Source: Colwellia sp. Arc7-635 (lineage in GTDB: Bacteria > Pseudomonadota > Gammaproteobacteria > Enterobacterales > Alteromonadaceae). Taken from it: DNA of 64,000 nucleotides. The notes beneath the pieces were generated by a model. That model was not told the DNA's origin. It was given only the letters and a program-made list of their open reading frames with translations, and ran no database searches. A program made the position numbers and the translations under genes. Shown here one piece after another: positions 1 through 64,000 of this stretch; the stretch's first letter is position 1; the number at the start of each line of letters is the position of its first letter. The DNA lies in the NCBI RefSeq assembly GCF_003971255.1, contig NZ_CP034660.1, positions 3,472,001-3,536,000 on the forward strand. The letters run 5' to 3'.

Positions 1-44
1 CCTGGTTCGTAGCCAGGTACTCTATCCAGCTGAGCTACGCGTCC
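1..44 (-). tRNA. tRNA-Arg (ACG), 3' part cut by window edge
   Basis: On the minus strand the 5' acceptor arm, the D arm and an anticodon arm with five-base-pair stem CCTGG/CCAGG and loop CTACGAA are visible, giving anticodon ACG. The variable, T arm and 3' end lie outside the window. Its position downstream of csrA and tRNA-Ser matches the csrA-tRNA-Ser-tRNA-Arg order common in gammaproteobacteria. Confidence 0.93.
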
Positions 45-185
45 TTATTTAAACCTGTTATTTATATCTCTAGTTTAAGAGATAACGAACTAAACAATAA
101 ATACTTAGGTAGACAACCTAGTAAACATTCTCTACGTTCGCACGAACTATTTCATCATCGTTGTTCATACGATGCCAATCTAAAA

Positions 186-280
<95 letters not shown>

Positions 281-444
281 AATGAGGCGAATAATAAGGG
301 ATTCTAAAAATAAGTCAAACTTTTTTAAGCTTTTTTTTGAATTATTTGACTGTTTGTCGAGAATTCAAACAACACGCTCGTTTTTCAAACATTAATCAGC
401 CAAAAAACACTTAAAAGTACGATGATAAATTTTATTGCTAGATC

Positions 445-470
445 AAAAAAGCCGACGATTGTCGGCTTTA
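445..470 (-). terminator. Rho-independent terminator after csrA
   Basis: Six-base-pair GC-rich stem gccgac/gtcggc (451-456 and 461-466), loop gatt, followed on the minus strand by a run of T (the A run 445-450). It lies 29 bp past the csrA stop, so it ends the csrA transcript before the tRNAs. Confidence 0.88.
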
Positions 471-498
471 ATTATGAGAAAGTAATACAGTTATTACT

Positions 499-684
499 TT
501 AAGAGGCTTCACCCTCTCCTTTTTCTGATTGTATTCTCATATAGATTTCTTCACGATGAACCGATACTTCTTTTGGCGCATTTACACCAATACGTACCTG
601 ATTACCCTTAACCCCTAACACTGTCACTGTGACGTCGTCTCCGATCATCAACGTTTCACCAACTCGGCGAGTTAATATTAACAT
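499..684 (-). CDS. csrA: Carbon storage regulator CsrA
   Basis: A 61-residue protein, the usual CsrA/RsmA length. It begins [10 protein letters not shown] and contains the conserved [18 protein letters not shown] and [13 protein letters not shown] segments of the small beta-sheet RNA-binding homodimer. By family knowledge it binds GGA-containing leaders and changes translation or stability of mRNAs for central carbon metabolism, motility and biofilm. A clear AAGGA ribosome site lies about 8 bases upstream of the ATG. It is downstream of alaS but separated from it by a terminator and more than 650 bp, so it has its own promoter region. The C-terminal tail is short and acidic, which is the variable part of the family. 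Confidence 0.97.
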
Positions 685-685
685 C

Positions 686-1174
686 TTAATTTCCTTTATG
701 TTTAAAAACGAGATCCACTAAATATATATAAGCTAGTAACAAATTAAATTTAGTCTAATTTTTGCAAAAGTGCACTAAAGTTCACAACAAGTACTTAAAA
801 TACCTATTAAACATTGAAAGTATTTAAACAATACTTAATTTCTAGTGTTCTCAGAAAGCTTGTAAAAACGAGAGTAGCTTGCAATTGCAATCATTAGAGC
901 CCATTTTAACAACCTTAATAGAACAATAAATACCTTATTTAGTAAATTATTGTAAATTTTGGCGCGTTTCCATCAAATAATGTAAATAACAGCATTATAA
1001 TTACACGTCATTAACAAAAGACCTTGGAGTTAGAAAAAAAATTCTCTCATAAATTAAATTTTTAGCTTTTTATATAACGTTATTAAATTTACAGAGATGC
1101 TTCAATGGATGTCAGCAGGCAGAGGTTTTCTCAGAAGGATACCGGTTGTCGGTTAGTATTGTTTATTTATCTTT
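686..1174. other. csrA upstream region, no gene seen
   Basis: About 490 bp of AT-rich DNA between csrA and the 51-bp repeat array. It must hold the csrA promoter(s) and leader. I see no convincing reading frame and no hairpin I would name. Confidence 0.6.
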
Positions 1175-1378
1175 ATATACGCTCTTGCGCATCCATGCAC
1201 CCACGTTATACCGTACTTCCTGTACATATACGCTCTTGCGCATCCATGCACCCGCGTTATACCGTACTTCCTGTACATATACGCTCTTGCGCATCCATGC
1301 ACCCGCGTTATACCGTACTTCCTGTACATATACGCTCTTGCGCATCCATGCACCCGCGTTATACCGTACTTCCTGTAC
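1175..1378. repeat. 51-bp tandem repeat (minisatellite), four copies
   Basis: Four head-to-tail copies of a 51-bp unit start at 1175, 1226, 1277 and 1328. The unit begins atatacgctcttgcgcatcc. Copies 2-4 are identical as read; copy 1 differs by one base (cccacg instead of cccgcg). As 51 is a multiple of three, repetitive reading frames run through on both strands, but they have no ribosome site or recognisable domain and are treated as by-products. The array lies just beyond the alaS terminator. Confidence 0.95.
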
Positions 1379-1380
1379 AT

Positions 1381-1404
1381 AAAAAAAGGGGCTTATAGCC
1401 CCTT
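1381..1404 (-). terminator. Rho-independent terminator after alaS
   Basis: Stem aaggggct/agcccctt with a three-base loop, followed on the minus strand by the T run complementary to 1379-1387. It is 39 bp beyond the alaS stop codon and directly abuts the 51-bp repeat array. Confidence 0.88.
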
Positions 1405-1442
1405 AATCAATTACAACTTAATATACCTTTATAAGGTAAGTT

Positions 1443-4079
1443 TTAGCTCAACTTATCGGTTAACCAGTTTTGTGCCGCTTTTAAAGCCGCTTCAATGTTT
1501 TCTGGCTTACTACCACCGGCTTGTGCCATGTCAGGACGACCACCACCTTTACCGCCAACTTCTTGTGCTGCAACATTGACTAATTCACCAGATTTTACGC
1601 GGCCAATAAGATCTTTAGTTACGCCAGCAATTAAGCTCACTTTGTCATCGCTTGCGGTTGCCAATAAAATGATGCCTGAGCCCATTCTATTTTTTAAGTC
1701 ATCAACCATACCGCGAAGTGATTTAGCTTCTACGCCTTCTAAATTAGCAATAAGCGCTTTTACACCATTGAACTCGATAGTTTGGCTAAGTAAATCTGCA
1801 CCCGCTTGACTTGCTACTTGCTGCTTATATTGTGCTAGTTCTTTTTCTAATTCTTTATTACGCAACAATACTTGTTCTACTTTGCTAGTAACATTAACCG
1901 GATCAGCTTTAACTAAAGCGGCAATATTACTTAACGTTTGTTCTTGTGCTTCAAAGTAGTTTAGTGCGCCTTCACCTGTTACGGCTTCTATACGACGAAC
2001 ACCAGCAGCAATACCTGACTCTGAGACTATTTTGAATAGGCCAATATCACCAGTGCGGTCAACATGAACACCACCACAAAGTTCGGTAGAAAATCCGCCT
2101 AAAGTAACAACACGTACTTCATCGTCATACTTTTCCCCAAACAAGGCCATAGCGCCTTTTTCTTTCGCTTCATCAATTTGCATTAAATTGGTTTCACGGG
2201 CTAAATTACAGCGAATCTGTTCATTGACCATACGCTCGATAGTCGTTAACTCTTCACGTGTAACGCCTTCAAAATGAGAAAAATCAAAACGTAATTTTTC
2301 AGCATCACATAACGAACCTTTCTGTGTAACATGCTCACCCAACACTTTACGAAGTGTCGCGTGTAAAATATGTGTTGCAGTGTGGTTCTTAACAATTGCA
2401 GCACGACGTTCGATGTTAATTTCGGCTTTAACACGACGGTTTAACCCGATAGTGTTATGAGCAATACCTCGGTGTGCAAACGCGTGACCTAATTTAAAGG
2501 TATCTGTTACTTCAAAAACGCCATCATCAAGGTGTAGCATACCGCTATCACCTACTTGTCCACCTGACTCAGCATAGAACGGAGTTTTATCTAGTACGAC
2601 AATACCGGCTTCGCCTGCTTTTAATTCAGCAACGGTTGCTTCGTTATTAAAAAGCTCAACAACGGTAGAAGACATGTCATTGCGGGTATAACCTTTAAAT
2701 TCAGTGCGATGCTCTGATTTAATAGTGTCATTGTAGTCAGTACCAAACTGGCTAGCTTTTTGCGCACGAATACGTTGTTGCGCCATGGCTGCATTAAAAC
2801 CATCATGATCAATGCTTAAATGACGTTCACGAGCAATATCTGCCGTTAAATCAGCAGGGAAACCATAAGTGTCATAAAGTTTGAAAACATCATCACCGGC
2901 AATAGTGTCACCTTTAAGGTTTGACAATATATCTTCTAGTAGTGTCATGCCTCGATCGAGTGTTCGACCGAACTGCTCTTCTTCGATACGGAGAATTTTT
3001 TCAATAATCGCCTGTTGCTGAATAAGCTCTGGGTAAGCTTGACCCATTTGTTGTGCAAGTGACGCGACAATTTTATGAAAGAAAAATGATTTAGCTTCTA
3101 ATTTATGACCGTGACGAATGGCACGGCGAATAATACGGCGTAAAACATAGCCACGACCTTCATTTGATGGCATGACACCATCAGTGATCAAAAAGCTACA
3201 TGAGCGAATATGATCGGCAATAACGCGCAATGATTTATGTGCTAAATCGTCACACTCAAGTAATTTTGCCGTGTCACGAATTAAGCCTTGGAAAATATCA
3301 ATTTCATAGTTGCTATGCACACCTTGCATAATGGCGGAAATTCGCTCTAAGCCCATACCCGTATCAACTGACGGTTTAGGTAAGTTTTCCATCGTACCAT
3401 CAGCGTGACGGTTATATTGCATGAAAACTAAATTCCAAATTTCGATAAAACGATCGCCGTCTTCATCTGCAGAGCCCGGAGGTCCACCAAAAATATCTTC
3501 GCCGTGATCATAAAAAATTTCAGAACAAGGGCCACATGGACCTGTATCACCCATCGACCAAAAGTTATCAGACTCATATTTTTTATCTGCTGACTTGTCG
3601 CCAATGCGAATAATTTTCTCTGCTGGCACACCAATATTAGTTAACCAGTAGTTATAAGCTTCATCATCGCTTTCATAAACTGTGACGAGTAATTTTTCTT
3701 TCGGTAATGCTAATACTGAGGTTAAAAATTCCCAAGCATAGTTAATAGCTTCTTCTTTAAAATAATCGCCAAAACTAAAGTTGCCGAGCATTTCGAAAAA
3801 AGTATGGTGACGCGCGGTATAACCGACATTTTCTAAATCATTATGTTTACCACCGGCACGAACACAGCGCTGGGCTGACGTAGCTCGAGTATAACTGCGA
3901 GTATCATCACCAAGAAATACATCTTTAAATGGCACCATACCCGCATTAGTGAATAACAATGTCGCATCGTTACCAGGAACAAGAGAACTACTCGCAACAA
4001 TTTGGTGCTGCTTAGAAGCATAAAAATCTAAAAATGCCTGACGCAATTGGGCACTAGTTTCAATCATTTGAATTTCCAA
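1443..4079 (-). CDS. alaS: Alanine--tRNA ligase
   Basis: 878 residues, full length for bacterial AlaRS, which charges tRNA-Ala in the cytoplasm. The N-terminal class II catalytic domain begins with the typical [24 protein letters not shown] segment in the first 35 residues and carries FKDVFLGD and WNLVFMQ. The middle editing domain has the zinc-binding HTATHILHA motif and its partner [15 protein letters not shown]. The C-terminal part ends in a glycine-rich C-Ala domain ([15 protein letters not shown]). It lies directly upstream of csrA and downstream of a decayed recX, preserving the recX-alaS-csrA order of many gammaproteobacteria. A terminator follows. Confidence 0.98.
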
Positions 4080-4101
4080 CTTTTCGAAAAATTATATCTG
4101 T

Positions 4102-4335
4102 TTAAGCGTTTAATAGTGTCATGATTTCATCTGATGAGAAACCACCTTGTCGCATAAAGCGCAGTCTTTCTGCTTTATTTTTTGATCTTTTATTAGGGAC
4201 GCACCAAAGCGCTTATTATACGCAAGCTCTGCTTGAAGATACCAATGTATTTGATGCTTTATTAGCAATTTATTGCTGATTTATTAATGATTTTTGTACA
4301 AATTCATCACTAACGTCCATTTCGACTAACGGACA
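4102..4335 (-). pseudogene. recX: Decayed recX (regulatory protein RecX), 3' part
   Basis: Just upstream of alaS, where recX normally lies, the minus strand still reads like the RecX C-terminus, but in pieces. One frame gives VSDEFVQKSLIN, another IHWYLQAELAYNKRFGAS and KDQK, and a third AERLRFMRQGGFSSDEIM followed by TLLNA and a stop at 4102. The RFG and F-x-x-x-GF features of RecX are visible. At least two shifts separate the pieces; one fits loss of an A in a run of six A's. The N-terminal two thirds are not recognisable. RecX normally restrains RecA. Confidence 0.75.
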
Positions 4336-4762
4336 TATCATCAGATTTACTCATAATCTAAGCTATAAAATGCTACACGCCTGCTATGTAGTAGGACTTA
4401 TGTAACCTTAACTAATGCCAACGTTCATGAAGTTACCTCTTTCACTTACTCGACTTAAACCAGTAATTGGTCAGCTCTTTTTACCTAGGCAAGTTGAAGT
4501 ATTGAAATAACCTGAAGTTAAAGCAGAACAATCATTATGATTAAACGATTACTCTTAAAAGTAAGCTGAGAAAAAAGAACAATTACATCAGCATAAATGC
4601 TGAAGTAATAAAAATATTGTATAAATGATGATAAGTTTTACATTATGTTAATAATCGCGCAAAATAAACTTATACCTACTGAAATAATGACAGCTGATTT
4701 AGCATTACATTGTTTCAACAATAAAAGCTAAGTTATAGCTATTAATAAAAACAGGGACCTGT
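4336..4762. other. Intergenic stretch before the large lipoprotein gene
   Basis: About 430 bp of AT-rich DNA between the recX relic and the lipoprotein gene. It probably holds that gene's promoter. I see no other gene or RNA. Confidence 0.5.
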
Positions 4763-7700
4763 ATGAAGGAACAAATCAAAAACATGCGTTTAATGTTGGT
4801 TATTTTGTTTAGCTCACTATTATTACAAGCATGTGGTGGTTCGAGTGAAAGTACTCCAACATATACCATTAATTCATCTGTTTCATCGGTGGCATTTACC
4901 AATGAAATTCTACAAGAAGAAACCCATACAATTTCAGTAAATGTGACTTTTGACGGTAATGGTTTATTACTCGGCTTTGCTCCTACATCAACCCCAGTAG
5001 GTTGGTTAAGCTACCGTACAGAGAATGTCACTAGCACATCTGCAACCATACACATTGATGTTGCTAATGCGAACTTATTAGCCGCTAACCTTTATGGCAC
5101 AACCTTAAGATTGTCCAGTGGTGATACAGCAACAACAAACCTTGCTCATACCGACATTAATGTCTCATTACTCGTTTGGGATGCTTTAACTTTTGATGAT
5201 ACCTTCGGTGTTGAAAACATATCTGCAAAAACAATTGATATTAGCTCTAGCGCTGACAACTTAACTTTAGCCTCATCAGTGCCTTGGCTAACGCTTGAAA
5301 AAAGCTTTATTGATGGCGTAACAACTATAGTGGCAACACCTGATGTTAGCGACTTTACTCAGTCAGGCCTTTATAGCGCCACTATCGACATTACTAGCCC
5401 GTTAGACACCACACAATATCCTGTAGAATTAAGTTTAGATAACCTGTATTTATTTGCTGACAGAGCCAGTGTAGCTTTGGTTGAAACTGCGAATATCAGC
5501 AATACTGAAACCACACTTAATATTAACTCTAATAGTTTACAAACTTGGGGCTGGCAAGCCACGACCCAAGCAAACTGGTTGTCATTAGCAGTCGACACTG
5601 ACACGAACCAATTAACGATCACAGCAGATAGCAGTGCTTTAACAGATAACGCAACGGCCCTAGCTGAAATCACAATTAGTGGTGACGAACAAACCACAGC
5701 AATAGCAGAAACTATTCAGGTCAGCTTTTATAAATCAAGTGCACTGAGCGAAAGTCAAACTTTAGATATTGTGGCTAATAGCAATGGTGTGGTCACGAAC
5801 CCTTTACTACCCCAGTATTATGTGGCCACAGCCAATGAGCTGCGCAGCTATCATTTGTATACTAACGAATTATTATCAACAACGGTCATCGCACCAACAG
5901 ATACTGTATTGGAGCAACTGATTATTCATCCTGACGCCAGCATCATGCTAGCTAAAGCGGATGAAATAACGGTCATAGATGAAAGTACCAGTGAAACAAC
6001 AACGCACCGCTATCAAATTAATTTAGCAGATATGAGCGTTACAGCGCTATCCGAGATAGAAACCATTAACGAGCCAGTTAAATTCATCCGACTTGATGGC
6101 CGTTACTTTCTTACCACGTCTGCACTAGAGTTTGCTGATAAAAATCTGAAAAGATTGGGCTTTAATAGTGACTCATCCTTTATTGCTCGCACCTTTAATG
6201 TTGCAGAGCAAAACCAAAGCATATTTGCCTTAGATGTCAGCACAAGTTCAGAGCTTATGTCGATAAAGCGCCTTATTGCCAAAGTAAATGATTTTGGTCG
6301 CAACCCTATCAATACTGAAATTAGTCACAGTTACCGCCCTGAATTATTAGGTGAAAACCAACAAATAGCTGATTTTTATGTTACCGCCGATGAAAGTAAC
6401 ATTTATACCATTAGCCCTACCAGTGAATGGATCAGCTTTGACGGCACAACATTCACTGACAATGGCCTATTAAATACTGATGAAGCGATTACTAATTTAG
6501 CCTTAGCTCATAGCACTAATGATCGCCCTCATTATGCGAGGTTTGAAGCTAGCGTAGGTTTTAAAGTTGACGTATACAACAACCAACAAGTGATCACTAA
6601 CAGCATCCCATTAAATCTAAATCAACCTAATCAACTGCTCATTAGTCATGACGATAGCCGAGCAGTATTAACATCGGCTGACGCGATTGATGTTGTCAGC
6701 TTAAGTCAGTTTAGTAGCTCTGCACAAAGCTTAGCGTTTACGACTAGTTTTGGTGACAGTGCTATAACACAACAAACCCTAACCTTGTCGAATGTTGGTG
6801 CTGGTTGGCAAGCAACGGCTAGCGCACCTTGGTTAGTACTAACACCAAAAAGCGATGAAAATGGCGATAGCTTGTCAATCGATATCGACCGCAGTTTAAT
6901 TACCGGTTGGGGCTTAATGACCGCCAATATTTCGATATACGATCCAGCCAGTGGCACCACGAAAGTGATCACCATCGAACTAGCAATTGATGCAATTAGA
7001 TTAAGCAGCAACTACCCGTCATTAGCTTTTAATAGCTTAGCTACCGAGCAGACACTCGAACATAGCGTTGATATTTTAACGAACAGCGAAAGTAATATCA
7101 CTTGGCAAGCAACTACCGATGCTAACTGGTTATCGTTATCAAGTGATAATGTTAATAACACATTAACTATCACTGGCATACCTGCAAACATTGCTACTGA
7201 CGGTGTCCATAATGCCGTTATTACTTTATCGCCAACAACAGCGGGTACGGCTTTATCAGGCACGATAAACATCACTTTTAATAAAGGTGTGACTGATGCC
7301 ACAGACGTTGATATTACGAATATTAACGTTAACAGCTCGGGGGTTGTGCTTGATGTAATGCGTCCATACGTTTATATCGCTAGCGGTGATAAAATCAATA
7401 CTTATCATGTTGTCTCTGGCGCTTTAGTCAACTCCACGACCTCACCATTAGTTGACGTTGACCTGACAAACTTAGTTGTTCACCCTGATGGTTCAATGCT
7501 ACTAGCATCGAATAGTGAAAGTTATTTAGATGCTGATAATGTCGAGCAAACACGTGTGAATCATTATCAATTTAACCTAAGCACTTATCAGTTTAGTCAG
7601 ATAGATAGCGAGAATATCACCATAGAATTCCGCCCAATCATGATAAAAATTATTGCCGGTGCACCAGTGGTTATCACGCAAACACTCGAATATGCAGACC

Positions 7701-8251
7701 TAAACTTAGTTCGTCAGTATTGGGATCAAGAAAATGCATATTTTACTTCAACCATTGCACAAGCCAACAGTGCTGACCTATTTATGGCTTACAAAGAAGC
7801 AACAACCTCGCTCGAACGCTACGCATTGAGCTATAACGCCTACGCCAGTGAGATGATCTCAGTAGAAAACCAACCCGCCTATATTAATACTGCTTTTAGC
7901 AGTTCATTTAGCTTTGCCCTAAACAATAACGGCACCGCTATTTATACCGCTAACAACACTAGCGAATGGGCAGGTTTTGATGGAGCTACTTACACAGATA
8001 ACGGTCTACTTCAAGCTAATGCTAATGTTAGAACTTTTAACGCCACAACAGATACTGATGACAACAGCTATTTTTATCGTTTTGATCCAACATTAGGCAT
8101 CACCTACAGTAAATACAGCCCTGCTCAAGTTGAGCTTTGGTCAGAAGTTATTACAAATGCTACCGCTCAAAGTTACTTACTGCCGGCTTATCAACGCGTA
8201 TTGATTTATGACACTGATACCTCAACGTTAAAATTACGCTCTCATCAGTAA
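4763..8251 (+). CDS. Large lipoprotein with duplicated BACON-like and propeller-like halves
   Basis: 1162 residues. The N-terminus has a signal peptide ending LLLQAC, with the lipid-modified cysteine at residue 24 followed by GGSSES, so the protein is predicted to be a lipoprotein. It is rich in Ser, Thr, Asn and beta strands. Three related modules carry a W-Q-A-T-x-x-x-x-W-L core near residues 263, 682 and 781, resembling the BACON fold. The region near 338-600 is repeated near 857-1110: NSNGVV versus NSSGVV, and SEWISFDGTTFTDNGLL near 554 versus SEWAGFDGATYTDNGLL near 1067. This suggests two copies of a sandwich-plus-propeller unit. The start at 4763 has an AGGGA ribosome site. It stands alone and ends at a strong terminator. 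Function unknown; a surface binding role is only inference. Confidence 0.85.
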   Translation: MKEQIKNMRLMLVILFSSLLLQACGGSSESTPTYTINSSVSSVAFTNEILQEETHTISVNVTFDGNGLLLGFAPTSTPVGWLSYRTENVTSTSATIHIDVANANLLAANLYGTTLRLSSGDTATTNLAHTDINVSLLVWDALTFDDTFGVENISAKTIDISSSADNLTLASSVPWLTLEKSFIDGVTTIVATPDVSDFTQSGLYSATIDITSPLDTTQYPVELSLDNLYLFADRASVALVETANISNTETTLNINSNSLQTWGWQATTQANWLSLAVDTDTNQLTITADSSALTDNATALAEITISGDEQTTAIAETIQVSFYKSSALSESQTLDIVANSNGVVTNPLLPQYYVATANELRSYHLYTNELLSTTVIAPTDTVLEQLIIHPDASIMLAKADEITVIDESTSETTTHRYQINLADMSVTALSEIETINEPVKFIRLDGRYFLTTSALEFADKNLKRLGFNSDSSFIARTFNVAEQNQSIFALDVSTSSELMSIKRLIAKVNDFGRNPINTEISHSYRPELLGENQQIADFYVTADESNIYTISPTSEWISFDGTTFTDNGLLNTDEAITNLALAHSTNDRPHYARFEASVGFKVDVYNNQQVITNSIPLNLNQPNQLLISHDDSRAVLTSADAIDVVSLSQFSSSAQSLAFTTSFGDSAITQQTLTLSNVGAGWQATASAPWLVLTPKSDENGDSLSIDIDRSLITGWGLMTANISIYDPASGTTKVITIELAIDAIRLSSNYPSLAFNSLATEQTLEHSVDILTNSESNITWQATTDANWLSLSSDNVNNTLTITGIPANIATDGVHNAVITLSPTTAGTALSGTINITFNKGVTDATDVDITNINVNSSGVVLDVMRPYVYIASGDKINTYHVVSGALVNSTTSPLVDVDLTNLVVHPDGSMLLASNSESYLDADNVEQTRVNHYQFNLSTYQFSQIDSENITIEFRPIMIKIIAGAPVVITQTLEYADLNLVRQYWDQENAYFTSTIAQANSADLFMAYKEATTSLERYALSYNAYASEMISVENQPAYINTAFSSSFSFALNNNGTAIYTANNTSEWAGFDGATYTDNGLLQANANVRTFNATTDTDDNSYFYRFDPTLGITYSKYSPAQVELWSEVITNATAQSYLLPAYQRVLIYDTDTSTLKLRSHQ

Positions 8252-8299
8252 TATCAAGCTAAAAATCATGGCGAGTACGAACTGATCATATGAGAAAAT

Positions 8300-8327
8300 A
8301 AAAAACCGCAGCAATGCGGTTTTTTTA
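8300..8327 (+). terminator. Terminator after the large lipoprotein gene
   Basis: Stem aaaaaccgca/tgcggttttt with loop gcaa followed by T's, about 50 bp beyond the stop codon at 8251. Confidence 0.9.
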
Positions 8328-8405
8328 TAACAAAATTAACAACCTGCTCAATTTTCACATCGACACAGACGATACAGTTTTAACCTTGATTGTCATATAA
8401 ATAAT

Positions 8406-8573
8406 ATGTTCATAAGCTATGGCAGAAGATCATGCGAGAACGTCAGAAACTCATTCCATTTAGGTTTAGGTTTAGGTTTAGCCATTGTTAAAGCATTAGC
8501 TGAAAGGAGCAACATAAAAATATCTGTCGTATTAAAAGATTTAGATTTTATTACTTTTACTATGACTTCTTGA
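8406..8573 (+). pseudogene. Histidine-kinase C-terminal fragment
   Basis: A 55-codon open frame ends with a clear piece of a sensor-kinase ATPase domain: the glycine box is followed by LAIVKALAE and a short beta-strand tail before TGA. The glycine box is stretched to LGLGLGLA by three and a half tandem TTAGGT hexamers (about 8460-8480). Nothing upstream encodes the H box, N box or sensor, so only the end of a kinase survives. The ATG at 8406 may be fortuitous. It could still be transcribed, but it cannot be a kinase. Confidence 0.6.
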
Positions 8574-8810
8574 TGATTAGCCTAGTAAATTACTAAAACT
8601 GAATTTAAGTTAGCTTTGGCACGTTGAAGTCACCTAATATCATGACGTAACTGCCAGTTATGATGGCTATAAATGCAGCCACATTGAGGAACAATCAGGG
8701 CTAATACATTTATGCCTTCTACGAACTCATAGCGACTGTTCACATTATATTTGTTAGCGCAGCTATGACCTGCAACCTTCATTGCACATGCTGCTTTCAT
8801 TTTTAATATA

Positions 8811-9713
8811 TTAATCCCGAGGTGTTTTATTTTCTAGCATGTAGTGAATTAAAGACTTCAGTAATGGGTTTATCATTAACTTGGCAGGATAAACTAATGA
8901 TACTGGGATTTTTTCAAACTCAAAATCATTCAAAATCTCTACTAACTCACCACTATCTAAATATCTTTGTGTGAGAAATGAGGGTAAATATGCAATCCCC
9001 AAACCTTCAATAGCTAAACTTGCAACTGCATCACCATCATTTGCCTCTGCAAATGCACTAACAGAAGCATATTGAGGTTTACTATTCTCCTGATAATGCC
9101 AACGCAAAGGATGACGGTTTGAGCTGTCTATAAGGCAGTTATGTATTTTTAATTCATCAGGATGCCGAGGTTCCCCTTTTTCCTTAATATAGTTAGGGCT
9201 AGCAACAAAATTCACCTTAGTGGAAGAATACCTTCGAGCAATGAAATTTGAGTCTGGTAAGTCACCGACACGAATAGATAAATCGATACCCTCTTGCACC
9301 ATATCGACAAAACGATTCAAAAATAACCACGATATTTTAACATTAGGATGTAATTTCATAAAATCGCTGGTAGATCTCAAAAAGCCTAATGAAGCAGAGC
9401 CACTTGGGGCAGATATTGTTAAGTGGCCTGATAATATATTATTTAAATCATCAGCTTTGCTTTCTAACCTTTCAATGCTATTTAAAATTTGTCTGAATTG
9501 CTCAAGGTACTGTTTTCCTTCCGCAGTTAAACTCATCGCTCTTGTGCTTCGATAAAGTAACTGGCATCCAAAGTGTTGTTCTAAATCAGAAACCTGCCTG
9601 CTGATAGCAGATGTAACGATATTAAGCTCTCTTGATGCTGCGCTGAAGCTTCCAGTATTAATAACCACATTAAATGTAGTTATCGCTTTTAATAAATCCA
9701 TCTTTCTCTTCAT
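8811..9713 (-). CDS. LysR-family transcriptional regulator
   Basis: 300 residues, typical LTTR length. Residues 1-65 form the winged helix-turn-helix (LLKAITTFNVVINTGSFSAA, then ELNIVTSAISRQVSDLEQHFG). Residues 95-295 form the effector-binding domain with the usual HPNVKISW and IARRYSSTKVNFVASPNY segments. It resembles the subgroup that often regulates a divergently transcribed oxidoreductase. Here a short-chain dehydrogenase gene starts 92 bp away on the other strand, so that gene is the likely target, with the operator in the shared intergenic region. The effector cannot be told from sequence. Confidence 0.93.
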   Translation of the reverse strand: MKRKMDLLKAITTFNVVINTGSFSAASRELNIVTSAISRQVSDLEQHFGCQLLYRSTRAMSLTAEGKQYLEQFRQILNSIERLESKADDLNNILSGHLTISAPSGSASLGFLRSTSDFMKLHPNVKISWLFLNRFVDMVQEGIDLSIRVGDLPDSNFIARRYSSTKVNFVASPNYIKEKGEPRHPDELKIHNCLIDSSNRHPLRWHYQENSKPQYASVSAFAEANDGDAVASLAIEGLGIAYLPSFLTQRYLDSGELVEILNDFEFEKIPVSLVYPAKLMINPLLKSLIHYMLENKTPRD

Positions 9714-9804
9714 GAGAACAATGCTTTCTAATTGAAGTTATTTTTCTATCCTAGGTTACCAATATAATACTTACAACTTAATTGAATGACATTTGGAGAT
9801 TATT
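9714..9804. promoter_or_regulatory. Shared LysR/SDR divergent promoter region
   Basis: 91 bp between two divergent start codons, AT-rich, with room for overlapping promoters and a LysR operator. By family precedent the regulator would bind here. I do not define an exact box. Confidence 0.5.
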
Positions 9805-10404
9805 ATGAAAATTTTATTAGTCGGTGCTAGCGGTACAATTGGACAAGCAGTAGAAAAAAGCTTAACAACTCATCATGAAATCGTAACCGCAAATTATTCG
9901 GGTGGTGATATACAGGTTGATTTAGGTAATGTTGAATCAATTCGTCAAATGTTTGAAACAGCAGGAAGTATTGATGCAATAATTTCAACCGCCGGAGTAG
10001 CTAATTTTGCTAGCTTTACTGACCTAACTGAAACTGACTATCAAATGGCTTTAAATAACAAATTAATGGGACAAATAAATCTGATCCGGTTTGGTCAAAG
10101 CTATATAAATACGGGTGGATCAATAACATTAACATCGGGCATCTTATCAAGAGAACCCATGCCTGGTGGCTCTGTCATTAGTATGGCGAACGGTGCATTA
10201 GAGAGTTTTGTAAAATCAGTCGTTTTAGAAGTCGATCGCTATAGAGTTAATGTGGTAGCGCCTATATTTGTTAAAGAAACTATGGCAATGATGGGCATGG
10301 ATACTGAAATAGGTCTATCAGCAAGCGATACCGCTAAAGCTTATGTTGCAGCAGTAACAGGTAAAATGCATGGCCAAATATTAGATGCTCCTGATTACTT
10401 ATAA
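9805..10404 (+). CDS. Short-chain dehydrogenase/reductase, atypical
   Basis: 199 residues from the ATG at 9805, preceded by a GGAG ribosome site at 9795-9798. An upstream in-frame TTG at 9793 is rejected because it would sit on that site. The N-terminus carries the Rossmann glycine motif GASGTIG (about residues 7-13). Further motifs are IDAIISTAG and a SGILS serine segment. The usual Tyr-x-x-x-Lys is replaced by an ISMANGALESF segment, as in a known divergent SDR subgroup, so catalysis may be altered. A proline-containing VNVVAPIF segment follows. It is probably an NAD(P)H-dependent reductase, substrate unknown, and is divergent from the LysR gene that probably controls it. Confidence 0.88.
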   Translation: MKILLVGASGTIGQAVEKSLTTHHEIVTANYSGGDIQVDLGNVESIRQMFETAGSIDAIISTAGVANFASFTDLTETDYQMALNNKLMGQINLIRFGQSYINTGGSITLTSGILSREPMPGGSVISMANGALESFVKSVVLEVDRYRVNVVAPIFVKETMAMMGMDTEIGLSASDTAKAYVAAVTGKMHGQILDAPDYL

Positions 10405-10485
10405 TTACAGCTTACGAAATAAATAATAGATCTGTAGTGTAAATTAACTGCAGGTTTATTTATCAATAAAGCCAACTGTCAGGGA

Positions 10486-10815
10486 CTATTTTAAATGATG
10501 TCTGAAGTGGCTTAATCGTCTTTGACGCTGTTTTCTCTTTTGACGAAGACGGCTTGCATAATAATTAGTGGCAAGTTTAACTTGACCACTACAATCTAAA
10601 TAATCTTTACAGAGTCGAGTCTAATTTTGAAAAGGTGTTTTTCTACCTACAGTTATTTCGTCGATAAACTGTTGTACGTTGATTATACTATTTTTTAAAA
10701 ACACGGTAAAAATTAGCGGGTTCATGGTGCCAAAAATGTTAACAACATAACGTGTGCTGCATCGCATATCTTTAAGGCGATACGATGCACTTTCGCCTTT
10801 ATCTATAGCTTGCAA
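10486..10815 (-). pseudogene. Possible interrupted small gene
   Basis: A 109-codon minus-strand frame is open apart from one TAG at 10621-10623. Upstream of the stop it reads GRKTPFQN, downstream DYLDCSGQVKLATNYY and then a basic tail ending RLSHFRHHLK. The only start is a TTG overlapping the end of the serine hydrolase gene, and there is no obvious ribosome site. The composition of the tail looks coding, but I recognise no family. It may equally be chance. Confidence 0.2.
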
Positions 10816-12229
10816 TTAGCTCGTTAATTTTCCTTCTTACTGGAGCAACTACATCTGACTGATTTGCCAATATAACAACGATAAAGCCAGTATCAAGGTG
10901 TATATCTAAACGGGCATCAACACCTAAATAAGAACCACCATGCCCAACAATGCGGTTATTGGCCTCACCGCCCACGGAAAAGCCATATCCATACCAAAAA
11001 GCAGAGTTATATTTTGTTTTTTCAGTGTAGGCATCTTCGGTGAATTCTTTACCAAGTAATTGGAATTTGGTTAGTGCAATGGAAAATTGATGTAAATCTT
11101 CTACTGTTGAAAAACCACCGCCAGCAGGGCTACCTTTAATTGCTCGGGTATAAATGCTATCGACCCACCCGTCGCTATGCATTCTTTTTAAATAACCGGA
11201 AGCTAAATTACCTGTTACCGAGTCAAGTTCAAAACTCCCTGAATTAGGCATGTTAGCTTTATCGTAAATATTTTTTTGCACGTAGTCGTAATAACTTTCT
11301 CCACTAACTTTTTCAACGACCAAGCCAAGCATCAGCATTCCTGAATTACTATAACGGTTTCGCTCACCTGGATTAAATAACAACTCACTTTCCGAGATTA
11401 ACGGCTTGTAAGCCTCTAAATCTCTGTATACCTCTTTATTGCTTTGGTTAAATTCATCATTAAAGAAATTTCCAAAACCTGAGGTATGTGTCAAAAGGTG
11501 CCTAATCGTAATAGCGCCAGAATCACCTTTAGGTAACCAGCTCTTATCAACAAACTGAACAAGCTTATCCTCGAACTTCAATTTCCCCTTCTCGATGAGT
11601 TGCAATGCAGAAATAGCCGTGAACATTTTGTTCATAGAGCCTAAAGAAAACTTTGTATCTATAATATTTTCGATCTTCCATACTTTGTTTGCGAAGCCTA
11701 CCGAGTCTTTAAAAAGAACATCTTTACCTCTTGCAACCAATACTGAACCAGAAAAAGCATCCTCCTTACTTAAATGCTGAATAAAACTAGAGAGTTCTTG
11801 TTTTAACGCTTTTGTTGATAAAGTTTTTTCTGGGCTATTCTGAGCTGAAGAGTCTTGTAAGGTAAAATAATTAATCTTATGAGGTGCTTCTTTTTCTTTG
11901 TTTATTATCAGGTTGTACTTCAATTTATTATTGTTAGATATAACTTCAACCCTCTCACTACCATTACTAAGAGGTGAAACTTTAACAACTTTAAGGTTTC
12001 CAAAGGTATTTTGATTATTTAAAAAAACACCAACATGCGCATCAATACCGTATGTGTCAATTCGACCTTTAGACATATGATCAGAAAGATAATCTATAAC
12101 ATCAAGACGTGAACCTTCATTAAAGATGGTAATAAATGATGGAGCTAATTCCTTATTCGCCAACTCATTATTAGCAAATAGGGAGGTAGAAAAAAATAAT
12201 ATGACTATAAATAAAGACAACGTTTTCAT
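10799..12229 (-). CDS. Beta-lactamase-family serine hydrolase, exported
   Basis: 476 residues. A signal peptide (about 1-19, cleaved after LFA) is followed by an N-terminal domain of about 120 residues, then the class C beta-lactamase/D-Ala-D-Ala peptidase fold. The catalytic SxxK is S-M-N-K at 198-201, the Y-x-N motif is Y-S-N near 293, and the third motif is a GHGG near the C-terminus in place of KTG. GHGG is typical of the broad penicillin-binding-protein-like esterase/peptidase group rather than true resistance enzymes. It probably acts in the periplasm on peptides or esters; the substrate is not deducible. It is a single gene with no operon partners. Confidence 0.9.
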   Translation of the reverse strand: MKTLSLFIVILFFSTSLFANNELANKELAPSFITIFNEGSRLDVIDYLSDHMSKGRIDTYGIDAHVGVFLNNQNTFGNLKVVKVSPLSNGSERVEVISNNNKLKYNLIINKEKEAPHKINYFTLQDSSAQNSPEKTLSTKALKQELSSFIQHLSKEDAFSGSVLVARGKDVLFKDSVGFANKVWKIENIIDTKFSLGSMNKMFTAISALQLIEKGKLKFEDKLVQFVDKSWLPKGDSGAITIRHLLTHTSGFGNFFNDEFNQSNKEVYRDLEAYKPLISESELLFNPGERNRYSNSGMLMLGLVVEKVSGESYYDYVQKNIYDKANMPNSGSFELDSVTGNLASGYLKRMHSDGWVDSIYTRAIKGSPAGGGFSTVEDLHQFSIALTKFQLLGKEFTEDAYTEKTKYNSAFWYGYGFSVGGEANNRIVGHGGSYLGVDARLDIHLDTGFIVVILANQSDVVAPVRRKINELIASYR

Positions 12230-12425
12230 TAAAAAATCCTTTTATCGAAATAACTAATGTTTGAGAAAATACTAAAGCAGCTTAATCGCTTGTATAGTAT
12301 ATGTACACCTATCTATTCTCATTGAATACAACACTATTTAAAAATTAAATTACCAAAACAAAACAATGACTTATAACAAACTAAAGCTCAGTGACTGCGG
12401 CCTCGCTTACTTTATCTATTTCTAT
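12230..12425. other. Upstream region of the serine hydrolase gene
   Basis: AT-rich DNA that should contain the hydrolase promoter. I see no gene here. Confidence 0.4.
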
Positions 12426-12720
12426 TTATTGCTCAATCTCAAAATAAAACCACAACCGCTCGTTATATGATGTTAATTCTATATAAGGATAACGTCTTAC
12501 TTTCCAGCTTAAAATTTCCTTTAACGAGGCACGTTCGTTCATTAATTTTATTTGTAAAGAATAGTTGATAGGTATTATCTTTATTTAAACGGATACTCAC
12601 TATGCTGTTGCAATAGCGGCTTTTGTAATCATTAAGCAAATTTTGATTGGCAATTTTATATTTTTATTCAATACCTTCAAGAAGTAATAACAAACCAACA
12701 CTATTTTTGCTGTACCAAAA
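12426..12720 (-). pseudogene. Relic of an unidentified small protein gene
   Basis: The minus strand has two coding-like pieces in different frames that join naturally. One reads NLLNDYKSRY and then SIVSIRLNKDNTYQLFFTNK. A shift in an AT-rich run then leads to NERASLKEILSWKVRRYPY and ELTSYNERLWFYFEIEQ, with a stop at 12426. Further upstream a hydrophobic piece GLLLLLEGIE is cut off by a stop in the same frame. The residue pattern looks like real protein, but I do not recognise the family. It lies directly upstream of the serine hydrolase gene. Confidence 0.4.
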
Positions 12721-12892
12721 CAAGTTTTATGGGTGCTCTGATTAAATTCCTGAAGTCATTTGAATACTTTCAAGTTCGTCTTGGATTGTTGTACTTGGAT
12801 ATAAAACACCTCGTCTTTAGTTAGATTTTGGTGTCCGTTTTATAGGAAGAAGATCATAGTCCTTGTTTATTTTTTTGTTATATAGCTACTAG

Positions 12893-13306
12893 TTACCAAT
12901 GCTTTTTACGATCAATATAATATTTCATTGTCGAAAATATATAAGCCAATAGAAAGAATGCTGGGGTAGCAAATATATCCGGCTTTATAATCCAAGTTAA
13001 AATGCCCAATGCCAAACAAAGAAACTCCATAGTTAAAACCTGCTTTCTCGCTTTAACACCCCAGAAAAACACTTTCACTAAAAACGATTCTGATTTCCAT
13101 GATTCTGAACTTTTATCTATCACAATGACTTCCTCTTTTAGTTTAGAAATATCTATTTCAAAAACAGAGGCGAGCGATTTTAGAGATTCAATACTAGCTT
13201 TATTACCACTTTCAATTCTCTGAATTGTTCTCGTACTTAATCCAGCCATTATTGCAAGTTGCTCTTGAGACCAATTCCGTTTCTCTCTTAATTTTTTAAC
13301 TATCAT
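12893..13306 (-). CDS. XRE-family regulator with two membrane segments
   Basis: 137 residues. Positions 3-58 form a Cro/C1-type helix-turn-helix (LREKRNWSQEQLAIMAGLS, then TRTIQRIESGNKASIESLKSLA). After a linker, residues about 78-130 hold two hydrophobic helices (MEFLCLALGILTWII and PAFFLLAYIFSTMKYY), the layout of the HTH plus 2TM-domain family. The regulator is thus predicted to be membrane-anchored. It is a single gene with no clear partner; the neighbouring gene is a metallo-beta-lactamase-fold enzyme 610 bp upstream. The target is unknown. Confidence 0.85.
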   Translation of the reverse strand: MIVKKLREKRNWSQEQLAIMAGLSTRTIQRIESGNKASIESLKSLASVFEIDISKLKEEVIVIDKSSESWKSESFLVKVFFWGVKARKQVLTMEFLCLALGILTWIIKPDIFATPAFFLLAYIFSTMKYYIDRKKHW

Positions 13307-13814
13307 AAAATACCCTCGTCCATATGTGAGGAAAATCTAACTTGAAAATATCATAGGCGGTTACGAAATCAACCTGACAGTGGCACGACACGTCTCGATT
13401 TAGCTACATAACAGTGTATTAGTGTGCATTTCAAATTAACCGTCAAGAACGTTGATTAATTCAATCATATCTAATGATTTTTTATAATAACTTACCAGTA
13501 AGTTTTGTTGCGTTCAACTTCGCCTACCATTTTACATAATGAGCCGTGAGATATTAGAACCAAAAAATGGCTCGCTATGTCGATGTTTCAAGAAAAACAA
13601 AGATATTTAAAACAAATAATTGTTAAACCAGTTTGGGATAAATAAGTCTAAAGCTTTAATTACTAACATGCTAAATCTCTAGAAAAGTTAGTTCTTAGTA
13701 ACCAAAATCGTTTATTAAAAAAATATACCTATGGAGTAGCAATAAAATTAGCGGTTAACAATATTGCTTTCATATGAACAGTTATTATGGCTGACATGAT
13801 TAAATTTTGGAGCA
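13307..13814. other. Intergenic stretch, nothing recognised
   Basis: About 500 bp of AT-rich DNA upstream of the XRE gene. Short open pieces exist on both strands, but none has start, ribosome site and recognisable sequence together. Confidence 0.4.
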
Positions 13815-13842
13815 TAAAAAAGGGCTTTTAAAGCCCTTTCTT
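13815..13842 (-). terminator. Terminator after the metallo-beta-lactamase-fold gene
   Basis: Stem aaagggctt/aagcccttt, with the A run 13815-13821 giving a T run on the minus strand. It is about 75 bp beyond the stop codon at 13918. Confidence 0.85.
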
Positions 13843-13917
13843 GAATCAGTAACATACAGCGCTAACTTTGGGATATAAAATACATTAGCCCAATATTACT
13901 GTTTTAACAGATCCTTG

Positions 13918-14778
13918 TTACTTTAAATCAGCAACTAAAGTTTTCAACCATTTTTCTTCGGTGATAAATGCCCAAGATAAATGTTTATATTTTTCGCCAA
14001 TACCTTCATCAAGTATTTGCTGTTCTGATTTTCCTGCAGCAAGTGCTAATGTAACTCTATCAATACTAAAGGCGATCATTTCAGCAAAAGCTAGTAGGCT
14101 TTTTTTGTTAGTTAGTTTGCCGTGTCCTGGAATGATCACTACATCGTCTGGTGTGTTTTTCAGCATGTGTTTAGCGCTCGCTAAATAACCTTTAACACTG
14201 CCGCCACTTTTCAAGTCGATGAAAGGAAAACCAACTTCAAAAAACAAATCACCGGTATGCAATACATTAGCTTTTTTAAAGTATACGAAGGTGTCGCCGT
14301 CAGTATGGCCTTTTGGTAAATGCGTTAATTGGACTTCTTCGTTATCTAAATAAATGGTAATGCCGTCTTTGTAAGTTACAACAGGCAAGCTTTCAGCGCT
14401 GTGATCAGCTTTACTGCTCAAGCGGCTACGGACATTTTCATGAGCAAAAATGGGCGCTTTATGAGAAAAGAATTGATTACTACCGGTATGGTCACCATGA
14501 AAATGAGTATTAATAATATATTTAAGCTCTTTATCTTCAAGCCCCTTCATTGCACTTTCAATTTTCTCAGCTAATGGGGCAAACTTATCGTCAACAAGTA
14601 GTAAGCCTTTGTCTGTCGCAAGTACGCCAATATTACCACCCGGACCTTGTAACATATAAACATCGCCTGCAGCTTGCTGCACTGTAATATCGCTATCAGC
14701 CATTGATTGTGCGTTTACTGAACTTACCGCTGCAACGCTAAAAAATAAAGTTACTGCTACTAAAGATTTTTTGAACAT
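13918..14778 (-). CDS. Exported metallo-beta-lactamase-fold hydrolase
   Basis: 286 residues with a signal peptide of about 23 residues ending VNA. The zinc-binding motif H-F-H-G-D-H spans residues 92-97 (H92, H94, D96, H97). Further metal ligands appear in KGHTDGD, HTGDLFF and the C-terminal PGHG segment, so the dinuclear site seems complete. This is the broad periplasmic MBL group that includes cyclase-like and quinoprotein-associated hydrolases. There is no strong sign that it is an antibiotic resistance enzyme. It is a single gene with its own terminator. Substrate unknown. Confidence 0.92.
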   Translation of the reverse strand: MFKKSLVAVTLFFSVAAVSSVNAQSMADSDITVQQAAGDVYMLQGPGGNIGVLATDKGLLLVDDKFAPLAEKIESAMKGLEDKELKYIINTHFHGDHTGSNQFFSHKAPIFAHENVRSRLSSKADHSAESLPVVTYKDGITIYLDNEEVQLTHLPKGHTDGDTFVYFKKANVLHTGDLFFEVGFPFIDLKSGGSVKGYLASAKHMLKNTPDDVVIIPGHGKLTNKKSLLAFAEMIAFSIDRVTLALAAGKSEQQILDEGIGEKYKHLSWAFITEEKWLKTLVADLK

Positions 14779-15029
14779 AATTTCCCTGCCATTGTTAGTA
14801 TTATTAAATCTTGATTTATAAGTAATAGAGTAGACCCTATTAGCCGCTTTAATATTCCAGCACTCAGTTATTGTTGATATTTATATGACTATGCTGACTG
14901 ATAGTTGTACTGAAATGTGTACTGGTTAACTTTACTCGATAAAGCGGATCTTGGATCACTTTAATGCCAATACAAACCTTTGAAAGTTCTAATCAGCTAT
15001 AAATAGGTAAACTGAAATATACAGAGAAA

Positions 15030-16103
15030 CTAAAATAGTACCAGCTGACTTTGCTGGGTATCACTTTGCTGCTCAGCAAAACCTAATGACAAACCTATTA
15101 AGCGAACTTTTCGATTATTCGCTCTAGTCATTGCCTTTTCAAGCAATGTGATAAAAACGGCTTCGTGGCAATCACTAGATTGAATGTCGACAGTAGTTTG
15201 TTGAAAATCGGCAAACTTAATCTTTACGGTTTGTTTGCTAATCTCCCGATCGTGGTGTTTTTCCAAACGAAGTTTGAGCTTAGTAAATAAACTCATCAAT
15301 ATTGTCTGGCATTGTTCGATAGTGTCAATATCTTCTGCCATTGTGGTTTCAATTGCTAAAGACTTTCTTACTCGCTGCGTTTCAAGTGCACGGTCATCTA
15401 TACCAAAGCTGCGTTGATATAAAGCCGTAGCAAACTTTCCAACAATGGTTTGTAATTTGGCGACTGAACTGGCACGAACATCAGCACAACTTTCAAATCC
15501 ATAAGCTTTTAGTTTTTCGCTAGTTTTGGGGCCAATACCGGGAATTTTTTTCAATGCGAGTTGGGCGACAAAAGCGCTTACTTTATCTGGAGAAACAACA
15601 CACTGACCATTAGGTTTATTTTCATCACTGGCAATTTTAGCAATAAATTTATTCGGGGCAATACCGGCAGAAGCGGTAAGGTTGAGTTCATTAAAAATAT
15701 CATGACGTATTTGTTCAGCAATTAACGTTGCACTGCCATAAAACAAAGGAGAATCAGTCACATCAAGGTAGGCTTCATCTAATGATAACGGTTCAATTAA
15801 ATCGGTATAACGTAGAAAGATAGCCCTTATTTCTTGCGATACTTGCTGATAAACCGACATACGACCATCAACAATAATGAGTTCGGGACAAAGCGCTTTC
15901 GCGCGAGCATTCGGCATAGCAGCACGTATACCAAATTCTCTCGCCTTATAGTTACACGTACAAAGCACGCTACGTGGTCCATTACCGCCAACAGCAATTG
16001 GTACATGACGTAATTCAGGGTTGTCTCGCATTTCTACAGCCGCATAAAAACAGTCCATGTCTATATGGATAATTTTTCTTCGAGACTGATTTTCTGTCAA
16101 CAT
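15030..16103 (-). CDS. dinB: DNA polymerase IV
   Basis: 357 residues, normal for DinB, a Y-family translesion polymerase without proofreading. The catalytic acids are visible: HIDMD (D15) and the SLDEAYLD motif (D109, E110). Y20, in the CFYAAVE segment, is the steric-gate position. Helix-hairpin-helix motifs (KKIPGIGPKTSEKL) follow the catalytic core, and the little-finger domain covers about 240-340. The final QLVLF is a beta-clamp-binding motif. The gene is monocistronic. I did not find a convincing LexA box upstream. Confidence 0.96.
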   Translation of the reverse strand: MLTENQSRRKIIHIDMDCFYAAVEMRDNPELRHVPIAVGGNGPRSVLCTCNYKAREFGIRAAMPNARAKALCPELIIVDGRMSVYQQVSQEIRAIFLRYTDLIEPLSLDEAYLDVTDSPLFYGSATLIAEQIRHDIFNELNLTASAGIAPNKFIAKIASDENKPNGQCVVSPDKVSAFVAQLALKKIPGIGPKTSEKLKAYGFESCADVRASSVAKLQTIVGKFATALYQRSFGIDDRALETQRVRKSLAIETTMAEDIDTIEQCQTILMSLFTKLKLRLEKHHDREISKQTVKIKFADFQQTTVDIQSSDCHEAVFITLLEKAMTRANNRKVRLIGLSLGFAEQQSDTQQSQLVLF

Positions 16104-16460
16104 TTACCGTTCCATATAAATTAATTTAAGACATGATACGACGAATAAAAATAAACTGTATATAAAAACAGTTACTTTAGCATATATAGCGATACCGTCA
16201 ATAAAGAACAATAAATTGAATGCGTAGTTCAAAACTACCGAATGGGTGTATTTAAGATTTACAGAAAACTTTACTTATAGACTTGTTGAAAGACTTATTG
16301 ACGTTATATCTTTGTTTTAACTTTTAGTCATAACCCATAAAGGCTAGCTTATTAGTTAGAGAATGAAGCTGCAGTGACTGCAATAACGAAAGCAGTAGTG
16401 ATGTGGGTTACTGTCGAATAAGTAACGATGATCAAGTGGTTTAACAACGTTTTCACATTC
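16104..16460. other. Intergenic stretch between dinB and nhaD
   Basis: AT-rich DNA that should include the dinB promoter. No gene or RNA recognised. Confidence 0.4.
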
Positions 16461-16506
16461 ATTGCCTGTCATTAAACGCGATTAACGCGTAATAACGACA
16501 GGCAAT
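16461..16506 (-). terminator. Large hairpin downstream of nhaD
   Basis: A perfect 10-bp inverted repeat (attgcctgtc at 16461-16470 and gacaggcaat at 16497-16506) encloses a second pairing acgcg/cgcgt. It lies 47 bp past the nhaD stop. There is no strong T run, so it may be a 3' stabilising hairpin or weak terminator. Confidence 0.55.
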
Positions 16507-16552
16507 ATCAAAGCTGTTAGATTGGTTTAACTTAAATTAGCTATGTAGCTTT

Positions 16553-17974
16553 TTAGCCATTAATTAAAAAATGTACGCCAATACTGGCAGCATATCCTAA
16601 TGCGATAGCCCAGCTCCACTTTAAGTGTCCCATAAATGAATACACTCCTTTGGTTTGTCCCATTAAGGCAACGCCTGCTGCAGAGCCAATTGATAATAAA
16701 CTACCGCCAACACCTGCAGTCATTGTCACTAATAACCATTGTTGAAGATCCATCACTGGGTTCATACTTAATACAGCAAACACAACGGGAATATTATCAA
16801 CAATCGCTGATAACACACCTACGGCAATATTGGCATACGTTGGGCTCCAGCTGCTGTACAACGCTTCTGAAACTAAACTTAAATAGCCCATAAAGCCTAA
16901 GCCACCAACACACATAACAACACCGTAGAAAAATAGTAAAGTGTCCCATTCTGCACGTGCTATTTTATCAAAAATATCAAAAGGAAGAATGTTACCCAAT
17001 TTTTTCAATTCTTCAGCATCGTTCGCTGCTTCGGCTTTATTGCGTTTTTTATCTAACGATCGCGGTAGGCTCATACGTAAATAAAAACCGAAAAACTTCA
17101 GGTAACCTAGTCCCATCATCATACCTAAAACGGGTGGCATGTTGACAACACTGTGACATAAAACTGCTGTTGCAATCGTTAAGATGAAGAGCGCAACAAT
17201 TCTTTTTGCCCCTCTTTTAATTTCAAACGTTTCGCTGAGATCAGGCACTGATTTTTCGTTGGAAATGAAAAAGCTCATGATAATGGCAGGGACTAAAAAA
17301 TTAACTAAAGAAGGAATAAACAGTACAATAAATTGCTCAAATTTAACCAGACCCGATTGCCAAATCATTAACGTTGTAATATCGCCAAATGGACTAAATA
17401 CGCCACCCGCATTGGCCGCAACAACAATATTAATACAAGCGATATTAATGAATTTTTTATCTTTTGATGCAACTTTTAATATAATGGCACACATCAACAT
17501 TGCGGTTGTTAAGTTATTAGCAAAAGAAGAAATAACAAACGCTAAAATGCCGGTTAACCAAAATAATGACCTTAAGCTTAAGCCTTTAGAGACCATCCAT
17601 AAGCGCAAGCCATCAAAAATACCTCTTTCTTCCATAGCGTTTATGTAAGTCATCGCAACTAAAAGAAATAATAAGAGTTGTGCATATTCAAGTAAGTTGT
17701 GATTAAACGCTTCTTCAGCTTCTAAAGGAATACCGTTTTGTGTGTAAATCCAGCCAATAATCAGCCAAATAATACCTGCAGCAACAAGCACCGGTTTAGA
17801 CTTTCTTAAATGAATAACATCTTCACCAATCACCAATAAGTAGGCAATTGAAAATAGAATGAGAGCGGTAAAACCAAGTACAGAATTGGTTAAATCAATA
17901 CTACCGGGGCCTGCTGCCCAAGAAGTACCAGAAATACAGGAAAGTAACAGGATTAATACTATTTTTTTAAACAT
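16553..17974 (-). CDS. nhaD: Na+/H+ antiporter NhaD
   Basis: 473 residues, many hydrophobic helices and an N-terminal signal-like segment ending SWA. The first helices read LTNSVLGFTALILFSIAYLLVI followed by a conserved GEDVIHLRKSKP loop, typical of NhaD in the ion transporter superfamily. Conserved membrane segments SSFANNLTTAMLMC and NAGGVFSPFGDITTLM contain the Asn/Asp and Gly residues expected for ion binding. NhaD expels Na+ (or Li+) in exchange for H+ at alkaline pH, so it fits with the sodium-motive NQR complex encoded a few kb away. It is monocistronic. Confidence 0.94.
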   Translation of the reverse strand: MFKKIVLILLLSCISGTSWAAGPGSIDLTNSVLGFTALILFSIAYLLVIGEDVIHLRKSKPVLVAAGIIWLIIGWIYTQNGIPLEAEEAFNHNLLEYAQLLLFLLVAMTYINAMEERGIFDGLRLWMVSKGLSLRSLFWLTGILAFVISSFANNLTTAMLMCAIILKVASKDKKFINIACINIVVAANAGGVFSPFGDITTLMIWQSGLVKFEQFIVLFIPSLVNFLVPAIIMSFFISNEKSVPDLSETFEIKRGAKRIVALFILTIATAVLCHSVVNMPPVLGMMMGLGYLKFFGFYLRMSLPRSLDKKRNKAEAANDAEELKKLGNILPFDIFDKIARAEWDTLLFFYGVVMCVGGLGFMGYLSLVSEALYSSWSPTYANIAVGVLSAIVDNIPVVFAVLSMNPVMDLQQWLLVTMTAGVGGSLLSIGSAAGVALMGQTKGVYSFMGHLKWSWAIALGYAASIGVHFLING

Positions 17975-18514
17975 AATTACCTAATTGAACGAGATAGTGT
18001 TCCGATTGTTGCAGCTAACCCATGGGTAAAGTTGCTTTGTCTTGTTTTAGCTAGGGCTATTTTCTCTGTTAATGACGCTATTTACTCAGTTTTTAATGTA
18101 TCAATTTGTTTTATTAAACCCATATCATCAAAGGAAATAAACGGCTAACAACATATACTCAGCCAACAACTTTTAATATTTGAAGTCTGCGTAAATATTG
18201 CCGCGACATTATAATCCTCCCAAGTGTATTTTGGCTTATATTTTTTGTAAATTTTTTGCGATAAATCATAATATGATGATAATTTACTCATATTTATTTT
18301 GGGCTAGAAGAAGTGCCCATGTCACTGCACGACTGAATCTTACCTTTAGGCATAGTTAGAGATAAATATTTACTGGGTAAAGTAGGCAATTAAGTCTGTT
18401 GCTTCAAATATGACTAAAACATTTGTTCTCAGTAATCAGTGCTGTTAATTTTGTAAAAGATACGATAGCGTAACGCTGTTTTTTTATCATACTAAGTAGG
18501 TGGTTGTTTTACAT
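17975..18514. other. Divergent region between nhaD and the HupE-like gene
   Basis: About 540 bp of AT-rich DNA with both divergent promoters. A small palindrome acccatgggt (around 18018-18027) lies about 45 bp upstream of the nhaD start and could be a regulatory element. No riboswitch is recognised. Confidence 0.4.
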
Positions 18515-19786
18515 ATGCGCACATTATCTTGTTTTTACTTCTTCGTTGTTCTAGTGACAACATCACTTTTTTCGTCATTTAGCTCGGCTCACAGCGACGA
18601 CATTAATCAAGCAACTCTGTCATTGGATAACAGTGAGCAATTTCAACTTGTGGTGATTGTCGATTTTATTCATCTCTTAAAAAATCACTTAGCTATTTCG
18701 GGTGATGATACAAAAGTGATTGACGCGCTTAATCAACTATCTTTTTTCCAACAAAAAAAACTCCTTGAAGATGTTCAGGAAGCTTTGAGTAAGCAAACAA
18801 ACATTCAATTTACTCCGATTAATGCTAAAGAGGACACTAAAGATAATGCTAAAAATAGTATTGATGACATTGAATATATTGAAGGAAATGGAGAAGCCCA
18901 CAAAAGTGAACAAAGTAAGCAAAGTGAAAAAAGCTTATACCAAGAAAGCGCCTCTTTTACCGGCTTAAAGCTACAACAGTTAAAGCGAATATTATCTCAG
19001 CAAGTAAGCTTGTCAGATTACCAAGCACAATTGCATTCCAGTGGTGCTATTCCAGCAGGCACAAGTAGCGTTGCCGTACGTTTTTCTCCTTTACTAGGAG
19101 ATATTGTTCTTAAGGTTATTCGACCACAACAGGACATTATCAGTACAGCAACACTGAGCAATAGTTATTTAGTAAATTTCGAAAGCGCTAACCTTGCCAC
19201 GAGTTCTGCGATTTTGCCGAGTACCATCCAAAATGCTCTAGATTATATTTATCAGGGCTTTGTTCATATTCTGCCCCGAGGCTTAGATCATATTCTTTTT
19301 GTGCTAGCTCTGTTACTTTTTGCAAAAAGCGCTGCGAGTTTACTCTGGCAGGTATCAGCTTTCACTCTCGCCCACACCATTACATTAGCATTAGGTATTT
19401 ATGGCATTGTAGAGCTTTCTAGCGCTATTGTTGAGCCTCTAATTGCTCTTTCTATTGTCTATGTAGCGTTAGAAAATATCTATCGAGCGAAAAGCAAGTC
19501 AATCAGCCATACTCGCATGCCCGTTATATTCGCTTTTGGTTTATTACATGGATTAGGGTTTGCATCGGTATTAGCCGATGTTGGATTACCTCCAGGTCAA
19601 TATGCGCTGAGTTTGATCTCATTTAACGTGGGTGTCGAGCTTGGACAACTAACAGTAATTGCCCTTGCCTTTATTTGTTTATTACCGTTTAGACACAAGA
19701 GTTGGTATCAAACAAAGTTAGTACTCGCATTGAATACGACCATTGCTATTGTTGCTTTATACTGGTTGATTGAGCGATTGATTTGA
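18515..19786 (+). CDS. HupE/UreJ-family membrane protein with periplasmic domain
   Basis: 423 residues from ATG 18515. A GTG at 18500 is in frame but overlaps the AGGTGG ribosome site, so the ATG is preferred. An export signal (about 1-27, ending SSAHS) is followed by a hydrophilic periplasmic region of about 200 residues with a Lys/Ser/Glu-rich linker. The C-terminal 190 residues form the HupE/UreJ-type domain with several membrane helices and histidine motifs: ILPRGLDHILF, FTLAHTITLALG and FGLLHGLGFASVL. Related proteins are implicated in nickel or other metal transport, but no nickel enzyme genes lie near. Function is inferred from the fold only. Confidence 0.85.
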   Translation: MRTLSCFYFFVVLVTTSLFSSFSSAHSDDINQATLSLDNSEQFQLVVIVDFIHLLKNHLAISGDDTKVIDALNQLSFFQQKKLLEDVQEALSKQTNIQFTPINAKEDTKDNAKNSIDDIEYIEGNGEAHKSEQSKQSEKSLYQESASFTGLKLQQLKRILSQQVSLSDYQAQLHSSGAIPAGTSSVAVRFSPLLGDIVLKVIRPQQDIISTATLSNSYLVNFESANLATSSAILPSTIQNALDYIYQGFVHILPRGLDHILFVLALLLFAKSAASLLWQVSAFTLAHTITLALGIYGIVELSSAIVEPLIALSIVYVALENIYRAKSKSISHTRMPVIFAFGLLHGLGFASVLADVGLPPGQYALSLISFNVGVELGQLTVIALAFICLLPFRHKSWYQTKLVLALNTTIAIVALYWLIERLI

Positions 19787-19889
19787 TTTGTTTACATCGT
19801 TAGTCCTAACGTAAGCTAATACAAATAGGTTATGCGTTTGGACTAATTTAGCGCTTAATTCATAGTATAAAGTTAAACGGTTAAAAACG

Positions 19890-19916
19890 AAAAAGGTGAG
19901 CTAAGCTCACCTTTTC
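19890..19916 (+). terminator. Terminator after the HupE-like gene
   Basis: Stem aaaaggtgagc/gctcacctttt with a short loop and trailing T's, about 105 bp past the stop codon. Confidence 0.8.
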
Positions 19917-19988
19917 TAACACATATACACAAACGACTTGAATATATATCACATAAACAACAAAGTCAGATAAAACCTTGCGCCATGA

Positions 19989-20256
19989 ATATACCCAAGC
20001 CACTTGAAGATACAGGATTCAGCAAGTCGAGAAAGGGCTATCACCAAGGCATTGATTGAAGATAATGGTTGTTCCATTGTCGAAATCAATAACGCCGGAG
20101 ATGACCCTTTATCGCCTTGCCCAAAGGGAGCTAAGCTAGAAAACCAGCTCCGCGTTGCAGCACTTGATAAGGGAATAACCATTGTCTACGTGCTGCGCCT
20201 TGATCTGATTTCCTAGCTTAGCTCTGAAACTGCATCTTCAAGTGGTTTGGGTATAT
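19989..20256. mobile_element. MITE-like element, copy A (268 bp)
   Basis: Flanked by imperfect terminal inverted repeats of about 23 bp: left begins atatacccaagccacttgaa, right is its complement with one mismatch (ggtttggg). An inner perfect 11-bp inverted repeat agctaagctag/ctagcttagct lies at 20129-20139 and 20213-20223. The interior matches copy B at 29692-30008 almost base for base. Reading frames through it are short and unconvincing. It lacks a transposase, so it would be mobilised in trans. It sits between the HupE-like gene and nqrM. Confidence 0.85.
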
Positions 20257-20284
20257 ATCTACATAAATAACTTATTCATGTAAC

Positions 20285-20506
20285 CTAAATATTTCTCACG
20301 CTAATATCACCAAGATCTAACGCTGCTACTCGCTCACGTTCTTGGCGTTTTTCACATGGATTATCACAATTACATGATTTATCGATACCAACATTAGCTA
20401 AACCGCCACAACTACCAGCGAGGGTTTTCTTTTGAAAAATATAACCAACAGCCATTGCCATAACAATAACGAGAAAAAAACCTAAGGTGATTAAAAATAT
20501 AGCCAT
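20285..20506 (-). CDS. nqrM: Na+-NQR maturation protein NqrM
   Basis: 73 residues, the usual size for this family (formerly DUF539). One N-terminal membrane helix (IFLITLGFFLVIVMAMAVGY) is followed by the cysteine-rich segment SCGGL and DKSCNCDNPCEKR. Those cysteines are known to be needed for delivering iron to the Cys-ligated Fe centre between NqrD and NqrE. The gene lies last in the nqrABCDEF-apbE-nqrM cluster, as in Vibrio and relatives. Confidence 0.95.
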   Translation of the reverse strand: MAIFLITLGFFLVIVMAMAVGYIFQKKTLAGSCGGLANVGIDKSCNCDNPCEKRQERERVAALDLGDISVRNI

Positions 20507-20622
20507 AATGATTGCCTACCTATTTTATAACTTGTCAGTATTTTTTATTTAAACGCTTGTTCACAAACATTCACCGATAAAAAATATCAACCAACTCAAT
20601 TGATTTAAGTAAAAGTGCAAAT

Positions 20623-21666
20623 CTACTTAAGATATTGCATGAATTTTACCGTGCTTTGCTCAACAAAGCCATGCTCTGTTTTCGCAATAATGTAAACCGC
20701 AAGACCATTAGCTTCTGCAAATGCCAATGCTTTCTCTTCGCCCATCACCATCATTGCTGTCGATAAACCATCGGCCGTCATTGAAGATGGATGTATTACA
20801 GTAACAGAGACCAGTTTATGGTTAATTGGCTTTCCAGTTTTTGGGTCTATGATATGCGAAAATCGTTGGCCATCAGCTTCAAAGTAAATACGGTAGTCTC
20901 CAGAGGTCGCAACCGCGTTGTCTTTTGGTATTATAATTTGATGTACTGCACGCTCGTTACTCAACGGTTTTTCTATAGCAACATGCCAAAGCTCACCTGT
21001 ATGCTTAAAGCCTTTAATGCGCATCTCACCGCCAATTTCAACGAGATAATTATTAATACCATTAGCCTCAATAAATTCAGCAACTAAATCAACTCCGTAA
21101 CCTTTGGCAATGGTAGACAGGTCAACATAAAGGTCAGGAATGCTTTTACTCAACATGCCTTGTTCAAATACCAACTTATCTAAACCAATACGCGCCTTAG
21201 TTAGCGCTAGTAATTCATTGCTTGGTACGGTCTCTGGGCGATATTCAGGGCCAAAACCCCATAAATTAACTAAAGGCCCAACAGTAACATCAAGCGCCCC
21301 TTCACTTAGTTTACCTAAACGAATAGCTTCTTTAAGCACGCGCGATAAACCGGGAGAAACACTTATCGGCTCAAGTGATGTCGATTGATTAAACGTCGAC
21401 AATTCAGAATCATTAATATATGTCGACATTTCTTGATTCAGTTGCTTAAGCTTTTCATCAATACCTTGTTGTAATTTAACGGTATCAATATTCTCTCCAA
21501 CCACTTTAATATTGTAAGTGGTGCCCATGGTCTTTCCTTGCATGAGATATTCTTGACGAGCGAGATCGTTGCTTGGAAAACAGCCACCAAGCATCAACAG
21601 CAAAGTGGCCATCGCCAAAAATTTAACTGCTAGCTTGTTTTTATTCAGGTCAAAACTATATTGCAT
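20623..21666 (-). CDS. apbE: FAD:protein FMN transferase ApbE
   Basis: 347 residues with a lipoprotein signal (LLLMLGGC, lipidated Cys29). Family motifs in order: MGTTYNIK, the SEGALDVTVGPLVNLWGFGP block, DLSTIAKGYGVD, YLVEIGGEMR, and SGDYRIYFEADGQRFSHIIDPKTG, which carries the FAD and Mg2+ contacts. A late VTVIHPSSMTADGLSTAMMV segment completes the fold. ApbE attaches FMN by a phosphoester bond to Thr in the S-G-A-T motifs of NqrB and NqrC, and its position downstream of nqrF fits that task. A 168-bp gap with a strong hairpin separates it from nqrF. Confidence 0.96.
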   Translation of the reverse strand: MQYSFDLNKNKLAVKFLAMATLLLMLGGCFPSNDLARQEYLMQGKTMGTTYNIKVVGENIDTVKLQQGIDEKLKQLNQEMSTYINDSELSTFNQSTSLEPISVSPGLSRVLKEAIRLGKLSEGALDVTVGPLVNLWGFGPEYRPETVPSNELLALTKARIGLDKLVFEQGMLSKSIPDLYVDLSTIAKGYGVDLVAEFIEANGINNYLVEIGGEMRIKGFKHTGELWHVAIEKPLSNERAVHQIIIPKDNAVATSGDYRIYFEADGQRFSHIIDPKTGKPINHKLVSVTVIHPSSMTADGLSTAMMVMGEEKALAFAEANGLAVYIIAKTEHGFVEQSTVKFMQYLK

Positions 21667-21683
21667 GACAATATCCTCATAAA

Positions 21684-21736
21684 ATTTATTTAGTTAAGAC
21701 ATGTATCTAGGCTTAATGTGTCTTAACTAAATAAAT
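21684..21736. promoter_or_regulatory. 18-bp perfect inverted repeat between nqrF and apbE
   Basis: Arms atttatttagttaagaca (21684-21701) and its exact complement (21719-21736) flank a 17-nt loop. The decamer atctaggctt occurs in the loop and again just outside the structure. AT-rich, no T run. It lies in the nqrF-apbE gap about 20 bp upstream of the apbE start, so it could be an operator, an mRNA processing or stabilising hairpin, or a leader structure for apbE. Confidence 0.6.
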
Positions 21737-21784
21737 CTATCTAGGCTTTATAAGTATGTGAATCTTTGATGAGAATGAGGTATT

Positions 21785-21809
21785 AAAAAGGCGACCTAGG
21801 CCGCCTTTT
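21785..21809 (-). terminator. Terminator after nqrF
   Basis: Stem aaaaggcg/cgcctttt around a cctaggc-type loop with the A run giving T's on the minus strand, about 25 bp past the nqrF stop. apbE and nqrM downstream would be expressed by read-through or their own promoter. Confidence 0.8.
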
Positions 21810-21834
21810 CACTTAATGAATTCGTTGGCGCTAA

Positions 21835-23061
21835 TTAGCCACCGAAGTCATCTAACATGATGTTTTCATCTTCAACACCAAGATCTTTCAACATATGAAT
21901 AACCGCGGCATTCATCATTGGAGGACCACACATGTAGTACTCACAATCTTCTGGTGCTTCATGATCTTTCAAGTAGTTTTCATAAAGTACATTATGAATA
22001 AAACCTGTCATGCCATCCCAGTTATCTTCTGGTTGTGGGTCTGATAACGCAACATGCCAATTAAAGTTATCATTATCAGCGGCAAGGCCGTTGTAATCAT
22101 CTTCATAGAACATTTCACGTTTAGAACGAGCACCATACCAGAACGACATTTTACGTTTAGACTGTAAACGCTTAAGTTGATCGAATATGTGTGAACGCAT
22201 TGGTGCCATACCTGCACCACCACCAATAAATACCATTTCATTATCAGTTTCTTTAGCGAAGAACTCACCAAATGGACCTGAAATAGTCACTTTATCGCCA
22301 GCTTTTAAGCTGAAAATATAAGACGACATTTTACCTGCTGGTAAATGTAAACGTCCTGGAGGCGGCGTAGCAATACGCACGTTAAGCATGATAATGCCTT
22401 CTTCTTCAGGATAGTTCGCCATTGAATAAGCACGTAACGTCGGCTCATCAACTTTTGATTCAACATCAAAAAAGCCAAAATGATTCCAATCACCTTTGTA
22501 TTGATCATCGATGTCGAAATCGCTGTATTTTACATGGTGAGCAGGTGCTTCAATTTGAATATAACCACCCGCTTTAAACGGTACTGATTCACCATTAGGG
22601 ATTTGTAACTTAAGCTCTTTAATGAATGTTGCTTGGTTATCATTAGAGATAACTTCACATTCCCATTGCTGAACACCAAAGATTTCATCTTCAAGTACAA
22701 TATCCATGTCTTGTTTAACAGCCACTTGACATGCTAAACGACAACCTTCCTTTGCTTCACGCTTATTAATATGACCTGATTCAGTTGGTAAAATATCACC
22801 ACCACCTGAATGTATTTCTACGCGACATTGGCCACAAGTACCACCGCCACCACAAGCTGAAGGTATAAAAATACCTTGGTCAGCTAATGCGCCTAAAAGC
22901 TTACCACCAGCAGCAGTTACTACTGATTTTTCTGGGTCGCCATTAATGCTGATCGTAACGTCACCTGAAGAAACTAACTTAGATTTGGCGAATAAAATCA
23001 CCATTACTAATGCTAGTACTATCACGGTAAACATCGATACGCCGAGAATAATAATTTCCAT
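21835..23061 (-). CDS. nqrF: Na+-NQR subunit F (NADH dehydrogenase, 2Fe-2S and FAD)
   Basis: 408 residues, full length. One N-terminal membrane helix (about 3-25) is followed by a ferredoxin-like domain whose cysteines C70, C76, C79 and C111 match the known 2Fe-2S ligands ([11 protein letters not shown] and later LACQ). The FAD domain contains RAYSMANYP, and the NADH domain contains [14 protein letters not shown] and [12 protein letters not shown] with the conserved DDFGG end. It accepts electrons from NADH and passes them through FAD and the iron-sulfur cluster. Last of the six structural genes; a terminator follows. Confidence 0.98.
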
Positions 23062-23142
23062 CGACTTTTCCTTTAATCTTCTTTAAGGGTTTTAGCTGAG
23101 CGACTTAGTAAAAAGTCTCTACAAACTAAAACCGACATAAAC

Positions 23143-23766
23143 CTAAAGTGAAATACCACCGAAAGAAAGAAAGCCAAACGCCATCAATCCTGCAGTAATA
23201 AACGTAATACCTAAGCCTTTTAAGCCATCAGGTACATCTGAGTATTTCATCTTTTCACGAATACCCGCCATCAATACAATCGCTAACATCCAACCAATAC
23301 CTGAGCCAATGCCGTAAACAACACTTTCGCCAAGAGTTAGGTTTTTCGCAACCATAAATGAAACGCCACCGAAGATTGCACAGTTAACTGTGATCAACGG
23401 TAAGAAAATACCAAGCGCTTGGTATAGCGCTGGAAAGTATTTATCTAAAACCATTTCAAGAATTTGTACTAATGCCGCAATCACACCAATAAAGGTAATG
23501 AAAGATAAGAAGCTTAAATCAATAGAGTCTTTCGCTTCGGTAACACCCATCAAACTATCTAACGCACCTGGCGCTAAAATCGCTTGATAGATAATTTGGT
23601 TAGCAGGTACCGCAATACCCAATACCACAACAACCGCAACACCTAGACCTATCGCCGTGCTTACTTTCTTAGAAACTGCTAAGAATGTACACATACCAAG
23701 GAAAAAGGTTAATGCCATATTTTCAATAAATATGGTCTTAACAAACAAACTTAAATAATGTTCCAT
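23143..23766 (-). CDS. nqrE: Na+-NQR subunit E
   Basis: 207 residues, six membrane helices, starting with a family-typical [20 protein letters not shown] segment. The conserved helix [18 protein letters not shown] and the cysteine in TVNCAIFGG (partner of one in NqrD) mark the membrane-embedded iron centre. It forms an inverted-topology pair with NqrD and takes part in the electron path coupled to Na+ movement. The gene follows nqrD by 6 bp. Confidence 0.98.
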
Positions 23767-23772
23767 GATGGC

Positions 23773-24396
23773 TTAGTCCTTCTCTACTTGTGCTGGTTTC
23801 CACTGGCGAAGTGCCCAGATGATCAAACCGATAATGAAGAATGAGCTAAAAGGTAAAACTAACAAGCCGTTACCTTGGTACCAACCGCCGTTTTGCACTA
23901 AAGTAAATACTTCCATGCCAAACAATGTACCAAATCCAAATAGTTCACGGAAAAAAGCAACAATCATTAACACAGCACCGTAGCCTAAACCATTACCAAT
24001 ACCGTCTAAAAAGCTAACGCCTGGCTTTTCTTTCATAGCGAAAGCTTCAGCACGCCCCATAACAATACAGTTAGTAATGATCAGTCCGATAAATACTGAT
24101 AACTCTTTTGATAGTTGGTAAGAAAATGCTTTTAACACTTGGTCAACCACAATTACCAAAGAAGCGATGATCGCCATTTGCACAATGATACGTACACTTG
24201 ATGGTATTTGATTACGGATAAGTGAAATAAACAAGTTTGAAAAACCCGTTACTAACATTACCGCAACAGTCATCACCAAAGCGTTCTGTAAAGAACTTGT
24301 TACTGCAAGCGCAGAACAAACACCAAGAACTTGCAAAGCAATAGGGTTATTATCAACAACTGGTCCAAATAGAACCTTTTTAGTATCTGTAGACAT
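23773..24396 (-). CDS. nqrD: Na+-NQR subunit D
   Basis: 207 residues, six hydrophobic helices, opening with [20 protein letters not shown] and the [10 protein letters not shown] cysteine. The [18 protein letters not shown] segment carries the second cysteine that ligates iron with NqrE. The start codon overlaps the nqrC stop by one base (TAATG on the minus strand), implying translational coupling. Confidence 0.98.
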
Positions 24397-25172
24397 TAGT
24401 TCAGTCCTCCAGCACGATAGTTAGTAATAAATGGGCCGTAACCTTCTTCACCTAACCAAAATCGTAATGTACGCTCAACACCATTACTGGTTAATGTTGC
24501 ACCAGATAAAGCGTCTACGCCGTGAATATCACCAGCTTTAGCACCACCTTTAACGATTCTAATGGCAACATCGCCCTGCTCGTCAAACATTTTCTTACCT
24601 GGCCATAAAGCTTTCCATCTAGGGTTAAGTACTTCAGCACCTAAGCCCGGAGTTTCTTTAAGATCAGAGTAAACAACGCTTTTAACCGTATTCATATCAG
24701 CTTCTAGACCGATAAAACCGTACATTAAATCCCAAAGACCAGAACCAACAATAGGTAATACAATTGTTGACACTTTACCTTGCTCATCTTTCACGAAATA
24801 AACTACAGCTCTATCAGCTTGACGGTTTATACCCGCGATGTCATTTTCAGGTTTTGAGCTTTTAGTAGCATCACGCGCATCAGCACGCTCTTCAAATGCG
24901 TCAACATCACCTTCAACAACTTTACCTGTTGCAAGTTCAATCATTTTCGCATCAACAAACTTTTCGTAAGTAGCAACGATATCGTTGCCTGCAAGCTCTA
25001 AAAGGCCAGCAGTTTCAAGAATTTTAGTTTGCTTATCAAGCAATTTGTTCGCCGTTTGTAATGGTTTCAAGCCTACTGCCGAAACAGAAACTAAAGCAGC
25101 ACAAACTAAACAAATAATGAAGACGAAACCAACCGTTCCGGCGAAAGTTTCTTTCTTTTTAGTATCAGACAT
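24396..25172 (-). CDS. nqrC: Na+-NQR subunit C (covalent FMN)
   Basis: 258 residues when started at ATG 25172, which gives the family-typical [12 protein letters not shown] opening. A longer in-frame extension to 25232 would overlap nqrB by 68 bp and is rejected. One membrane helix (about 13-35) is followed by a periplasmic domain. The FMN attachment motif LSGAT is visible with Thr226 as the likely acceptor. The start overlaps the nqrB stop by 8 bases (ATGTCTGA). The FMN in this subunit is attached by ApbE, encoded downstream. Confidence 0.97.
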
Positions 25173-26367
25173 TACGAGCAAGCCTCCGTTTGATATTCCC
25201 TTGTACGACAAAGTAGTCGAAAAGAGGTGCAAACAAGTTAGCGAATAAAATAGCTAACATCATACCTTCTGGGAATGCTGGGTTAACAACACGCACCAAT
25301 ACCACCATGACACCAACTAAAGCACCAAACCAATATTTACCCGTATTAGTAAATGACGCCGACACAGGGTCTGTTGCCATAAACATCATACCGAAGGCAA
25401 AACCACCAGTAACTAAATGCCAATACCAAGGCATAGCGAACATTGCATTTGTGTCACTACCAATAGCATTGAATAGCATCGCAGTAATAACCATACCGCC
25501 AAACACACCTAACACGATGCGCCATGAAGCAATACCTTTATAAAGGATGTATGCACCACCAAGTAAAATCATCGCTGTTGAAACTTCACCAACAGAGCCA
25601 GGAATATAACCCCAGAATGCATTCCACCAATCAGCACTAATCGTGTAATCGTTTAAGCCTTGGTTTGCAGCACTTAATGCTGTTGCACCAGAGAAACCAT
25701 CAGCAGCAACCCAAACCGTGTCGCCTGATATTTCAGTTGGATAAGCAAAGAATAAAAACGCACGACCGGCTAATGCTGGGTTTAAGAAGTTTTTACCTGT
25801 GCCACCGAATACTTCTTTGGCAACAACAATACCAAAAGTAATACCGATAGCGGCTTGCCATAAAGGAATAGTCGCAGGAAGGATTAAGGCGAAAAGAATT
25901 GAGCTAACAAAGAAACCTTCGTTAACTTCATGTTTGCGCACAGAGGCAAACAATACTTCCCAAAAACCACCAACAACAAATACCGTTGCATAAATAGGCA
26001 AGAAGAACATTGCACCGTAGAGCATCATGCTGAACCAACCAGATTCTGCCGATAAGCTACCGCCTAATGTTTCAAATAAGCCTACTTGCCACGTATCAGG
26101 TAAAGCAAAACCAGCCGCTAATGCGTCAGTTGCTTGAAAACCTATATTGTACATACCCCAGAACATGGCAGGGAAAACCGCTAGCCATACTGTGATCATG
26201 ATACGTTTTAGATCGATACTGTCACGAACGTGAGTACGACCTTTGTTCACTTGGCCTGGAGTAAATAACCCCGTTGCTACCGCTTCGTAAAGCGCATACC
26301 AAGTTTCAAATTTACCGCCTTTTTCAAATTGCGGTTCGATATCTTCAAAAAACTTTTTCAAGCCCAT
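25165..26367 (-). CDS. nqrB: Na+-NQR subunit B (covalent FMN, riboflavin)
   Basis: 400 residues with about ten membrane helices, starting [18 protein letters not shown] as in the family. The FMN attachment motif DGFSGAT places the acceptor Thr at residue 229. The segments [24 protein letters not shown] and [16 protein letters not shown] are strongly conserved. NqrB is the main membrane subunit and is thought to provide the Na+ channel and quinone site. The start is 2 bp past the nqrA stop and the gene overlaps nqrC. Confidence 0.98.
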
Positions 26368-26369
26368 GA

Positions 26370-27706
26370 CTAACCTTCCTTCTCAATTGTGGTTAGGCAA
26401 TCACGAAGGATCACGCCGTAATCTGTTTTGCCTGGGCAAACAAACGTACACAAGGCTAAATCTTCTTCATCAAGCTCTAAGGCACCAAGTTGCTGCGCAC
26501 TGTCGGTATCACCGGCACATAAATCACGCAATAACATTGTTGGCAAAATATCTAACGGCATAACACGCTCAAAGTTACCAATTGGCACCATAGCTCGGGC
26601 ACTACCATTAGTTGTCGTTGTCATGTTAAACAATTTCTTAGGGAAGAAATGAGACATGTACGCACGCGTTACTGAGAATTTATTAGGTCCTGGGTACATA
26701 TAACCAATAAACTCTTTTTCTCTGCCTTCAAGGATCAAAGAAATTTGCGTGTGATAACGTCCTAAATAACCATGAACACCTGAAGCCACTGAGCCTAATA
26801 ATAAAGACCCTGAAACGACACGTAACTCACCATCAAGTTTTTCATTGGCGATAATCTCTGCTGAACTTGCACCTAATACTGTGCGAATTAAACGAGGATT
26901 TTTTGCCGCTGGACCTGCTAAAGAAATAACACGGTTGCTGTCTAACTCACCGGTAGTAAATAATTTACCGATGGCGATAACATCTTGATAGCCGGCATGC
27001 CATGCAACATTTTCAGCACTAACAGGCTTCAAAAAATGCATATGAGTGCCAACTAAACCAGCAGGATGCTTACCTGCAAATTCATTTACTTTAGTAGATG
27101 AATTAACCGCAATATCGCTTCCCGGGGCTTTACTAACAAAAACGTCACCGTCAGTTAAGCGAGCAAGAACCGTCAAACCATTAACAAATGCTTCGCTTTG
27201 CTCAGCTATGATAACAGCAGGGTCAGCCGCTAATGGATTAGTATCCATTGCACTAACAAATATCGCCATTGGTGTAGATTCTATCGCTGGAACTTTACTA
27301 AACGGACGTGTACGTAACGCTGTCCACAAACCGGAGTTAACCAAGTTTGTAACAACATCAGCACGCGCAATCGCATTAAGCTCTTTAGCGCTGTAGTGAG
27401 TAAACGTTTCTTGCTCGTTACCATCGACTTCGATGACAACTGATTGCAAAACGCGTTTTTCACCACGATTAATTTCTTTAACAACACCTGCAGCTTGAGC
27501 TGTGAATTTAACGCCAGGATTCTTTTTATCTTCAAAAAGTGCCTGACCTTTTTTAACGCTTTCTCCAACCTTAACAAACATGGTTGGGCGCATACCCACA
27601 AACTCTTCACCTAATGTTGCAACAGTTTTGATGGACGGACCATCATGGATTACCTGCTGGGGGCACCTACTACAGGAACATCCAGACCTTTTTTTATTGT
27701 AATCAT
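26370..27706 (-). CDS. nqrA: Na+-NQR subunit A; frame broken after residue 16
   Basis: NqrA helps form the ubiquinone site and is the first gene of the operon. The ATG at 27706 gives the family N-terminus [16 protein letters not shown], but the frame then reaches a stop. The rest ([20 protein letters not shown] onward, about 430 residues, including [10 protein letters not shown] and [11 protein letters not shown]) lies in the next frame, which is open to 26370. Joining them needs one extra C in the five-C run at about 27659-27663 (written ggggg on the plus strand). An alternative start in the long frame would give an unrelated cysteine-rich N-terminus and is rejected. Either one base is missing from the sequence or the operon's first gene is damaged. 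Confidence 0.9.
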
Positions 27707-27758
27707 AAACACTTGCACTACTTTTGATGGGAGTAATCAAAATCAACTTTTTATCTAT

Positions 27759-27806
27759 TTAACTACTTTAATCTTTGCAAAAAATTACAATCATTAAAGT
27801 AGTTAA
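27759..27806. promoter_or_regulatory. 14-bp inverted repeat upstream of nqrA
   Basis: Perfect arms ttaactactttaat (27759-27772) and attaaagtagttaa (27793-27806) with a 20-nt loop, 53 bp upstream of the nqrA ATG. It could be the operator of the nqr operon or a 5' leader hairpin. No regulator is identified. Confidence 0.55.
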
Positions 27807-28123
27807 CTAACACAAATCATCGATTTCAGTGTATTTCAGCAAAGTCTTAATTTATTTTTAAGAAATTAAGGTTCACTGGCTCTAGTTAAAATTTCTGGCG
27901 CGATTCTAGCACAAAACCACATTTTGATTCTATGTTATGCGCGACAATAAATAACAATTTAGTCGAATAATCTAATATTCGCGTAATAATCGCACAAAAT
28001 ACTATTTATTAGTCTGATTTTATGACGATATCGCCTAAATCAAAGCTTAAAATTGACGATTATTATCGACTATAAAAGTTGAAATATTCAAGCGAATGAA
28101 TCACAAACCGTTACTATTTATCA
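27807..28123. other. nqr operon promoter region
   Basis: About 320 bp of very AT-rich DNA that should hold the nqr promoter. I see no gene. Confidence 0.5.
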
Positions 28124-28154
28124 TAAAAAAACCGACTAATTGTCGGTTTTTTTA
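28124..28154 (-). terminator. Terminator after fabV
   Basis: Stem aaaaaccgac/gtcggttttt with loop taatt and a minus-strand T run, about 40 bp past the fabV stop. Confidence 0.9.
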
Positions 28155-28194
28155 AGTAACCGCTATTCCTCAACGATTAAAGCAAAGTAACAAT

Positions 28195-29385
28195 TTACAG
28201 AAGGTTATTAATCATTAACTCAGGATTAATATCTGCTTCATAATCAACACCTGTTACATCAAAACCGAACAACTTCAAAAACTCTTGGTGATAACCAACA
28301 TAATCAGTTAACTCATCAATAGTATCGCTATCAACGGTATTCCAAATATCAGTCACGCGTTTTTGTACGCTGTCTTCAAGCTCTTTGTTGTTTTGGCGTA
28401 AGCGCCCTGCTTCATCAATAATCGGATTTTTTCCGTATATATTATCTCTGAATAAACCTTGGATCTGCTCAATACAACCTTCGTATGTACCATCAGCTTT
28501 CATAACTTTAAACATCGCTGAAATATACAAAGGCATAATTGGAATAGCAGAGCTTGCTTGCGTTACCACCGCATTTAGTGATGTAACATAAGCTTCGCCG
28601 TTAATAGCGGCAGTCGATGCTTTAATTGCTGTTGAGGCACGATCTAAATCTTCTTTCGCACGGCCAATAGTGGCATGCCCGTATATTGGCCATGTTAATT
28701 CTTTGCCAATATAAGTATAAGCTACTGTTTTGAAACCCTTAGCTAATACACCTGCATCACTGAGTACTTTGATCCAAAGTTCCCAATCAGCGCCGCCCAT
28801 GACATCAATAGTACCTTGGATTTCGGCTTCTGATGCAGCTTCAACGGATACTGAATCAATAACTCGTTTAGAAGTATTTAAGTTTTTCGTCGTAACACTT
28901 TTACCAATAGGTTTTAGCGCCGAAGCATATACTTCACCTGTATCGGGATCAGTACGACGTGGAGACGCTAAACTGTAAACAATCAGGTCAATCTCACCTA
29001 ATTCTGCTTTAATGGTTTCTATAGCTTTAGCTTTAATTTCATGCGAAAAAGCATCGCCATTAATGTTTTTTGACCAAATACCTGCGGCATCAGCGGCAGT
29101 TTGAAATGCAGCGGTATTATACCAACCCGCTGATGCCGTTTTTCTTTCTGTTGGCGGTTTTTCAAAGAAAATGCCCAATGTTTTAGCGGCATTACCAAAA
29201 GCAGCAGTAATTCGAGATGACAAGCCGTAGCCTGTTGATGCACCAATAACTAATACGTTTTTAGGCTTAACATCAGCTTGAGGCTGACTTTTCACATAAG
29301 AGATTTGCTCATTTACATGCGCTGCACAACCGGCAGGGTGAGCATTAGTACAAATAAAACCACGAATTTTTGGTTTAATAACCAT
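28195..29385 (-). CDS. fabV: Enoyl-ACP/trans-2-enoyl-CoA reductase FabV
   Basis: 396 residues, the normal length for FabV, a large SDR-like enzyme that performs the last, NADH-dependent reduction of fatty acid elongation. The N-terminus reads MVIKPKIRGFICTNAHPAGC, the cofactor motif is VLVIGASTGYGLSSRI, and DLIVYSLASPRRTDP follows. The catalytic region shows TYIGKELTWPIYGHATIGRAK with the long-spaced Tyr and Lys of FabV. An AAGGT ribosome site precedes the ATG. It is monocistronic with its own terminator. No fabI is seen in this window. Confidence 0.96.
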   Translation of the reverse strand: MVIKPKIRGFICTNAHPAGCAAHVNEQISYVKSQPQADVKPKNVLVIGASTGYGLSSRITAAFGNAAKTLGIFFEKPPTERKTASAGWYNTAAFQTAADAAGIWSKNINGDAFSHEIKAKAIETIKAELGEIDLIVYSLASPRRTDPDTGEVYASALKPIGKSVTTKNLNTSKRVIDSVSVEAASEAEIQGTIDVMGGADWELWIKVLSDAGVLAKGFKTVAYTYIGKELTWPIYGHATIGRAKEDLDRASTAIKASTAAINGEAYVTSLNAVVTQASSAIPIMPLYISAMFKVMKADGTYEGCIEQIQGLFRDNIYGKNPIIDEAGRLRQNNKELEDSVQKRVTDIWNTVDSDTIDELTDYVGYHQEFLKLFGFDVTGVDYEADINPELMINNLL

Positions 29386-29690
29386 AACGATACCTTCTTA
29401 GCGAAGCTTTAAAGTTCCTCTAACTTATAAGACTAAATCATAGTGTTATAAGAAGGCCTTATTTAAAGCAACAATTTGAGTTTAAAAAATACTTAGCAAA
29501 AATAACCAAGCTTAATTTACTGTCTAAATATAAAATTGCCAACTAGTTTACTCTGGCTTTACCCATCAAGAGGTGCGACCAGTGATGCTATTTATGAGTA
29601 TTTTACAATATTTGCCAATATTGCTGCCTAATATCAGCTAATACTAACTAATAACCTACAATATTTTCAAAAAACTGCTCACCACTTCAT
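29386..29690. other. fabV upstream region
   Basis: About 300 bp. A near-palindrome cttataag ... ttataag lies within 70 bp of the fabV start and could be an operator. Nothing else recognised before the MITE-like element. Confidence 0.4.
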
Positions 29691-29691
29691 T

Positions 29692-30008
29692 ATATACCCA
29701 AGCCACTTGAAGATGCAGGATTCAGCAAGTCGAGAAAGGGTTAGCACCAAGGCATTGATTGAAGAGAATGGTTGTTCCATTGTCGAAATCAATAACGCTG
29801 GAGATGACCCTTTATCGTCTTGCCCAAAGGGAGCTAAGCTAGAAAACCAGCTCCGCGTTGCATACATGGATGTATGTACTTAGCTTTTGTCTGGAGCAAA
29901 AAAGCTGTGCAGCACTTGATAAGGGAATAACCATTGTCTACGTACTGCGCCTTGATCTGATTTCCTAGCTTAGCTCTGAAACTGCATTTTCAAGTGGCTT
30001 GGGTATAT
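29692..30008. mobile_element. MITE-like element, copy B (317 bp) with nested 49-bp insert
   Basis: Same element as 19989-20256: left end atatacccaagccacttgaa, right end ttcaagtggcttgggtatat, here with longer and near-perfect terminal inverted repeats (about 26 bp). TA dinucleotides flank both ends, which would suit a TA target site. The whole length difference between copies is one 49-bp block starting tacatggatgtatgtactta, placed after ccgcgttgca and ending gtgca, so a short gca/tgca repeat flanks it. No transposase. Confidence 0.85.
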
Positions 30009-30057
30009 AACTGAGCTATCATGATCTTGTTATCACATGCTAATTACAAGTGCGCAT

Positions 30058-30086
30058 AAAAAAACCGTTAATATGACATTAACGGT
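30058..30086 (-). terminator. Terminator after bolA
   Basis: Stem accgttaat/attaacggt (30064-30072 and 30078-30086), loop atgac, followed on the minus strand by a seven-T run. It lies 37 bp past the bolA stop. Confidence 0.9.
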
Positions 30087-30122
30087 GTACAAGTAAGTAA
30101 CGTGCATAAATTTAGGCAGAAT

Positions 30123-30446
30123 TTATCCGGTTTTTTTGCTGCCCCCTAAACACTTAGGAGATAAAGGCGTGTTATCAGCATAATAGTTATCCCACTCTTT
30201 TTCAGTATAGGTATGTAATGCTAATGCATGAATGCTATCAGCAAGCTCAGTTGCTAATAAGGCATTAATTGCACGATGGCGCTTAATTAAACGCTCACCT
30301 TCAAAGTCTTTAGAAACAATAATAACTTTAAAGTGTGACTCGCTGCCTGGTGCCACATTATGTTGATGACTTTCATTAATGACATCGAGATGAAGGGGTG
30401 AGAAAGCAGAAAGTAATTTTTCTTCGATAACAGCTTCTATTTTCAT
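30123..30446 (-). CDS. bolA: BolA family protein
   Basis: 107 residues. The BolA fold is clear: an N-terminal helix (IEEKLLSAFSPLHLDVINES), the conserved histidine in SHQHN, the strand HFKVIIVSKDFEG, then RHRAINALLATEL and HALALHTYTEKEW with the invariant C-terminal His. BolA proteins act as transcription regulators and as partners of monothiol glutaredoxins in Fe-S handling. Its neighbourhood (yajG-like and ampG a few kb away) resembles bolA-yajG-ampG in enterobacteria, though here it is on the opposite strand. The tail carries CLGGSKK. Confidence 0.95.
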   Translation of the reverse strand: MKIEAVIEEKLLSAFSPLHLDVINESHQHNVAPGSESHFKVIIVSKDFEGERLIKRHRAINALLATELADSIHALALHTYTEKEWDNYYADNTPLSPKCLGGSKKTG

Positions 30447-30673
30447 AGTGTATTCCCTGAGGTTGATCGGCTAATGGATCACCTTTAATTTTAGTCGTTA
30501 CTGGTAATTATGCCATCTATCTAGACGGCTGACAGTGTTATTTTTAGGATTTTTATCGTCTAAGGATGCACAAAAATCAATTTTAATTACATACTCTACG
30601 AAAGGTCAAATTTATACGGCGTTGAAATGGCTCTAGCTCTTTTAGGCAGCAATGTTGCCAGAAGTATTGTGTT

Positions 30674-31160
30674 TATCTTCGCATAATCAATAAGCTAATA
30701 GGTTCAAGAATAACACTCACTATTTCCTTACTAATAATATGCTTAAGCTGAAAATCACGTTCAGTACCAAATGACAAAGACGCAATAATAGGCAGGTTTT
30801 CAACTCAGGTTCATCATCACTATGCCAACCGACGCTATCATTTTGATCACGATATAAATTAGCTAATACAGCATTAAAATCATGTTGACAGTAACGGTTA
30901 ACGCTCTCTTTCAAAGCTAATAAGCAGCCAGGCAAGGCTCAGCCGTTAATGTTATATTTTAATAACGATAATTCAGTTGATTGTCACCATACCAAGCTTG
31001 TAATCTTGGGATTTTCATCACTTTCCAAACATTTTAATCTCGTCATGACGCCGAGCTAAGCTTTGTACTAGATCAATTAAAAATAACGGATGTTTCATCT
31101 AAAGAATAAAAGTTTTCGATATAATCAATATCAGCGTCAGGCCCTATAATTTCATATTAA
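30674..31160 (-). pseudogene. Decayed AlkB-family dioxygenase gene
   Basis: The minus strand can be read as an AlkB-like 2-oxoglutarate/Fe(II) DNA-repair dioxygenase only by changing frame. Pieces in order: PDADIDYIENFYS, LARRHDEIKMFGK, MKIPRLQAWYGDNQLNYRY, LLALKESVNRYCQHDF, LANLYRDQNDSVGWHSDDEP (with the iron-binding His and Asp), and NLPIIASLSFGTERDFQ to the end MRR. At least three frame changes and one in-frame stop (after RY) separate them. The gene is clearly dead. Confidence 0.8.
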
Positions 31161-31294
31161 TAGCACTCCCGTTGAACTTTTGTGATTCCCTTTAGCCTTA
31201 TTAGCGCTATTATCTCGATAAATTCCGCAATTAACTAGCCCGAAATGCTAAACTTTGTCACAATATCACTCTCGCCAACTAGACTTATACAGCC

Positions 31295-32449
31295 ATGATC
31301 AGCCCTTTTATTATCAATGACAAAAATCTTTTTCTCGATCGTTTCCCAACAGGACAAGTTAATCGCAGTCTACAAGCTTGGGATGCCGCAGATGAATATC
31401 TTATTAATTATCTACAGCAAGAGCACACACCGTCTGATGAACAAGAGCCTGAGCCAAAAAAAATACTAATTTTTAATGACAGTTTTGGCACGTTAAGCTG
31501 TAATTTATCTCAGCACCAATTATATTGCGTTAATGACTCTTATTTAAGTCATCAAGGCATTGAGCACAATTTGGAGCAAAATAGTTTATCAGACGAGCAT
31601 ATTACCTTGCTTAGTAGTCTTGATGATTTACCTAGCGACATCAATATCGTGCTTTATAAAATTCCCAAAGGTAAAGGGCTATTGTGTCAGCAGTTAACTA
31701 AAATAAAACAACAACTCAATAAAGATGTGGTTTTTATTGCTGCGGATCGCGCCAAGGAAATACACAGTTCGACGTTAAAATTATTTGAAAACTATCTAGG
31801 GACAACAACGACTTCTTTAGCGGTTAAAAAAGCTCGTCTTGTTTTTTGTCAATTGGATAATGACAAAGCGCTTTCGGCTAGTTTTCTAACATCATGGCCA
31901 TTAGAGAATACTGATTTTACTTTACATAATCATGCGAACGTTTACGCCAGAGAAAAACTTGATATTGGTGCCCGTTACTTTATGCAAAATTTGCCTAATG
32001 TAGCAAAAGATAGTCAAGTTATTGATCTAGGCTGCGGCAATGGTGTCATTGGCTTACAGGTGTTATCAAAACAACCTGAAGCGCATGTGCATTTTATTGA
32101 TGAGTCATATATGGCTATTGCTTCTGCTGAGTTAAATATTACTGAAAATTTACCAACGGCATTAGAGCAATGTCAATTTCAAGTAAACGATTGTTTAACA
32201 AGTGTTGAAGGCGGTAGTGTCGATTTAATTTTATGTAACCCTCCATTTCATCAACAAACCGCCACGACAGATCACATTGCATGGCAAATGTTTAAAGACA
32301 GCCATCGCGTGTTAAAGAAAGGCGGTGAGCTACGTATTATTGGTAATCGTCAACTCGGCTATCACATCAAATTACAACGCATTTTTGGCAACGAAAAGCT
32401 CATTGCTAGTAATGATAAGTTTGTTACTATTTCAGCAATAAAGCGTTAA
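31295..32449 (+). CDS. rlmG: 23S rRNA (guanine-N2)-methyltransferase RlmG
   Basis: 384 residues. The N-terminal non-catalytic domain begins with RFPTGQVNRSLQAWDAADEYL, which fits RlmG better than RsmC. The C-terminal SAM-dependent domain has the glycine motif DLGCGNGVIGLQ (about 247-258) and the catalytic LCNPPFHQQ motif (near 312). HNHANVYAREKLDIGARYF links the two. RlmG makes m2G1835 in 23S rRNA. The gene starts about 35 bp downstream of a small AT-rich leader and is followed by yajG-like and cyclophilin genes on the same strand with 29-30 bp gaps, so a short operon is likely. Confidence 0.92.
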   Translation: MISPFIINDKNLFLDRFPTGQVNRSLQAWDAADEYLINYLQQEHTPSDEQEPEPKKILIFNDSFGTLSCNLSQHQLYCVNDSYLSHQGIEHNLEQNSLSDEHITLLSSLDDLPSDINIVLYKIPKGKGLLCQQLTKIKQQLNKDVVFIAADRAKEIHSSTLKLFENYLGTTTTSLAVKKARLVFCQLDNDKALSASFLTSWPLENTDFTLHNHANVYAREKLDIGARYFMQNLPNVAKDSQVIDLGCGNGVIGLQVLSKQPEAHVHFIDESYMAIASAELNITENLPTALEQCQFQVNDCLTSVEGGSVDLILCNPPFHQQTATTDHIAWQMFKDSHRVLKKGGELRIIGNRQLGYHIKLQRIFGNEKLIASNDKFVTISAIKR

Positions 32450-32478
32450 CTTTATTAATTTACTATTAAGAATCCTAT

Positions 32479-33048
32479 ATGAAATCAGCCATAATTAAGT
32501 TACTAATTTTAGGCGCAACTAGCTTATTCTTTGCATGTAGTTCGCCAATAAAACACGTTATTGTCAGTCCAGAAATAAGTATTGTTGGTAGTAACCTTTA
32601 TCAAAACAAACAAGCACAACTGAGCTTTAGCGATTTACGTCGTTCAAATCATATTGTGCAAATTTTGCGTAGCAATCAAGCAGCAGAACTATATTCGCCT
32701 CAACAATCACTGGTTAGCACTGTCGAAAGTTCACTTACTTCAGCATTAAAAGCGAATGGACTAAGTGTGCAACCATTAGCGACTAATCAGATTGAAGTTA
32801 TTATTGATAATGCAATGGTTAGTGTTCATCAAGAGTTATTAAAATATACCGCTAACAATGAAATGAACGTTCGTGTTGTCGTTAATAACAGTCAAGGCAC
32901 GCTAACAAAAGCCTTTAGAGTAACAGGTAAGAGCAATGGCCCATTCAAAGCAGACCTTGCTGTATTAGAACGAGATTTTAATCAGCAGTTAGCGACATTA
33001 TTAACACAAATTGTTCAAAATGATGAATTACAAAGCTTTATTCAATAA
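32479..33048 (+). CDS. YajG-family lipoprotein
   Basis: 189 residues with signal peptide ending LFFACSS (lipidated Cys about 20). The body (KQAQLSFSDLRRSNHIVQIL, ESSLTSALKANGLSV) matches the YajG layout of small periplasmic lipoproteins encoded next to ampG. Role unknown in E. coli too. It starts 29 bp after rlmG and precedes a cyclophilin gene, probably one transcription unit. Confidence 0.85.
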   Translation: MKSAIIKLLILGATSLFFACSSPIKHVIVSPEISIVGSNLYQNKQAQLSFSDLRRSNHIVQILRSNQAAELYSPQQSLVSTVESSLTSALKANGLSVQPLATNQIEVIIDNAMVSVHQELLKYTANNEMNVRVVVNNSQGTLTKAFRVTGKSNGPFKADLAVLERDFNQQLATLLTQIVQNDELQSFIQ

Positions 33049-33078
33049 CCACATAATTTGTAGCACAAAGGAAAACGA

Positions 33079-33660
33079 ATGAGATTTTTTGCCGTTATAC
33101 TATTTTTACTTTCACTTACCTGCAATGCAAAGAACTTAACTATTGATCCTGACAATTTATTCCCGCAGGTAAAGTTAGAAACCTCGATGGGCATAATTAT
33201 TGTTGAACTTGATAGAGTGCGCGCGCCTATTACAGTGAATAACTTTTTGACTTACGTAGTTAGCGGTGAATATGACAACACAATTTTTCATCGTATTGTT
33301 CCCGCATTTATTGTTCAAGGTGGTGGTTACAATCAAGACTTTGAGCTTCAAAAAGTTAATGAAAACATCGTCAATGAATCAGGCAACGGCTTAAAAAATG
33401 AAATAGGCTCGATTGCCATGGCACAGGAACGTCGCCCGCATACCGCTAATAGACAATTTTTCTTTAACGTTGCCGACAATACCACTTTAGATCCCGGTAG
33501 ACGTTGGGGCTATGCTGTTTTTGGTGCGGTCATTGAAGGACAGAGCGTCATAGATGCGATGGCGTTAGTAACAACAAATTATAATGATGAAATGGATTGG
33601 GAAAATGTCCCAATTAAGCCCATTATGCTTATTAAGGCGAGTTTATTACCCGCAATATAA
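33079..33660 (+). CDS. Periplasmic peptidyl-prolyl cis-trans isomerase (cyclophilin)
   Basis: 193 residues, signal peptide of about 17 residues ending CNA. The cyclophilin core shows VKLETSMGIIIVELD, APITVNNFLTYV, the catalytic FHRIVPAFIVQGGG (Arg and the FIVQGG strand), and the QFFFNVADN segment. Size and motifs match the PpiA type of bacterial periplasmic folding helper. It has a GGAAA ribosome site and lies 30 bp after the YajG-like gene. Confidence 0.93.
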   Translation: MRFFAVILFLLSLTCNAKNLTIDPDNLFPQVKLETSMGIIIVELDRVRAPITVNNFLTYVVSGEYDNTIFHRIVPAFIVQGGGYNQDFELQKVNENIVNESGNGLKNEIGSIAMAQERRPHTANRQFFFNVADNTTLDPGRRWGYAVFGAVIEGQSVIDAMALVTTNYNDEMDWENVPIKPIMLIKASLLPAI

Positions 33661-34004
33661 GCACGAACATAACGCCAATAACAAATAGGGTCGGAGCATA
33701 GCTCTAACGGCCCTTCATCCAACAAAAAAACCTTACCTATAAAAACCTAAAATGTAAAACCACCGAATAATCATTAGATAACAAATGGTTATAATATTTA
33801 CATTGTCTGTATCATAGTATTAACTCAGCCAACCTACATTTCAGTTACATTTTCGTTACAAATCTATACGCTTTTAACTTTGACATTGCTGCTTTTATCT
33901 ACGATAACTATACCGTATTACAGGGCATCACTAGGCGATTTATACGGATATTTCTACTTAGCTAACCACGTCTTCTTGTACATTAGCAAATAAGGAATTC
34001 CATC
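33661..34004. other. Intergenic stretch, nothing recognised
   Basis: About 340 bp between the cyclophilin gene and a conserved hypothetical. No gene or clear terminator; probably holds the promoter of the next gene. Confidence 0.4.
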
Positions 34005-34331
34005 ATGGTTGAACATTTTATTAATGAAAAAATAACTCAAATTAGAGCTTATATTACCGCAGTAGTTAACCGTTCGTTACACCATACAGAGCTTGATATA
34101 TTTGTCGATAACACAATGGCAGAGTGGACGTTGCTTAACGTGCATGACGAAACTCCAAGCAATGCTAGAGAACGTGTGTTTTGGCATGTTATACATGAGT
34201 TAAGCCTGCATACAGCGAAGAAGTTTGATAGTGATTTATATTTTAAAAGTGAAATGTCTACCTGTTTAGATTTCTTCTCCGGTGTTGGCAGTTATCCTAT
34301 TGATTGTATTGGTTGGCGCCCATTGCCTTAA
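34005..34331 (+). CDS. Small cytoplasmic protein of unknown function
   Basis: 108 residues, no signal peptide or membrane helix, slightly acidic, with many His and Trp (WTLLNVHDETPSNARERVFWHVIHELSLH) and a C-terminal half containing two Cys. An AAGGA ribosome site precedes the ATG at 34005. I do not recognise a family. Codon use resembles its neighbours, so I think it is a real gene. It stands alone between the cyclophilin gene and ampG. Confidence 0.7.
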   Translation: MVEHFINEKITQIRAYITAVVNRSLHHTELDIFVDNTMAEWTLLNVHDETPSNARERVFWHVIHELSLHTAKKFDSDLYFKSEMSTCLDFFSGVGSYPIDCIGWRPLP

Positions 34332-34548
34332 ATCGAGTCTGTGAACACTATTTTAGCTGTTGAACATAGCTTTATTTACAGAGCTATTCACAAGTTAACT
34401 TTAAATACTTACTGTGAAAACTAATACGTGGACATGTTTTCACTCATATATGTAACTAATTTCCACCTACAACAGATTAAACTTCTGTTTACTAATACAT
34501 TTTGATAGCCTAAGCGCACGACCTCCTCGCATTTATTAGGCTTTAGCA

Positions 34549-35808
34549 ATGCAGTCTCCAACTTTTAAGCAAGCAATATTTAATCGTCGCATGCTAATTT
34601 GTATTTTTACTGGCTTTAGCTCTGGCCTACCCTTATTTATTCTCTATCAACTAGTTCCTGGTTGGTTGCGATCAGAGGGCGTCAGCTTAGCTGAAATAGG
34701 TCTATTCTCACTTATTGGTATACCTTATGTATGGAAGTTTATTTGGTCTCCTCTCATGGACCGATATTCCCTCCCAGTGCTCGGTCGCCGCCGCAGTTGG
34801 ATGTTACTAACACAAGTCTTATTATTATTCTCTATCGCTTCTTTTGGCTTTGTTGACCCTGTGATGAATATTTGGAGCGTTGCTTATTTAGCCGCTGCAG
34901 TCGCATTTTTTAGTGCCAGTCAAGATATCGTTCTCGATGCCTATAGACGAGAACTACTGCCAGAACATGAACTAGGTTTAGGCAACTCTATTCATGTTCA
35001 AGCTTACCGACTTTCAGGGCTAGTACCTGGGTCATTAGCCTTTATTCTTGCTGATCATATCAGCTGGCAATTAGTCTTCGTTATTGTTGCTGCTTTTATG
35101 CTGATTGGTATCTTACTTAGCTTATCGATAAAAGAGCTTAAGAATGCACCTCAAGCGCCTAAAACCTTACAAGATGCTGTTGTCCTGCCTTTTAAAGACT
35201 TCATCAGTAGAAAAGGTATAAAATCTGCTTTGCAAATTCTCGCCTTTTTGTTTTTATATAAACTTGGCGATAGTATGGCAACCGCCTTACAAACCCCATT
35301 TTTCATAGATTTAGGTTTTACAAAAACAGAAATTGGTGTCGTTGCGAAAACGGCTTCATTGATTGCGATGACCATTGGTTTAGCTGTCGGTGGTATCGTA
35401 ATGATTAAGTTAAGTATTAATCGAGCACTTTGGTTGTTCGGTTTTGTCCAGATAATCAGTATATTAGGTTTTGCCGCACTAGCAGAAATAGGTCATAACA
35501 CCTATGCTTTAGCTTTCGCAATGGGGTTTGAGTACTTGGGAGTTGGGCTTGGAACTGCAGCTTTTACTGCTTTTATTGCCAGAGCAACTAACCCTGCTTT
35601 TGCAGCCACACAGTTTGCCCTATTCACCGCATTAACCGCATTACCTAGAACATTTGCTAATGCCACAACAGGTGTCATTGTTGAACAAATTGGCTGGACT
35701 AATTTTTACTTTATTTGTACGGCATTAGCGATACCCGGTATGCTAATGTTATTAAAAGTTGCCCCATGGCGCGAGCCTTCTAAACCATTAACGCAGGAGA
35801 TAGCGTAA
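34549..35808 (+). CDS. ampG: AmpG-family MFS transporter (muropeptide permease)
   Basis: 419 residues with twelve predicted membrane helices. Family-typical segments: FTGFSSGLPLFILYQLVPGWL, IPYVWKFIWSPLMDRY, LGRRRSWMLLTQ, ASQDIVLDAYRRELL (QD-D motif of AmpG-like carriers) and TAFTAFIARATNPAFAATQFALFTAL. AmpG imports anhydro-muropeptides for cell-wall recycling. A small membrane protein gene starts 2 bp after its stop. Substrate is inferred from family and its yajG/bolA neighbourhood. Confidence 0.9.
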   Translation: MQSPTFKQAIFNRRMLICIFTGFSSGLPLFILYQLVPGWLRSEGVSLAEIGLFSLIGIPYVWKFIWSPLMDRYSLPVLGRRRSWMLLTQVLLLFSIASFGFVDPVMNIWSVAYLAAAVAFFSASQDIVLDAYRRELLPEHELGLGNSIHVQAYRLSGLVPGSLAFILADHISWQLVFVIVAAFMLIGILLSLSIKELKNAPQAPKTLQDAVVLPFKDFISRKGIKSALQILAFLFLYKLGDSMATALQTPFFIDLGFTKTEIGVVAKTASLIAMTIGLAVGGIVMIKLSINRALWLFGFVQIISILGFAALAEIGHNTYALAFAMGFEYLGVGLGTAAFTAFIARATNPAFAATQFALFTALTALPRTFANATTGVIVEQIGWTNFYFICTALAIPGMLMLLKVAPWREPSKPLTQEIA

Positions 35809-35810
35809 AT

Positions 35811-35981
35811 ATGATTCGACTATTTTTTCTGGTACCTATAATAATGTGCGCTATTTGGTATTGGTACTTACAAAACAACAATTACACCGTTAAACAAGGC
35901 TTGAAGGGCTTTGGTTATATTTTTGCATTTAATGGCACCATTATCGCTTTTTTCGTTTTAATGTTATTTTTGACCGATTAG
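35811..35981 (+). CDS. Small membrane protein downstream of ampG
   Basis: 56 residues with two hydrophobic segments (LFFLVPIIMCAIWYWYL and FGYIFAFNGTIIAFFVLMLFL) around a short polar loop. The ATG lies 2 bp after the ampG stop, and the ampG end contains an AGGAGATAG ribosome site, so it is coupled to ampG. I do not recognise a family; it might assist or regulate the transporter, which is inference. A terminator follows. Confidence 0.75.
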   Translation: MIRLFFLVPIIMCAIWYWYLQNNNYTVKQGLKGFGYIFAFNGTIIAFFVLMLFLTD

Positions 35982-36025
35982 TGCCTTATTCATTCTAGAT
36001 TCAGTAAACGTCCAAAAAATAGTAA

Positions 36026-36056
36026 TAAAAAAGCCGCTTTTTTAGCGGCTTTTTTC
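36026..36056. terminator. Bidirectional terminator
   Basis: Strong stem aaaaaagccgct/agcggctttttt with flanking A and T runs serves the plus-strand ampG unit and could also serve the minus-strand DUF1232 gene. Confidence 0.9.
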
Positions 36057-36066
36057 ACTTGATTTA

Positions 36067-36095
36067 ACAAAGTGAAGCTATTAACTTCACTTTGT
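36067..36095 (-). terminator. Hairpin directly after the DUF1232 gene
   Basis: Perfect 11-bp stem acaaagtgaag/cttcactttgt with a 7-nt loop, 9 bp beyond the stop at 36104. No strong T run of its own, but it precedes the bidirectional terminator at 36026-36056. Confidence 0.5.
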
Positions 36096-36103
36096 CATAT
36101 CAA

Positions 36104-36652
36104 TTAGAAAACTGAACGAAATCCAGAACGACCACTGCGACGACTAGAACGACGATTTCTCATTCTGCTGTGAAGCTCTCTACGCTTAGCATCTAACCAT
36201 TCATCACGAGTGATAGTTACATCGCCATTACGGCCTTCTTCACGTGTTCTATAGCTACAGAATTCTAAGAAAGCTTCAATGTCATCTTTAAGCTCTTCAG
36301 CAACCAATTCAATCATGATCGCATCGTCCAAAAACCCGAGTACTGGGATATGATCTGGAACTAAATCTTCTGGATCACTAAAGTAGGCTAAAGCACTTAA
36401 TACATCAGCACGTTCTTCTTCAGGTATTTTCCATTCAGCGTCTTCAATCATAGCGACTAAGGTCTCTAGTTTTTGAATTCTTTCGCTGACAAATGTAGGA
36501 ACATCGCCCTTAACATCTTGGCTAAGGCTTTTCGCATTAGCTAAAATATCGGCTTCGCTTAAGCTTTTTGCTCCCGACTTTGATTCTCTCATTACATTAC
36601 GAAAATGCTCTAAATCCGACTCTTTCAATTCGAAGGTAACTTCAAATGCCAT
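36104..36652 (-). CDS. DUF1232 (YkvA-like) protein with basic tail
   Basis: 182 residues. The N-terminal half is charged and helical (FELKESDLEHFRNVMRESK). The middle carries the YkvA/DUF1232 signature: ALAYFSDPEDLVPDHIPVLG then FLDDAIMIELV. The C-terminus is strongly basic (RRELHSRMRNRRSSRRSGR), which might bind nucleic acid. The DUF1232 domain often sits at the membrane, but this version has little hydrophobicity. Function unknown. Confidence 0.85.
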   Translation of the reverse strand: MAFEVTFELKESDLEHFRNVMRESKSGAKSLSEADILANAKSLSQDVKGDVPTFVSERIQKLETLVAMIEDAEWKIPEEERADVLSALAYFSDPEDLVPDHIPVLGFLDDAIMIELVAEELKDDIEAFLEFCSYRTREEGRNGDVTITRDEWLDAKRRELHSRMRNRRSSRRSGRSGFRSVF

Positions 36653-36895
36653 TATAATTCTCCTGCTATTTGGCTTATTTTTATCAGTAACACCTTAAAT
36701 TTAACAGAACATTATCAATACAGCACTAAAGATATACAAAATATTAACGATAATTTGTAAGTAGAAGTTCTTTATACCAGCAACTTGTGCATATAAAGAG
36801 CATTTTTCATCAAAAATACTTTATATAAATCATATTTGCGTGAGAAAAATTCAGTGTTATGATGCTAAGTAATTGTTTTATTTACTTCAAATATT

Positions 36896-38137
36896 ATGTC
36901 AGATGATAAAAGCACCAACACATCAGCACTAACGATAATAAAAAGCGATGCAGACCATGCTATTTGTGAAAATTGCCATGCAAAAGTTGATGGTGCTTTC
37001 TGCAGTCATTGCGGTCAGTCAGTCACGTCAACATTACAGTATTTTTGGAGTGTATTATTACATCTACTTGATGATATTTTTAGTTTTGACTCCAGAGCTG
37101 CCAGGACATTAAAGCCTCTATTACTAAAACCAGGCTTTTTAACCAATGAATATATTCAAGGGCGACGTGTTCATTATGTGCCGCCACTAAAACTCTATTT
37201 ATTTATTAGTATCATCTTTTTTATTTCGTTTAGCTTTTTCGCCATGAACGGCAAAGAATTAATCGCACACGAAGAAAGAATGATTGCGCCTTTAAAACAG
37301 GTCTCATTGCATATAAGCCAACTTGAAAAATCTATTAATAACTTGCCCAGCACTCAAAAAAGCAAACAATTAGCAGAAGTTGGCCGCTACAAACAGTACC
37401 AATTAGACTTGTCGACCAGTAGTGCTTCAGAGATGTCTTCATTAACAAAAAAAGTTGTCGAATTAGAATTAGACATTAACGGCGAAAAGAAGCCAATGTC
37501 AGAGCTGGAAGCTGAAAAATTACTCGAGCTAAAAGAGACGTTAACAAAAGTTAAATCCGATAATAGTACACCGAAAGACGCCATTGTATTCTCTATTGCC
37601 AATAATGAAGATCACACGTTATCGTTTAACTTTTTATCCGATGAAAATAACAAGCGCTTAGACGCAAAAATAAAGGCCTTAGAAAAAAAGGGTCAGCAAG
37701 CCCTTAATTCTGATGCTAGACCGTTAATACAACAATCAATCAGTAAGTTACCGCAGTTAATGTTTATTTTGCTGCCAGTATTTGCCCTTATTCTCAAATT
37801 ATTTTATTTATTTTCTAATCGTTTATATCTAGAGCACCTCACCGTAGCACTGCACAGTCACAGCTTTATTTTCTTGATATTTTTCATGGTCAACATACTC
37901 GAATACAGCCAAGAGTATCTAATGCAGTCTATGCCTAGTATCGCAAAAGTTTTGGGGTATACGACAATCCCTTTACTTATTTGGGTACCATGCTATCTAT
38001 TTATCATGCAAAAACGAGTCTATAAACAGGGAGCTATCTTGAGCTTTATAAAATTCTCAGTGATTGCACTCATTTATATGAATTTAATTATTTTAACGGC
38101 CATTAGCGCTTTCTTTTGGGGCTTAACCGATATCTAG
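36896..38137 (+). CDS. DUF3667-like membrane protein with zinc ribbon
   Basis: 413 residues. An N-terminal zinc ribbon (C-x2-C at CENC, then C-x2-C at CSHC followed by GQS) leads into the family segment RAARTLKPLLLKPGFLTNEYI and RRVHYVPPLKLYLF. Four to five membrane helices follow: one near 100-118, then after a charged coiled-coil-like loop of about 160 residues, helices near 290, 320, 365 and 385. The charged loop is unusually long and Lys/Glu/Ser rich. Function of the family is unknown. It is divergent from the DUF1232 gene and followed by the lysS terminator on the other strand. Confidence 0.8.
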   Translation: MSDDKSTNTSALTIIKSDADHAICENCHAKVDGAFCSHCGQSVTSTLQYFWSVLLHLLDDIFSFDSRAARTLKPLLLKPGFLTNEYIQGRRVHYVPPLKLYLFISIIFFISFSFFAMNGKELIAHEERMIAPLKQVSLHISQLEKSINNLPSTQKSKQLAEVGRYKQYQLDLSTSSASEMSSLTKKVVELELDINGEKKPMSELEAEKLLELKETLTKVKSDNSTPKDAIVFSIANNEDHTLSFNFLSDENNKRLDAKIKALEKKGQQALNSDARPLIQQSISKLPQLMFILLPVFALILKLFYLFSNRLYLEHLTVALHSHSFIFLIFFMVNILEYSQEYLMQSMPSIAKVLGYTTIPLLIWVPCYLFIMQKRVYKQGAILSFIKFSVIALIYMNLIILTAISAFFWGLTDI

Positions 38138-38276
38138 ATGACAAGCCGGACAACACTGGGCTGCTATAGCGGCATATGATTGAACGGTTTTAAGTGATGA
38201 ATTTTAAGTAATAAGACAATACATTCAAGATATATACTGCATCTCAAGTGGGCTTATTTTAGAAAAACCAGAACAT

Positions 38277-38304
38277 AAAAAAGCACCCTTAGGTGCTTTT
38301 TTCA
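38277..38304 (-). terminator. Terminator after lysS
   Basis: Stem aaaaaagcacc/ggtgctttttt, loop cctta, with an A run on its lower side giving T's on the minus strand, about 55 bp beyond the lysS stop. Confidence 0.88.
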
Positions 38305-38357
38305 TACTAACTCAAGCTGATGTTATCAGACTCTTATGTATTTACATTAGACGATTA

Positions 38358-39899
38358 TTATTCGCTAATTGGACGCATGTGCGGGAATAAAATAACGTCT
38401 TTAATCGTTGGTGAATCAGTAAATAGCATTACCAATCTATCAATACCAATACCTTCACCTGCTGTAGGTGGTAAACCGTATTCAAGTGCTTGGATATAGT
38501 CAGCATCATAATGCATTGCTTCATCATCACCAGCATCTTTACCTGCAACTTGATTTTGGAAGCGTGCTGCTTGGTCTTCAGCATCATTAAGCTCAGAGAA
38601 ACCATTGGCTAGTTCACGACCACCAACAAAGAACTCAAAGCGGTCAGTAATGAATGGGTTGTCATCATTACGACGAGCTAATGGTGAAACTTCCCATGGG
38701 TATTCTGTGATGAAGGTTGGTTGATCAAGCATATGCTCAGCAACTTCTTCAAAAATTTCACAAATATACTTACCTGCGCCCCAGACTTTAGATGCTTCAG
38801 TTTCTTTAACACCAACAGATTTTGCCATCGCTTTAAGCGCATCAAAATTTGCTTCAGGGTTACGTAAAACATTTTCGTCTAAATCAGTTGAGTACTTTAA
38901 TATCGCATCAATCATAGATAAACGCGTAAATTTCTGGCCGAAATCATAGAATTTCTCTTCTACTACTTCACCATCAGCGTTTTTAACCGTGTTACGAATA
39001 ATAGCTGAGCCCATAACGTCTTCGGCTAATGTACGTAGCATGTCTTCAGTAAGGTTCATCAAGTCATGGTAATCAGCATAGGCTTGGTAGAATTCAATCA
39101 TAGTGAATTCTGGGTTATGACGTGTTGATAAACCTTCGTTACGGAAGTTACGGTTAATTTCAAAAACTTTTTCAAAACCACCAACCACTAGGCGCTTTAA
39201 GTAAAGCTCAGGCGCAATACGCATATACATTTGAATGTCTAAGGCGTTATGGAACGTTTCGAAAGGTTTTGCTGTTGCACCACCTGGAATTGTTTGTAAC
39301 ATTGGTGTTTCAACTTCCATGAAATCACGGTCAGTTAAGAACTTACGAATGCCATCTACAATTTTTGAACGAATTTTAAACGTGTTACGTGTTTCTTCGT
39401 TGATAATTAAATCAACGTAACGTTGACGATATTTCGTTTCAACGTCTGATAAGCCATGAAATTTCTCAGGTAATGGACGAAGCGATTTTGTTAATAGCTC
39501 GTATTGATCCATATTAACGTACAAGTCACCTTTACCTGACATGTGCATAGTACCGGTAACACCGATAATATCGCCAATGTCTAACGTGCCCCAACGCTCT
39601 TTAATATCTTTTTGTACAGTTTTGTGTGCGTAGGCTTGAATACGCCCTGTCATATCTTGTAAAACTAAGAATGGACCACGTTTAGCCATAACACGACCAG
39701 CAATGCTGTAAAGAGCGGTTTCAGCTTCAAGCGTTTCTTTATCTTTTGCACCGTGTTCAGCTTGTAAATCAGCAGCATAGTGTTTTCGGTCAAACTTGTT
39801 AGGATGGCCATTAGCCGGACAGTTTTCTCGAATTTTTGCTAATTTGCCACGACGTTCGGCAATCAATTTATTTTCGTCTTGGTGTGCTTGATCAGTCAT
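38358..39899 (-). CDS. lysS: Lysine--tRNA ligase (class II)
   Basis: 513 residues, full length. The N-terminal OB-fold anticodon-binding domain covers about 60-160. The class II catalytic core includes [21 protein letters not shown], the motif-2 region [22 protein letters not shown] and the motif-3 end [21 protein letters not shown]. It charges tRNA-Lys. It is the last gene of the dsbC-recJ-prfB-lysS series and starts about 110 bp after prfB, as in many gammaproteobacteria where prfB and lysS are co-transcribed. Confidence 0.97.
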
Positions 39900-40008
39900 T
39901 TTATGTCTCGTGTTTAACGTAATATTGCATTTAAGCTAAGTTATTTGTCACTTAAATTTGCAATTACAGGTGTATTCTATTTAAAAAACTTTACATTAAT
40001 TAAGCTGT

Positions 40009-41107
40009 TTATAAACCAGACTTTAAACTGGCTTCTAAAAATTTGTTCAAATCACCGTCTAATACGGCTTGCGTATTACGGTTTTCTATTCCGGTACGTA
40101 AATCTTTTATCCGGCTGTCATCTAAGACATAAGAGCGTATTTGGCTACCCCAACCGATATCAGATTTTCCGTCTTCTAATTCTTGTTTACCTTCATTCTG
40201 CTTTTGCATTTCCATTTCATACAATTTAGCTTTTAAAAGCTTCATCGCTGTTGCACGATTTTTATGCTGAGAACGATCAGCCTGACAGGCAACTACTGCC
40301 CCTGTTGGCTCATGGGTAATACGTATAGCAGAGTCTGTTTTGTTGACATGTTGACCACCCGCACCAGAAGCGCGAAAAGTATCAATGCGCAAATCAGCTG
40401 GGTTAATATCAATCTCAATATTGTCGTCTATTTCAGGATAAATAAAGGCGGAAGCAAATGAGGTATGACGACGGCCACTTGAATCAAAAGGTGATTTTCT
40501 CACTAAGCGATGTACGCCAGTTTCAGTGCGCAACCAACCAAAAGCATATTCACCCGTGTATTTAATGGTACAGCCTTTAATACCTGCAACATCACCATCA
40601 GTCACTTCAATAGCTTCTGTTTTATAGCCGTTAGCTTCGCCCCAGCGTAAATACATACGCATCAGCATTTCTGCCCAATCTTGCGCTTCTGTACCGCCAG
40701 ATCCTGACTGAATATCTAAATAACAGTTATTGGCGTCTTGTTCACCTGAGAACATACGACGAAACTCTAGTTTTTCAAGACTCGCTTCTAAAGCTTTTGT
40801 TTCCGCTTCAGCGTCACTAAAGGTTTCTTCATCGTCTTCTTCAACAGCAAGTTCAACTAAACCTTCAATATCTTCACAACCAGAATCCATTTCTTGAATG
40901 GTTTCAACAACCGCTTCTAATGCAGAGCGTTCGCGACCTAATGCTTGCGCTCGTTCGGGATTATCCCAAACACTGGCAGATTCTAATTCACGAACAACTT
41001 CAACCAAACGTTCTGACTTTTGATCATAGTCAAAGGTACCCCCGAAGCATGGTTGTGCGTTCGCGAATTTCTTTGATCTTATTGAGTACTGGATTAACTT
41101 CTAACAT
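40009..41107 (-). CDS. prfB: Peptide chain release factor 2, with programmed +1 frameshift
   Basis: RF2 ends translation at UGA and UAA. The gene begins at ATG 41107 ([20 protein letters not shown]), reads to CTT TGA at 41035-41030, then continues one base on as [13 protein letters not shown] for the remaining 340 or so residues. The signals are canonical: a GGGGG Shine-Dalgarno-like run just before the CTT slippery codon and a TGAC stop context. RF2 levels thus autoregulate the shift. Downstream are the SPF stop-codon motif ([11 protein letters not shown]) and the catalytic GGQ ([14 protein letters not shown]). Simple ORF calling would start only at about 41007. Confidence 0.97.
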
Positions 41108-41315
41108 ACTTTTTAACTGTTACGCCGTCATGGAGTGAATATAATGGGTGAATAAAGGAAAAACAACAAAAAAAAACAGTCGCGCATTGTAGCCTAATTA
41201 TACGATTAAATAAATGCTTGCTTGTATGTTCAGAGGCCATTTTCGCTATATTTTTCTGCTAAAAAAACACAACAAACATTCTAAGCGTTTTAGCAAGCCA
41301 TAACACGCAGCAATA

Positions 41316-43088
41316 TTAGTCTAGTTGTTCGACCATCAACTGCACTGACTGCTTACCACGAAATTCATTAATATCAAGACGGTATGCTAATTTAACTTGT
41401 TTTGCTTGATGATCAGGCCAGCGTTTTATATCGACATTAAAAGCAATCGCATCAAAGACTTCCTGATCTTTTTCCACCACTAGTTTTAAGTGTTTCTCGC
41501 CAACAATACGCTGCTGCACTAAGGTGAAAACATCATCAAATACGGGCTCAGGAAAATTCTGCCCCCAAGGTCCTGCATCTCGCAATACTTGCGCAAAGGT
41601 CAAGGTCATATCACGTGTAAGTAACTCCCCGTCTGACGACAGTATGCCGGTTAATGCTTCTTTACTTAACCATTGCTGTGCATACTGCTCAAATAACGCG
41701 GAAAACTTTTCAAATTGATTACCTGGTATTGATAAACCTGCCGCCATAGCATGACCACCAAACTTGGTAATAATGCCAGGGTGTTGACTGTCAATGTATT
41801 CTAGTAAATCTCGAATATGTAAACCGGGAATAGAGCGCGCTGAGCCTTTTATTTCGCCTTGCTCTTGGTCACGTTCTTTAATTGCTTGATCGTTACTTTC
41901 ATTTGTAGCATCTTCGTCATTACCCCGAGCAAAAACAATACTAGGACGGTGGTATTTTTCTTTTAAGCGCCCAGCAACAATACCAATAACTCCTTGATGC
42001 CAATCACCATGAAATAAACTAATACCATGCGGTAAGTTATCTTCACTAAATTGTAAACTGGCTAGCACTTGCTCAGCTTCAACTTGCATGCCTTGCTCTA
42101 TTTCACGACGTGTTTTATTTAAGTCGTCAAGATCAGCGGCCATTACTCTAGCGGTTGATAAATCTTTTGCTAGTAAGCAATTAATCCCAAAGGCCATATC
42201 ATCTAAACGCCCTGCGGCATTAATGCGTGGCCCTAAGGCAAAACCGAAATCACTCGCCACCAATTTTTGTTGATTTTTACCTGCGATTTCAATTAACGCT
42301 TGAATACCTGGACGCGTGGCTCCGGCTCGAATACGTTTGAGTCCTTGTTCGACTAAAATTCGATTATTTGCATCAAGGGACACCACATCGGCAACAGTTC
42401 CTAAAGCAACTAAATCAAGTAGTTGCGCAATATTAGGTTCTTTAATACCTTGTTGCTCAAACCATTGTTGTTCACGTAAGTACTTTCTTAATGCCAACAT
42501 AAAATAAAAGGCAACCCCCACACCAGCTAAGGATTTACTGGCAAAGTTACATCCCACTTGATTTGGGTTAACAATGGCATCAGCAGGTGGCGTATTAGCG
42601 CCGGGTAAATGATGGTCAGTCACCACAACTTGTAGACCTAGCGCTTTCGCTCTTTTAACGCCAGCAATACAACTAATACCGTTATCAACCGTGACTAAGA
42701 CTTGCGCCCCTTGCGAGGCTGCGATATCAACAATTTCAGGGGTTAAGCCATAACCATATTTAAAGCGATTAGGCACAAGAAAGTGATGATTACTAGAACC
42801 TAGCATGTGCAAAGCTTCCATCATCAAAGCAGTACTAGTGGCGCCATCAGCATCAAAGTCACCAATAACGGTGATATTTTTTTGCTCTTGCAAAGCTATA
42901 TGCAATAGTGCACAAGCTTCTGGTAAGCCTTTAAGTGTATCCACTGCACATAAGTGCGACGCGGTTAATTCGAGTTGTTCTTTGTTAGATACCCCACGGC
43001 GTGCATATATTTGTCGAACAATAGGATGTAGCGTATCAGGTAAGTGCTCATCGTTAACGTGATCTCGACGAATGATCTCTTTATGCAT
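41316..43088 (-). CDS. recJ: Single-stranded-DNA-specific exonuclease RecJ
   Basis: 590 residues, normal length. DHH-family phosphoesterase motifs are present: DFDADG (77-82), VTDHH (DHH at 158-160), and the GPRINAAGRLDDM segment. The DHHA1 part contains FGGHAMAAGLSI, and a C-terminal OB-fold covers the last 110 residues. RecJ degrades 5' single strands in recombination and mismatch repair. It lies between dsbC and prfB, the same order as in E. coli. Confidence 0.97.
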   Translation of the reverse strand: MHKEIIRRDHVNDEHLPDTLHPIVRQIYARRGVSNKEQLELTASHLCAVDTLKGLPEACALLHIALQEQKNITVIGDFDADGATSTALMMEALHMLGSSNHHFLVPNRFKYGYGLTPEIVDIAASQGAQVLVTVDNGISCIAGVKRAKALGLQVVVTDHHLPGANTPPADAIVNPNQVGCNFASKSLAGVGVAFYFMLALRKYLREQQWFEQQGIKEPNIAQLLDLVALGTVADVVSLDANNRILVEQGLKRIRAGATRPGIQALIEIAGKNQQKLVASDFGFALGPRINAAGRLDDMAFGINCLLAKDLSTARVMAADLDDLNKTRREIEQGMQVEAEQVLASLQFSEDNLPHGISLFHGDWHQGVIGIVAGRLKEKYHRPSIVFARGNDEDATNESNDQAIKERDQEQGEIKGSARSIPGLHIRDLLEYIDSQHPGIITKFGGHAMAAGLSIPGNQFEKFSALFEQYAQQWLSKEALTGILSSDGELLTRDMTLTFAQVLRDAGPWGQNFPEPVFDDVFTLVQQRIVGEKHLKLVVEKDQEVFDAIAFNVDIKRWPDHQAKQVKLAYRLDINEFRGKQSVQLMVEQLD

Positions 43089-43192
43089 GAATAAGGTCTT
43101 CTTAAATTTAGGAAAGTTGCTACTTTAGATGCAAAAATGGCAAGTAATTACTATGAATCACTTGCCATTTTGGTGAATAACTAAATTAAGTA

Positions 43193-43990
43193 TTAGCCAC
43201 CTTGTTGAGCCGTTTCTAATAACATGAATAATTTACTTGGCTCTTGATAGCCAGGCACCATCATGCCATTTGCGAGCATAATTGCAGGAGTACCTGTCAC
43301 GCCAACTTGTCGACCAAAGTTAAACTCATCTTCAATAGGTTTGTCACATATACGAGCAGCAACACTTGAACCCGTTTTTGCTTTTGTTAATGCTTGTTGA
43401 GGATTTTCATGACACCAAATTGAGCGTAAATCTTTAAATCCTTGTGAATATTGACCACTACGATCTTTAACACCGGCACGTGGATAAGCTAAATAACGAA
43501 TGGTAATACCTTTGTCATTATAATCCGCCATTTGTTCGTGCATTTTACGGCAATAGCCACAGGTAATATCAGTAAAAACAGTCACAACATGCTTTTCATT
43601 TTTTGCAGGGAATACAATCATCGACTCAGAAAACTTTTCCATGCCCTCAACTCTGACTTGCGCTAAGCTTTCTTCAGTTAGATTGCTAACACTTTCACCT
43701 ACGCCATACATTTTACCGTGCAATAAGAAGTTGCCATCAGCACTTGCATAAAATAAACCTTGATCGGTAATTACTTCAACAACACCATCCATAGGAGACG
43801 GCTTAATGCTAGCAATATTAAAGCCTAAACTTTTCGTCAACTTTGCTTTTACGGCAACAAGTTCAGGGGACTGTACCGCAGGTAACATAACACTATTATT
43901 TGCTGGTGTGATTGGCTCAGCATATGCGCCAACGTGATTAGTTAAACTCAACACGCCAAGTGCAGCAGCCAATAAAAACTTCCTAGACAT
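43193..43990 (-). CDS. dsbC: Thiol:disulfide interchange protein DsbC
   Basis: 265 residues with a signal peptide (about 1-24, ending YAE). An N-terminal dimerisation domain (about 40-95) is followed by the thioredoxin-fold domain with the active site CGYC at 144-147. A second cysteine pair (near 192 and 213) matches the structural disulfide of DsbC. The cis-proline segment TGTPAIMLANG follows. DsbC isomerises wrong disulfides in the periplasm and is kept reduced by DsbD. It is 104 bp upstream of recJ. Confidence 0.96.
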   Translation of the reverse strand: MSRKFLLAAALGVLSLTNHVGAYAEPITPANNSVMLPAVQSPELVAVKAKLTKSLGFNIASIKPSPMDGVVEVITDQGLFYASADGNFLLHGKMYGVGESVSNLTEESLAQVRVEGMEKFSESMIVFPAKNEKHVVTVFTDITCGYCRKMHEQMADYNDKGITIRYLAYPRAGVKDRSGQYSQGFKDLRSIWCHENPQQALTKAKTGSSVAARICDKPIEDEFNFGRQVGVTGTPAIMLANGMMVPGYQEPSKLFMLLETAQQGG

Positions 43991-44267
43991 AATTTAATTC
44001 CATACTTTAAATGAGCGGAAAATAAGCGGGAAACTACCTTGGTAGTTTCATATAAAGACAAAGACCGCTTTTAGTAGGTTAAAATTACAGTGAATAACAC
44101 GAAATTGCAATAACACTGAGCTTGGGGGAAATAATTAATTTATAAAAGATTATTCAAGTGGCAATAGAAAGCTTTTTCTTTAGCAGAATTTTGCTAAGAT
44201 CGCGCCATTAGTTCATTAAATGACGAATCACCTAAAGTGGTTCAGATAAACCTCGGTAATAGTATTA

Positions 44268-44792
44268 ATGAAAATTGCATTGTTTTATGGCTCAACCACT
44301 TGTTATACCGAAATAGCAGCAGAAAGAATTCAAGCTGAACTTGGCAAAGATACCGTCACTTTATTTAATATAAAAGATACACCATTATCGACAATAGCTG
44401 AGCATGACATATTAATTTTAGGTATTTCCACTTGGGATTATGGCGAGATTCAAGAAGATTGGGAGTCACATTGGCCAGAAATAGCCAATATTGATCTTGA
44501 AGGAAAAATAGTTGCACTCTATGGTATGGGCGATCAAATAGGTTACACCGATTGGTTTCAAGATGCGCTTGGTATGCTACATGAACAAGTTATAGCACAA
44601 GGTGGCTATGTCATCGGCTATTGGCCGAATCAAGGTTATGAATTTGCTGTATCCAAAGCACTAACCGAGGATGAGCAACATTTTGTCGGTTTAGCACTTG
44701 ATGAAGACAACCAATATGATGCTAGTGAAGAGCGTATTAAACTTTGGTGTGAACAAATAAGCACTGAAATTGCCGATATTCTGTCGGATTAG
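44268..44792 (+). CDS. fldB: Flavodoxin FldB
   Basis: 174 residues, long-chain flavodoxin. The FMN phosphate loop is GSTTCYTE near the N-terminus (9-16). The isoalloxazine-contact segments STWDYGEIQEDW and YGMGDQIGYTDWFQDALG are visible, and the acidic surface typical for flavodoxins is clear. It is a low-potential one-electron carrier. Its divergent position next to dsbC resembles fldB in E. coli, although there xerD stands between the two and here it is missing. Confidence 0.93.
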   Translation: MKIALFYGSTTCYTEIAAERIQAELGKDTVTLFNIKDTPLSTIAEHDILILGISTWDYGEIQEDWESHWPEIANIDLEGKIVALYGMGDQIGYTDWFQDALGMLHEQVIAQGGYVIGYWPNQGYEFAVSKALTEDEQHFVGLALDEDNQYDASEERIKLWCEQISTEIADILSD

Positions 44793-44894
44793 TTAAAATA
44801 TCATAATAAATAAACAAATTTGGCAAGATCTTTAGGATAAATATGATTTTGCCATTATAATGCGCAATTATTAATCCCCAAAGAAAATTATTAC

Positions 44895-46130
44895 ATGTTT
44901 GAACAGTTTGACCTAGATTCCGCGTTATTAGGCGGCGTTGAAAATGCCGGCTTTAAAAAGCCAACGTCTATCCAAGAATTAGTACTTCCTGTGGCTATGA
45001 CAGGCAAAGACGTATTAGCTTCAGCCCCTACAGGAACGGGAAAAACAGCAGCGTTTATTTTACCAGCTGCCCAACACTTACTTGATTACCCTCGCCCCCA
45101 GCAAGGCTTTCCCCGTGTGTTAATTTTGTCGCCAACACGCGAACTTGCCATACAAACTCATGAACAATGTGAGAAGTTAACTGCGCTGACTAATATTAAA
45201 TCAGCGGTTATTACTGGTGGTGTCAATTACGGTAGCCATAAAGAAGTGCTTACAGGTAACACCGATATTTTGGTTGCAACTCCTGGTAGGTTAATGGAGT
45301 ACATTGAAAGTGAACAATTTGATAGTCGCGAAATTGAAATCCTGATTTTAGATGAAGCTGATCGCATGCTTACTATGGGTTTTGCAGAAACGATTAATCG
45401 CATTGTTGCTGAAGCACGCTGGCGTAAACAAACCATGCTGTTTTCCGCAACATTGGAAGGTTCAGCCGTAGTACGTTTCTCACGTGAACTTTTGAACGAG
45501 CCGGTATTCTTAGAAGCTAATCCGTCTCGAAAAGAAAAAGCAAAAATTCATCAATGGATGCACCTGGCAGACGACAAAGATCATAAATACGCTTTATTGC
45601 TAAATTTATTACAACAAGAAGACGTAGAACGTGCGCTGGTTTTTGCCAATAAACGTGAAACAGTGCAATACCTATCAGGTAAGCTTTATGCGGACAATAT
45701 GCCCTGTGTCTGGCTTGAAGGTAAAATGCAACAAGACAAACGCAACACGTCTGTCGAACGTTTACGTAATGGCACGGTTCGTGTTTTAGTCGCGACAGAT
45801 ATCGCTGAACGTGGTTTGGATATTGACGATATAACGCATGTTATTAACTTTGATATGCCGCGCACGGCCGATATTTATTTACATCGTATTGGCCGTACTG
45901 GCCGAGCGGGTAATAAAGGCACCGCCATCTCATTAGTTGAAGCGCATGACATGACGGTTATAGGTAAAATCGAACGCTACATTAAAGAGCGTTTACCTCG
46001 TCGAGTTATTGAAGTACTAAGACCGAAAAACAAAGAAGCTCGTGTTGCTCTGAAAAAAGCTAAAGTAAAAAGAACGGTGGCTCAAAAGAAAGCAAAAGCG
46101 AAAAAACAAGCGAAACGCAACAAAAGCTAA
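44895..46130 (+). CDS. srmB: DEAD-box RNA helicase SrmB
   Basis: 411 residues. All helicase motifs are readable: Q motif KPTSIQELVLPVA, Walker A PTGTGKTAA (about 45-53), PTRELA, GGVNYG, the DEAD box (LDEADRMLTMGFA), SAT, ARGLDI variant ERGLDIDDITHV, and HRIGRTGRAG. The RWRKQTMLFSATLEG and KIHQWMHLADD segments are the SrmB-specific signature. The C-terminal tail is rich in Lys/Arg (about 375-411), as expected for an RNA-binding extension. SrmB helps early assembly of the large ribosomal subunit, especially in the cold. A terminator follows. Confidence 0.95.
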   Translation: MFEQFDLDSALLGGVENAGFKKPTSIQELVLPVAMTGKDVLASAPTGTGKTAAFILPAAQHLLDYPRPQQGFPRVLILSPTRELAIQTHEQCEKLTALTNIKSAVITGGVNYGSHKEVLTGNTDILVATPGRLMEYIESEQFDSREIEILILDEADRMLTMGFAETINRIVAEARWRKQTMLFSATLEGSAVVRFSRELLNEPVFLEANPSRKEKAKIHQWMHLADDKDHKYALLLNLLQQEDVERALVFANKRETVQYLSGKLYADNMPCVWLEGKMQQDKRNTSVERLRNGTVRVLVATDIAERGLDIDDITHVINFDMPRTADIYLHRIGRTGRAGNKGTAISLVEAHDMTVIGKIERYIKERLPRRVIEVLRPKNKEARVALKKAKVKRTVAQKKAKAKKQAKRNKS

Positions 46131-46464
46131 ATGTTTACTTATAATCACTCATGAACATTAAATCATGACCCTGAAATTAGTCGACATAATTGCCAGAGTA
46201 ATATGCGTCACAAAAGCCTAAACCTTAATGAAAATTAAAAGTTTAGGCTTTTTTCTATCTCTCTTCCCTATTTCTACCAATAGTTTACTATCATTAAATT
46301 AAGCAACTACGCTTAAGTTTATCGCTTCTAAGTAAGCTATTACTTCATATAATTACCTAACGTTTTAAATTTACGTAGCGCCAAGATATTATTTCGTTTA
46401 CATTGAGACGCTAATGCAAGTTGTTACAGTATGTAATGTAAAGCAATGATGAGATAACTGGCAG
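46131..46464. other. Region before fecR, no sigma factor gene
   Basis: About 330 bp including the srmB terminator. The place where an ECF sigma gene would normally stand before fecR holds no open frame of suitable length. Confidence 0.5.
46212..46254 (+). terminator. Terminator after srmB
   Basis: Stem aaaagcctaaac/gtttaggctttt (46212-46223 and 46241-46252) with a 17-nt loop and following T's, about 80 bp past the srmB stop. Confidence 0.85.
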
Positions 46465-47574
46465 ATGATAACCGATACATCAAACGATACAGAGTCGATC
46501 CAAGAGCAAGCAAATCTCTGGATAACACGCCTTGATAGCGGCTTATCACGGACTGAAAAACAGCACCTTGTCGCATGGATCAACCAAGACAAAGCTCATT
46601 ACGCTGCCTTAAAAAAATTATCATTTTTGTGGACTGACATATCAACTAAGCACGAATTAAGCGGCTTATTTATTCAAAAAACAGAAAAAAAGCCCCATTT
46701 TGATTACTTAATGAAAACGTTTTTAGCGTTAGGATTAATAACAGTTGCACTGTTAACTGCCAACCTATTTAGTGACGTTAACTTATTGTGGCCGAGCCAA
46801 CAGCGCGATAATACTAAGCATTGGGTCTATCAAAAATATAGCAGCCAATACGGCGAACAAAAACAACTCACTTTAAATGATGGCACTATTGTTGAGCTCA
46901 ACACCAATAGTGTTATAGAGGTTGCCTATACAGCAGAACAACGAAAAATCACCTTAATACGTGGTGAGGCTAGGTTTGATGTTGCTAAGGATAAAAACCG
47001 CCCTTTTACGGTGATTTCTGGTCACAATTCTTTTACCGCACTCGGCACCATTTTTAATGTTCAACGTGAAAATATTAGTTCAGTCGAACTACTCGTAAAA
47101 GAAGGGCGTGTATTGGTCGCTGAAGCTAATGTCCCTGTAGCCAAGTTATTAAACGCGATTAGCGTGTCAGACCAGCAACTGACAGCGCCATTAGGTCTAG
47201 CTACTTCCCAACAAGTGACTGAATTAGCAGTTCAAGATGACAACATACTGACCGCGGGTGAAAAAATTGCCATCGCTAATGATATTTCTTCGGCCAAACA
47301 ATCGTTATCAGCGCAAGAAGTTAAAAAAGAACTCGCATGGCAGCAAGGTATGCTAATTTTTGATGGTGAGCCGTTAACACAAGTATTAAAAGAAGTTCAG
47401 CGTTATAACCAAGTTAAGTTTACCCCGATAAATAATGAGCTGGCCAAACTGCGCGTTTCAGGTTATTTCAAAACCAATGATATTAACGGTTTACTGCAAT
47501 CATTAAGTTACAACTTTAAGATAAACGCACAAGAACTTACAAGTAACACCTATACGCTTTCTCGCACGCTATAA
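46465..47574 (+). CDS. FecR-type anti-sigma regulator
   Basis: 369 residues. The cytoplasmic N-terminal domain (ESIQEQANLWITRLDSGLS and HYAALKKLSFLWTDI) is the FecR N-terminal helical domain that binds an ECF sigma factor. One membrane helix lies near 88-106 (FLALGLITVALLTANLF). The periplasmic FecR domain carries LTLNDGTIVELNTNS and ITLIRGEARFDVAKDKNRPFTV. A C-terminal STN-like segment (FDGEPLTQVLKEVQRYNQVKF) follows. By family precedent it reads the state of the TonB receptor encoded next and controls a sigma factor. No sigma gene is next to it. Confidence 0.92.
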   Translation: MITDTSNDTESIQEQANLWITRLDSGLSRTEKQHLVAWINQDKAHYAALKKLSFLWTDISTKHELSGLFIQKTEKKPHFDYLMKTFLALGLITVALLTANLFSDVNLLWPSQQRDNTKHWVYQKYSSQYGEQKQLTLNDGTIVELNTNSVIEVAYTAEQRKITLIRGEARFDVAKDKNRPFTVISGHNSFTALGTIFNVQRENISSVELLVKEGRVLVAEANVPVAKLLNAISVSDQQLTAPLGLATSQQVTELAVQDDNILTAGEKIAIANDISSAKQSLSAQEVKKELAWQQGMLIFDGEPLTQVLKEVQRYNQVKFTPINNELAKLRVSGYFKTNDINGLLQSLSYNFKINAQELTSNTYTLSRTL

Positions 47575-47699
47575 AACTAACAATAAAACTTGTACGCAAA
47601 TAAAATAAAAACAAAATTACAGCTTACGGCATACATCAGTAAAAGATCCAGTAACAAGCCAGTTAAGTAAGGTAAAGCTTCAACGGAATTCGGTTATTC

Positions 47700-50603
47700 A
47701 TGAATAGTACCTTTTACCTTTTAGAGGTAAATAAAATAACGCTAGTTTTACTATTATTAAAAAAGCAATTAACACGCTTTTTGTCTGTACTCATGCTGAT
47801 ATTCATTTCTCTTTCTGCTCACGCCGATAAGCTGCTCTATTTTGATATTCCACAAAACAATGCTAACCAAGCACTGATCACCTTTGGTCAACAGAGTGAA
47901 AAAACACTCCTTTTTTCATTTGAATTGACAAAAACAGCACAAAGTAATCCCATTAAAGGTTATTACACTATAGATTTTGCTTTAAAAAAGCTATTACGGG
48001 GCTCAAGGCTTAATTTCAATAGAAATAGTGCCGGTGCTATCGCTATTTTCGCTCGCCAATCACCTGTAAAGCGATTATCAAAAAACACCATCGACAACGC
48101 CTTAGATAGCACAAATGGTCTCTCAACGGGTATCAATAAACATGCCCCCCTGAGCATCGAAAAAATAGCTATTGTTGGTAGTAGAACAGCAAGACGCTCT
48201 ATTACTGACTTACCGGTACCTGTAGATATTCTCTCTTTTGAACAATTAAGACAGTCGGGAAAAACGTCAGTTGGCAATATGTTACAAGCAATCGCGCCGT
48301 CTTTTAATTTTTCAAAGTCAGCCATCAGTGATGGCAGTGATGTTTTACAACCGGCAACGCTTAGAGGTTTAGGCCCCGATCAAACCTTAGTGTTAGTTAA
48401 TGGCAAGCGACGCCATCAAGCTAGTTTAATACATATCAATAACTCGGTTGGACGCGGCACTGCAGGCACTGACTTAAATGCTATCCCATTAGCTGCGATT
48501 AAACGTATTGAAATATTACGTGACGGCGCAGCGGCACAATATGGCTCAGACGCTATTGCGGGCGTTATCAATTTAGTATTAAAAGACGACACCTCACCTG
48601 ACTACGCTGAAGTTTCCTACGGACAATATAGCCAAGGTGATGGCGCTAGCCAGCAGTTCGATTTTAATAAAACTTTTAACTTATTTGAGCAAGGCTTTAT
48701 TAATGCGTCACTCAGTATTAGCGATCATCAAGCAACCAACCGCGCAGGCCAAGACGGGGCTTGCATTTACCAGAATTGTATTAGCTTAGCGCCTAATAAA
48801 TATAAAACCTCGAACATAAATGAAATAACAGCCGATAGGAATACATTCTCAGTAGGTAACCCAAAATACCAGCAGCAATCGGGGGTAATAAACGCAGGCT
48901 ACTCACTTAACTCTGGCGAGCTTTATGGCTTTGCTAGCTACTCTAAAAGAGATAACACTTCTGCCGCTTTTTTTCGCTCAGCACGTAACAGTAGTACCAA
49001 CCCTCCATTACAAGATCAACATGCTACGCTGCGTCATGGTTATTTACCTGAGATAGCCACAAGTATCAAAGACGCATCAATAAATATTGGTTACGTTTTT
49101 GAACTGGACGACGATACCTCCTTTGATGCTTCATATACGCACGGTAAGAATTCAATTAATTATCAAATAAAAAACTCTCTTAATGCCTCATACGCCAATC
49201 TTTTACATTTTCAAGGTGCGTTGTCTGATAAGGATATTCGCGCGACTATTCCAAGATCGGCTCACGCCTATGATCTATCATTGTCATTACAAACTTTAAA
49301 TATTGATATTATAAAAGATCTTAACTGGGCAACACTCGCATTAGGTCTTGAGTTTAGACGTGATAATTACCAAATTAAATCAGGCGAAAAATACAGTTAC
49401 TTCGATTATGACACTATCGAAAATCAATCATTATTTTCGATTGATTCCGTTGCTGGCACGCAAGGTTTTCCAGGGGTAGCACCGGATTCAACCGTTGACG
49501 AACAACGTAATGTGCGCTCAATTTATTTAGAAATTACACAACAGCTCAGTACCAATATAACATTGGACAGCGCCATAAGGTTTGATGACTATGATGGTTT
49601 TGGCTCTTCAAGCAACTTTAAAATTGCGGCCCATTGGCAAAGTGATCATTGGCTAACTTATCGAGCAGCTTTTAATACTGGCTTCCGAGCGCCTTCAATG
49701 CAACAACTCTATTTTAATAACATGAGTACGCAGTATTTAGTTGCTGACGATGGCGCTCTAACAAGCCAAAAAATAGCAACCTTTAGAAACGACAGTAGCT
49801 TAGCCAGTAACATAGGCATTGCCGAATTAAAGCAAGAAACCTCAGTAAATATCAGTTTAGGTGCGGTTGCTAATCTCAGTAATAACGTCACCGTAACGCT
49901 TGATTACTACCGTATAGATATTGACGATAGAATCGTGTTAAGTAGTAGTTTATATTCAGGTAAGAGTCCGATATTAGACCAAGTATTAACAGCCGAAAAT
50001 GTTGATAAAGCACAGCTGTTTTTAAATGGTGCTGATACTAGAACGCAAGGCATAGACTTGATCGCAACATGGCGATATCCAATAGAAAGTGGCACATTGG
50101 ATTTAACTTTAGCGGCTAATTTTACTGACACAGAGGTCACTCGCTTATTTTCACCCGAAGCAAGCGCTTTAAATAGCTTACCCGTAGAGCAAGTTTTTTC
50201 TGAACACGACATCGCGATTATTGAAAGTTGGCAACCCCAAAATAGAATCAACTTTAACGTTAGCTACCAACAAGAAAATTGGCTTTTTCAGTTAACACTT
50301 AATCGCTTTGGCCAATACAGTGTTATTGATGGTGAGAAACAAACCTATGGCGCAGAACTACTGACTGATATTCGCGTTGAATATCAATTAACCGATAGTA
50401 CTAAGTTCTATTTTGGTAGTAATAACTTGTTTGATGTTTATCCCGATAAAAACACCATCGGTAACTCAAGACAGGGTCATATCATCGATGAAGCAGGCAA
50501 CAGCATTGTTGATAGTGATGGGGTTTTCCAGTATTCACGTCGTTCGGCACCATTTGGTTACAATGGTGCCTACTTCTATGCTGGCCTTAACATCAACTTC
50601 TAA
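47700..50603 (+). CDS. TonB-dependent outer-membrane receptor with STN signalling domain
   Basis: 967 residues. An N-terminal signal segment (about 25-42, ending AHA) is followed by an STN domain (YFDIPQNNANQALITFGQQS to about 118). The plug domain (about 165-300) shows TDLPVPVDILSFEQLRQSG, ATLRGLGPDQTLVLVNGKRR and the IKRIEILRDGAAAQYGSDAIAGVIN block. The beta-barrel ends with the terminal aromatic strand AYFYAGLNINF, so it is complete. The receptor takes up an unidentified ligand and, through the STN domain, should signal to the FecR encoded 125 bp upstream. The motif spectrum does not point to a particular siderophore. Confidence 0.93.
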   Translation: MNSTFYLLEVNKITLVLLLLKKQLTRFLSVLMLIFISLSAHADKLLYFDIPQNNANQALITFGQQSEKTLLFSFELTKTAQSNPIKGYYTIDFALKKLLRGSRLNFNRNSAGAIAIFARQSPVKRLSKNTIDNALDSTNGLSTGINKHAPLSIEKIAIVGSRTARRSITDLPVPVDILSFEQLRQSGKTSVGNMLQAIAPSFNFSKSAISDGSDVLQPATLRGLGPDQTLVLVNGKRRHQASLIHINNSVGRGTAGTDLNAIPLAAIKRIEILRDGAAAQYGSDAIAGVINLVLKDDTSPDYAEVSYGQYSQGDGASQQFDFNKTFNLFEQGFINASLSISDHQATNRAGQDGACIYQNCISLAPNKYKTSNINEITADRNTFSVGNPKYQQQSGVINAGYSLNSGELYGFASYSKRDNTSAAFFRSARNSSTNPPLQDQHATLRHGYLPEIATSIKDASINIGYVFELDDDTSFDASYTHGKNSINYQIKNSLNASYANLLHFQGALSDKDIRATIPRSAHAYDLSLSLQTLNIDIIKDLNWATLALGLEFRRDNYQIKSGEKYSYFDYDTIENQSLFSIDSVAGTQGFPGVAPDSTVDEQRNVRSIYLEITQQLSTNITLDSAIRFDDYDGFGSSSNFKIAAHWQSDHWLTYRAAFNTGFRAPSMQQLYFNNMSTQYLVADDGALTSQKIATFRNDSSLASNIGIAELKQETSVNISLGAVANLSNNVTVTLDYYRIDIDDRIVLSSSLYSGKSPILDQVLTAENVDKAQLFLNGADTRTQGIDLIATWRYPIESGTLDLTLAANFTDTEVTRLFSPEASALNSLPVEQVFSEHDIAIIESWQPQNRINFNVSYQQENWLFQLTLNRFGQYSVIDGEKQTYGAELLTDIRVEYQLTDSTKFYFGSNNLFDVYPDKNTIGNSRQGHIIDEAGNSIVDSDGVFQYSRRSAPFGYNGAYFYAGLNINF

Positions 50604-50641
50604 GGTTGGCTTGACGTTTACAGTCAAACAGCGCCTTAAAA

Positions 50642-51415
50642 TTAAGCTTCTTTGCGGGTGAATACCCAATCATTGCCTTTACTAAACTCTGCTGAGTATT
50701 GATAACCTGCAACATCAAAGGCTTTTAATTTTTCAACATCACTGATTTGATGCTCAATAATGTAACGTGCCATTAAACCGCGTGCTTTTTTAGCATAAAA
50801 ACTGATCATTTTAAATTGACCGTTTTTCCAGTCTTTAAACGCTGGGGTGATAACTTCAGCCTTAAGTGCTTTTTTATTGACCGCTTTAAAATATTCATTT
50901 GATGCTAAGTTAATTAAAACATTATCACCTTGAGCGGCAATAGCGCTGTTTAAATGCTCGGTGATAATATCGCCCCAAAATTGGTATAAATTACTACCAC
51001 GATCATTATCTAATTTTTTCCCCATCTCTAAGCGATATGCTTGCATTAAATCAAGTGGCTTTAATAAACCATATAATCCAGATAATATCCGCATATGTTG
51101 CTGAGCAAAGGCAAAATCGTTTTCAGTAAATGATTTCGCATCTAAGCCTGAATATACATCGCCATTAAAAGCTAATATCGCTTGTCGGGCATTTTCTGGT
51201 GTAAAAGGTGTAGTCCATTCACCAAAACGAGCAGCATTTAAGCCGGCTAACTTATCACTTATGCCCATTAATGAACTGATGTCTGCTGGTGTCAGCGTTT
51301 TACATTTCTTCATCAACACCTGACTGTGCTCTAACAGCTCAGGTTGAGAAAATCGCTCAGTAGCAACGGGAGATTCGTAATCTAGATTTTTAGCGGGAGA
51401 AACAACAAGCAACAT
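50642..51415 (-). CDS. yaaA: Peroxide stress protein YaaA
   Basis: 257 residues, the usual length. The family start [16 protein letters not shown] and the [21 protein letters not shown] block are unmistakable, as is [14 protein letters not shown]. coli YaaA lowers intracellular iron damage and binds DNA under peroxide stress. Here it is convergent with the TonB receptor gene, 38 bp away. In E. coli it also neighbours talB, which lies on the other side here. Confidence 0.95.
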
Positions 51416-51706
51416 TATTTATCTACTCTGTCTTAAAATTTTTGCCACTATAACACAGGAAAAAACGAATATAATTGCCCGAACAGAAGAATTTTATCTC
51501 ATCCCCCGTTTACAGAACGTACAATAGCGTTTTTATCTAAGTTATTTCGTTATCACACTTGCTAATTTATGAAAATTTGATACAAATATAACTGAATAAG
51601 ACAGATACCTAGCAATTTCAACCTATGTTGCTCGAAAAACGTTGTAATATTTCATCAAAATTTACGTATAAACACACCTGATTCCATTATTATCAAGGGA
51701 CATATT
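51416..51706. other. Divergent region between yaaA and talB
   Basis: About 290 bp of AT-rich DNA with both divergent promoters. Nothing else recognised. Confidence 0.4.
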
Positions 51707-52660
51707 ATGACCGATCAACTCTCTCAATTAAAAGTAATGACAACAGTTGTTGCAGATACTGGCGATATCGAAGCCATTGCTAAGTTTCAACCACAAGATG
51801 CTACAACTAATCCGTCTTTATTATTAAAGGCAGCTTCTCTACCTAATTATCAGCAACTTTTAACTACCGCTGTCGATTGGGCAAAAACCCAATCAGCAGA
51901 CACTGATCAGCAAGTTATTGACGCTGCAGATAAACTTTCAGTACTTATCGGCTTAGAAATATTAAAAATAGTCCCTGGTAGAATTTCCACCGAAGTTGAT
52001 GCGCGTTTGTCTTTTGATACTCAAGCATCAATCGCCAAAGCACATAAGCTTATTGCGATGTATCATGAAGCCGGCATTAGTAATGATCGTATCTTGATCA
52101 AAATAGCTTCTACGTGGGAAGGTATAAAAGCGGCTGAGCAGTTAGAACGTGAAGGTATTAACTGTAACTTAACTTTATTATTTAACTTTGCTCAAGCACA
52201 AGCTTGTGCCGAAGCAAGTATTTACTTAATTTCTCCTTTTGTTGGTCGTATTTTAGATTGGTACAAAAAAGATACCGGACGCAATGATTACAGCGCCAGC
52301 GAAGATCCTGGCGTAGTGTCAGTAACGAGTATTTATAACTATTACAAAGCAAAAGGCCACAAAACGGTTGTTATGGGCGCAAGTTTCCGCAACATTGGCG
52401 AGATATTAGAATTAGCCGGCTGTGACCGTTTAACTATTAGTCCAAACCTAATGGATGAGTTAGCAAGTAGCAATGAAACAATTAGCCAAAAGCTATTTAG
52501 TGAACATGCGCCATTAGCAGATGAAGAGCCTCTTAGCGAAGCACAATTTAGATGGCAGATGAACCAAGATGCGATGGCGACAGAAAAACTTGCAGAAGGT
52601 ATTCGTAACTTTACCATTGACCAAGTAAAACTTGAGCAGCAATTAGCCGCCTTACTATAA
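51707..52660 (+). CDS. talB: Transaldolase
   Basis: 317 residues, full length for class I transaldolases of the pentose phosphate pathway, which move a dihydroxyacetone unit between sugar phosphates. The Schiff-base lysine is K132 in [12 protein letters not shown]. Other conserved parts are [13 protein letters not shown] (31-43), [19 protein letters not shown] and [10 protein letters not shown] typical ribosome site AAGGGA precedes the ATG. It lies in a yaaA/talB neighbourhood like E. coli. Confidence 0.96.
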
Positions 52661-52826
52661 ACTTATTATAAAATAACACTTAGGTAGTGCCCTAATATAT
52701 AGAGTACTACCCTAGGTTATACCTGTTGAAGTTCATGATTTTGTAATCAAAATGTAAAATAACGTTTCTATTCTACATGTATCTGTGTTATTAATCAGCT
52801 GCAGTTGTAGAAAAAAGGAGCATACC

Positions 52827-53000
52827 ATGGAAAAACTTCAACAAGTATTGGACTCTCTAGGTACACAACCTAAATCAAGTTCAAGTAATAATAAGAAAAG
52901 AAAGTGGCGTGAAATTGAACAACTGAAAGAAAAATTTCAACTAGAAAAAGAATTGAAAGCGTATGAAGATTCTTTAGAGTTTATGTTGGAAGATTTTTAA
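52827..53000 (+). CDS. DUF3545-like small coiled protein
   Basis: 57 residues from ATG 52827, which has an AAAAAAGGAG ribosome site 6 bases upstream. A longer in-frame start at 52785 is rejected. The sequence is a Ser/Asn linker followed by a long charged helix (KRKWREIEQLKEKFQLEKEL), resembling the DUF3545 family of short gammaproteobacterial proteins. Function unknown. A terminator follows the gene. Confidence 0.8.
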   Translation: MEKLQQVLDSLGTQPKSSSSNNKKRKWREIEQLKEKFQLEKELKAYEDSLEFMLEDF

Positions 53001-53028
53001 TTAAATGTAATGCTAAGTAAACCAGCTA

Positions 53029-53053
53029 AAAACCCGGGAATTCCGGGTTTTTT
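53029..53053 (+). terminator. Terminator after the DUF3545-like gene
   Basis: Stem aaaacccgg/ccgggtttt with loop gaatt and a T run, about 30 bp past the stop codon. Confidence 0.9.
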
Positions 53054-53077
53054 ATTGCTCTTTATTCAGGAAAGTAA

Positions 53078-53593
53078 ATGAAAAATAACGTCATCGGCTT
53101 AGGCAATAGTGACGCTCACCTGATTTTTTATATCAAAAATCGTCCACCGCTGAATACCTATCAAAACCTAAACGATGTAAAGCCTATGATAAAAAATGAG
53201 ATTTCTCATATTTGTCACGAAACAGGCAATCATTGGCGAAAAATTTTTAATGTCTACGCGAAACTACTTTTTGAGTTAACCCCCAAGGACTTCTCTTCTT
53301 GGCAGCAACTGAGAGACGATTCGCTTTTACAAGCAACCAGCAGCCATTGCCTACTTTTTTCACCACCCAATTTTTCGACGGATAAACCAAGGAAAAAACT
53401 ACACATCATTTTAGGCAAAGGTTATGCAGAACAATTAGACCTTGTTCGGCAATGCACTTGGCTGAGTAAGGACTTTGCTATCAATATTGAGTTAGGCTTG
53501 ATTATTTGTCCTTATTTTGATTATCGACAGCTGTCAAATATCAAAATAACTCAACTAGTGGGCCTCATTAAGCAACAAACTAACGGAGCATGA
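53078..53593 (+). CDS. Protein of unknown function
   Basis: 171 residues, cytoplasmic by composition, no membrane helix. Notable segments are the HETGNHWRKIFNVYAKLLF helix and the Cys-containing C-terminal half (DLVRQCTWLSKDFAINIELGL then ICPYFDYRQLS). An AGGAAAG ribosome site precedes the ATG. I do not recognise a family. It follows the DUF3545-like gene after a terminator, so it probably has its own promoter or is read through. Confidence 0.7.
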   Translation: MKNNVIGLGNSDAHLIFYIKNRPPLNTYQNLNDVKPMIKNEISHICHETGNHWRKIFNVYAKLLFELTPKDFSSWQQLRDDSLLQATSSHCLLFSPPNFSTDKPRKKLHIILGKGYAEQLDLVRQCTWLSKDFAINIELGLIICPYFDYRQLSNIKITQLVGLIKQQTNGA

Positions 53594-53631
53594 AGATATC
53601 AAGCTGATTAGATTTCAGTTAATTGTTCATT

Positions 53632-53671
53632 GTTAATGGTTAATGGTTAATGGTTAATGGTTAATGGTTAA
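53632..53671. repeat. Heptanucleotide repeat, about 5.5 copies of TTAATGG
   Basis: Five perfect tandem copies of ttaatgg (53633-53667) plus a partial one, in the convergent gap between the hypothetical gene and the EAL gene. Such repeats can vary in number by slippage, but this one lies outside reading frames. Confidence 0.95.
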
Positions 53672-53687
53672 AATCATCAAATTAACC

Positions 53688-54467
53688 TTAGCCTCTAGTT
53701 AGAGGCTTTTGTATGAAAACATCACTTATTAGATGTTCAGGGTACTCTCTCACCGGGTTTATAGAGGGTTTTGCCAAATAAAAGCCTTGGGCGTATTTCA
53801 TCCCTAGCGCTTGTAAAAAATCGAACTCTTGGCAACACTCGATGCCTTCAACAACAACCTCAGTTTCAGCATCAATAGCTAGGTCAAATATTGCTTTTAA
53901 GAATTTCTGTTTAAAACTATCTTGATGACAATTTTCAACAAAGTAACGATCGACCTTAACAATATTAGGTGACAGTTGACTCCACAATTTCAACCCAGAA
54001 TAACCTGCACCTAAATCATCAATAGCGACATTAAAACCAAACTGTCGATATCTTGCTAATGCATCACGTAAGGTGAAATTGTTAGGAAAGGGATATTTCT
54101 CACTTAATTCAATGACGATTTGCTGGCAGCTTAACCCAGCCTGCTCAACAAATTTTACAGTTTCTCCTTGGGGATGATTTTTGTTCAGTAAGACTAACGG
54201 GCTAATATTAAGAAATAGTTTTCCTTTCAACTTTAACTGCGCAAAACGCTTAATCGCCTTATCACGACACAGTATTTCTAACTCAGATAGTAAATCTGCG
54301 TCCATAGCATGCTTAAAAAGCACATCAGGTGAGTATAATTCGCAGCCTAGAGGACCTCGAGTTAAGGCTTCATAACCAATAATACACTGCTCTTGAATAT
54401 TGAATATCGCTTGGAAAACGGTACTGATTTTTTTATTTTTGATAACTTCATTTATATTAACTGTCAC
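53688..54467 (-). CDS. Stand-alone EAL-domain c-di-GMP phosphodiesterase
   Basis: 259 residues made almost only of an EAL domain. The catalytic set is complete: E33 in EALTRGP, N87 in LNISP, E120 in IELSE, D150 and D151 in DDLGAGYSG, K171 in KVDRYF and E207 in VEGIE; the loop ending QGFYLAKP is also present. It should therefore hydrolyse c-di-GMP to pGpG. No sensor domain, so its control must come from expression or a partner. Two GGDEF genes that would make c-di-GMP lie 3 kb away. Confidence 0.92.
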   Translation of the reverse strand: MTVNINEVIKNKKISTVFQAIFNIQEQCIIGYEALTRGPLGCELYSPDVLFKHAMDADLLSELEILCRDKAIKRFAQLKLKGKLFLNISPLVLLNKNHPQGETVKFVEQAGLSCQQIVIELSEKYPFPNNFTLRDALARYRQFGFNVAIDDLGAGYSGLKLWSQLSPNIVKVDRYFVENCHQDSFKQKFLKAIFDLAIDAETEVVVEGIECCQEFDFLQALGMKYAQGFYLAKPSINPVREYPEHLISDVFIQKPLTRG

Positions 54468-54854
54468 GTAACTCTCCTAATTAACGAGAATTCTAGGCAA
54501 GTTTCATAACAGATTTATGACAGCTAAAACATTTAATAAAATAAGTATATTTTAGAACGATAGCTGAACGACATTAGCGTAAAAAACATACTTACTAGCT
54601 AAACAGTGAGGTGCTACTGTGAATGAAATTAGTGATGTTGATGTGACGAGTTTAGATAACGACCAAGTAGATAAATTATCTATTGCTTTTAATGACTAAA
54701 ATGAAAAGTGCTCACGTTATTAACCTTTCTAAGCAGTGTGTAAGTCATGATTATTGAAATGGGGATAATTGCAGTTAAAGTTAAAGTTGAGGTTTAAAGT
54801 AAAAGCTTAAAATGCGCTGTTCATAAAGTAACGATGAATCACAATTAGGTTAAA
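54468..54854. other. Intergenic stretch, possible tiny ORF
   Basis: About 390 bp. A 26-codon frame with GTG start at 54619 and GAGG upstream (MNEISDVDVTSLDNDQVDKL and so on, ending 54699) is the only coding-like item, acidic and unrecognised. It may be chance. Confidence 0.25.
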
Positions 54855-54888
54855 ATAAAGCCCTGATGCATTAACATCAGGGCTTTAT
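54855..54888 (-). terminator. Terminator after parC
   Basis: Stem ataaagccctgatg/catcagggctttat with a 6-nt loop. It follows the true end of parC (stop at 54935) by about 47 bp. Confidence 0.85.
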
Positions 54889-54934
54889 TCACGCAATCAA
54901 CCAGAGTGTAACAATCAGACTTTCAGCCTTAGAA

Positions 54935-57222
54935 TTAGCTCTCAGGTGTTTCAGGTTCAATCTCTTGTACGGGTTGTTCTATAACAACATGATCAACTCG
55001 CTGTAAGCCTCTAGGTAATTTATTACCTCGACGACCACGTTCACCTTTATAATGCTCTATATCACTCGCTTTTAAGGTAAGTTTACGCTTTCCTGCATGC
55101 AAGGTTACAGCACTCTCTGGGGCAATACTTCCAATAACGTAACATATTCTTCGCGTGTTTTTGCTCTCGCAGACGGAATGTTAATTATTTTATTTCCCTT
55201 ACCTTTACTTAACACAGGTAAGTCTTTAACTGGGAAAACAAGCATGCGTCCCTCTGAGGTGATCGACAGCACTAATTCACTCTCTAAACTACTAATTACT
55301 CGGGGTGTCATGACCTTCGCTGCTACAGACAAACTTAACAACGCTTTACCATTTTTATTGCGGCTCACCATATCGGCGTAGCTGGCAACAAAGCCATAAC
55401 CTGCATCACTGCTAAGTATATAACGAGTATCATCTTCAGCCATCAGCACTTTTTCAAAACTCTCGCCACTGGCTAAGTTAAAGCGCCCGGTTAAAGGTTC
55501 ACCTTGGCTACGCGCAGTAGGTAAACTATGTGCGTCGGTAGCGTACGCCCTACCCGAGGAGTCAATAAATACCACAGGACGATTACTACGACCTTTAGCC
55601 GAACATAAATATTCGTCTCCTGATTTATAGCTTAATGCTTTAGCATCAATATCATGTCCTTTAGCACAACGTGCCCAACCTTTTTCAGAAACAACAACCG
55701 TAACAGACTCGCTAGGCATTAAATCTTTTTCAGATAAGGCTTTAGCTTCATTTCGCTCAACGATAATAGAGCGGCGATCATCACCATATTTTTCGGCAGC
55801 TTCTAATATTTCTTTCTTCATTAACGTATTCATACGTACTTTCGAGCTGAGTGTTTTTTCAAGGTACTCTCGTTCCTTATTCAACTCATCTTGCTCAGCA
55901 CGAATTTTAATTTCTTCTAGTTTAGCAAGTTGACGAAGCTTAATTTCTAAAATAGATTCAGCTTGACGTTCAGATAACTCAAAACGTGAGATTAATTCGG
56001 CTTTAGGGTTATCATAATTTCTGATGATCTCAATAACTTCATCAATATTAAGATAGGCAATTAATAAACCATCTAAAAGGTGCAAACGTGCCAGCACTTT
56101 GTCTAAGCGATACTGTAAACGGCGACGAATAGTTTCACGTCTATATTCTATCCACTCACTTAATATGGTGAGGATATTTTTAACGGCCGGCTTATTATTT
56201 AAACCGATCATGTTTAAATTAACTCGGAAGTTTTTTTCTAAATCCGTAGTCGCAAATAAGTGCTGCATGAGTTGTTCAATATCAACGCGATTCGAACGCG
56301 GAACGATCACCAAGCGAATAGGGTTTTCATGATCCGACTCATCACGTAAATCCACCACCATTGGCAGCTTTTTAGCCTGCATCTGATTAGCAATTTGTTC
56401 GAGTATTTTTCCGCCTGATGCTTGATGTGGCAGTGCAGTAATAACTACTTCACCGTGTAGAATTTCATAAACCGCACGCATTTTAATGCTACCACGACCG
56501 GTTTGATAGATTTTTTCTATATCGGCTTTAGGTGTGATTATTTCAGCGTCAGTTGGATAATCTGGACCTTTAATAATTTCAAGTAAATCAGCTAGTTCAG
56601 CTTTAGGCTGCTCAATAAGATGTACACAAGCACTAGCGACTTCTCTGACATTATGCGGTGGAATGTCGGTAGCCATACCCACAGCAATGCCAGTAATACC
56701 ATTGAGTAAGATGTGCGGCAAGCGTGCCGGTAACGTTTTAGGCTCTTTCATGGTGCCATCAAAGTTCGGCGACCAATCAACCGTGCCCTGACCTAATTCA
56801 GCCAATAAAACTTCACTAAAACGTGACAAACGTGCTTCGGTGTAACGCATAGCAGCAAAGGATTTTGGATCATCCGGTGCGCCCCAGTTTCCTTGTCCGT
56901 CAACCAACGGATAACGGTATGAAAAAGGTTGTGCCATTAAGACCATTGCTTCGTAACAGGCCGAATCACCATGAGGATGAAACTTACCGAGTACATCGCC
57001 GACAGTACGAGCAGACTTTTTATATTTTGCTAATGCAGATAAACCTAACTCTGACATCGCATAAATGATACGACGTTGGACCGGTTTTAGCCCATCACCA
57101 ATATGAGGTAAGGCACGATCCATAATGACATACATCGAGTAATTTAAATAAGCTTCTTCAGTAAATTGTCTTAAAGGGCGCTGTTCAATACCCTCTAAAC
57201 TAAAGTCGATTGCATCTGACAT
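54935..57222 (-). CDS. parC: DNA topoisomerase IV subunit A; frame broken near the end
   Basis: ParC cuts and rejoins DNA in chromosome decatenation. From ATG 57222 the frame is intact for about 694 residues: [18 protein letters not shown], the [23 protein letters not shown] breakage-reunion region with the catalytic Tyr in [11 protein letters not shown], and a pinwheel C-terminal domain. The continuous frame then stops at 55105 after an unrelated LPQRVL tail. One base on, a frame open to 54935 gives the expected end: [20 protein letters not shown], then [20 protein letters not shown]. The break is near 55138-55140 and fits loss of a single base. Repaired length would be about 761 residues, close to the family norm. 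Confidence 0.92.
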
Positions 57223-57374
57223 GAAAAAATTTTCCTAGAAAAGTTCGATTAATGGCGGGTTTTTAAGCGTAACTTTTAATATTATTGTTCTATGGTTAGC
57301 TTAGCTGATTATGCCTTTATAAAGAATACTTTTAGGCGATAAATATCATGAAAGGGGAATTAATTTTACTTTTT

Positions 57375-58709
57375 TTATCTTTCTTTGTGATAGCTACACA
57401 CTCGGTTGCGACCATTTGTTTTTGCTTGATACATAGCAACATCCGCCGCATGCAATAAACTATCAAAATTATCAGTCACATCTTTAATGCTTGCCAAACC
57501 TATGCTGACAGTAATAGCGACTTTATTTAATTGAGTTTTACTGGTGCTATCTTGAATTTTTTCACGCATACGTTCAGCAATTGCTCGCGCTTGTTCAATA
57601 TTAGCGTCAGGTAAAATAGCAGCAAACTCTTCACCACCGATCCGGGCAAGAAAATCTCGATCACGCATAGTTTCACTTGCTAACGCAGCAACATTACAAA
57701 TAGCTTGATCACCTACATCATGACCAAACGTGTCGTTTACTTTCTTAAAATGGTCAATATCGAGCATCAGCACACTGAGTTCTTTACCTTCAGATAGTGC
57801 TTTTTTCATGTAAGAACGACCACTTTTAAAAAAAGAATGACGATTAGGTAATAGCGTTAAGCTGTCTGTTTTTGCTAATAACTTTAATGAACGACGAATT
57901 TTAAATTGTCGTAAAAGCAATAGAAATAAAACAATGACCGCGGCGATAAAAATCGTAATATTTCTATTTTGTTCTTGTCGGTCTGATTCAGCACGAGTTA
58001 TGTCAAAATGCTTAATTTGACTGTTTTGAGTTAGTAGCTCGTTCTCTCCCTTTCTTTTTTCAAGGTCGTATTTCTCGTTTAAGCGCTTAAGACGATAGGT
58101 TTTTTGTTGCTCTAAGTGCGAAAAATACTTTTTAATGTACAGTTTCTTATTATCAAAGGCTTTTTTATCTTCCCCTATACCCGCATAAATATGTGCCAAC
58201 ACTAGGTAAGCGCCAGCAAACAGCGGCGTATCAAGTTGTTTTTTGGCTAAAGAAGGTTCAAGTTTTATCGCTTTATTAAGCCAATTAATCACCTTGTATT
58301 CTTGCCCTTCAACATTAGCGATGTTGGCGCGAACAAGATATAAAATATATTGTTCGGCTTTATTCAGCATTAAAGATAAGGCTTGAAATTCTAATAATTT
58401 CACCTGTGCTGTCACACGGTCGTGTTCACTTAAGGTTTTTAACGATAATATTTGTGCATTAATAGGAAAAATGAACTCTGCGGCAGGATCGTGCTCAGAT
58501 GAACTCGCAGCCAAATTCGCAGACAAATTATCCGATTGATTAAAAACTTGTTGTTCACCTAGAGCTTCGTCAGCGTTAGCAACATTACCGAGCATGCATA
58601 TTGATAAAAAATATAACGCGATACTTTTCAAGCTGCGGCCTTTAAAGGCAATACATTTAAAGACAGAGCATCTAGAAGTAAAGTATTCTAAAGTAACGTA
58701 TTTATTCAT
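57375..58709 (-). CDS. Membrane GGDEF diguanylate cyclase with I-site
   Basis: 444 residues. An N-terminal export/anchor segment (about 29-46) precedes a periplasmic helical region with tetratricopeptide-like repeats (about 75-235) and a membrane helix (ITIFIAAVIVLFLLLL, near 250). The cytoplasmic GGDEF domain follows. The active-site motif is GGEEF near 356-360, with metal-binding DIDHFKKVND and, five residues before GGEEF, an RDRD inhibitory I-site. It should make c-di-GMP with product feedback. The start overlaps the stop of the upstream GGDEF gene by 8 bases (ATGAATAA), so both are coupled. Confidence 0.9.
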   Translation of the reverse strand: MNKYVTLEYFTSRCSVFKCIAFKGRSLKSIALYFLSICMLGNVANADEALGEQQVFNQSDNLSANLAASSSEHDPAAEFIFPINAQILSLKTLSEHDRVTAQVKLLEFQALSLMLNKAEQYILYLVRANIANVEGQEYKVINWLNKAIKLEPSLAKKQLDTPLFAGAYLVLAHIYAGIGEDKKAFDNKKLYIKKYFSHLEQQKTYRLKRLNEKYDLEKRKGENELLTQNSQIKHFDITRAESDRQEQNRNITIFIAAVIVLFLLLLRQFKIRRSLKLLAKTDSLTLLPNRHSFFKSGRSYMKKALSEGKELSVLMLDIDHFKKVNDTFGHDVGDQAICNVAALASETMRDRDFLARIGGEEFAAILPDANIEQARAIAERMREKIQDSTSKTQLNKVAITVSIGLASIKDVTDNFDSLLHAADVAMYQAKTNGRNRVCSYHKER

Positions 58710-60645
58710 GACAACTCACTTTATTACGACCAGAACGCTTTGCCCTTAATAATTGCTCGTCAGCAGCTTTTATTAGCGCAGAAAAGCTATCAAAATTCTG
58801 CTGACTCAAGGTAGCAATACCAATACTTACCGTCAGCTCATTTATCTGCTGATTTTTCCATTTGGCCTGCGCAATATTTTTTCGTAAACGTTCTGCTACT
58901 TCCAGTGAATCAACCTGTTCTGTATTGGGTAATAAAGCAATAAACTCCTCACCGCCAAAGCGACCAAAAACATCATTTGAGCACATTAAATTCTGACCAT
59001 GCATAGCAATTTCTTTTAATGTGACATCACCTTCATGATGACCAAATTGATCATTAATTTTCTTAAAGAAATCAATATCAACCATACAAACACTTAGAGG
59101 TTGATTTTCTGCTTTTGCTGATGAAAAAAGCTTTTCACCTAATTGCAGTAAGTGTCGACGATTAACAACCCCCGTTAAACTGTCGGTACGAGTTGCTCGC
59201 ATTAAGTTCCTCTGCCCTTTAATAACTCGATATAAGAACCAAGTGAGTATTAACAAGCAAACGGCCAACAATGCTACAAAAACCTGGCGACTATTGGTAT
59301 CTCGTGTCATTTGCTGAAATTGTAAGTTTTGTATACGCTGATTTTTTTCTAATATTGCTTTTTCTCGTTCAGCAGTTTCGCTTTGGTATTGTAGGACCAA
59401 CTCATCTATTTGTGTTGTTTCACGCACCTGATTGTAAATTATAGAATCAGAAAAATACTGCGTTTGAATCTGATAGGCTTTGTTATATTGGCCAAGCTTA
59501 TAATACAATTTAGCACTTAGAAATAAGATATTTAATTCGCTAGTATCATACATATCACTACTTTTATGTTCGAGTAATGCTGTCGCTTGCTCAAGGTTAA
59601 GTAACGCTTCTTGATAACGTGCCATCTTCTCTAAAATATATGCTTTGTCGATAATGTATTGCAGCTTCATCGAATGCTGTTCGGCTTCCTTAACATATTC
59701 ACCTGCCAATAAAATATAACGGTAAGCACTTTCTGTATCGGTATCGTCTTTATTAAGTAATGCCCAAGCTAAATTGCGATAAACCCCGGCGATAAATTCA
59801 TTACTGGTATTTTCTTGTATCTCACTTTCTAGGATACGATAAACCGTGATCGCTTTTTCATAACGAGCTTGATTTGCGTGATTAATGGCAACATTATGCA
59901 AACTATTCAATGCATAATTATGCTTACCTGCATTTTTGAAGTGCTGATATGATTTTTGAAAGTAATCATTCGCTTGATTTTCTTCACCAATATAACCGTA
60001 TAAAATACCTAGCTCACTGCTAATATCACCTAGTAATGCTTCATCTTTCAGCTTATTAGCTAATGTCAGCGCATGATTAAGCGTGATCAGCGATTGTTTA
60101 TAATCTTTCCTTAGATAGTAAACAGCGCCAATATTAATCAAACCACGCGCCGTAAGCTTTTCATTATTCATCGAACGAGCAACGTCTAAGCCGTTTCGGT
60201 AGAATTGAAAGGCGCCATCGATATTGCCCAAACTTTCGAGTGAAAAGCCTTTGGTATAGGCAAGCTCAGCGATGTAGATACTAGGGTTGTTCATCTGCTT
60301 AGCAAGTTTTAAGCCCTGCTCAGCAGATGCAGAACTTAAACTATACAGTGCTTGATCAGAATATGCCGCAGATTGAATGCGGTAATAATTAATTTGATTT
60401 GTGATGGGTTGGGAGCTTAATTCGTCTTTATGGCTATTTAATAGCAATAACGCAGCTTTAGGATCTCGGTCATTAAGGTGTTCGGCACGTACTAGAAAAG
60501 CGTTGAAATCACTATCAGTTGCAGACTGCAAAGCATTTGATTTACAAGATATTAACAATAAAACAGTGAAAATAGGCCCAAAATTTTGAAAGGTTAATTT
60601 TACAAAGTTTTTCAGCAAACTATGTGCTCCGATAGCCCATGTCAT
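58702..60645 (-). CDS. Membrane TPR-GGDEF diguanylate cyclase, no I-site
   Basis: 647 residues from the first ATG at 60645; the frame is open further upstream to a TTG at 60708, which is less likely. An export signal near the N-terminus ends in LLLISC, possibly a lipobox. A large periplasmic region of tetratricopeptide repeats follows (ARGLINIGAVYYLRKDYKQS and GDISSELGILYGYIGEENQA are examples). A coiled coil and one membrane helix (VFVALLAVCLLILTWFLYRV, near 480) lead to a GGDEF domain with DIDFFKKINDQFG and GGEEF near 562. The I-site position reads CSND, so product inhibition is probably lost. Overlaps the second GGDEF gene; a paralogous pair. Confidence 0.9.
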   Translation of the reverse strand: MTWAIGAHSLLKNFVKLTFQNFGPIFTVLLLISCKSNALQSATDSDFNAFLVRAEHLNDRDPKAALLLLNSHKDELSSQPITNQINYYRIQSAAYSDQALYSLSSASAEQGLKLAKQMNNPSIYIAELAYTKGFSLESLGNIDGAFQFYRNGLDVARSMNNEKLTARGLINIGAVYYLRKDYKQSLITLNHALTLANKLKDEALLGDISSELGILYGYIGEENQANDYFQKSYQHFKNAGKHNYALNSLHNVAINHANQARYEKAITVYRILESEIQENTSNEFIAGVYRNLAWALLNKDDTDTESAYRYILLAGEYVKEAEQHSMKLQYIIDKAYILEKMARYQEALLNLEQATALLEHKSSDMYDTSELNILFLSAKLYYKLGQYNKAYQIQTQYFSDSIIYNQVRETTQIDELVLQYQSETAEREKAILEKNQRIQNLQFQQMTRDTNSRQVFVALLAVCLLILTWFLYRVIKGQRNLMRATRTDSLTGVVNRRHLLQLGEKLFSSAKAENQPLSVCMVDIDFFKKINDQFGHHEGDVTLKEIAMHGQNLMCSNDVFGRFGGEEFIALLPNTEQVDSLEVAERLRKNIAQAKWKNQQINELTVSIGIATLSQQNFDSFSALIKAADEQLLRAKRSGRNKVSCHE

Positions 60646-60749
60646 AATATACAACCTACAGTATAAAACGAACTCGTGTAAACAATAAACTGTTATTTTC
60701 GTAGACAAAAAAACAAAATTACATTAGTACTAAAATAATATTTTTTAAT

Positions 60750-61157
60750 CTATTTTTCAGTAACTTGCCAATAACTTGCTTCTATTTTATTTCCATCAAG
60801 GTCAATAATAAAGCAACCATAATAAGGCTCACCGTACTCAGGTCTGCTATCTGGTGCGCCATTACAACGCCCACCTAGTGCCAAAGCACAATGATAAAAG
60901 TCATCTACTTGTTGTTTATTTAATGCCACAAAACCAAAATGAACACCATTTCCAGACGTTGCAGGCATTTCGTCAAACGGTCGTTGCACCCAAAACTCAG
61001 GGTAACCTTTTCCGTACGCGAGTGCCTGTTCGTATTCACTGACCAAGTCAATGTCTAACGTTGCCAAAACGGGGCTGTAAAATGATTTTGCGCGTAGCAA
61101 ATTATTAGTTCCCACTGACGCATGACAAATACTGCGTAGACGGCGATGTTCAATCAT
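60750..61157 (-). CDS. VOC-family (glyoxalase-like) protein
   Basis: 135 residues, single vicinal-oxygen-chelate domain. The N-terminal strand (ICHASVGTNNLLRAKSFYSPVL) contains the first metal-ligand His, the central GVHFGFVALN strand a second, and IIDLDGNKIEASYW the Glu ligand. Such proteins include glyoxalases, dioxygenases and antibiotic-binding proteins; nothing here decides between them. It lies between parE and the GGDEF pair on the same strand. Confidence 0.88.
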   Translation of the reverse strand: MIEHRRLRSICHASVGTNNLLRAKSFYSPVLATLDIDLVSEYEQALAYGKGYPEFWVQRPFDEMPATSGNGVHFGFVALNKQQVDDFYHCALALGGRCNGAPDSRPEYGEPYYGCFIIDLDGNKIEASYWQVTEK

Positions 61158-61174
61158 TGCTATTCCTTAAAAGC

Positions 61175-61207
61175 AAAAAAGGTATAGTTCTATGAATCTA
61201 TACCTTT
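61175..61207 (-). terminator. Terminator after parE
   Basis: Stem aaaggtatag/ctatacctt(t) (61178-61187 and 61198-61207) with a T run on the minus strand (A's at 61175-61180). It lies about 115 bp past the parE stop, just before the VOC gene. Confidence 0.85.
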
Positions 61208-61323
61208 AATAACAAACAAATAGGTTAATTTAAAATAACAACCTAACTTTTTACAAAGTGCTTAATTTACGTCATCGCACATTTAACTGAGAGTTTACGC
61301 TGATCACTTGAATATGCAGCCAG

Positions 61324-63213
61324 CTAGTCAAGCTCAACCATATCACCTTTAGCTTGCAGCCAATTTTTACGATCACCAGCGCGCTTTTTAGAAAGTAACA
61401 TATCCATTAATTCCATGGTCTCTGCGTGTTCATCAACGGTCAATTGCACTAAACGACGAGTATTAGGATCCATCGTCGTTTCACGTAATTGTAACGGATT
61501 CATTTCACCTAGACCTTTGAATCGTTGTACATTGACTTTACCGCGTTTTTTCTCTGCTTCGATACGATCGATAATGCCGTCTTTTTCAGCTTCATCTAAC
61601 GCGTAAAAGACTTCTTTACCGACATCAATACGATAAAGAGGAGGCATAGCAACATAGACATGCCCTGCTTGTACTAGTGGTAAAAAATGCTGAGTAAATA
61701 GCGCACAAAGTAAGGTTGCAATATGTAGACCATCGGAGTCGGCATCGGCCAAAATACAAATTTTGCCATAACGCAGTCCTGATAAATCATCAGTGTCGGG
61801 ATCAATGCCTAAGGCAACTGAAATGTCATGTACTTCCTGCGATGCTAGGATTTGTCCAGAATCCACTTCCCAAGTATTCAAAATCTTGCCGCGCAACGGC
61901 ATAATCGCTTGAATTTCACGATCACGCGCTTGTTTTGCGCTACCGCCAGCAGAGTCACCCTCAACTAAGAACAATTCTGTTCTTGCGATATCTTGGCTAC
62001 CACAATCAGTTAACTTGCCAGGTAAAGCTGGCCCTTGGGTAACTTTTTTACGAATAATTTTTTTACTTGCACGTAAACGGCGCTGGGCGTTCGAAATACA
62101 GAACTCAGCTAATGTTTCCGCTTTTTCAGTATGCTCATTTAACCATAAGCTAAAAGAGTCTCTAACAACGCCAGTGACGAATGCGGCACATTGGCGTGAA
62201 GACAACCGTTCTTTGGTTTGTCCAGCAAATTGTGGGTCTTCCATTTTGACCGACAAAATGTAAGAACATTTATCCCAGATATCATCAGGTGTTAGTTTAA
62301 CGCCTCGAGGAATTAAATTTCTAAATTCACAAAACTCACGCATTGATTCTAATAGACCTTGGCGAAGTCCATTAACGTGAGTACCACCTTGTACTGTTGG
62401 AATTAAGTTAACATAACTCTCTCCCACTGACTCACCACCATCAGGCAACCAAGTAACAGCCCAATCGGCAGCTTCATGCTGGGAGCTAAAGCTACCAACA
62501 AAAGGTTCTTCAGGTAAACTTTCATAGCCTTTAACTGACTCTTTAAGATAATCAACTAGGCCATCTTCATAGCACCATTGATATTTATTATCTTCGTTTT
62601 TATCATGAAATTTTATCGTTAAACCAGGACAAAGTACGGCTTTAGCTTTAAGTAAATGAACTAAGCGACGAGCTGAAAATTTTGCCGAATCAAAATAGCT
62701 AGCGTCTGGCCAAAACTTAACACGGGTGCCGGTATTACGACGACCAACCGTACCTGTTTCTCTTAGCTCTTCAACTTTGTAGCCACTTTCAAAAGCCATT
62801 TCATAGACCTTTCCGTCACGTCTTACTGAAACGTCGACACGTGTAGACAAAGCATTAACAACAGAAATACCCACACCGTGTAAACCACCGGAAAATTGAT
62901 AGTTTTTATTGGAAAATTTACCACCTGCATGCAACTTACAAAAAATAAGTTCTACCCCTGACACACCTTCTTCAGGATGGATATCAATCGGCATACCTCG
63001 ACCATCATCAATAACTTCTAAAGATTGGTCTTTATCAAGGATCACAGTAATATTTTGTGCATGTCCTGCTAATGCTTCATCAACAGAGTTATCGATAACT
63101 TCTTGCCCTAAATGATTAGGACGAGCGGTATCGGTATACATGCCTGGACGATGGCGTACCGGGTCAAGGCCACTAAGGACCTCAATGGAGTCGGAATTAT
63201 ATTGTTCACTCAT
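61324..63213 (-). CDS. parE: DNA topoisomerase IV subunit B
   Basis: 629 residues, normal length. The GHKL ATPase domain has EVIDNSVDEALAGHA (catalytic Glu and Asn), DDGRGMPIDIHPE and GLHGVGISVVNALS. The transducer contains the QTKERLSS segment. The TOPRIM domain shows LVEGDSAGGSA and DADSDGLHIATLL with the metal acids, and the QRFKGLGEMNP motif follows. ParE partners ParC in chromosome decatenation. The ATG directly follows the yqiA stop (TAA-ATG, no gap), so the two are translationally coupled. Confidence 0.98.
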   Translation of the reverse strand: MSEQYNSDSIEVLSGLDPVRHRPGMYTDTARPNHLGQEVIDNSVDEALAGHAQNITVILDKDQSLEVIDDGRGMPIDIHPEEGVSGVELIFCKLHAGGKFSNKNYQFSGGLHGVGISVVNALSTRVDVSVRRDGKVYEMAFESGYKVEELRETGTVGRRNTGTRVKFWPDASYFDSAKFSARRLVHLLKAKAVLCPGLTIKFHDKNEDNKYQWCYEDGLVDYLKESVKGYESLPEEPFVGSFSSQHEAADWAVTWLPDGGESVGESYVNLIPTVQGGTHVNGLRQGLLESMREFCEFRNLIPRGVKLTPDDIWDKCSYILSVKMEDPQFAGQTKERLSSRQCAAFVTGVVRDSFSLWLNEHTEKAETLAEFCISNAQRRLRASKKIIRKKVTQGPALPGKLTDCGSQDIARTELFLVEGDSAGGSAKQARDREIQAIMPLRGKILNTWEVDSGQILASQEVHDISVALGIDPDTDDLSGLRYGKICILADADSDGLHIATLLCALFTQHFLPLVQAGHVYVAMPPLYRIDVGKEVFYALDEAEKDGIIDRIEAEKKRGKVNVQRFKGLGEMNPLQLRETTMDPNTRRLVQLTVDEHAETMELMDMLLSKKRAGDRKNWLQAKGDMVELD

Positions 63214-63816
63214 TTATTTGTTCTGATAATTATTAGGGACAATCGATTGTAAATTGAAAAATAACGCTATCGCAGGTAAGGCTTTTTCATAGTTAATAAA
63301 ACTATGATCGCCACCCTGCTCTATCACCAATTGGCAATGACGGTATTTTTCAACGGCTTGTTGGTAATCTAACACTTCATCACCAGTTTGTACCATGACC
63401 AAGTAATTATTTTTAGAAATATTTTCTTGTTCAAGCAGTTTTAGATCTGTGATGTGTTGCTTTTTTACCTGATAATTTTCTTTGGTATAAGGATTGATTT
63501 GATCACCCAAATAATCTTTAAGTAATTCAAAAGGCTTCACAGCAGGGTTAATCAGCGCCGCTTGCAAATGATACTTTTCAGCCAAGTAAGTAGCAAAATA
63601 ACCACCTAAAGACGAGCCCATTAATAACCAAGTACCATTGGAGTGCTGCGTAATAATATTTTCTAACTGTTCAATGGCTCCGTTGGGTGAAGAAGCAATT
63701 TGTGGACAATAAAAATTAATCTCAGGATAATTTTCACTAAAATAATGTCTAGTGAGTTCTGCTTTCATCGATAGAGGTGATGAGTTAAAGCCATGAATGT
63801 ATAAAATATTAACCAT
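63214..63816 (-). CDS. yqiA: YqiA-like alpha/beta-hydrolase (esterase)
   Basis: 200 residues from ATG 63816, preceded by GAGAGG; the longer in-frame start at 63849 overlaps the cpdA stop and would add 11 residues absent from relatives. The N-terminus reads ILYIHGFNSSPLSMKAEL, the nucleophile elbow is GSSLGGYFA, and a C-terminal GGDHSF carries the His. It is an esterase of unknown natural substrate. Its position between cpdA and parE matches E. coli. Confidence 0.93.
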   Translation of the reverse strand: MVNILYIHGFNSSPLSMKAELTRHYFSENYPEINFYCPQIASSPNGAIEQLENIITQHSNGTWLLMGSSLGGYFATYLAEKYHLQAALINPAVKPFELLKDYLGDQINPYTKENYQVKKQHITDLKLLEQENISKNNYLVMVQTGDEVLDYQQAVEKYRHCQLVIEQGGDHSFINYEKALPAIALFFNLQSIVPNNYQNK

Positions 63817-63841
63817 AGTAAGTGCTTTCCTCTCAAGATAT

Positions 63842-64000
63842 TTAGACATAATAAACTTGAGTCGTTAATTGCTTATTTTCAGCTAAGGTAAATAGTCGAT
63901 AACCTGGCGGTTGCCCATTTGATTTAGCAATGTCTGCGTTAACATCAAACTGAATAGATGTTGCTGGACAACTATATAAGCTAAGCGATTTTTTTGGTAA
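63842..64000 (-). CDS. cpdA: 3',5'-cyclic-AMP phosphodiesterase CpdA, C-terminal end only
   Basis: The last 52 codons of a gene that runs past the window edge. The readable tail shows SCPATSIQFDVN and PPGYRLFTLAENKQL, the C-terminal pattern of CpdA, which degrades cAMP. The catalytic metallophosphoesterase part lies outside. Its neighbours yqiA and parE, in the cpdA-yqiA-parE order, support the identification. It ends with TAA at 63842-63844. Confidence 0.75.
   Translation of the reverse strand, partial: LPKKSLSLYSCPATSIQFDVNADIAKSNGQPPGYRLFTLAENKQLTTQVYYV

What the first reader, a model, noticed from the sequence alone, without database searches (positions are those of the whole stretch)
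4763..8251. Internally duplicated 1162-residue lipoprotein without recognised family
The protein repeats a BACON-like sandwich module and a propeller-like region about 515 residues apart (for example SEWISFDG versus SEWAGFDG, each followed by a TDNGLL). It is isolated between terminators and carries a lipobox. The combination looks like a surface adhesion or ligand-binding scaffold that arose by tandem duplication.
Basis: partly seen in the sequence, partly recalled or inferred. Interest (0 to 1): 0.6.

Follow-up and report, generated by a model that had tools for sequence, protein, structure and literature searches.

The report
Doubled BACON-propeller lipoprotein in Colwelliaceae
A marine cold-water bacterium carries a large membrane-anchored protein built from immunoglobulin-like spacer domains and a propeller-like domain, with most of the protein duplicated once; it belongs to an uncharacterised but conserved family whose second copy has been lost or recombined away several times, which makes it a tidy but fairly ordinary example of protein evolution.

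Summary
The ORF at 4763-8251 (+) is intact (1162 aa), has a lipobox (LLQAC24; Cys24 invariant in 33 relatives), and residues 141-610 repeat at 656-1122 (29% identity, 203 bits, E=2e-62). The architecture is signal/Cys, then sandwich B0, then [sandwich-sandwich-propeller-like] twice. The protein itself has no Pfam or NCBIfam match, but 30 of 33 family members match BACON_2 (best 6e-11). Weak propeller matches (lactonase, YncE, WD40, PQQ-repeat models) occur in relatives. AlphaFold of unit 1 gives three fairly confident sandwiches and a low-confidence propeller. The full-length model failed.

The gene is single-copy, in all 17 genomes of the genus, under purifying selection, and sits beside recX-alaS in most of the family. 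Relatives come in four forms: one unit, one unit plus a leftover sandwich, two units, and one chimera formed by deletion between the repeats. So the duplication is real and old, with repeated later loss.

"Adhesin" is not shown: no neighbour, family hit or literature supports a ligand, and BACON domains often act as spacers. Best reading: an outer-membrane lipoprotein binding scaffold. New member of a known kind; modest interest.

The parts
4763..8251 (+). Whole gene: 1162-aa lipoprotein with architecture B0-[B-B-P]-[B-B-P]
4763..4834 (+). Signal peptide and lipobox LLQAC; lipidated Cys24, Gly at +2
   Evidence: sequence; Cys24 invariant in 33 relatives; only Cys in the window protein
4850..5182 (+). 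B0: N-terminal sandwich, residues 30-140, the most conserved domain, not duplicated
5183..5446 (+). B1: BACON-like sandwich of unit 1, residues 141-228
5447..5740 (+). B2: BACON-like sandwich of unit 1, residues 229-326
5741..6706 (+). P1: propeller-like domain of unit 1, residues 327-648, about seven blade-like repeats by eye
   Evidence: propeller family matches in relatives; fold search; low-confidence model
6707..7003 (+). B3: copy of B1 in unit 2, residues 649-747
   Evidence: profile comparison B1-B3 E=1.7e-21
7004..7297 (+). B4: copy of B2 in unit 2, residues 748-845
   Evidence: profile comparison B2-B4 E=5e-25
7298..8248 (+). P2: copy of P1 in unit 2, residues 846-1162
   Evidence: profile comparison P1-P2 E=1e-56
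8300..8325 (.). Terminator-like hairpin, A-rich on one side and T-rich on the other (bidirectional), between this gene and the convergent LysR-type gene
   Evidence: and sequence

Best explanation
The protein is an outer-membrane lipoprotein scaffold. Shown: the signal peptide/lipobox, one unduplicated N-terminal sandwich (B0) and two copies of a unit made of two BACON-like sandwiches and a propeller-like domain. Inferred: after lipidation at Cys24 the protein is moved to the outer membrane (Gly at +2, no Asp retention signal); the sandwiches work as a stalk that holds the propeller-like domains away from the membrane; the propellers bind a protein or glycan partner; and the doubled form gives two binding heads on one anchor. 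The duplication probably arose once, and the second unit was then lost or trimmed several times, at least once by recombination between the repeats. So the second head is useful but dispensable.
For: Internal repeat with E=2e-62 and matching domain-by-domain profile comparisons. BACON_2 in 30 of 33 relatives, BACON in 11; several pass the curated cut-off (L036, L045, L047, L048; L073, L075, L077). Propeller models (THOC3, Prp19 WD40, Lactonase, SGL, TIGR03866, YncE) match relatives at E about 1e-4 to 1e-2. Unit-1 model: sandwich pLDDT mostly 65-90. Structure search brings tandem Ig-like proteins and WD40 propellers. Strong purifying selection, dN/dS about 0.06-0.10, though dS is near saturation. 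Present in 17 of 17 genus genomes, single copy. P2 domains form one starred group and P1 plus most single-unit domains another. Chimeric deletion form L046 beside two-unit L021 of the same genus. Truncated forms keep the unit-2 sandwich B3.
Against: The propeller part of the model is poor (pLDDT 25-70, pTM 0.33), the full-length model failed (mean pLDDT 36.7), and the internal blade repeat was not significant. The window protein itself passes no family cut-off. No ligand, no partner gene and no surface evidence; the conserved neighbours (alaS, recX, dinB) are housekeeping genes.
Confidence: 0.55

Rival explanations
1. Periplasm-facing envelope scaffold, working like the propeller lipoprotein BamB or another assembly factor: it would bind an outer-membrane or peptidoglycan partner from inside rather than reach outward.
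For: Most outer-membrane lipoproteins of Gammaproteobacteria face the periplasm (general knowledge); a lipoprotein with a propeller is the BamB plan; stable single-copy gene at a conserved chromosomal place.
Against: BamB carries no BACON-like stalk; the family is missing from most genomes of the bacterial family (44 of 197 positive), so it is not core machinery; it diverges much faster than the neighbouring alaS.
Confidence: 0.25
2. Surface adhesin or glycan-binding protein.
For: BACON domains were first proposed as carbohydrate binders (PMC9853417); modular acidic lipoprotein that evolves quickly.
Against: No polysaccharide-utilisation genes seen among the conserved neighbours; BACON domains often act as spacers and one tested domain bound no substrate (PMC11216935, PMC9853417); surface display not testable here.
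Confidence: 0.2
3. Enzyme of the lactonase/SMP-30 propeller type that acts on a sugar lactone or similar substrate, with the sandwiches as spacers.
For: Weak Lactonase, SGL and YncE profile matches in relatives.
Against: None reaches the curated cut-off; WD40 and PQQ-repeat models match about as well, so they indicate the fold rather than the activity; P1 and P2 keep different invariant residues.
Confidence: 0.1

Closest known systems
BACON / BACON_2 domain proteins (PF13004, PF19190)
   Same: Ig-like sandwiches near the N-terminus of an exported lipoprotein, repeated in tandem and followed by a larger C-terminal domain; relatives pass the curated cut-off
   Different: The window protein itself scores below the cut-off; not next to a polysaccharide-utilisation locus; in Gammaproteobacteria rather than Bacteroidota; the whole stalk-plus-propeller unit is duplicated
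Lactonase / YncE-type seven-bladed propellers (PF10282, NF052280)
   Same: Weak profile matches in relatives; about seven blade-like segments by eye; exported
   Different: Far below curated cut-offs; joined to BACON-like sandwiches; duplicated; no catalytic residues identified
BamB, propeller lipoprotein of the outer-membrane assembly machine
   Same: Outer-membrane lipoprotein with a propeller (general knowledge)
   Different: No family match; extra sandwiches; patchy distribution; doubled

Membership tests
BACON / BACON_2 | Curated HMM cut-off passed | tested here: inconclusive
   Window protein: no match. Orthologues: 30 of 33 match BACON_2, several above 25 bits (L036 29.5, L047 27.0, L045 26.8)
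BACON / BACON_2 | Ig-like beta-sandwich fold | tested here: met
   Unit-1 model has sandwiches at about residues 36-138, 142-226 and 249-324, pLDDT mostly 65-90; structure search returns tandem Ig-like proteins
BACON / BACON_2 | Carbohydrate binding | not testable with these tools
   needs binding assays
BACON / BACON_2 | Neighbouring polysaccharide-utilisation genes (common, not obligatory) | tested here: not met
   conserved neighbours are recX, alaS and often dinB and a metallo-hydrolase; no dedicated SusC/SusD search was run
Seven-bladed beta-propeller (lactonase/YncE/WD40 type) | Curated HMM cut-off passed | tested here: not met
   only weak matches, in relatives
Seven-bladed beta-propeller (lactonase/YncE/WD40 type) | Propeller fold with counted blades | tested here: inconclusive
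   about 25 strands in residues 333-646 of a low-confidence model; WD40 propellers among structure hits at low TM-score; internal repeat score within the null range
Bacterial lipoprotein | Signal peptide with lipobox and invariant Cys | tested here: met
   LLQAC24; Cys24 invariant in 33 of 33
Outer-membrane sorted lipoprotein | No Asp at +2 | tested here: met
   Gly25, at least 90% conserved; the real location was not tested

The most novel reading that the evidence does not exclude
The two units act as a recombination cassette: deletion and exchange between the repeats keep making one-head, trimmed and chimeric versions, so the number and specificity of binding heads is tuned by recombination in natural populations.
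Probability: 0.12. Interest if true: 0.5.

Novelty: new member of a known kind. Interest (0 to 1): 0.3.

Why it matters
It defines an unannotated, conserved lipoprotein family of cold marine bacteria. With a two-unit protein and a chimeric deletion product in the same genus, it gives a clear natural series (one unit, two units, truncated, chimeric) for asking what a doubled binding head does. It does not overturn anything known.

Tried and rejected
Full-length AlphaFold with nine close homologues: uninformative (mean pLDDT 36.7). Sequence search against solved structures, with the single protein and with the family profile: no meaningful hit. Self-comparison of the propeller profile for blade repeats: best score 15.3 against a null mean of 13.1 (max 18.1), so not significant. 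Plasmid search: none. NCBIfam on the window protein: none. Literature on BACON plus Colwellia, or BACON plus Gammaproteobacteria plus propeller: none. Mobile element: rejected because the place beside recX-alaS is conserved in most carriers. Chance repeat or low-complexity artefact: rejected by shuffles. Rooting the duplication with distant outgroups: suggestive only (single-unit L047/L048/L051 near the base), with long branches and weak support.

Full report
Observation. The reading frame at 4763-8251 on the + strand is intact and encodes 1162 residues. Comparing the two halves gives one long alignment, residues 141-610 against 656-1122, 203 bits, E=2e-62, 29% identity. Shuffles leave no doubt for each pair: propeller-like segments z=39, second sandwiches z=15, first sandwiches z=9. 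The signal peptide ends in LLQAC24. Cys24 is invariant in 33 relatives and is the only cysteine of the protein.

Architecture. Domain profiles made from 26 two-unit proteins split the protein as B0 (30-140), B1 (141-228), B2 (229-326), P1 (327-648), B3 (649-747), B4 (748-845), P2 (846-1162). Profile comparison pairs B1 with B3 (E=1.7e-21), B2 with B4 (5e-25) and P1 with P2 (1e-56). B1 and B2 are more distant copies of each other (1e-9), while B0 shows no convincing sequence relation to the others. The duplicated unit is therefore sandwich-sandwich-propeller, and B0 stands alone at the N-terminus. B0 is the best conserved domain across genera (55% mean pairwise identity).

Family identity. The window protein has no Pfam or NCBIfam match worth the name. 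Its relatives do: BACON_2 in 30 of 33 (best 6e-11) and BACON in 11, several above the curated cut-off. For the P region, relatives give scattered weak matches to different propeller models: THOC3, Prp19 WD40, Lactonase, SGL, TIGR03866 and YncE. Together these suggest a propeller without naming a subfamily.

Structure. A model of unit 1 with 18 rows (both units of nine close orthologues) has three sandwiches at pLDDT mostly 65-90 and a poorly determined all-beta C-terminal part (pLDDT 25-70). The structure search returns tandem Ig-like proteins and WD40 propellers, with low TM-scores. The full-length model failed. A test for blade-like internal repeats did not beat its null. The sandwich claim is well supported and the propeller claim is likely but not proven.

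Distribution and context. The window lies in a Colwelliaceae genome. Named near relatives are Colwellia and Cognaticolwellia species. The gene is single-copy, present in 17 of 17 genomes of the genus and in 44 of 197 sampled genomes of the family (15 of 52 genera). More distant proteins with sandwiches plus a propeller-like region occur sparsely elsewhere in the phylum. In most carriers the gene lies next to recX-alaS, often with dinB and a metallo-hydrolase on the other side, so it is inherited in place and not mobile, and its neighbours give no functional clue. Purifying selection is strong (dN/dS about 0.06-0.10, with dS near saturation), but the protein changes much faster than AlaRS (76% against 98% identity for the closest pair).

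History of the duplication. Relatives come as one unit (650-675 aa), one unit plus a terminal sandwich (754-798 aa), or two units (1162-1193 aa). In the propeller tree all P2 domains and one single-unit protein form one group (support 97), and all P1 plus most single-unit domains another (support 98); the very divergent L051 falls outside both. This fits one duplication. The terminal sandwich of most truncated forms scores best as B3, the unit-2 copy (for example 76 against 32 bits in L030), so they look like two-unit genes that lost B4 and P2; L050 is too weak to call. L046 (668 aa) matches its same-genus relative L021 in unit 1 up to about residue 236 and in unit 2 from there on, which is what deletion by recombination between repeats would leave. 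On a tree of the adjacent alaS the architecture changes at least six times. An outgroup rooting places some single-unit forms near the base, but weakly.

Function. The best-supported mechanism is an outer-membrane lipoprotein with a sandwich stalk and propeller heads that bind a partner. The anchor and domain order are shown; outer-membrane sorting follows from the +2 rule; stalk and binding roles are inferred from domain type. Published work describes BACON domains as likely membrane-bound spacers, with 76% of BACON proteins predicted to be lipoproteins (PMC11216935), and reports one BACON domain that bound none of the substrates tested (PMC9853417). The step from BACON to adhesion is therefore not safe.

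Verdict. The protein is a new member of a known kind. Its interest lies mainly in the natural series of unit gain, loss and chimera.

Noticed in passing
window 4105-4316 (-): recX beside alaS is a broken remnant (two frames, N-terminal half missing) in the window; it is also fragmentary in ten other loci of the genus examined, intact in L007 and apparently in G769, and intact in other genera. The genome keeps another RecX-family frame at C1:1271158.
   Followed up: partly
window 1443-4079 and L008: alaS of the window and L008 is 98% identical at protein level (dS 0.30), while the adjacent lipoprotein gene is only 76% identical (dS about 2.4). This gap is much wider than for other pairs and suggests recombination of one of the two genes.
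   Followed up: partly
L046 (G040) against L021 (G080): Within one genus, a two-unit protein and a chimeric one-unit protein that joins B0-B1 of unit 1 to B4-P2 of unit 2.
   Followed up: yes
L052, L078: Distant relatives keep the N-terminal domain B0 with diverged sandwiches and propeller-like regions, so B0 may be the defining domain of a wider lipoprotein family.
   Followed up: no
L075, L076: Distant BACON-propeller relatives also match the thrombospondin-type-3 cohesion protein MtsC model in an added region (1.9e-9 and 1.3e-7).
   Followed up: no

Follow-up and report, generated by a model that had tools for sequence, protein, structure and literature searches.

The known role of FecR proteins is to regulate FecI sigma factors encoded next door. 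In the window, by which we mean the whole stretch of 64,000 nucleotides of Colwellia sp. Arc7-635 that was analysed, a fecR gene is followed by the gene of a TonB-dependent receptor with an STN signalling domain, and no sigma gene adjoins the pair. This raises the question of what such a FecR acts upon, the original prediction having suggested either a distant sigma factor or a changed output.

The fecR-receptor pair and the gap before it

The fecR gene (46465..47574, + strand) encodes a protein of 369 aa and is recognised as a membrane anti-sigma-type regulator from its open frame, Pfam matches, a structure model and Foldseek. Above the Pfam cut-offs are the FecR domain (residues 124-216) and FecR_C (297-361), while DUF4880 (14-49) scores 21.4 bits, below its cut-off of 25. 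The structure model places helices at 9-25, 29-41, 43-51 and 59-68, forming a predicted cytoplasmic anti-sigma domain (residues 8-72, 46486..46680, +), which is followed by one long predicted membrane helix (80-108). The periplasmic part matches PupR (6ovk) in Foldseek with an E-value of 1.3e-19, and comprises a juxta-membrane beta subdomain (residues 121-220, 46825..47124, +; Pfam, model and Foldseek) and a C-terminal STN-like subdomain (residues 293-367, 47341..47565, +; FecR_C, model and Foldseek), the combination that marks FecR-type regulators. The cytoplasmic part matched none of the solved anti-sigma domains. The C-terminal STN-like segment had been singled out beforehand as relevant to the signal path; it is real, but it has no special relevance here, being described as normal FecR architecture in the accessible part of PMC7186176.

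The receptor gene (47700..50603, +) encodes 967 aa, with plug and barrel domains over their cut-offs and an N-terminal STN signalling domain (residues 69-118, 47904..48053, +), assigned from a profile match and from aligned N-termini. The STN match reaches 25.2 bits in hmmscan, just below the cut-off of 28.4, and 29.3 bits, over the cut-off, in the genome search. Upstream of the pair lies a DEAD-box helicase gene (44895..46130, +; open frame), which we take to be srmB-like by recognition rather than from a family search, and downstream an open frame on the minus strand (50642..51415), presumably, again by recognition, a yaaA-like gene.

The 334 bp between srmB and fecR (46131..46464) contain neither a sigma gene nor a remnant of one. 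The sole frame of at least 60 aa touching this gap is one of 64 aa on the minus strand, with a TTG start, that overlaps the start of fecR. Scoring the 350 bp 5' of fecR and 60 bp inside it with a FecI profile made from 64 sequences gave -1.1 bits, mononucleotide shuffles of all targets (520) reaching up to 4.6 bits, whereas a real eroded sigma gene, that of locus L222, scored 46.9 bits as a positive control. An overlooked sigma frame is thus ruled out, and the original prediction of a fecR and STN-TonB receptor pair with no adjoining sigma gene is confirmed. The predicted srmB terminator is also found, as a terminator-like hairpin with a T run (46212..46252, +; -16.1 kcal/mol, z -5.48, matched by none of 200 shuffles), which a separate consensus terminator scan, whose rule admits loops of 3-8 only, did not report.

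Further downstream in the gap there is a candidate housekeeping-type promoter, TTTAAA-17 nt-TATTAT (46364..46392, +). The promoter scan is weak alone, with two found against 1.6 expected in shuffles; the candidate sits in a block conserved among same-genus orthologues and reads TATAAT in L089, L090 and L091, and fecR probably has its own promoter of this type. Between it and fecR, a putative operator-like inverted repeat, TTACA-GTA-TGTAA, was read by eye (46424..46436); both arms are intact in four of seven aligned rows (the window, L089, L090 and L091), the left arm is TTTCA in L092 and L095, and the repeat is lost in L094. Control of this conserved upstream block by Fur was considered and rejected, as no convincing match by eye was seen to the Fur boxes given in the accessible part of PMC1790865.

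Sigma-bearing relatives and the age of the loss

To place the locus among its relatives we used a survey and not a census: 108 genomes of the family have a FecR match at E <= 1e-50, and loci were taken from 54 of them, chosen to cover genera, the main tree holding 90 rows after FecRs below 195 bits and 18 duplicate rows were left out. A FecI-type sigma gene precedes fecR at the srmB locus, in the place of the gap, in ten distinct rows (L096, L100, L152, L157, L159, L161, L162, L229, L234 and L239), and is absent there in 23 genomes of several genera. A relative of srmB is found within three genes 5' of fecR in all 23 sigma-less rows and in the ten sigma-bearing ones, and a yaaA-like gene up to four genes downstream in 17 of the 23 and in sigma-bearing L096, L162, L229 and L234.

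All 23 FecRs of the sigma-less loci group in a single clade in the whole-protein tree (SH-aLRT 97), with the periplasmic part alone (SH-aLRT 94) and in a FastTree analysis with distant FecRs as outgroup (98), and 22 receptors of the sigma-less loci likewise form one clade (100); the whole-protein, periplasmic, receptor and FastTree trees all carried long-branch warnings. Three decaying loci counted as sigma-less in the whole-protein tree, were labelled apart in the periplasmic tree and were dropped from the outgroup FastTree. With the sigma-less loci united in one clade both by fecR and by the receptor gene, the loss of the sigma gene looks single and old.

A recent deletion in a decaying locus would have relatives with the sigma gene at the same spot, as is indeed the case here, and genuine decay is known in genus g25 (L213, L217 and L222). 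The sigma-less loci do not follow that pattern, however: FecR identity to the window's protein falls to about 40% within the clade, both genes are open at full length in 22 of the 23 loci (L185/L228 meet contig ends), the anti-sigma domain is under strong purifying selection, and no sigma remnant was detected in the 350 bp 5' of fecR in any of the 23, a span that, owing to an inserted gene, stops short of srmB in L092, L093 and L095. The single clade and this selection, taken together, refute a recent deletion: the relatives that were expected to reveal one do encode a sigma factor at this spot, but the loss they reveal is not recent.

Constraint and change in the anti-sigma domain

The fate of the sigma-facing part of FecR was judged against residues invariant in 64 sigma-bearing relatives, a standard set against relatives and not a published one. 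Of the 19 such columns in the anti-sigma domain, 6 are changed in half or more of the 23 sigma-less rows; for the two periplasmic subdomains the figures are 1 of 30 and 1 of 18 (Fisher p 0.005 over columns, a test that ignores ancestry). The sigma-less FecRs do not keep all the invariant anti-sigma residues of their sigma-bearing relatives. Sigma-bearing control clades changed 1/18, 0/19 and 0/17 of their anti-sigma invariants, and single-row controls 1/19 and 0/19; in one control clade many periplasmic invariants were changed too (4/35 and 4/22). The contrast between anti-sigma and periplasmic positions is clear in the window's genus (6/19 vs 2/48) and in g25 (7/19 vs 4/48), and weak in a Thalassotalea-type clade (3/19 vs 5/48). 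The changed positions are S21, R25, A53, D57, L62 and P70 in the window's genus, and D24, W56 and L68 in the Thalassotalea-type clade.

The constraint on the domain is nevertheless similar with and without a neighbouring sigma gene, the pooled pN/pS being 0.138 for the sigma-less rows (8 pairs) and 0.130 for the sigma-bearing ones (13 pairs), values that serve as a comparison and not as a rate, dS being saturated in several pairs. Among the less saturated sigma-less pairs (L089-L090, L092-L093, L184-L223 and L212-L215), L184-L223 has dN 0 at dS 0.20 in this domain. Judged from these alignments, the anti-sigma domain is under strong purifying selection yet changed at otherwise invariant positions. 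Its core is retained, which indicates only continued folding. W19 and W38 of the window FecR are, by our judgement and not from an alignment, putative counterparts of E. coli FecR W19 and W39. The substitutions W19R and W39R abolish induction by the E. coli protein, according to the accessible part of PMC9249621.

On the periplasmic side, the docking parts of both FecR and the receptor are retained. In the receptor comparison, which kept the 84 of 90 loci with a receptor longer than 780 aa, the STN domain is the fastest-changing main domain, with a mean of 20% of invariant positions changed against 10% in plug and barrel, and the same holds in the control clades.

The explanation we favour, though tentatively and at somewhat short of an even chance, is that a FecI-FecR-receptor cassette lost its FecI sigma factor once, long ago, and has persisted as a unit of two genes in which FecR works on another cytoplasmic partner. 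Ligand binding to the receptor would be relayed through its STN domain to the periplasmic domain of FecR, FecR would be cleaved in the membrane, and its N-terminal domain, freed or membrane-held, would act on the different partner, most likely a non-FecI sigma factor encoded elsewhere. A changed output was among the original suggestions, and since the anti-sigma residues are changed yet constrained, FecR most likely has another cytoplasmic partner, for which the sequences offer candidates only. That the anti-sigma domain was re-aimed at another regulator, namely an ECF sigma factor of another group (for example the L048 type), RpoE or a non-sigma protein, seems to us possible, though less likely than not.

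FecR may instead talk to no sigma factor at all, its anti-sigma domain serving folding, dimerisation or membrane insertion and the protein working in the periplasm as partner to, or dock for, the receptor STN domain, which we consider possible but doubtful. The anti-sigma invariants changed differently in each sub-clade, the periplasmic ones mostly kept and the same-genus genomes without a FecI-type sigma factor would all suit such a role, and the differences between sub-clades are explained about equally well by drift away from an abandoned interface and by a single new partner shared by all. A domain left without a partner would, however, be expected to erode or vanish, as it has in L213 and L217, whereas here its constraint stays close to that in sigma-bearing kin; that purifying selection could itself stem from folding, dimerisation or membrane insertion, and not from partner binding.

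Candidate partners and relation to known systems

An unpaired FecI-type gene elsewhere in the genome had been put forward in the original prediction. None was detected in the window's complete single-contig genome, where the best match to the FecI profile, RpoE, scores 42 bits; FecI-type genes of other genomes score about 90-327 bits, so the idea is refuted for this assembly. The FecI-type ECF sigma factor that normally adjoins fecR in FecI-FecR-FecA was found neither in the gap nor in the genome. None of the nine ECF genes of this genome (G000), RpoE, SigX and seven more, was called FecI-type; among the PF08281 matches only the ECF genes were viewed individually, and RpoD, RpoS, RpoH and FliA were named from frame length only. 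In none of the eight genomes of the genus that carry the pair, counting the window's own (seven at least 99% complete, G006 66%), was a FecI-type sigma factor detected, their best match, RpoE-like in the seven fellows, reaching 38-42 bits, and no intact one was found in G198. A FecI-type gene does occur elsewhere in 14 of the 23 sigma-less genomes and may be used in trans there; in G040, G036, G054 and G049 it sits with its own fecR. As a general account of the pair, service by a FecI-type sigma factor encoded elsewhere is very improbable.

SigX (L050; NCBIfam 212 bits, cut-off 194) drew attention as the only ECF sigma factor of the window's genome with no candidate anti-sigma gene seen alongside, the preceding gene being presumably MscS-like, by recognition. 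It is, however, present in only 9 of the 23 sigma-less genomes and went undetected in G003 (a single contig, 100% complete) and G016 (100%), both of which carry the pair; this rules it out as a general partner, and its adoption by FecR is very improbable. The ECF gene L055, flanked by two TonB-like genes, was likewise rejected as a common partner, with matches over most of its length in 14 of the 23 genomes, fragments in G003 and G013 and no match in seven. Nor is a second anti-sigma-type FecR available as a helper: besides fecR itself, the window's genome has a single FecR-domain gene over the cut-off, L016, whose product of 406 aa looks exported and, by eye, has no anti-sigma domain.

Two sigma factors accompany the pair throughout. 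The L048-type ECF gene is present in 23 of 23 sigma-less genomes, in 4 of the 9 genomes of the genus that lack the pair and in 5 of 8 with a sigma-bearing locus, a correlation confounded by ancestry, and an RpoE-type match is found in 23 of 23 (37 of 40 in all). Each adjoins its own putative anti-sigma gene, and both are candidate partners by co-occurrence alone. If re-aiming is true, a surface nutrient signal would enter another gene network, and an anti-sigma factor would have changed its partner in nature. A FecR clade that has outlived its sigma factor offers a ready test of partner change in the anti-sigma domain, and also of possible FecI-independent functions of FecR. We found no description of a conserved FecR-receptor pair lacking FecI in the accessible parts of the open-licence PMC literature (including PMC7186176, PMC9249621, PMC1790865, PMC11637429, PMC7406223 and PMC8103513).

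Several systems resemble the locus in part. FecR genes paired with the gene of a large outer-membrane protein, and with no ECF sigma gene detected in the fetched stretch (~5 kb), occur at L191, L193, L198, L208 and L138 (G040), but these are distant FecRs, below 80 bits to the window's protein and mostly on Bacteroidota contigs. The g25 paralogues L213, L217 and L222 also have fecR without a working sigma gene; in L222, however, the start of the sigma gene is fused in frame to FecR, and L213 and L217 have largely lost both the sigma gene and the anti-sigma domain, the receptor being split in L213. The loci L096, L229, L162 and L234 share the srmB-fecR-receptor-yaaA order, with FecR identities to the window's of 44-49% (G055, G133, G153 and G433), and differ in having a FecI-type sigma gene of 189-194 aa directly 5' of fecR; L234 and L152 carry an extra frame between srmB and the sigma gene. 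With E. coli FecI-FecR-FecA and PupI-PupR-PupB the pair shares the fecR-receptor gene order and a receptor with N-terminal STN domain, plug and barrel, and PupR has the same FecR domain order of cytoplasmic helices, one membrane helix, beta subdomain and C-terminal STN domain (PMC7186176, accessible part). The pair differs from both in that no FecI-type sigma factor was found alongside it or in the genome, and in an anti-sigma domain changed at positions invariant in the 64 sigma-bearing relatives. Across the sigma-less clade, the half of FecR that receives the signal is intact while the half facing the sigma factor has been rewritten but not abandoned, and some members of the clade belong to genomes in which no FecI-type sigma factor was found.

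A signalling pair without a sigma gene at the srmB locus

The host genome is a single contig of 4.74 Mb (100% complete), with the window at 3,472,001-3,536,000. After srmB, fecR (46465-47574, 369 aa) and the gene for a TonB-dependent receptor with an STN domain (47700-50603, 967 aa) follow each other in the same direction. The 334 bp gap between srmB and fecR holds a strong terminator hairpin (46212-46252), and a profile scan of this gap found nothing sigma-like, as the original prediction of a fecR-receptor pair without a neighbouring sigma had proposed. It is a real, conserved cell-surface signalling pair without a sigma.

Over the 90 bp before fecR, a block that contains a TATAAT-like element is conserved in part among the same-genus orthologues; downstream of it an inverted repeat, TTACA-N3-TGTAA, is complete in 4/7 rows. 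A candidate promoter, TTTAAA-17-TATTAT, lies at 46364-46392, with two matches against 1.6 expected by chance in the 401 bp scanned, and fecR may now have its own start signal. In many sigma-bearing loci the start region ahead of the sigma gene carries, as judged by eye, TTG, about 17 nt, and then TACACT or TAGACT, a pattern not seen by eye before the sigma-less fecR.

A FecR match at E ≤ 1e-5 was found in 39 of 98 related genomes, and gene order was read in 56 first loci, 40 from a survey of 395 genomes of the family and 66 from named contigs. An ECF sigma gene lies at most two genes upstream of fecR in 44 of the 56 first loci, and the 12 without one are 11 srmB-locus members and L138 (G040:C8). 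Among the distant matches L190-L210, four loci (L191, L193, L198 and L208) likewise show none over the stretch fetched, so that other FecR genes besides the sigma-less srmB-locus clade stand without a sigma neighbour. The srmB locus itself occurs in two states, with a sigma gene between srmB and fecR in 10 distinct rows, and with none in 23 genomes. The gene yaaA follows the sigma-bearing cassette in 4/10 rows and lies at most four genes downstream in 17/23 sigma-less genomes; of the remaining loci, five (genus g25) have other genes downstream and one stops at a contig edge. In three same-genus genomes (L092, L093, L095) an extra opposite-strand gene stands between srmB and fecR, and in L092 and L095, both tested, it is of the MipA family and no sigma. 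The well-kept pair contrasts with FecI-FecR loci that are decaying in the g25 genomes G122, G181 and G218 (L213, L217, L222): in L222 approximately the first 43 sigma residues are joined in frame to FecR (386 aa), whereas in L213 and L217 the sigma and the anti-sigma domain are mostly gone, and the L213 receptor is split.

Age of the sigma loss

All 23 sigma-less FecRs group together as one clade, with an SH-aLRT of 97 for the whole protein and 94 for the periplasmic part only, and the receptors of 22 of the 23 pairs likewise form one clade (support 100), the FecR and receptor trees carrying long-branch warnings. The FecR clade also appears (support 98) in a FastTree to which 14 more distant FecRs were added, in which the outgroup is not one side of any branch and one row falls on the wrong side. 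Its members come from the window's genus (eight genomes), g76, g25, and the Thalassotalea-type genera g21, g34 and g39. Since the surrounding rows carry a sigma, loss is the simpler reading, and there is good evidence that it is old rather than recent; it looks like a single event.

Sigma factors elsewhere in the genomes

It had also been proposed that the pair may use a distant sigma factor, which, in the sense of an unpaired FecI, did not hold for the window's genome, where none of the nine ECF genes is FecI-type and the best match to the FecI profile is RpoE. This profile was built from nine FecI-type sigmas, and members in other genomes score about 90-327 bits; no FecI-type sigma was found with it in the eight same-genus genomes with the pair (top score 38-42 bits). 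The nine ECF genes include RpoE (TIGR02939, 334 bits), SigX (NF007222, 212 bits) and members of NF009170 and NF009178, five being under all specific cut-offs shown; in neighbouring frames read by eye, a candidate anti-sigma gene adjoins most of them, SigX not being among these. Within the genus, a FecI-type gene occurs in 8/9 genomes without the pair versus 0/8 with it (Fisher p 0.0004, ignoring ancestry). Across the clade, 14/23 sigma-less genomes have a FecI-type gene elsewhere, and an intact FecI was not found in G198.

As general partners, SigX, present in only 9/23 sigma-less genomes, and the ECF of locus L055, present in 14/23 with fragments in two more, were rejected. The ECF type of locus L048 is in all 23, versus 9/17 other genomes (4/9 same-genus genomes without the pair and 5/8 with a sigma-bearing locus; Fisher p 0.0003, ignoring ancestry). 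An RpoE-type match is found in 37/40 genomes, including all 23, and L048 is adjoined by its own candidate anti-sigma gene. By co-occurrence the L048-type ECF is a lead, not a result, and a new cytoplasmic partner for FecR is unproven.

Side observations concern three further loci of the window's genome. In L055 (5550-7456) the ECF gene is flanked by two TonB_C-domain genes, the second TonB-like protein having an N-terminal stretch ahead of its membrane helix that could, as a guess, be an anti-sigma joined to TonB. L054 (5256-6443) has one 395 aa frame combining an ECF sigma with a membrane-looking C-terminal region, and L016 (799-2019) encodes a 406 aa exported-looking protein that has a FecR domain but lacks an anti-sigma domain; an outer-membrane-like gene lies beside it.

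The two halves of the signal path

Invariant positions were defined as at least 95% conserved among 64 sigma-bearing FecRs, giving 19 in the anti-sigma domain (residues 8-72). At six of these (S21, D24, R25, A53, W56, D57) half or more of the sigma-less rows carry another residue, as against 1/30 and 1/18 positions in the two subdomains of the periplasmic part (Fisher p 0.005 over columns). Three sigma-bearing control clades alter 1/18, 0/19 and 0/17 anti-sigma invariants, and two single-row controls 1/19 and 0/19; one control clade alters periplasmic invariants more (4/35, 4/22) than cytoplasmic ones (0/19). This is fair evidence, at the level of sequence, that the cytoplasmic surface of FecR has probably changed in the sigma-less clade. 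The core residues A16, W19, G26, L27, E31, W38, H45, L65 and F69 are retained in most rows. Pooled pN/pS of the domain is 0.138 over eight sigma-less pairs versus 0.130 over thirteen pairs that have the sigma, and amino-acid change in it is small in the least saturated pairs, which argues that the domain is not drifting freely.

Such constraint may also come from the folding or dimerisation of a small helical domain, and the changes are not the same from sub-clade to sub-clade. The contrast between anti-sigma and periplasmic invariants stands at 6/19 vs 2/48 in the window's genus, 7/19 vs 4/48 in g25 and 4/19 vs 1/48 in G164, but is weak in the Thalassotalea-type clade (3/19 vs 5/48). For these reasons a serious rival, which we consider possible rather than probable, is that FecR no longer contacts any sigma and persists as a periplasmic partner or dock for the receptor STN, its anti-sigma domain being kept for folding, dimerisation or membrane insertion.

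Of the 16 invariants in the receptor STN, one is altered in half or more of the sigma-less rows, and the mean fraction altered (0.20) is within the range of the sigma-bearing controls (0.19 and 0.33). As the periplasmic part of FecR and the receptor STN are mostly kept, the path from the outside to the periplasm looks intact. By its substitution patterns, the inner half is rewritten yet still constrained.

The C-terminal STN-like segment that the original prediction singled out in FecR is present; in PMC7186176 a C-terminal STN subdomain belongs to the conserved regulator fold, so that it is ordinary rather than special. Foldseek matched the periplasmic part of FecR to PupR (6ovk) and to a Parabacteroides anti-sigma factor (4m0h, 4m0n), and the AlphaFold model of FecR (mean pLDDT 85, pTM 0.65) has the same layout as PupR.
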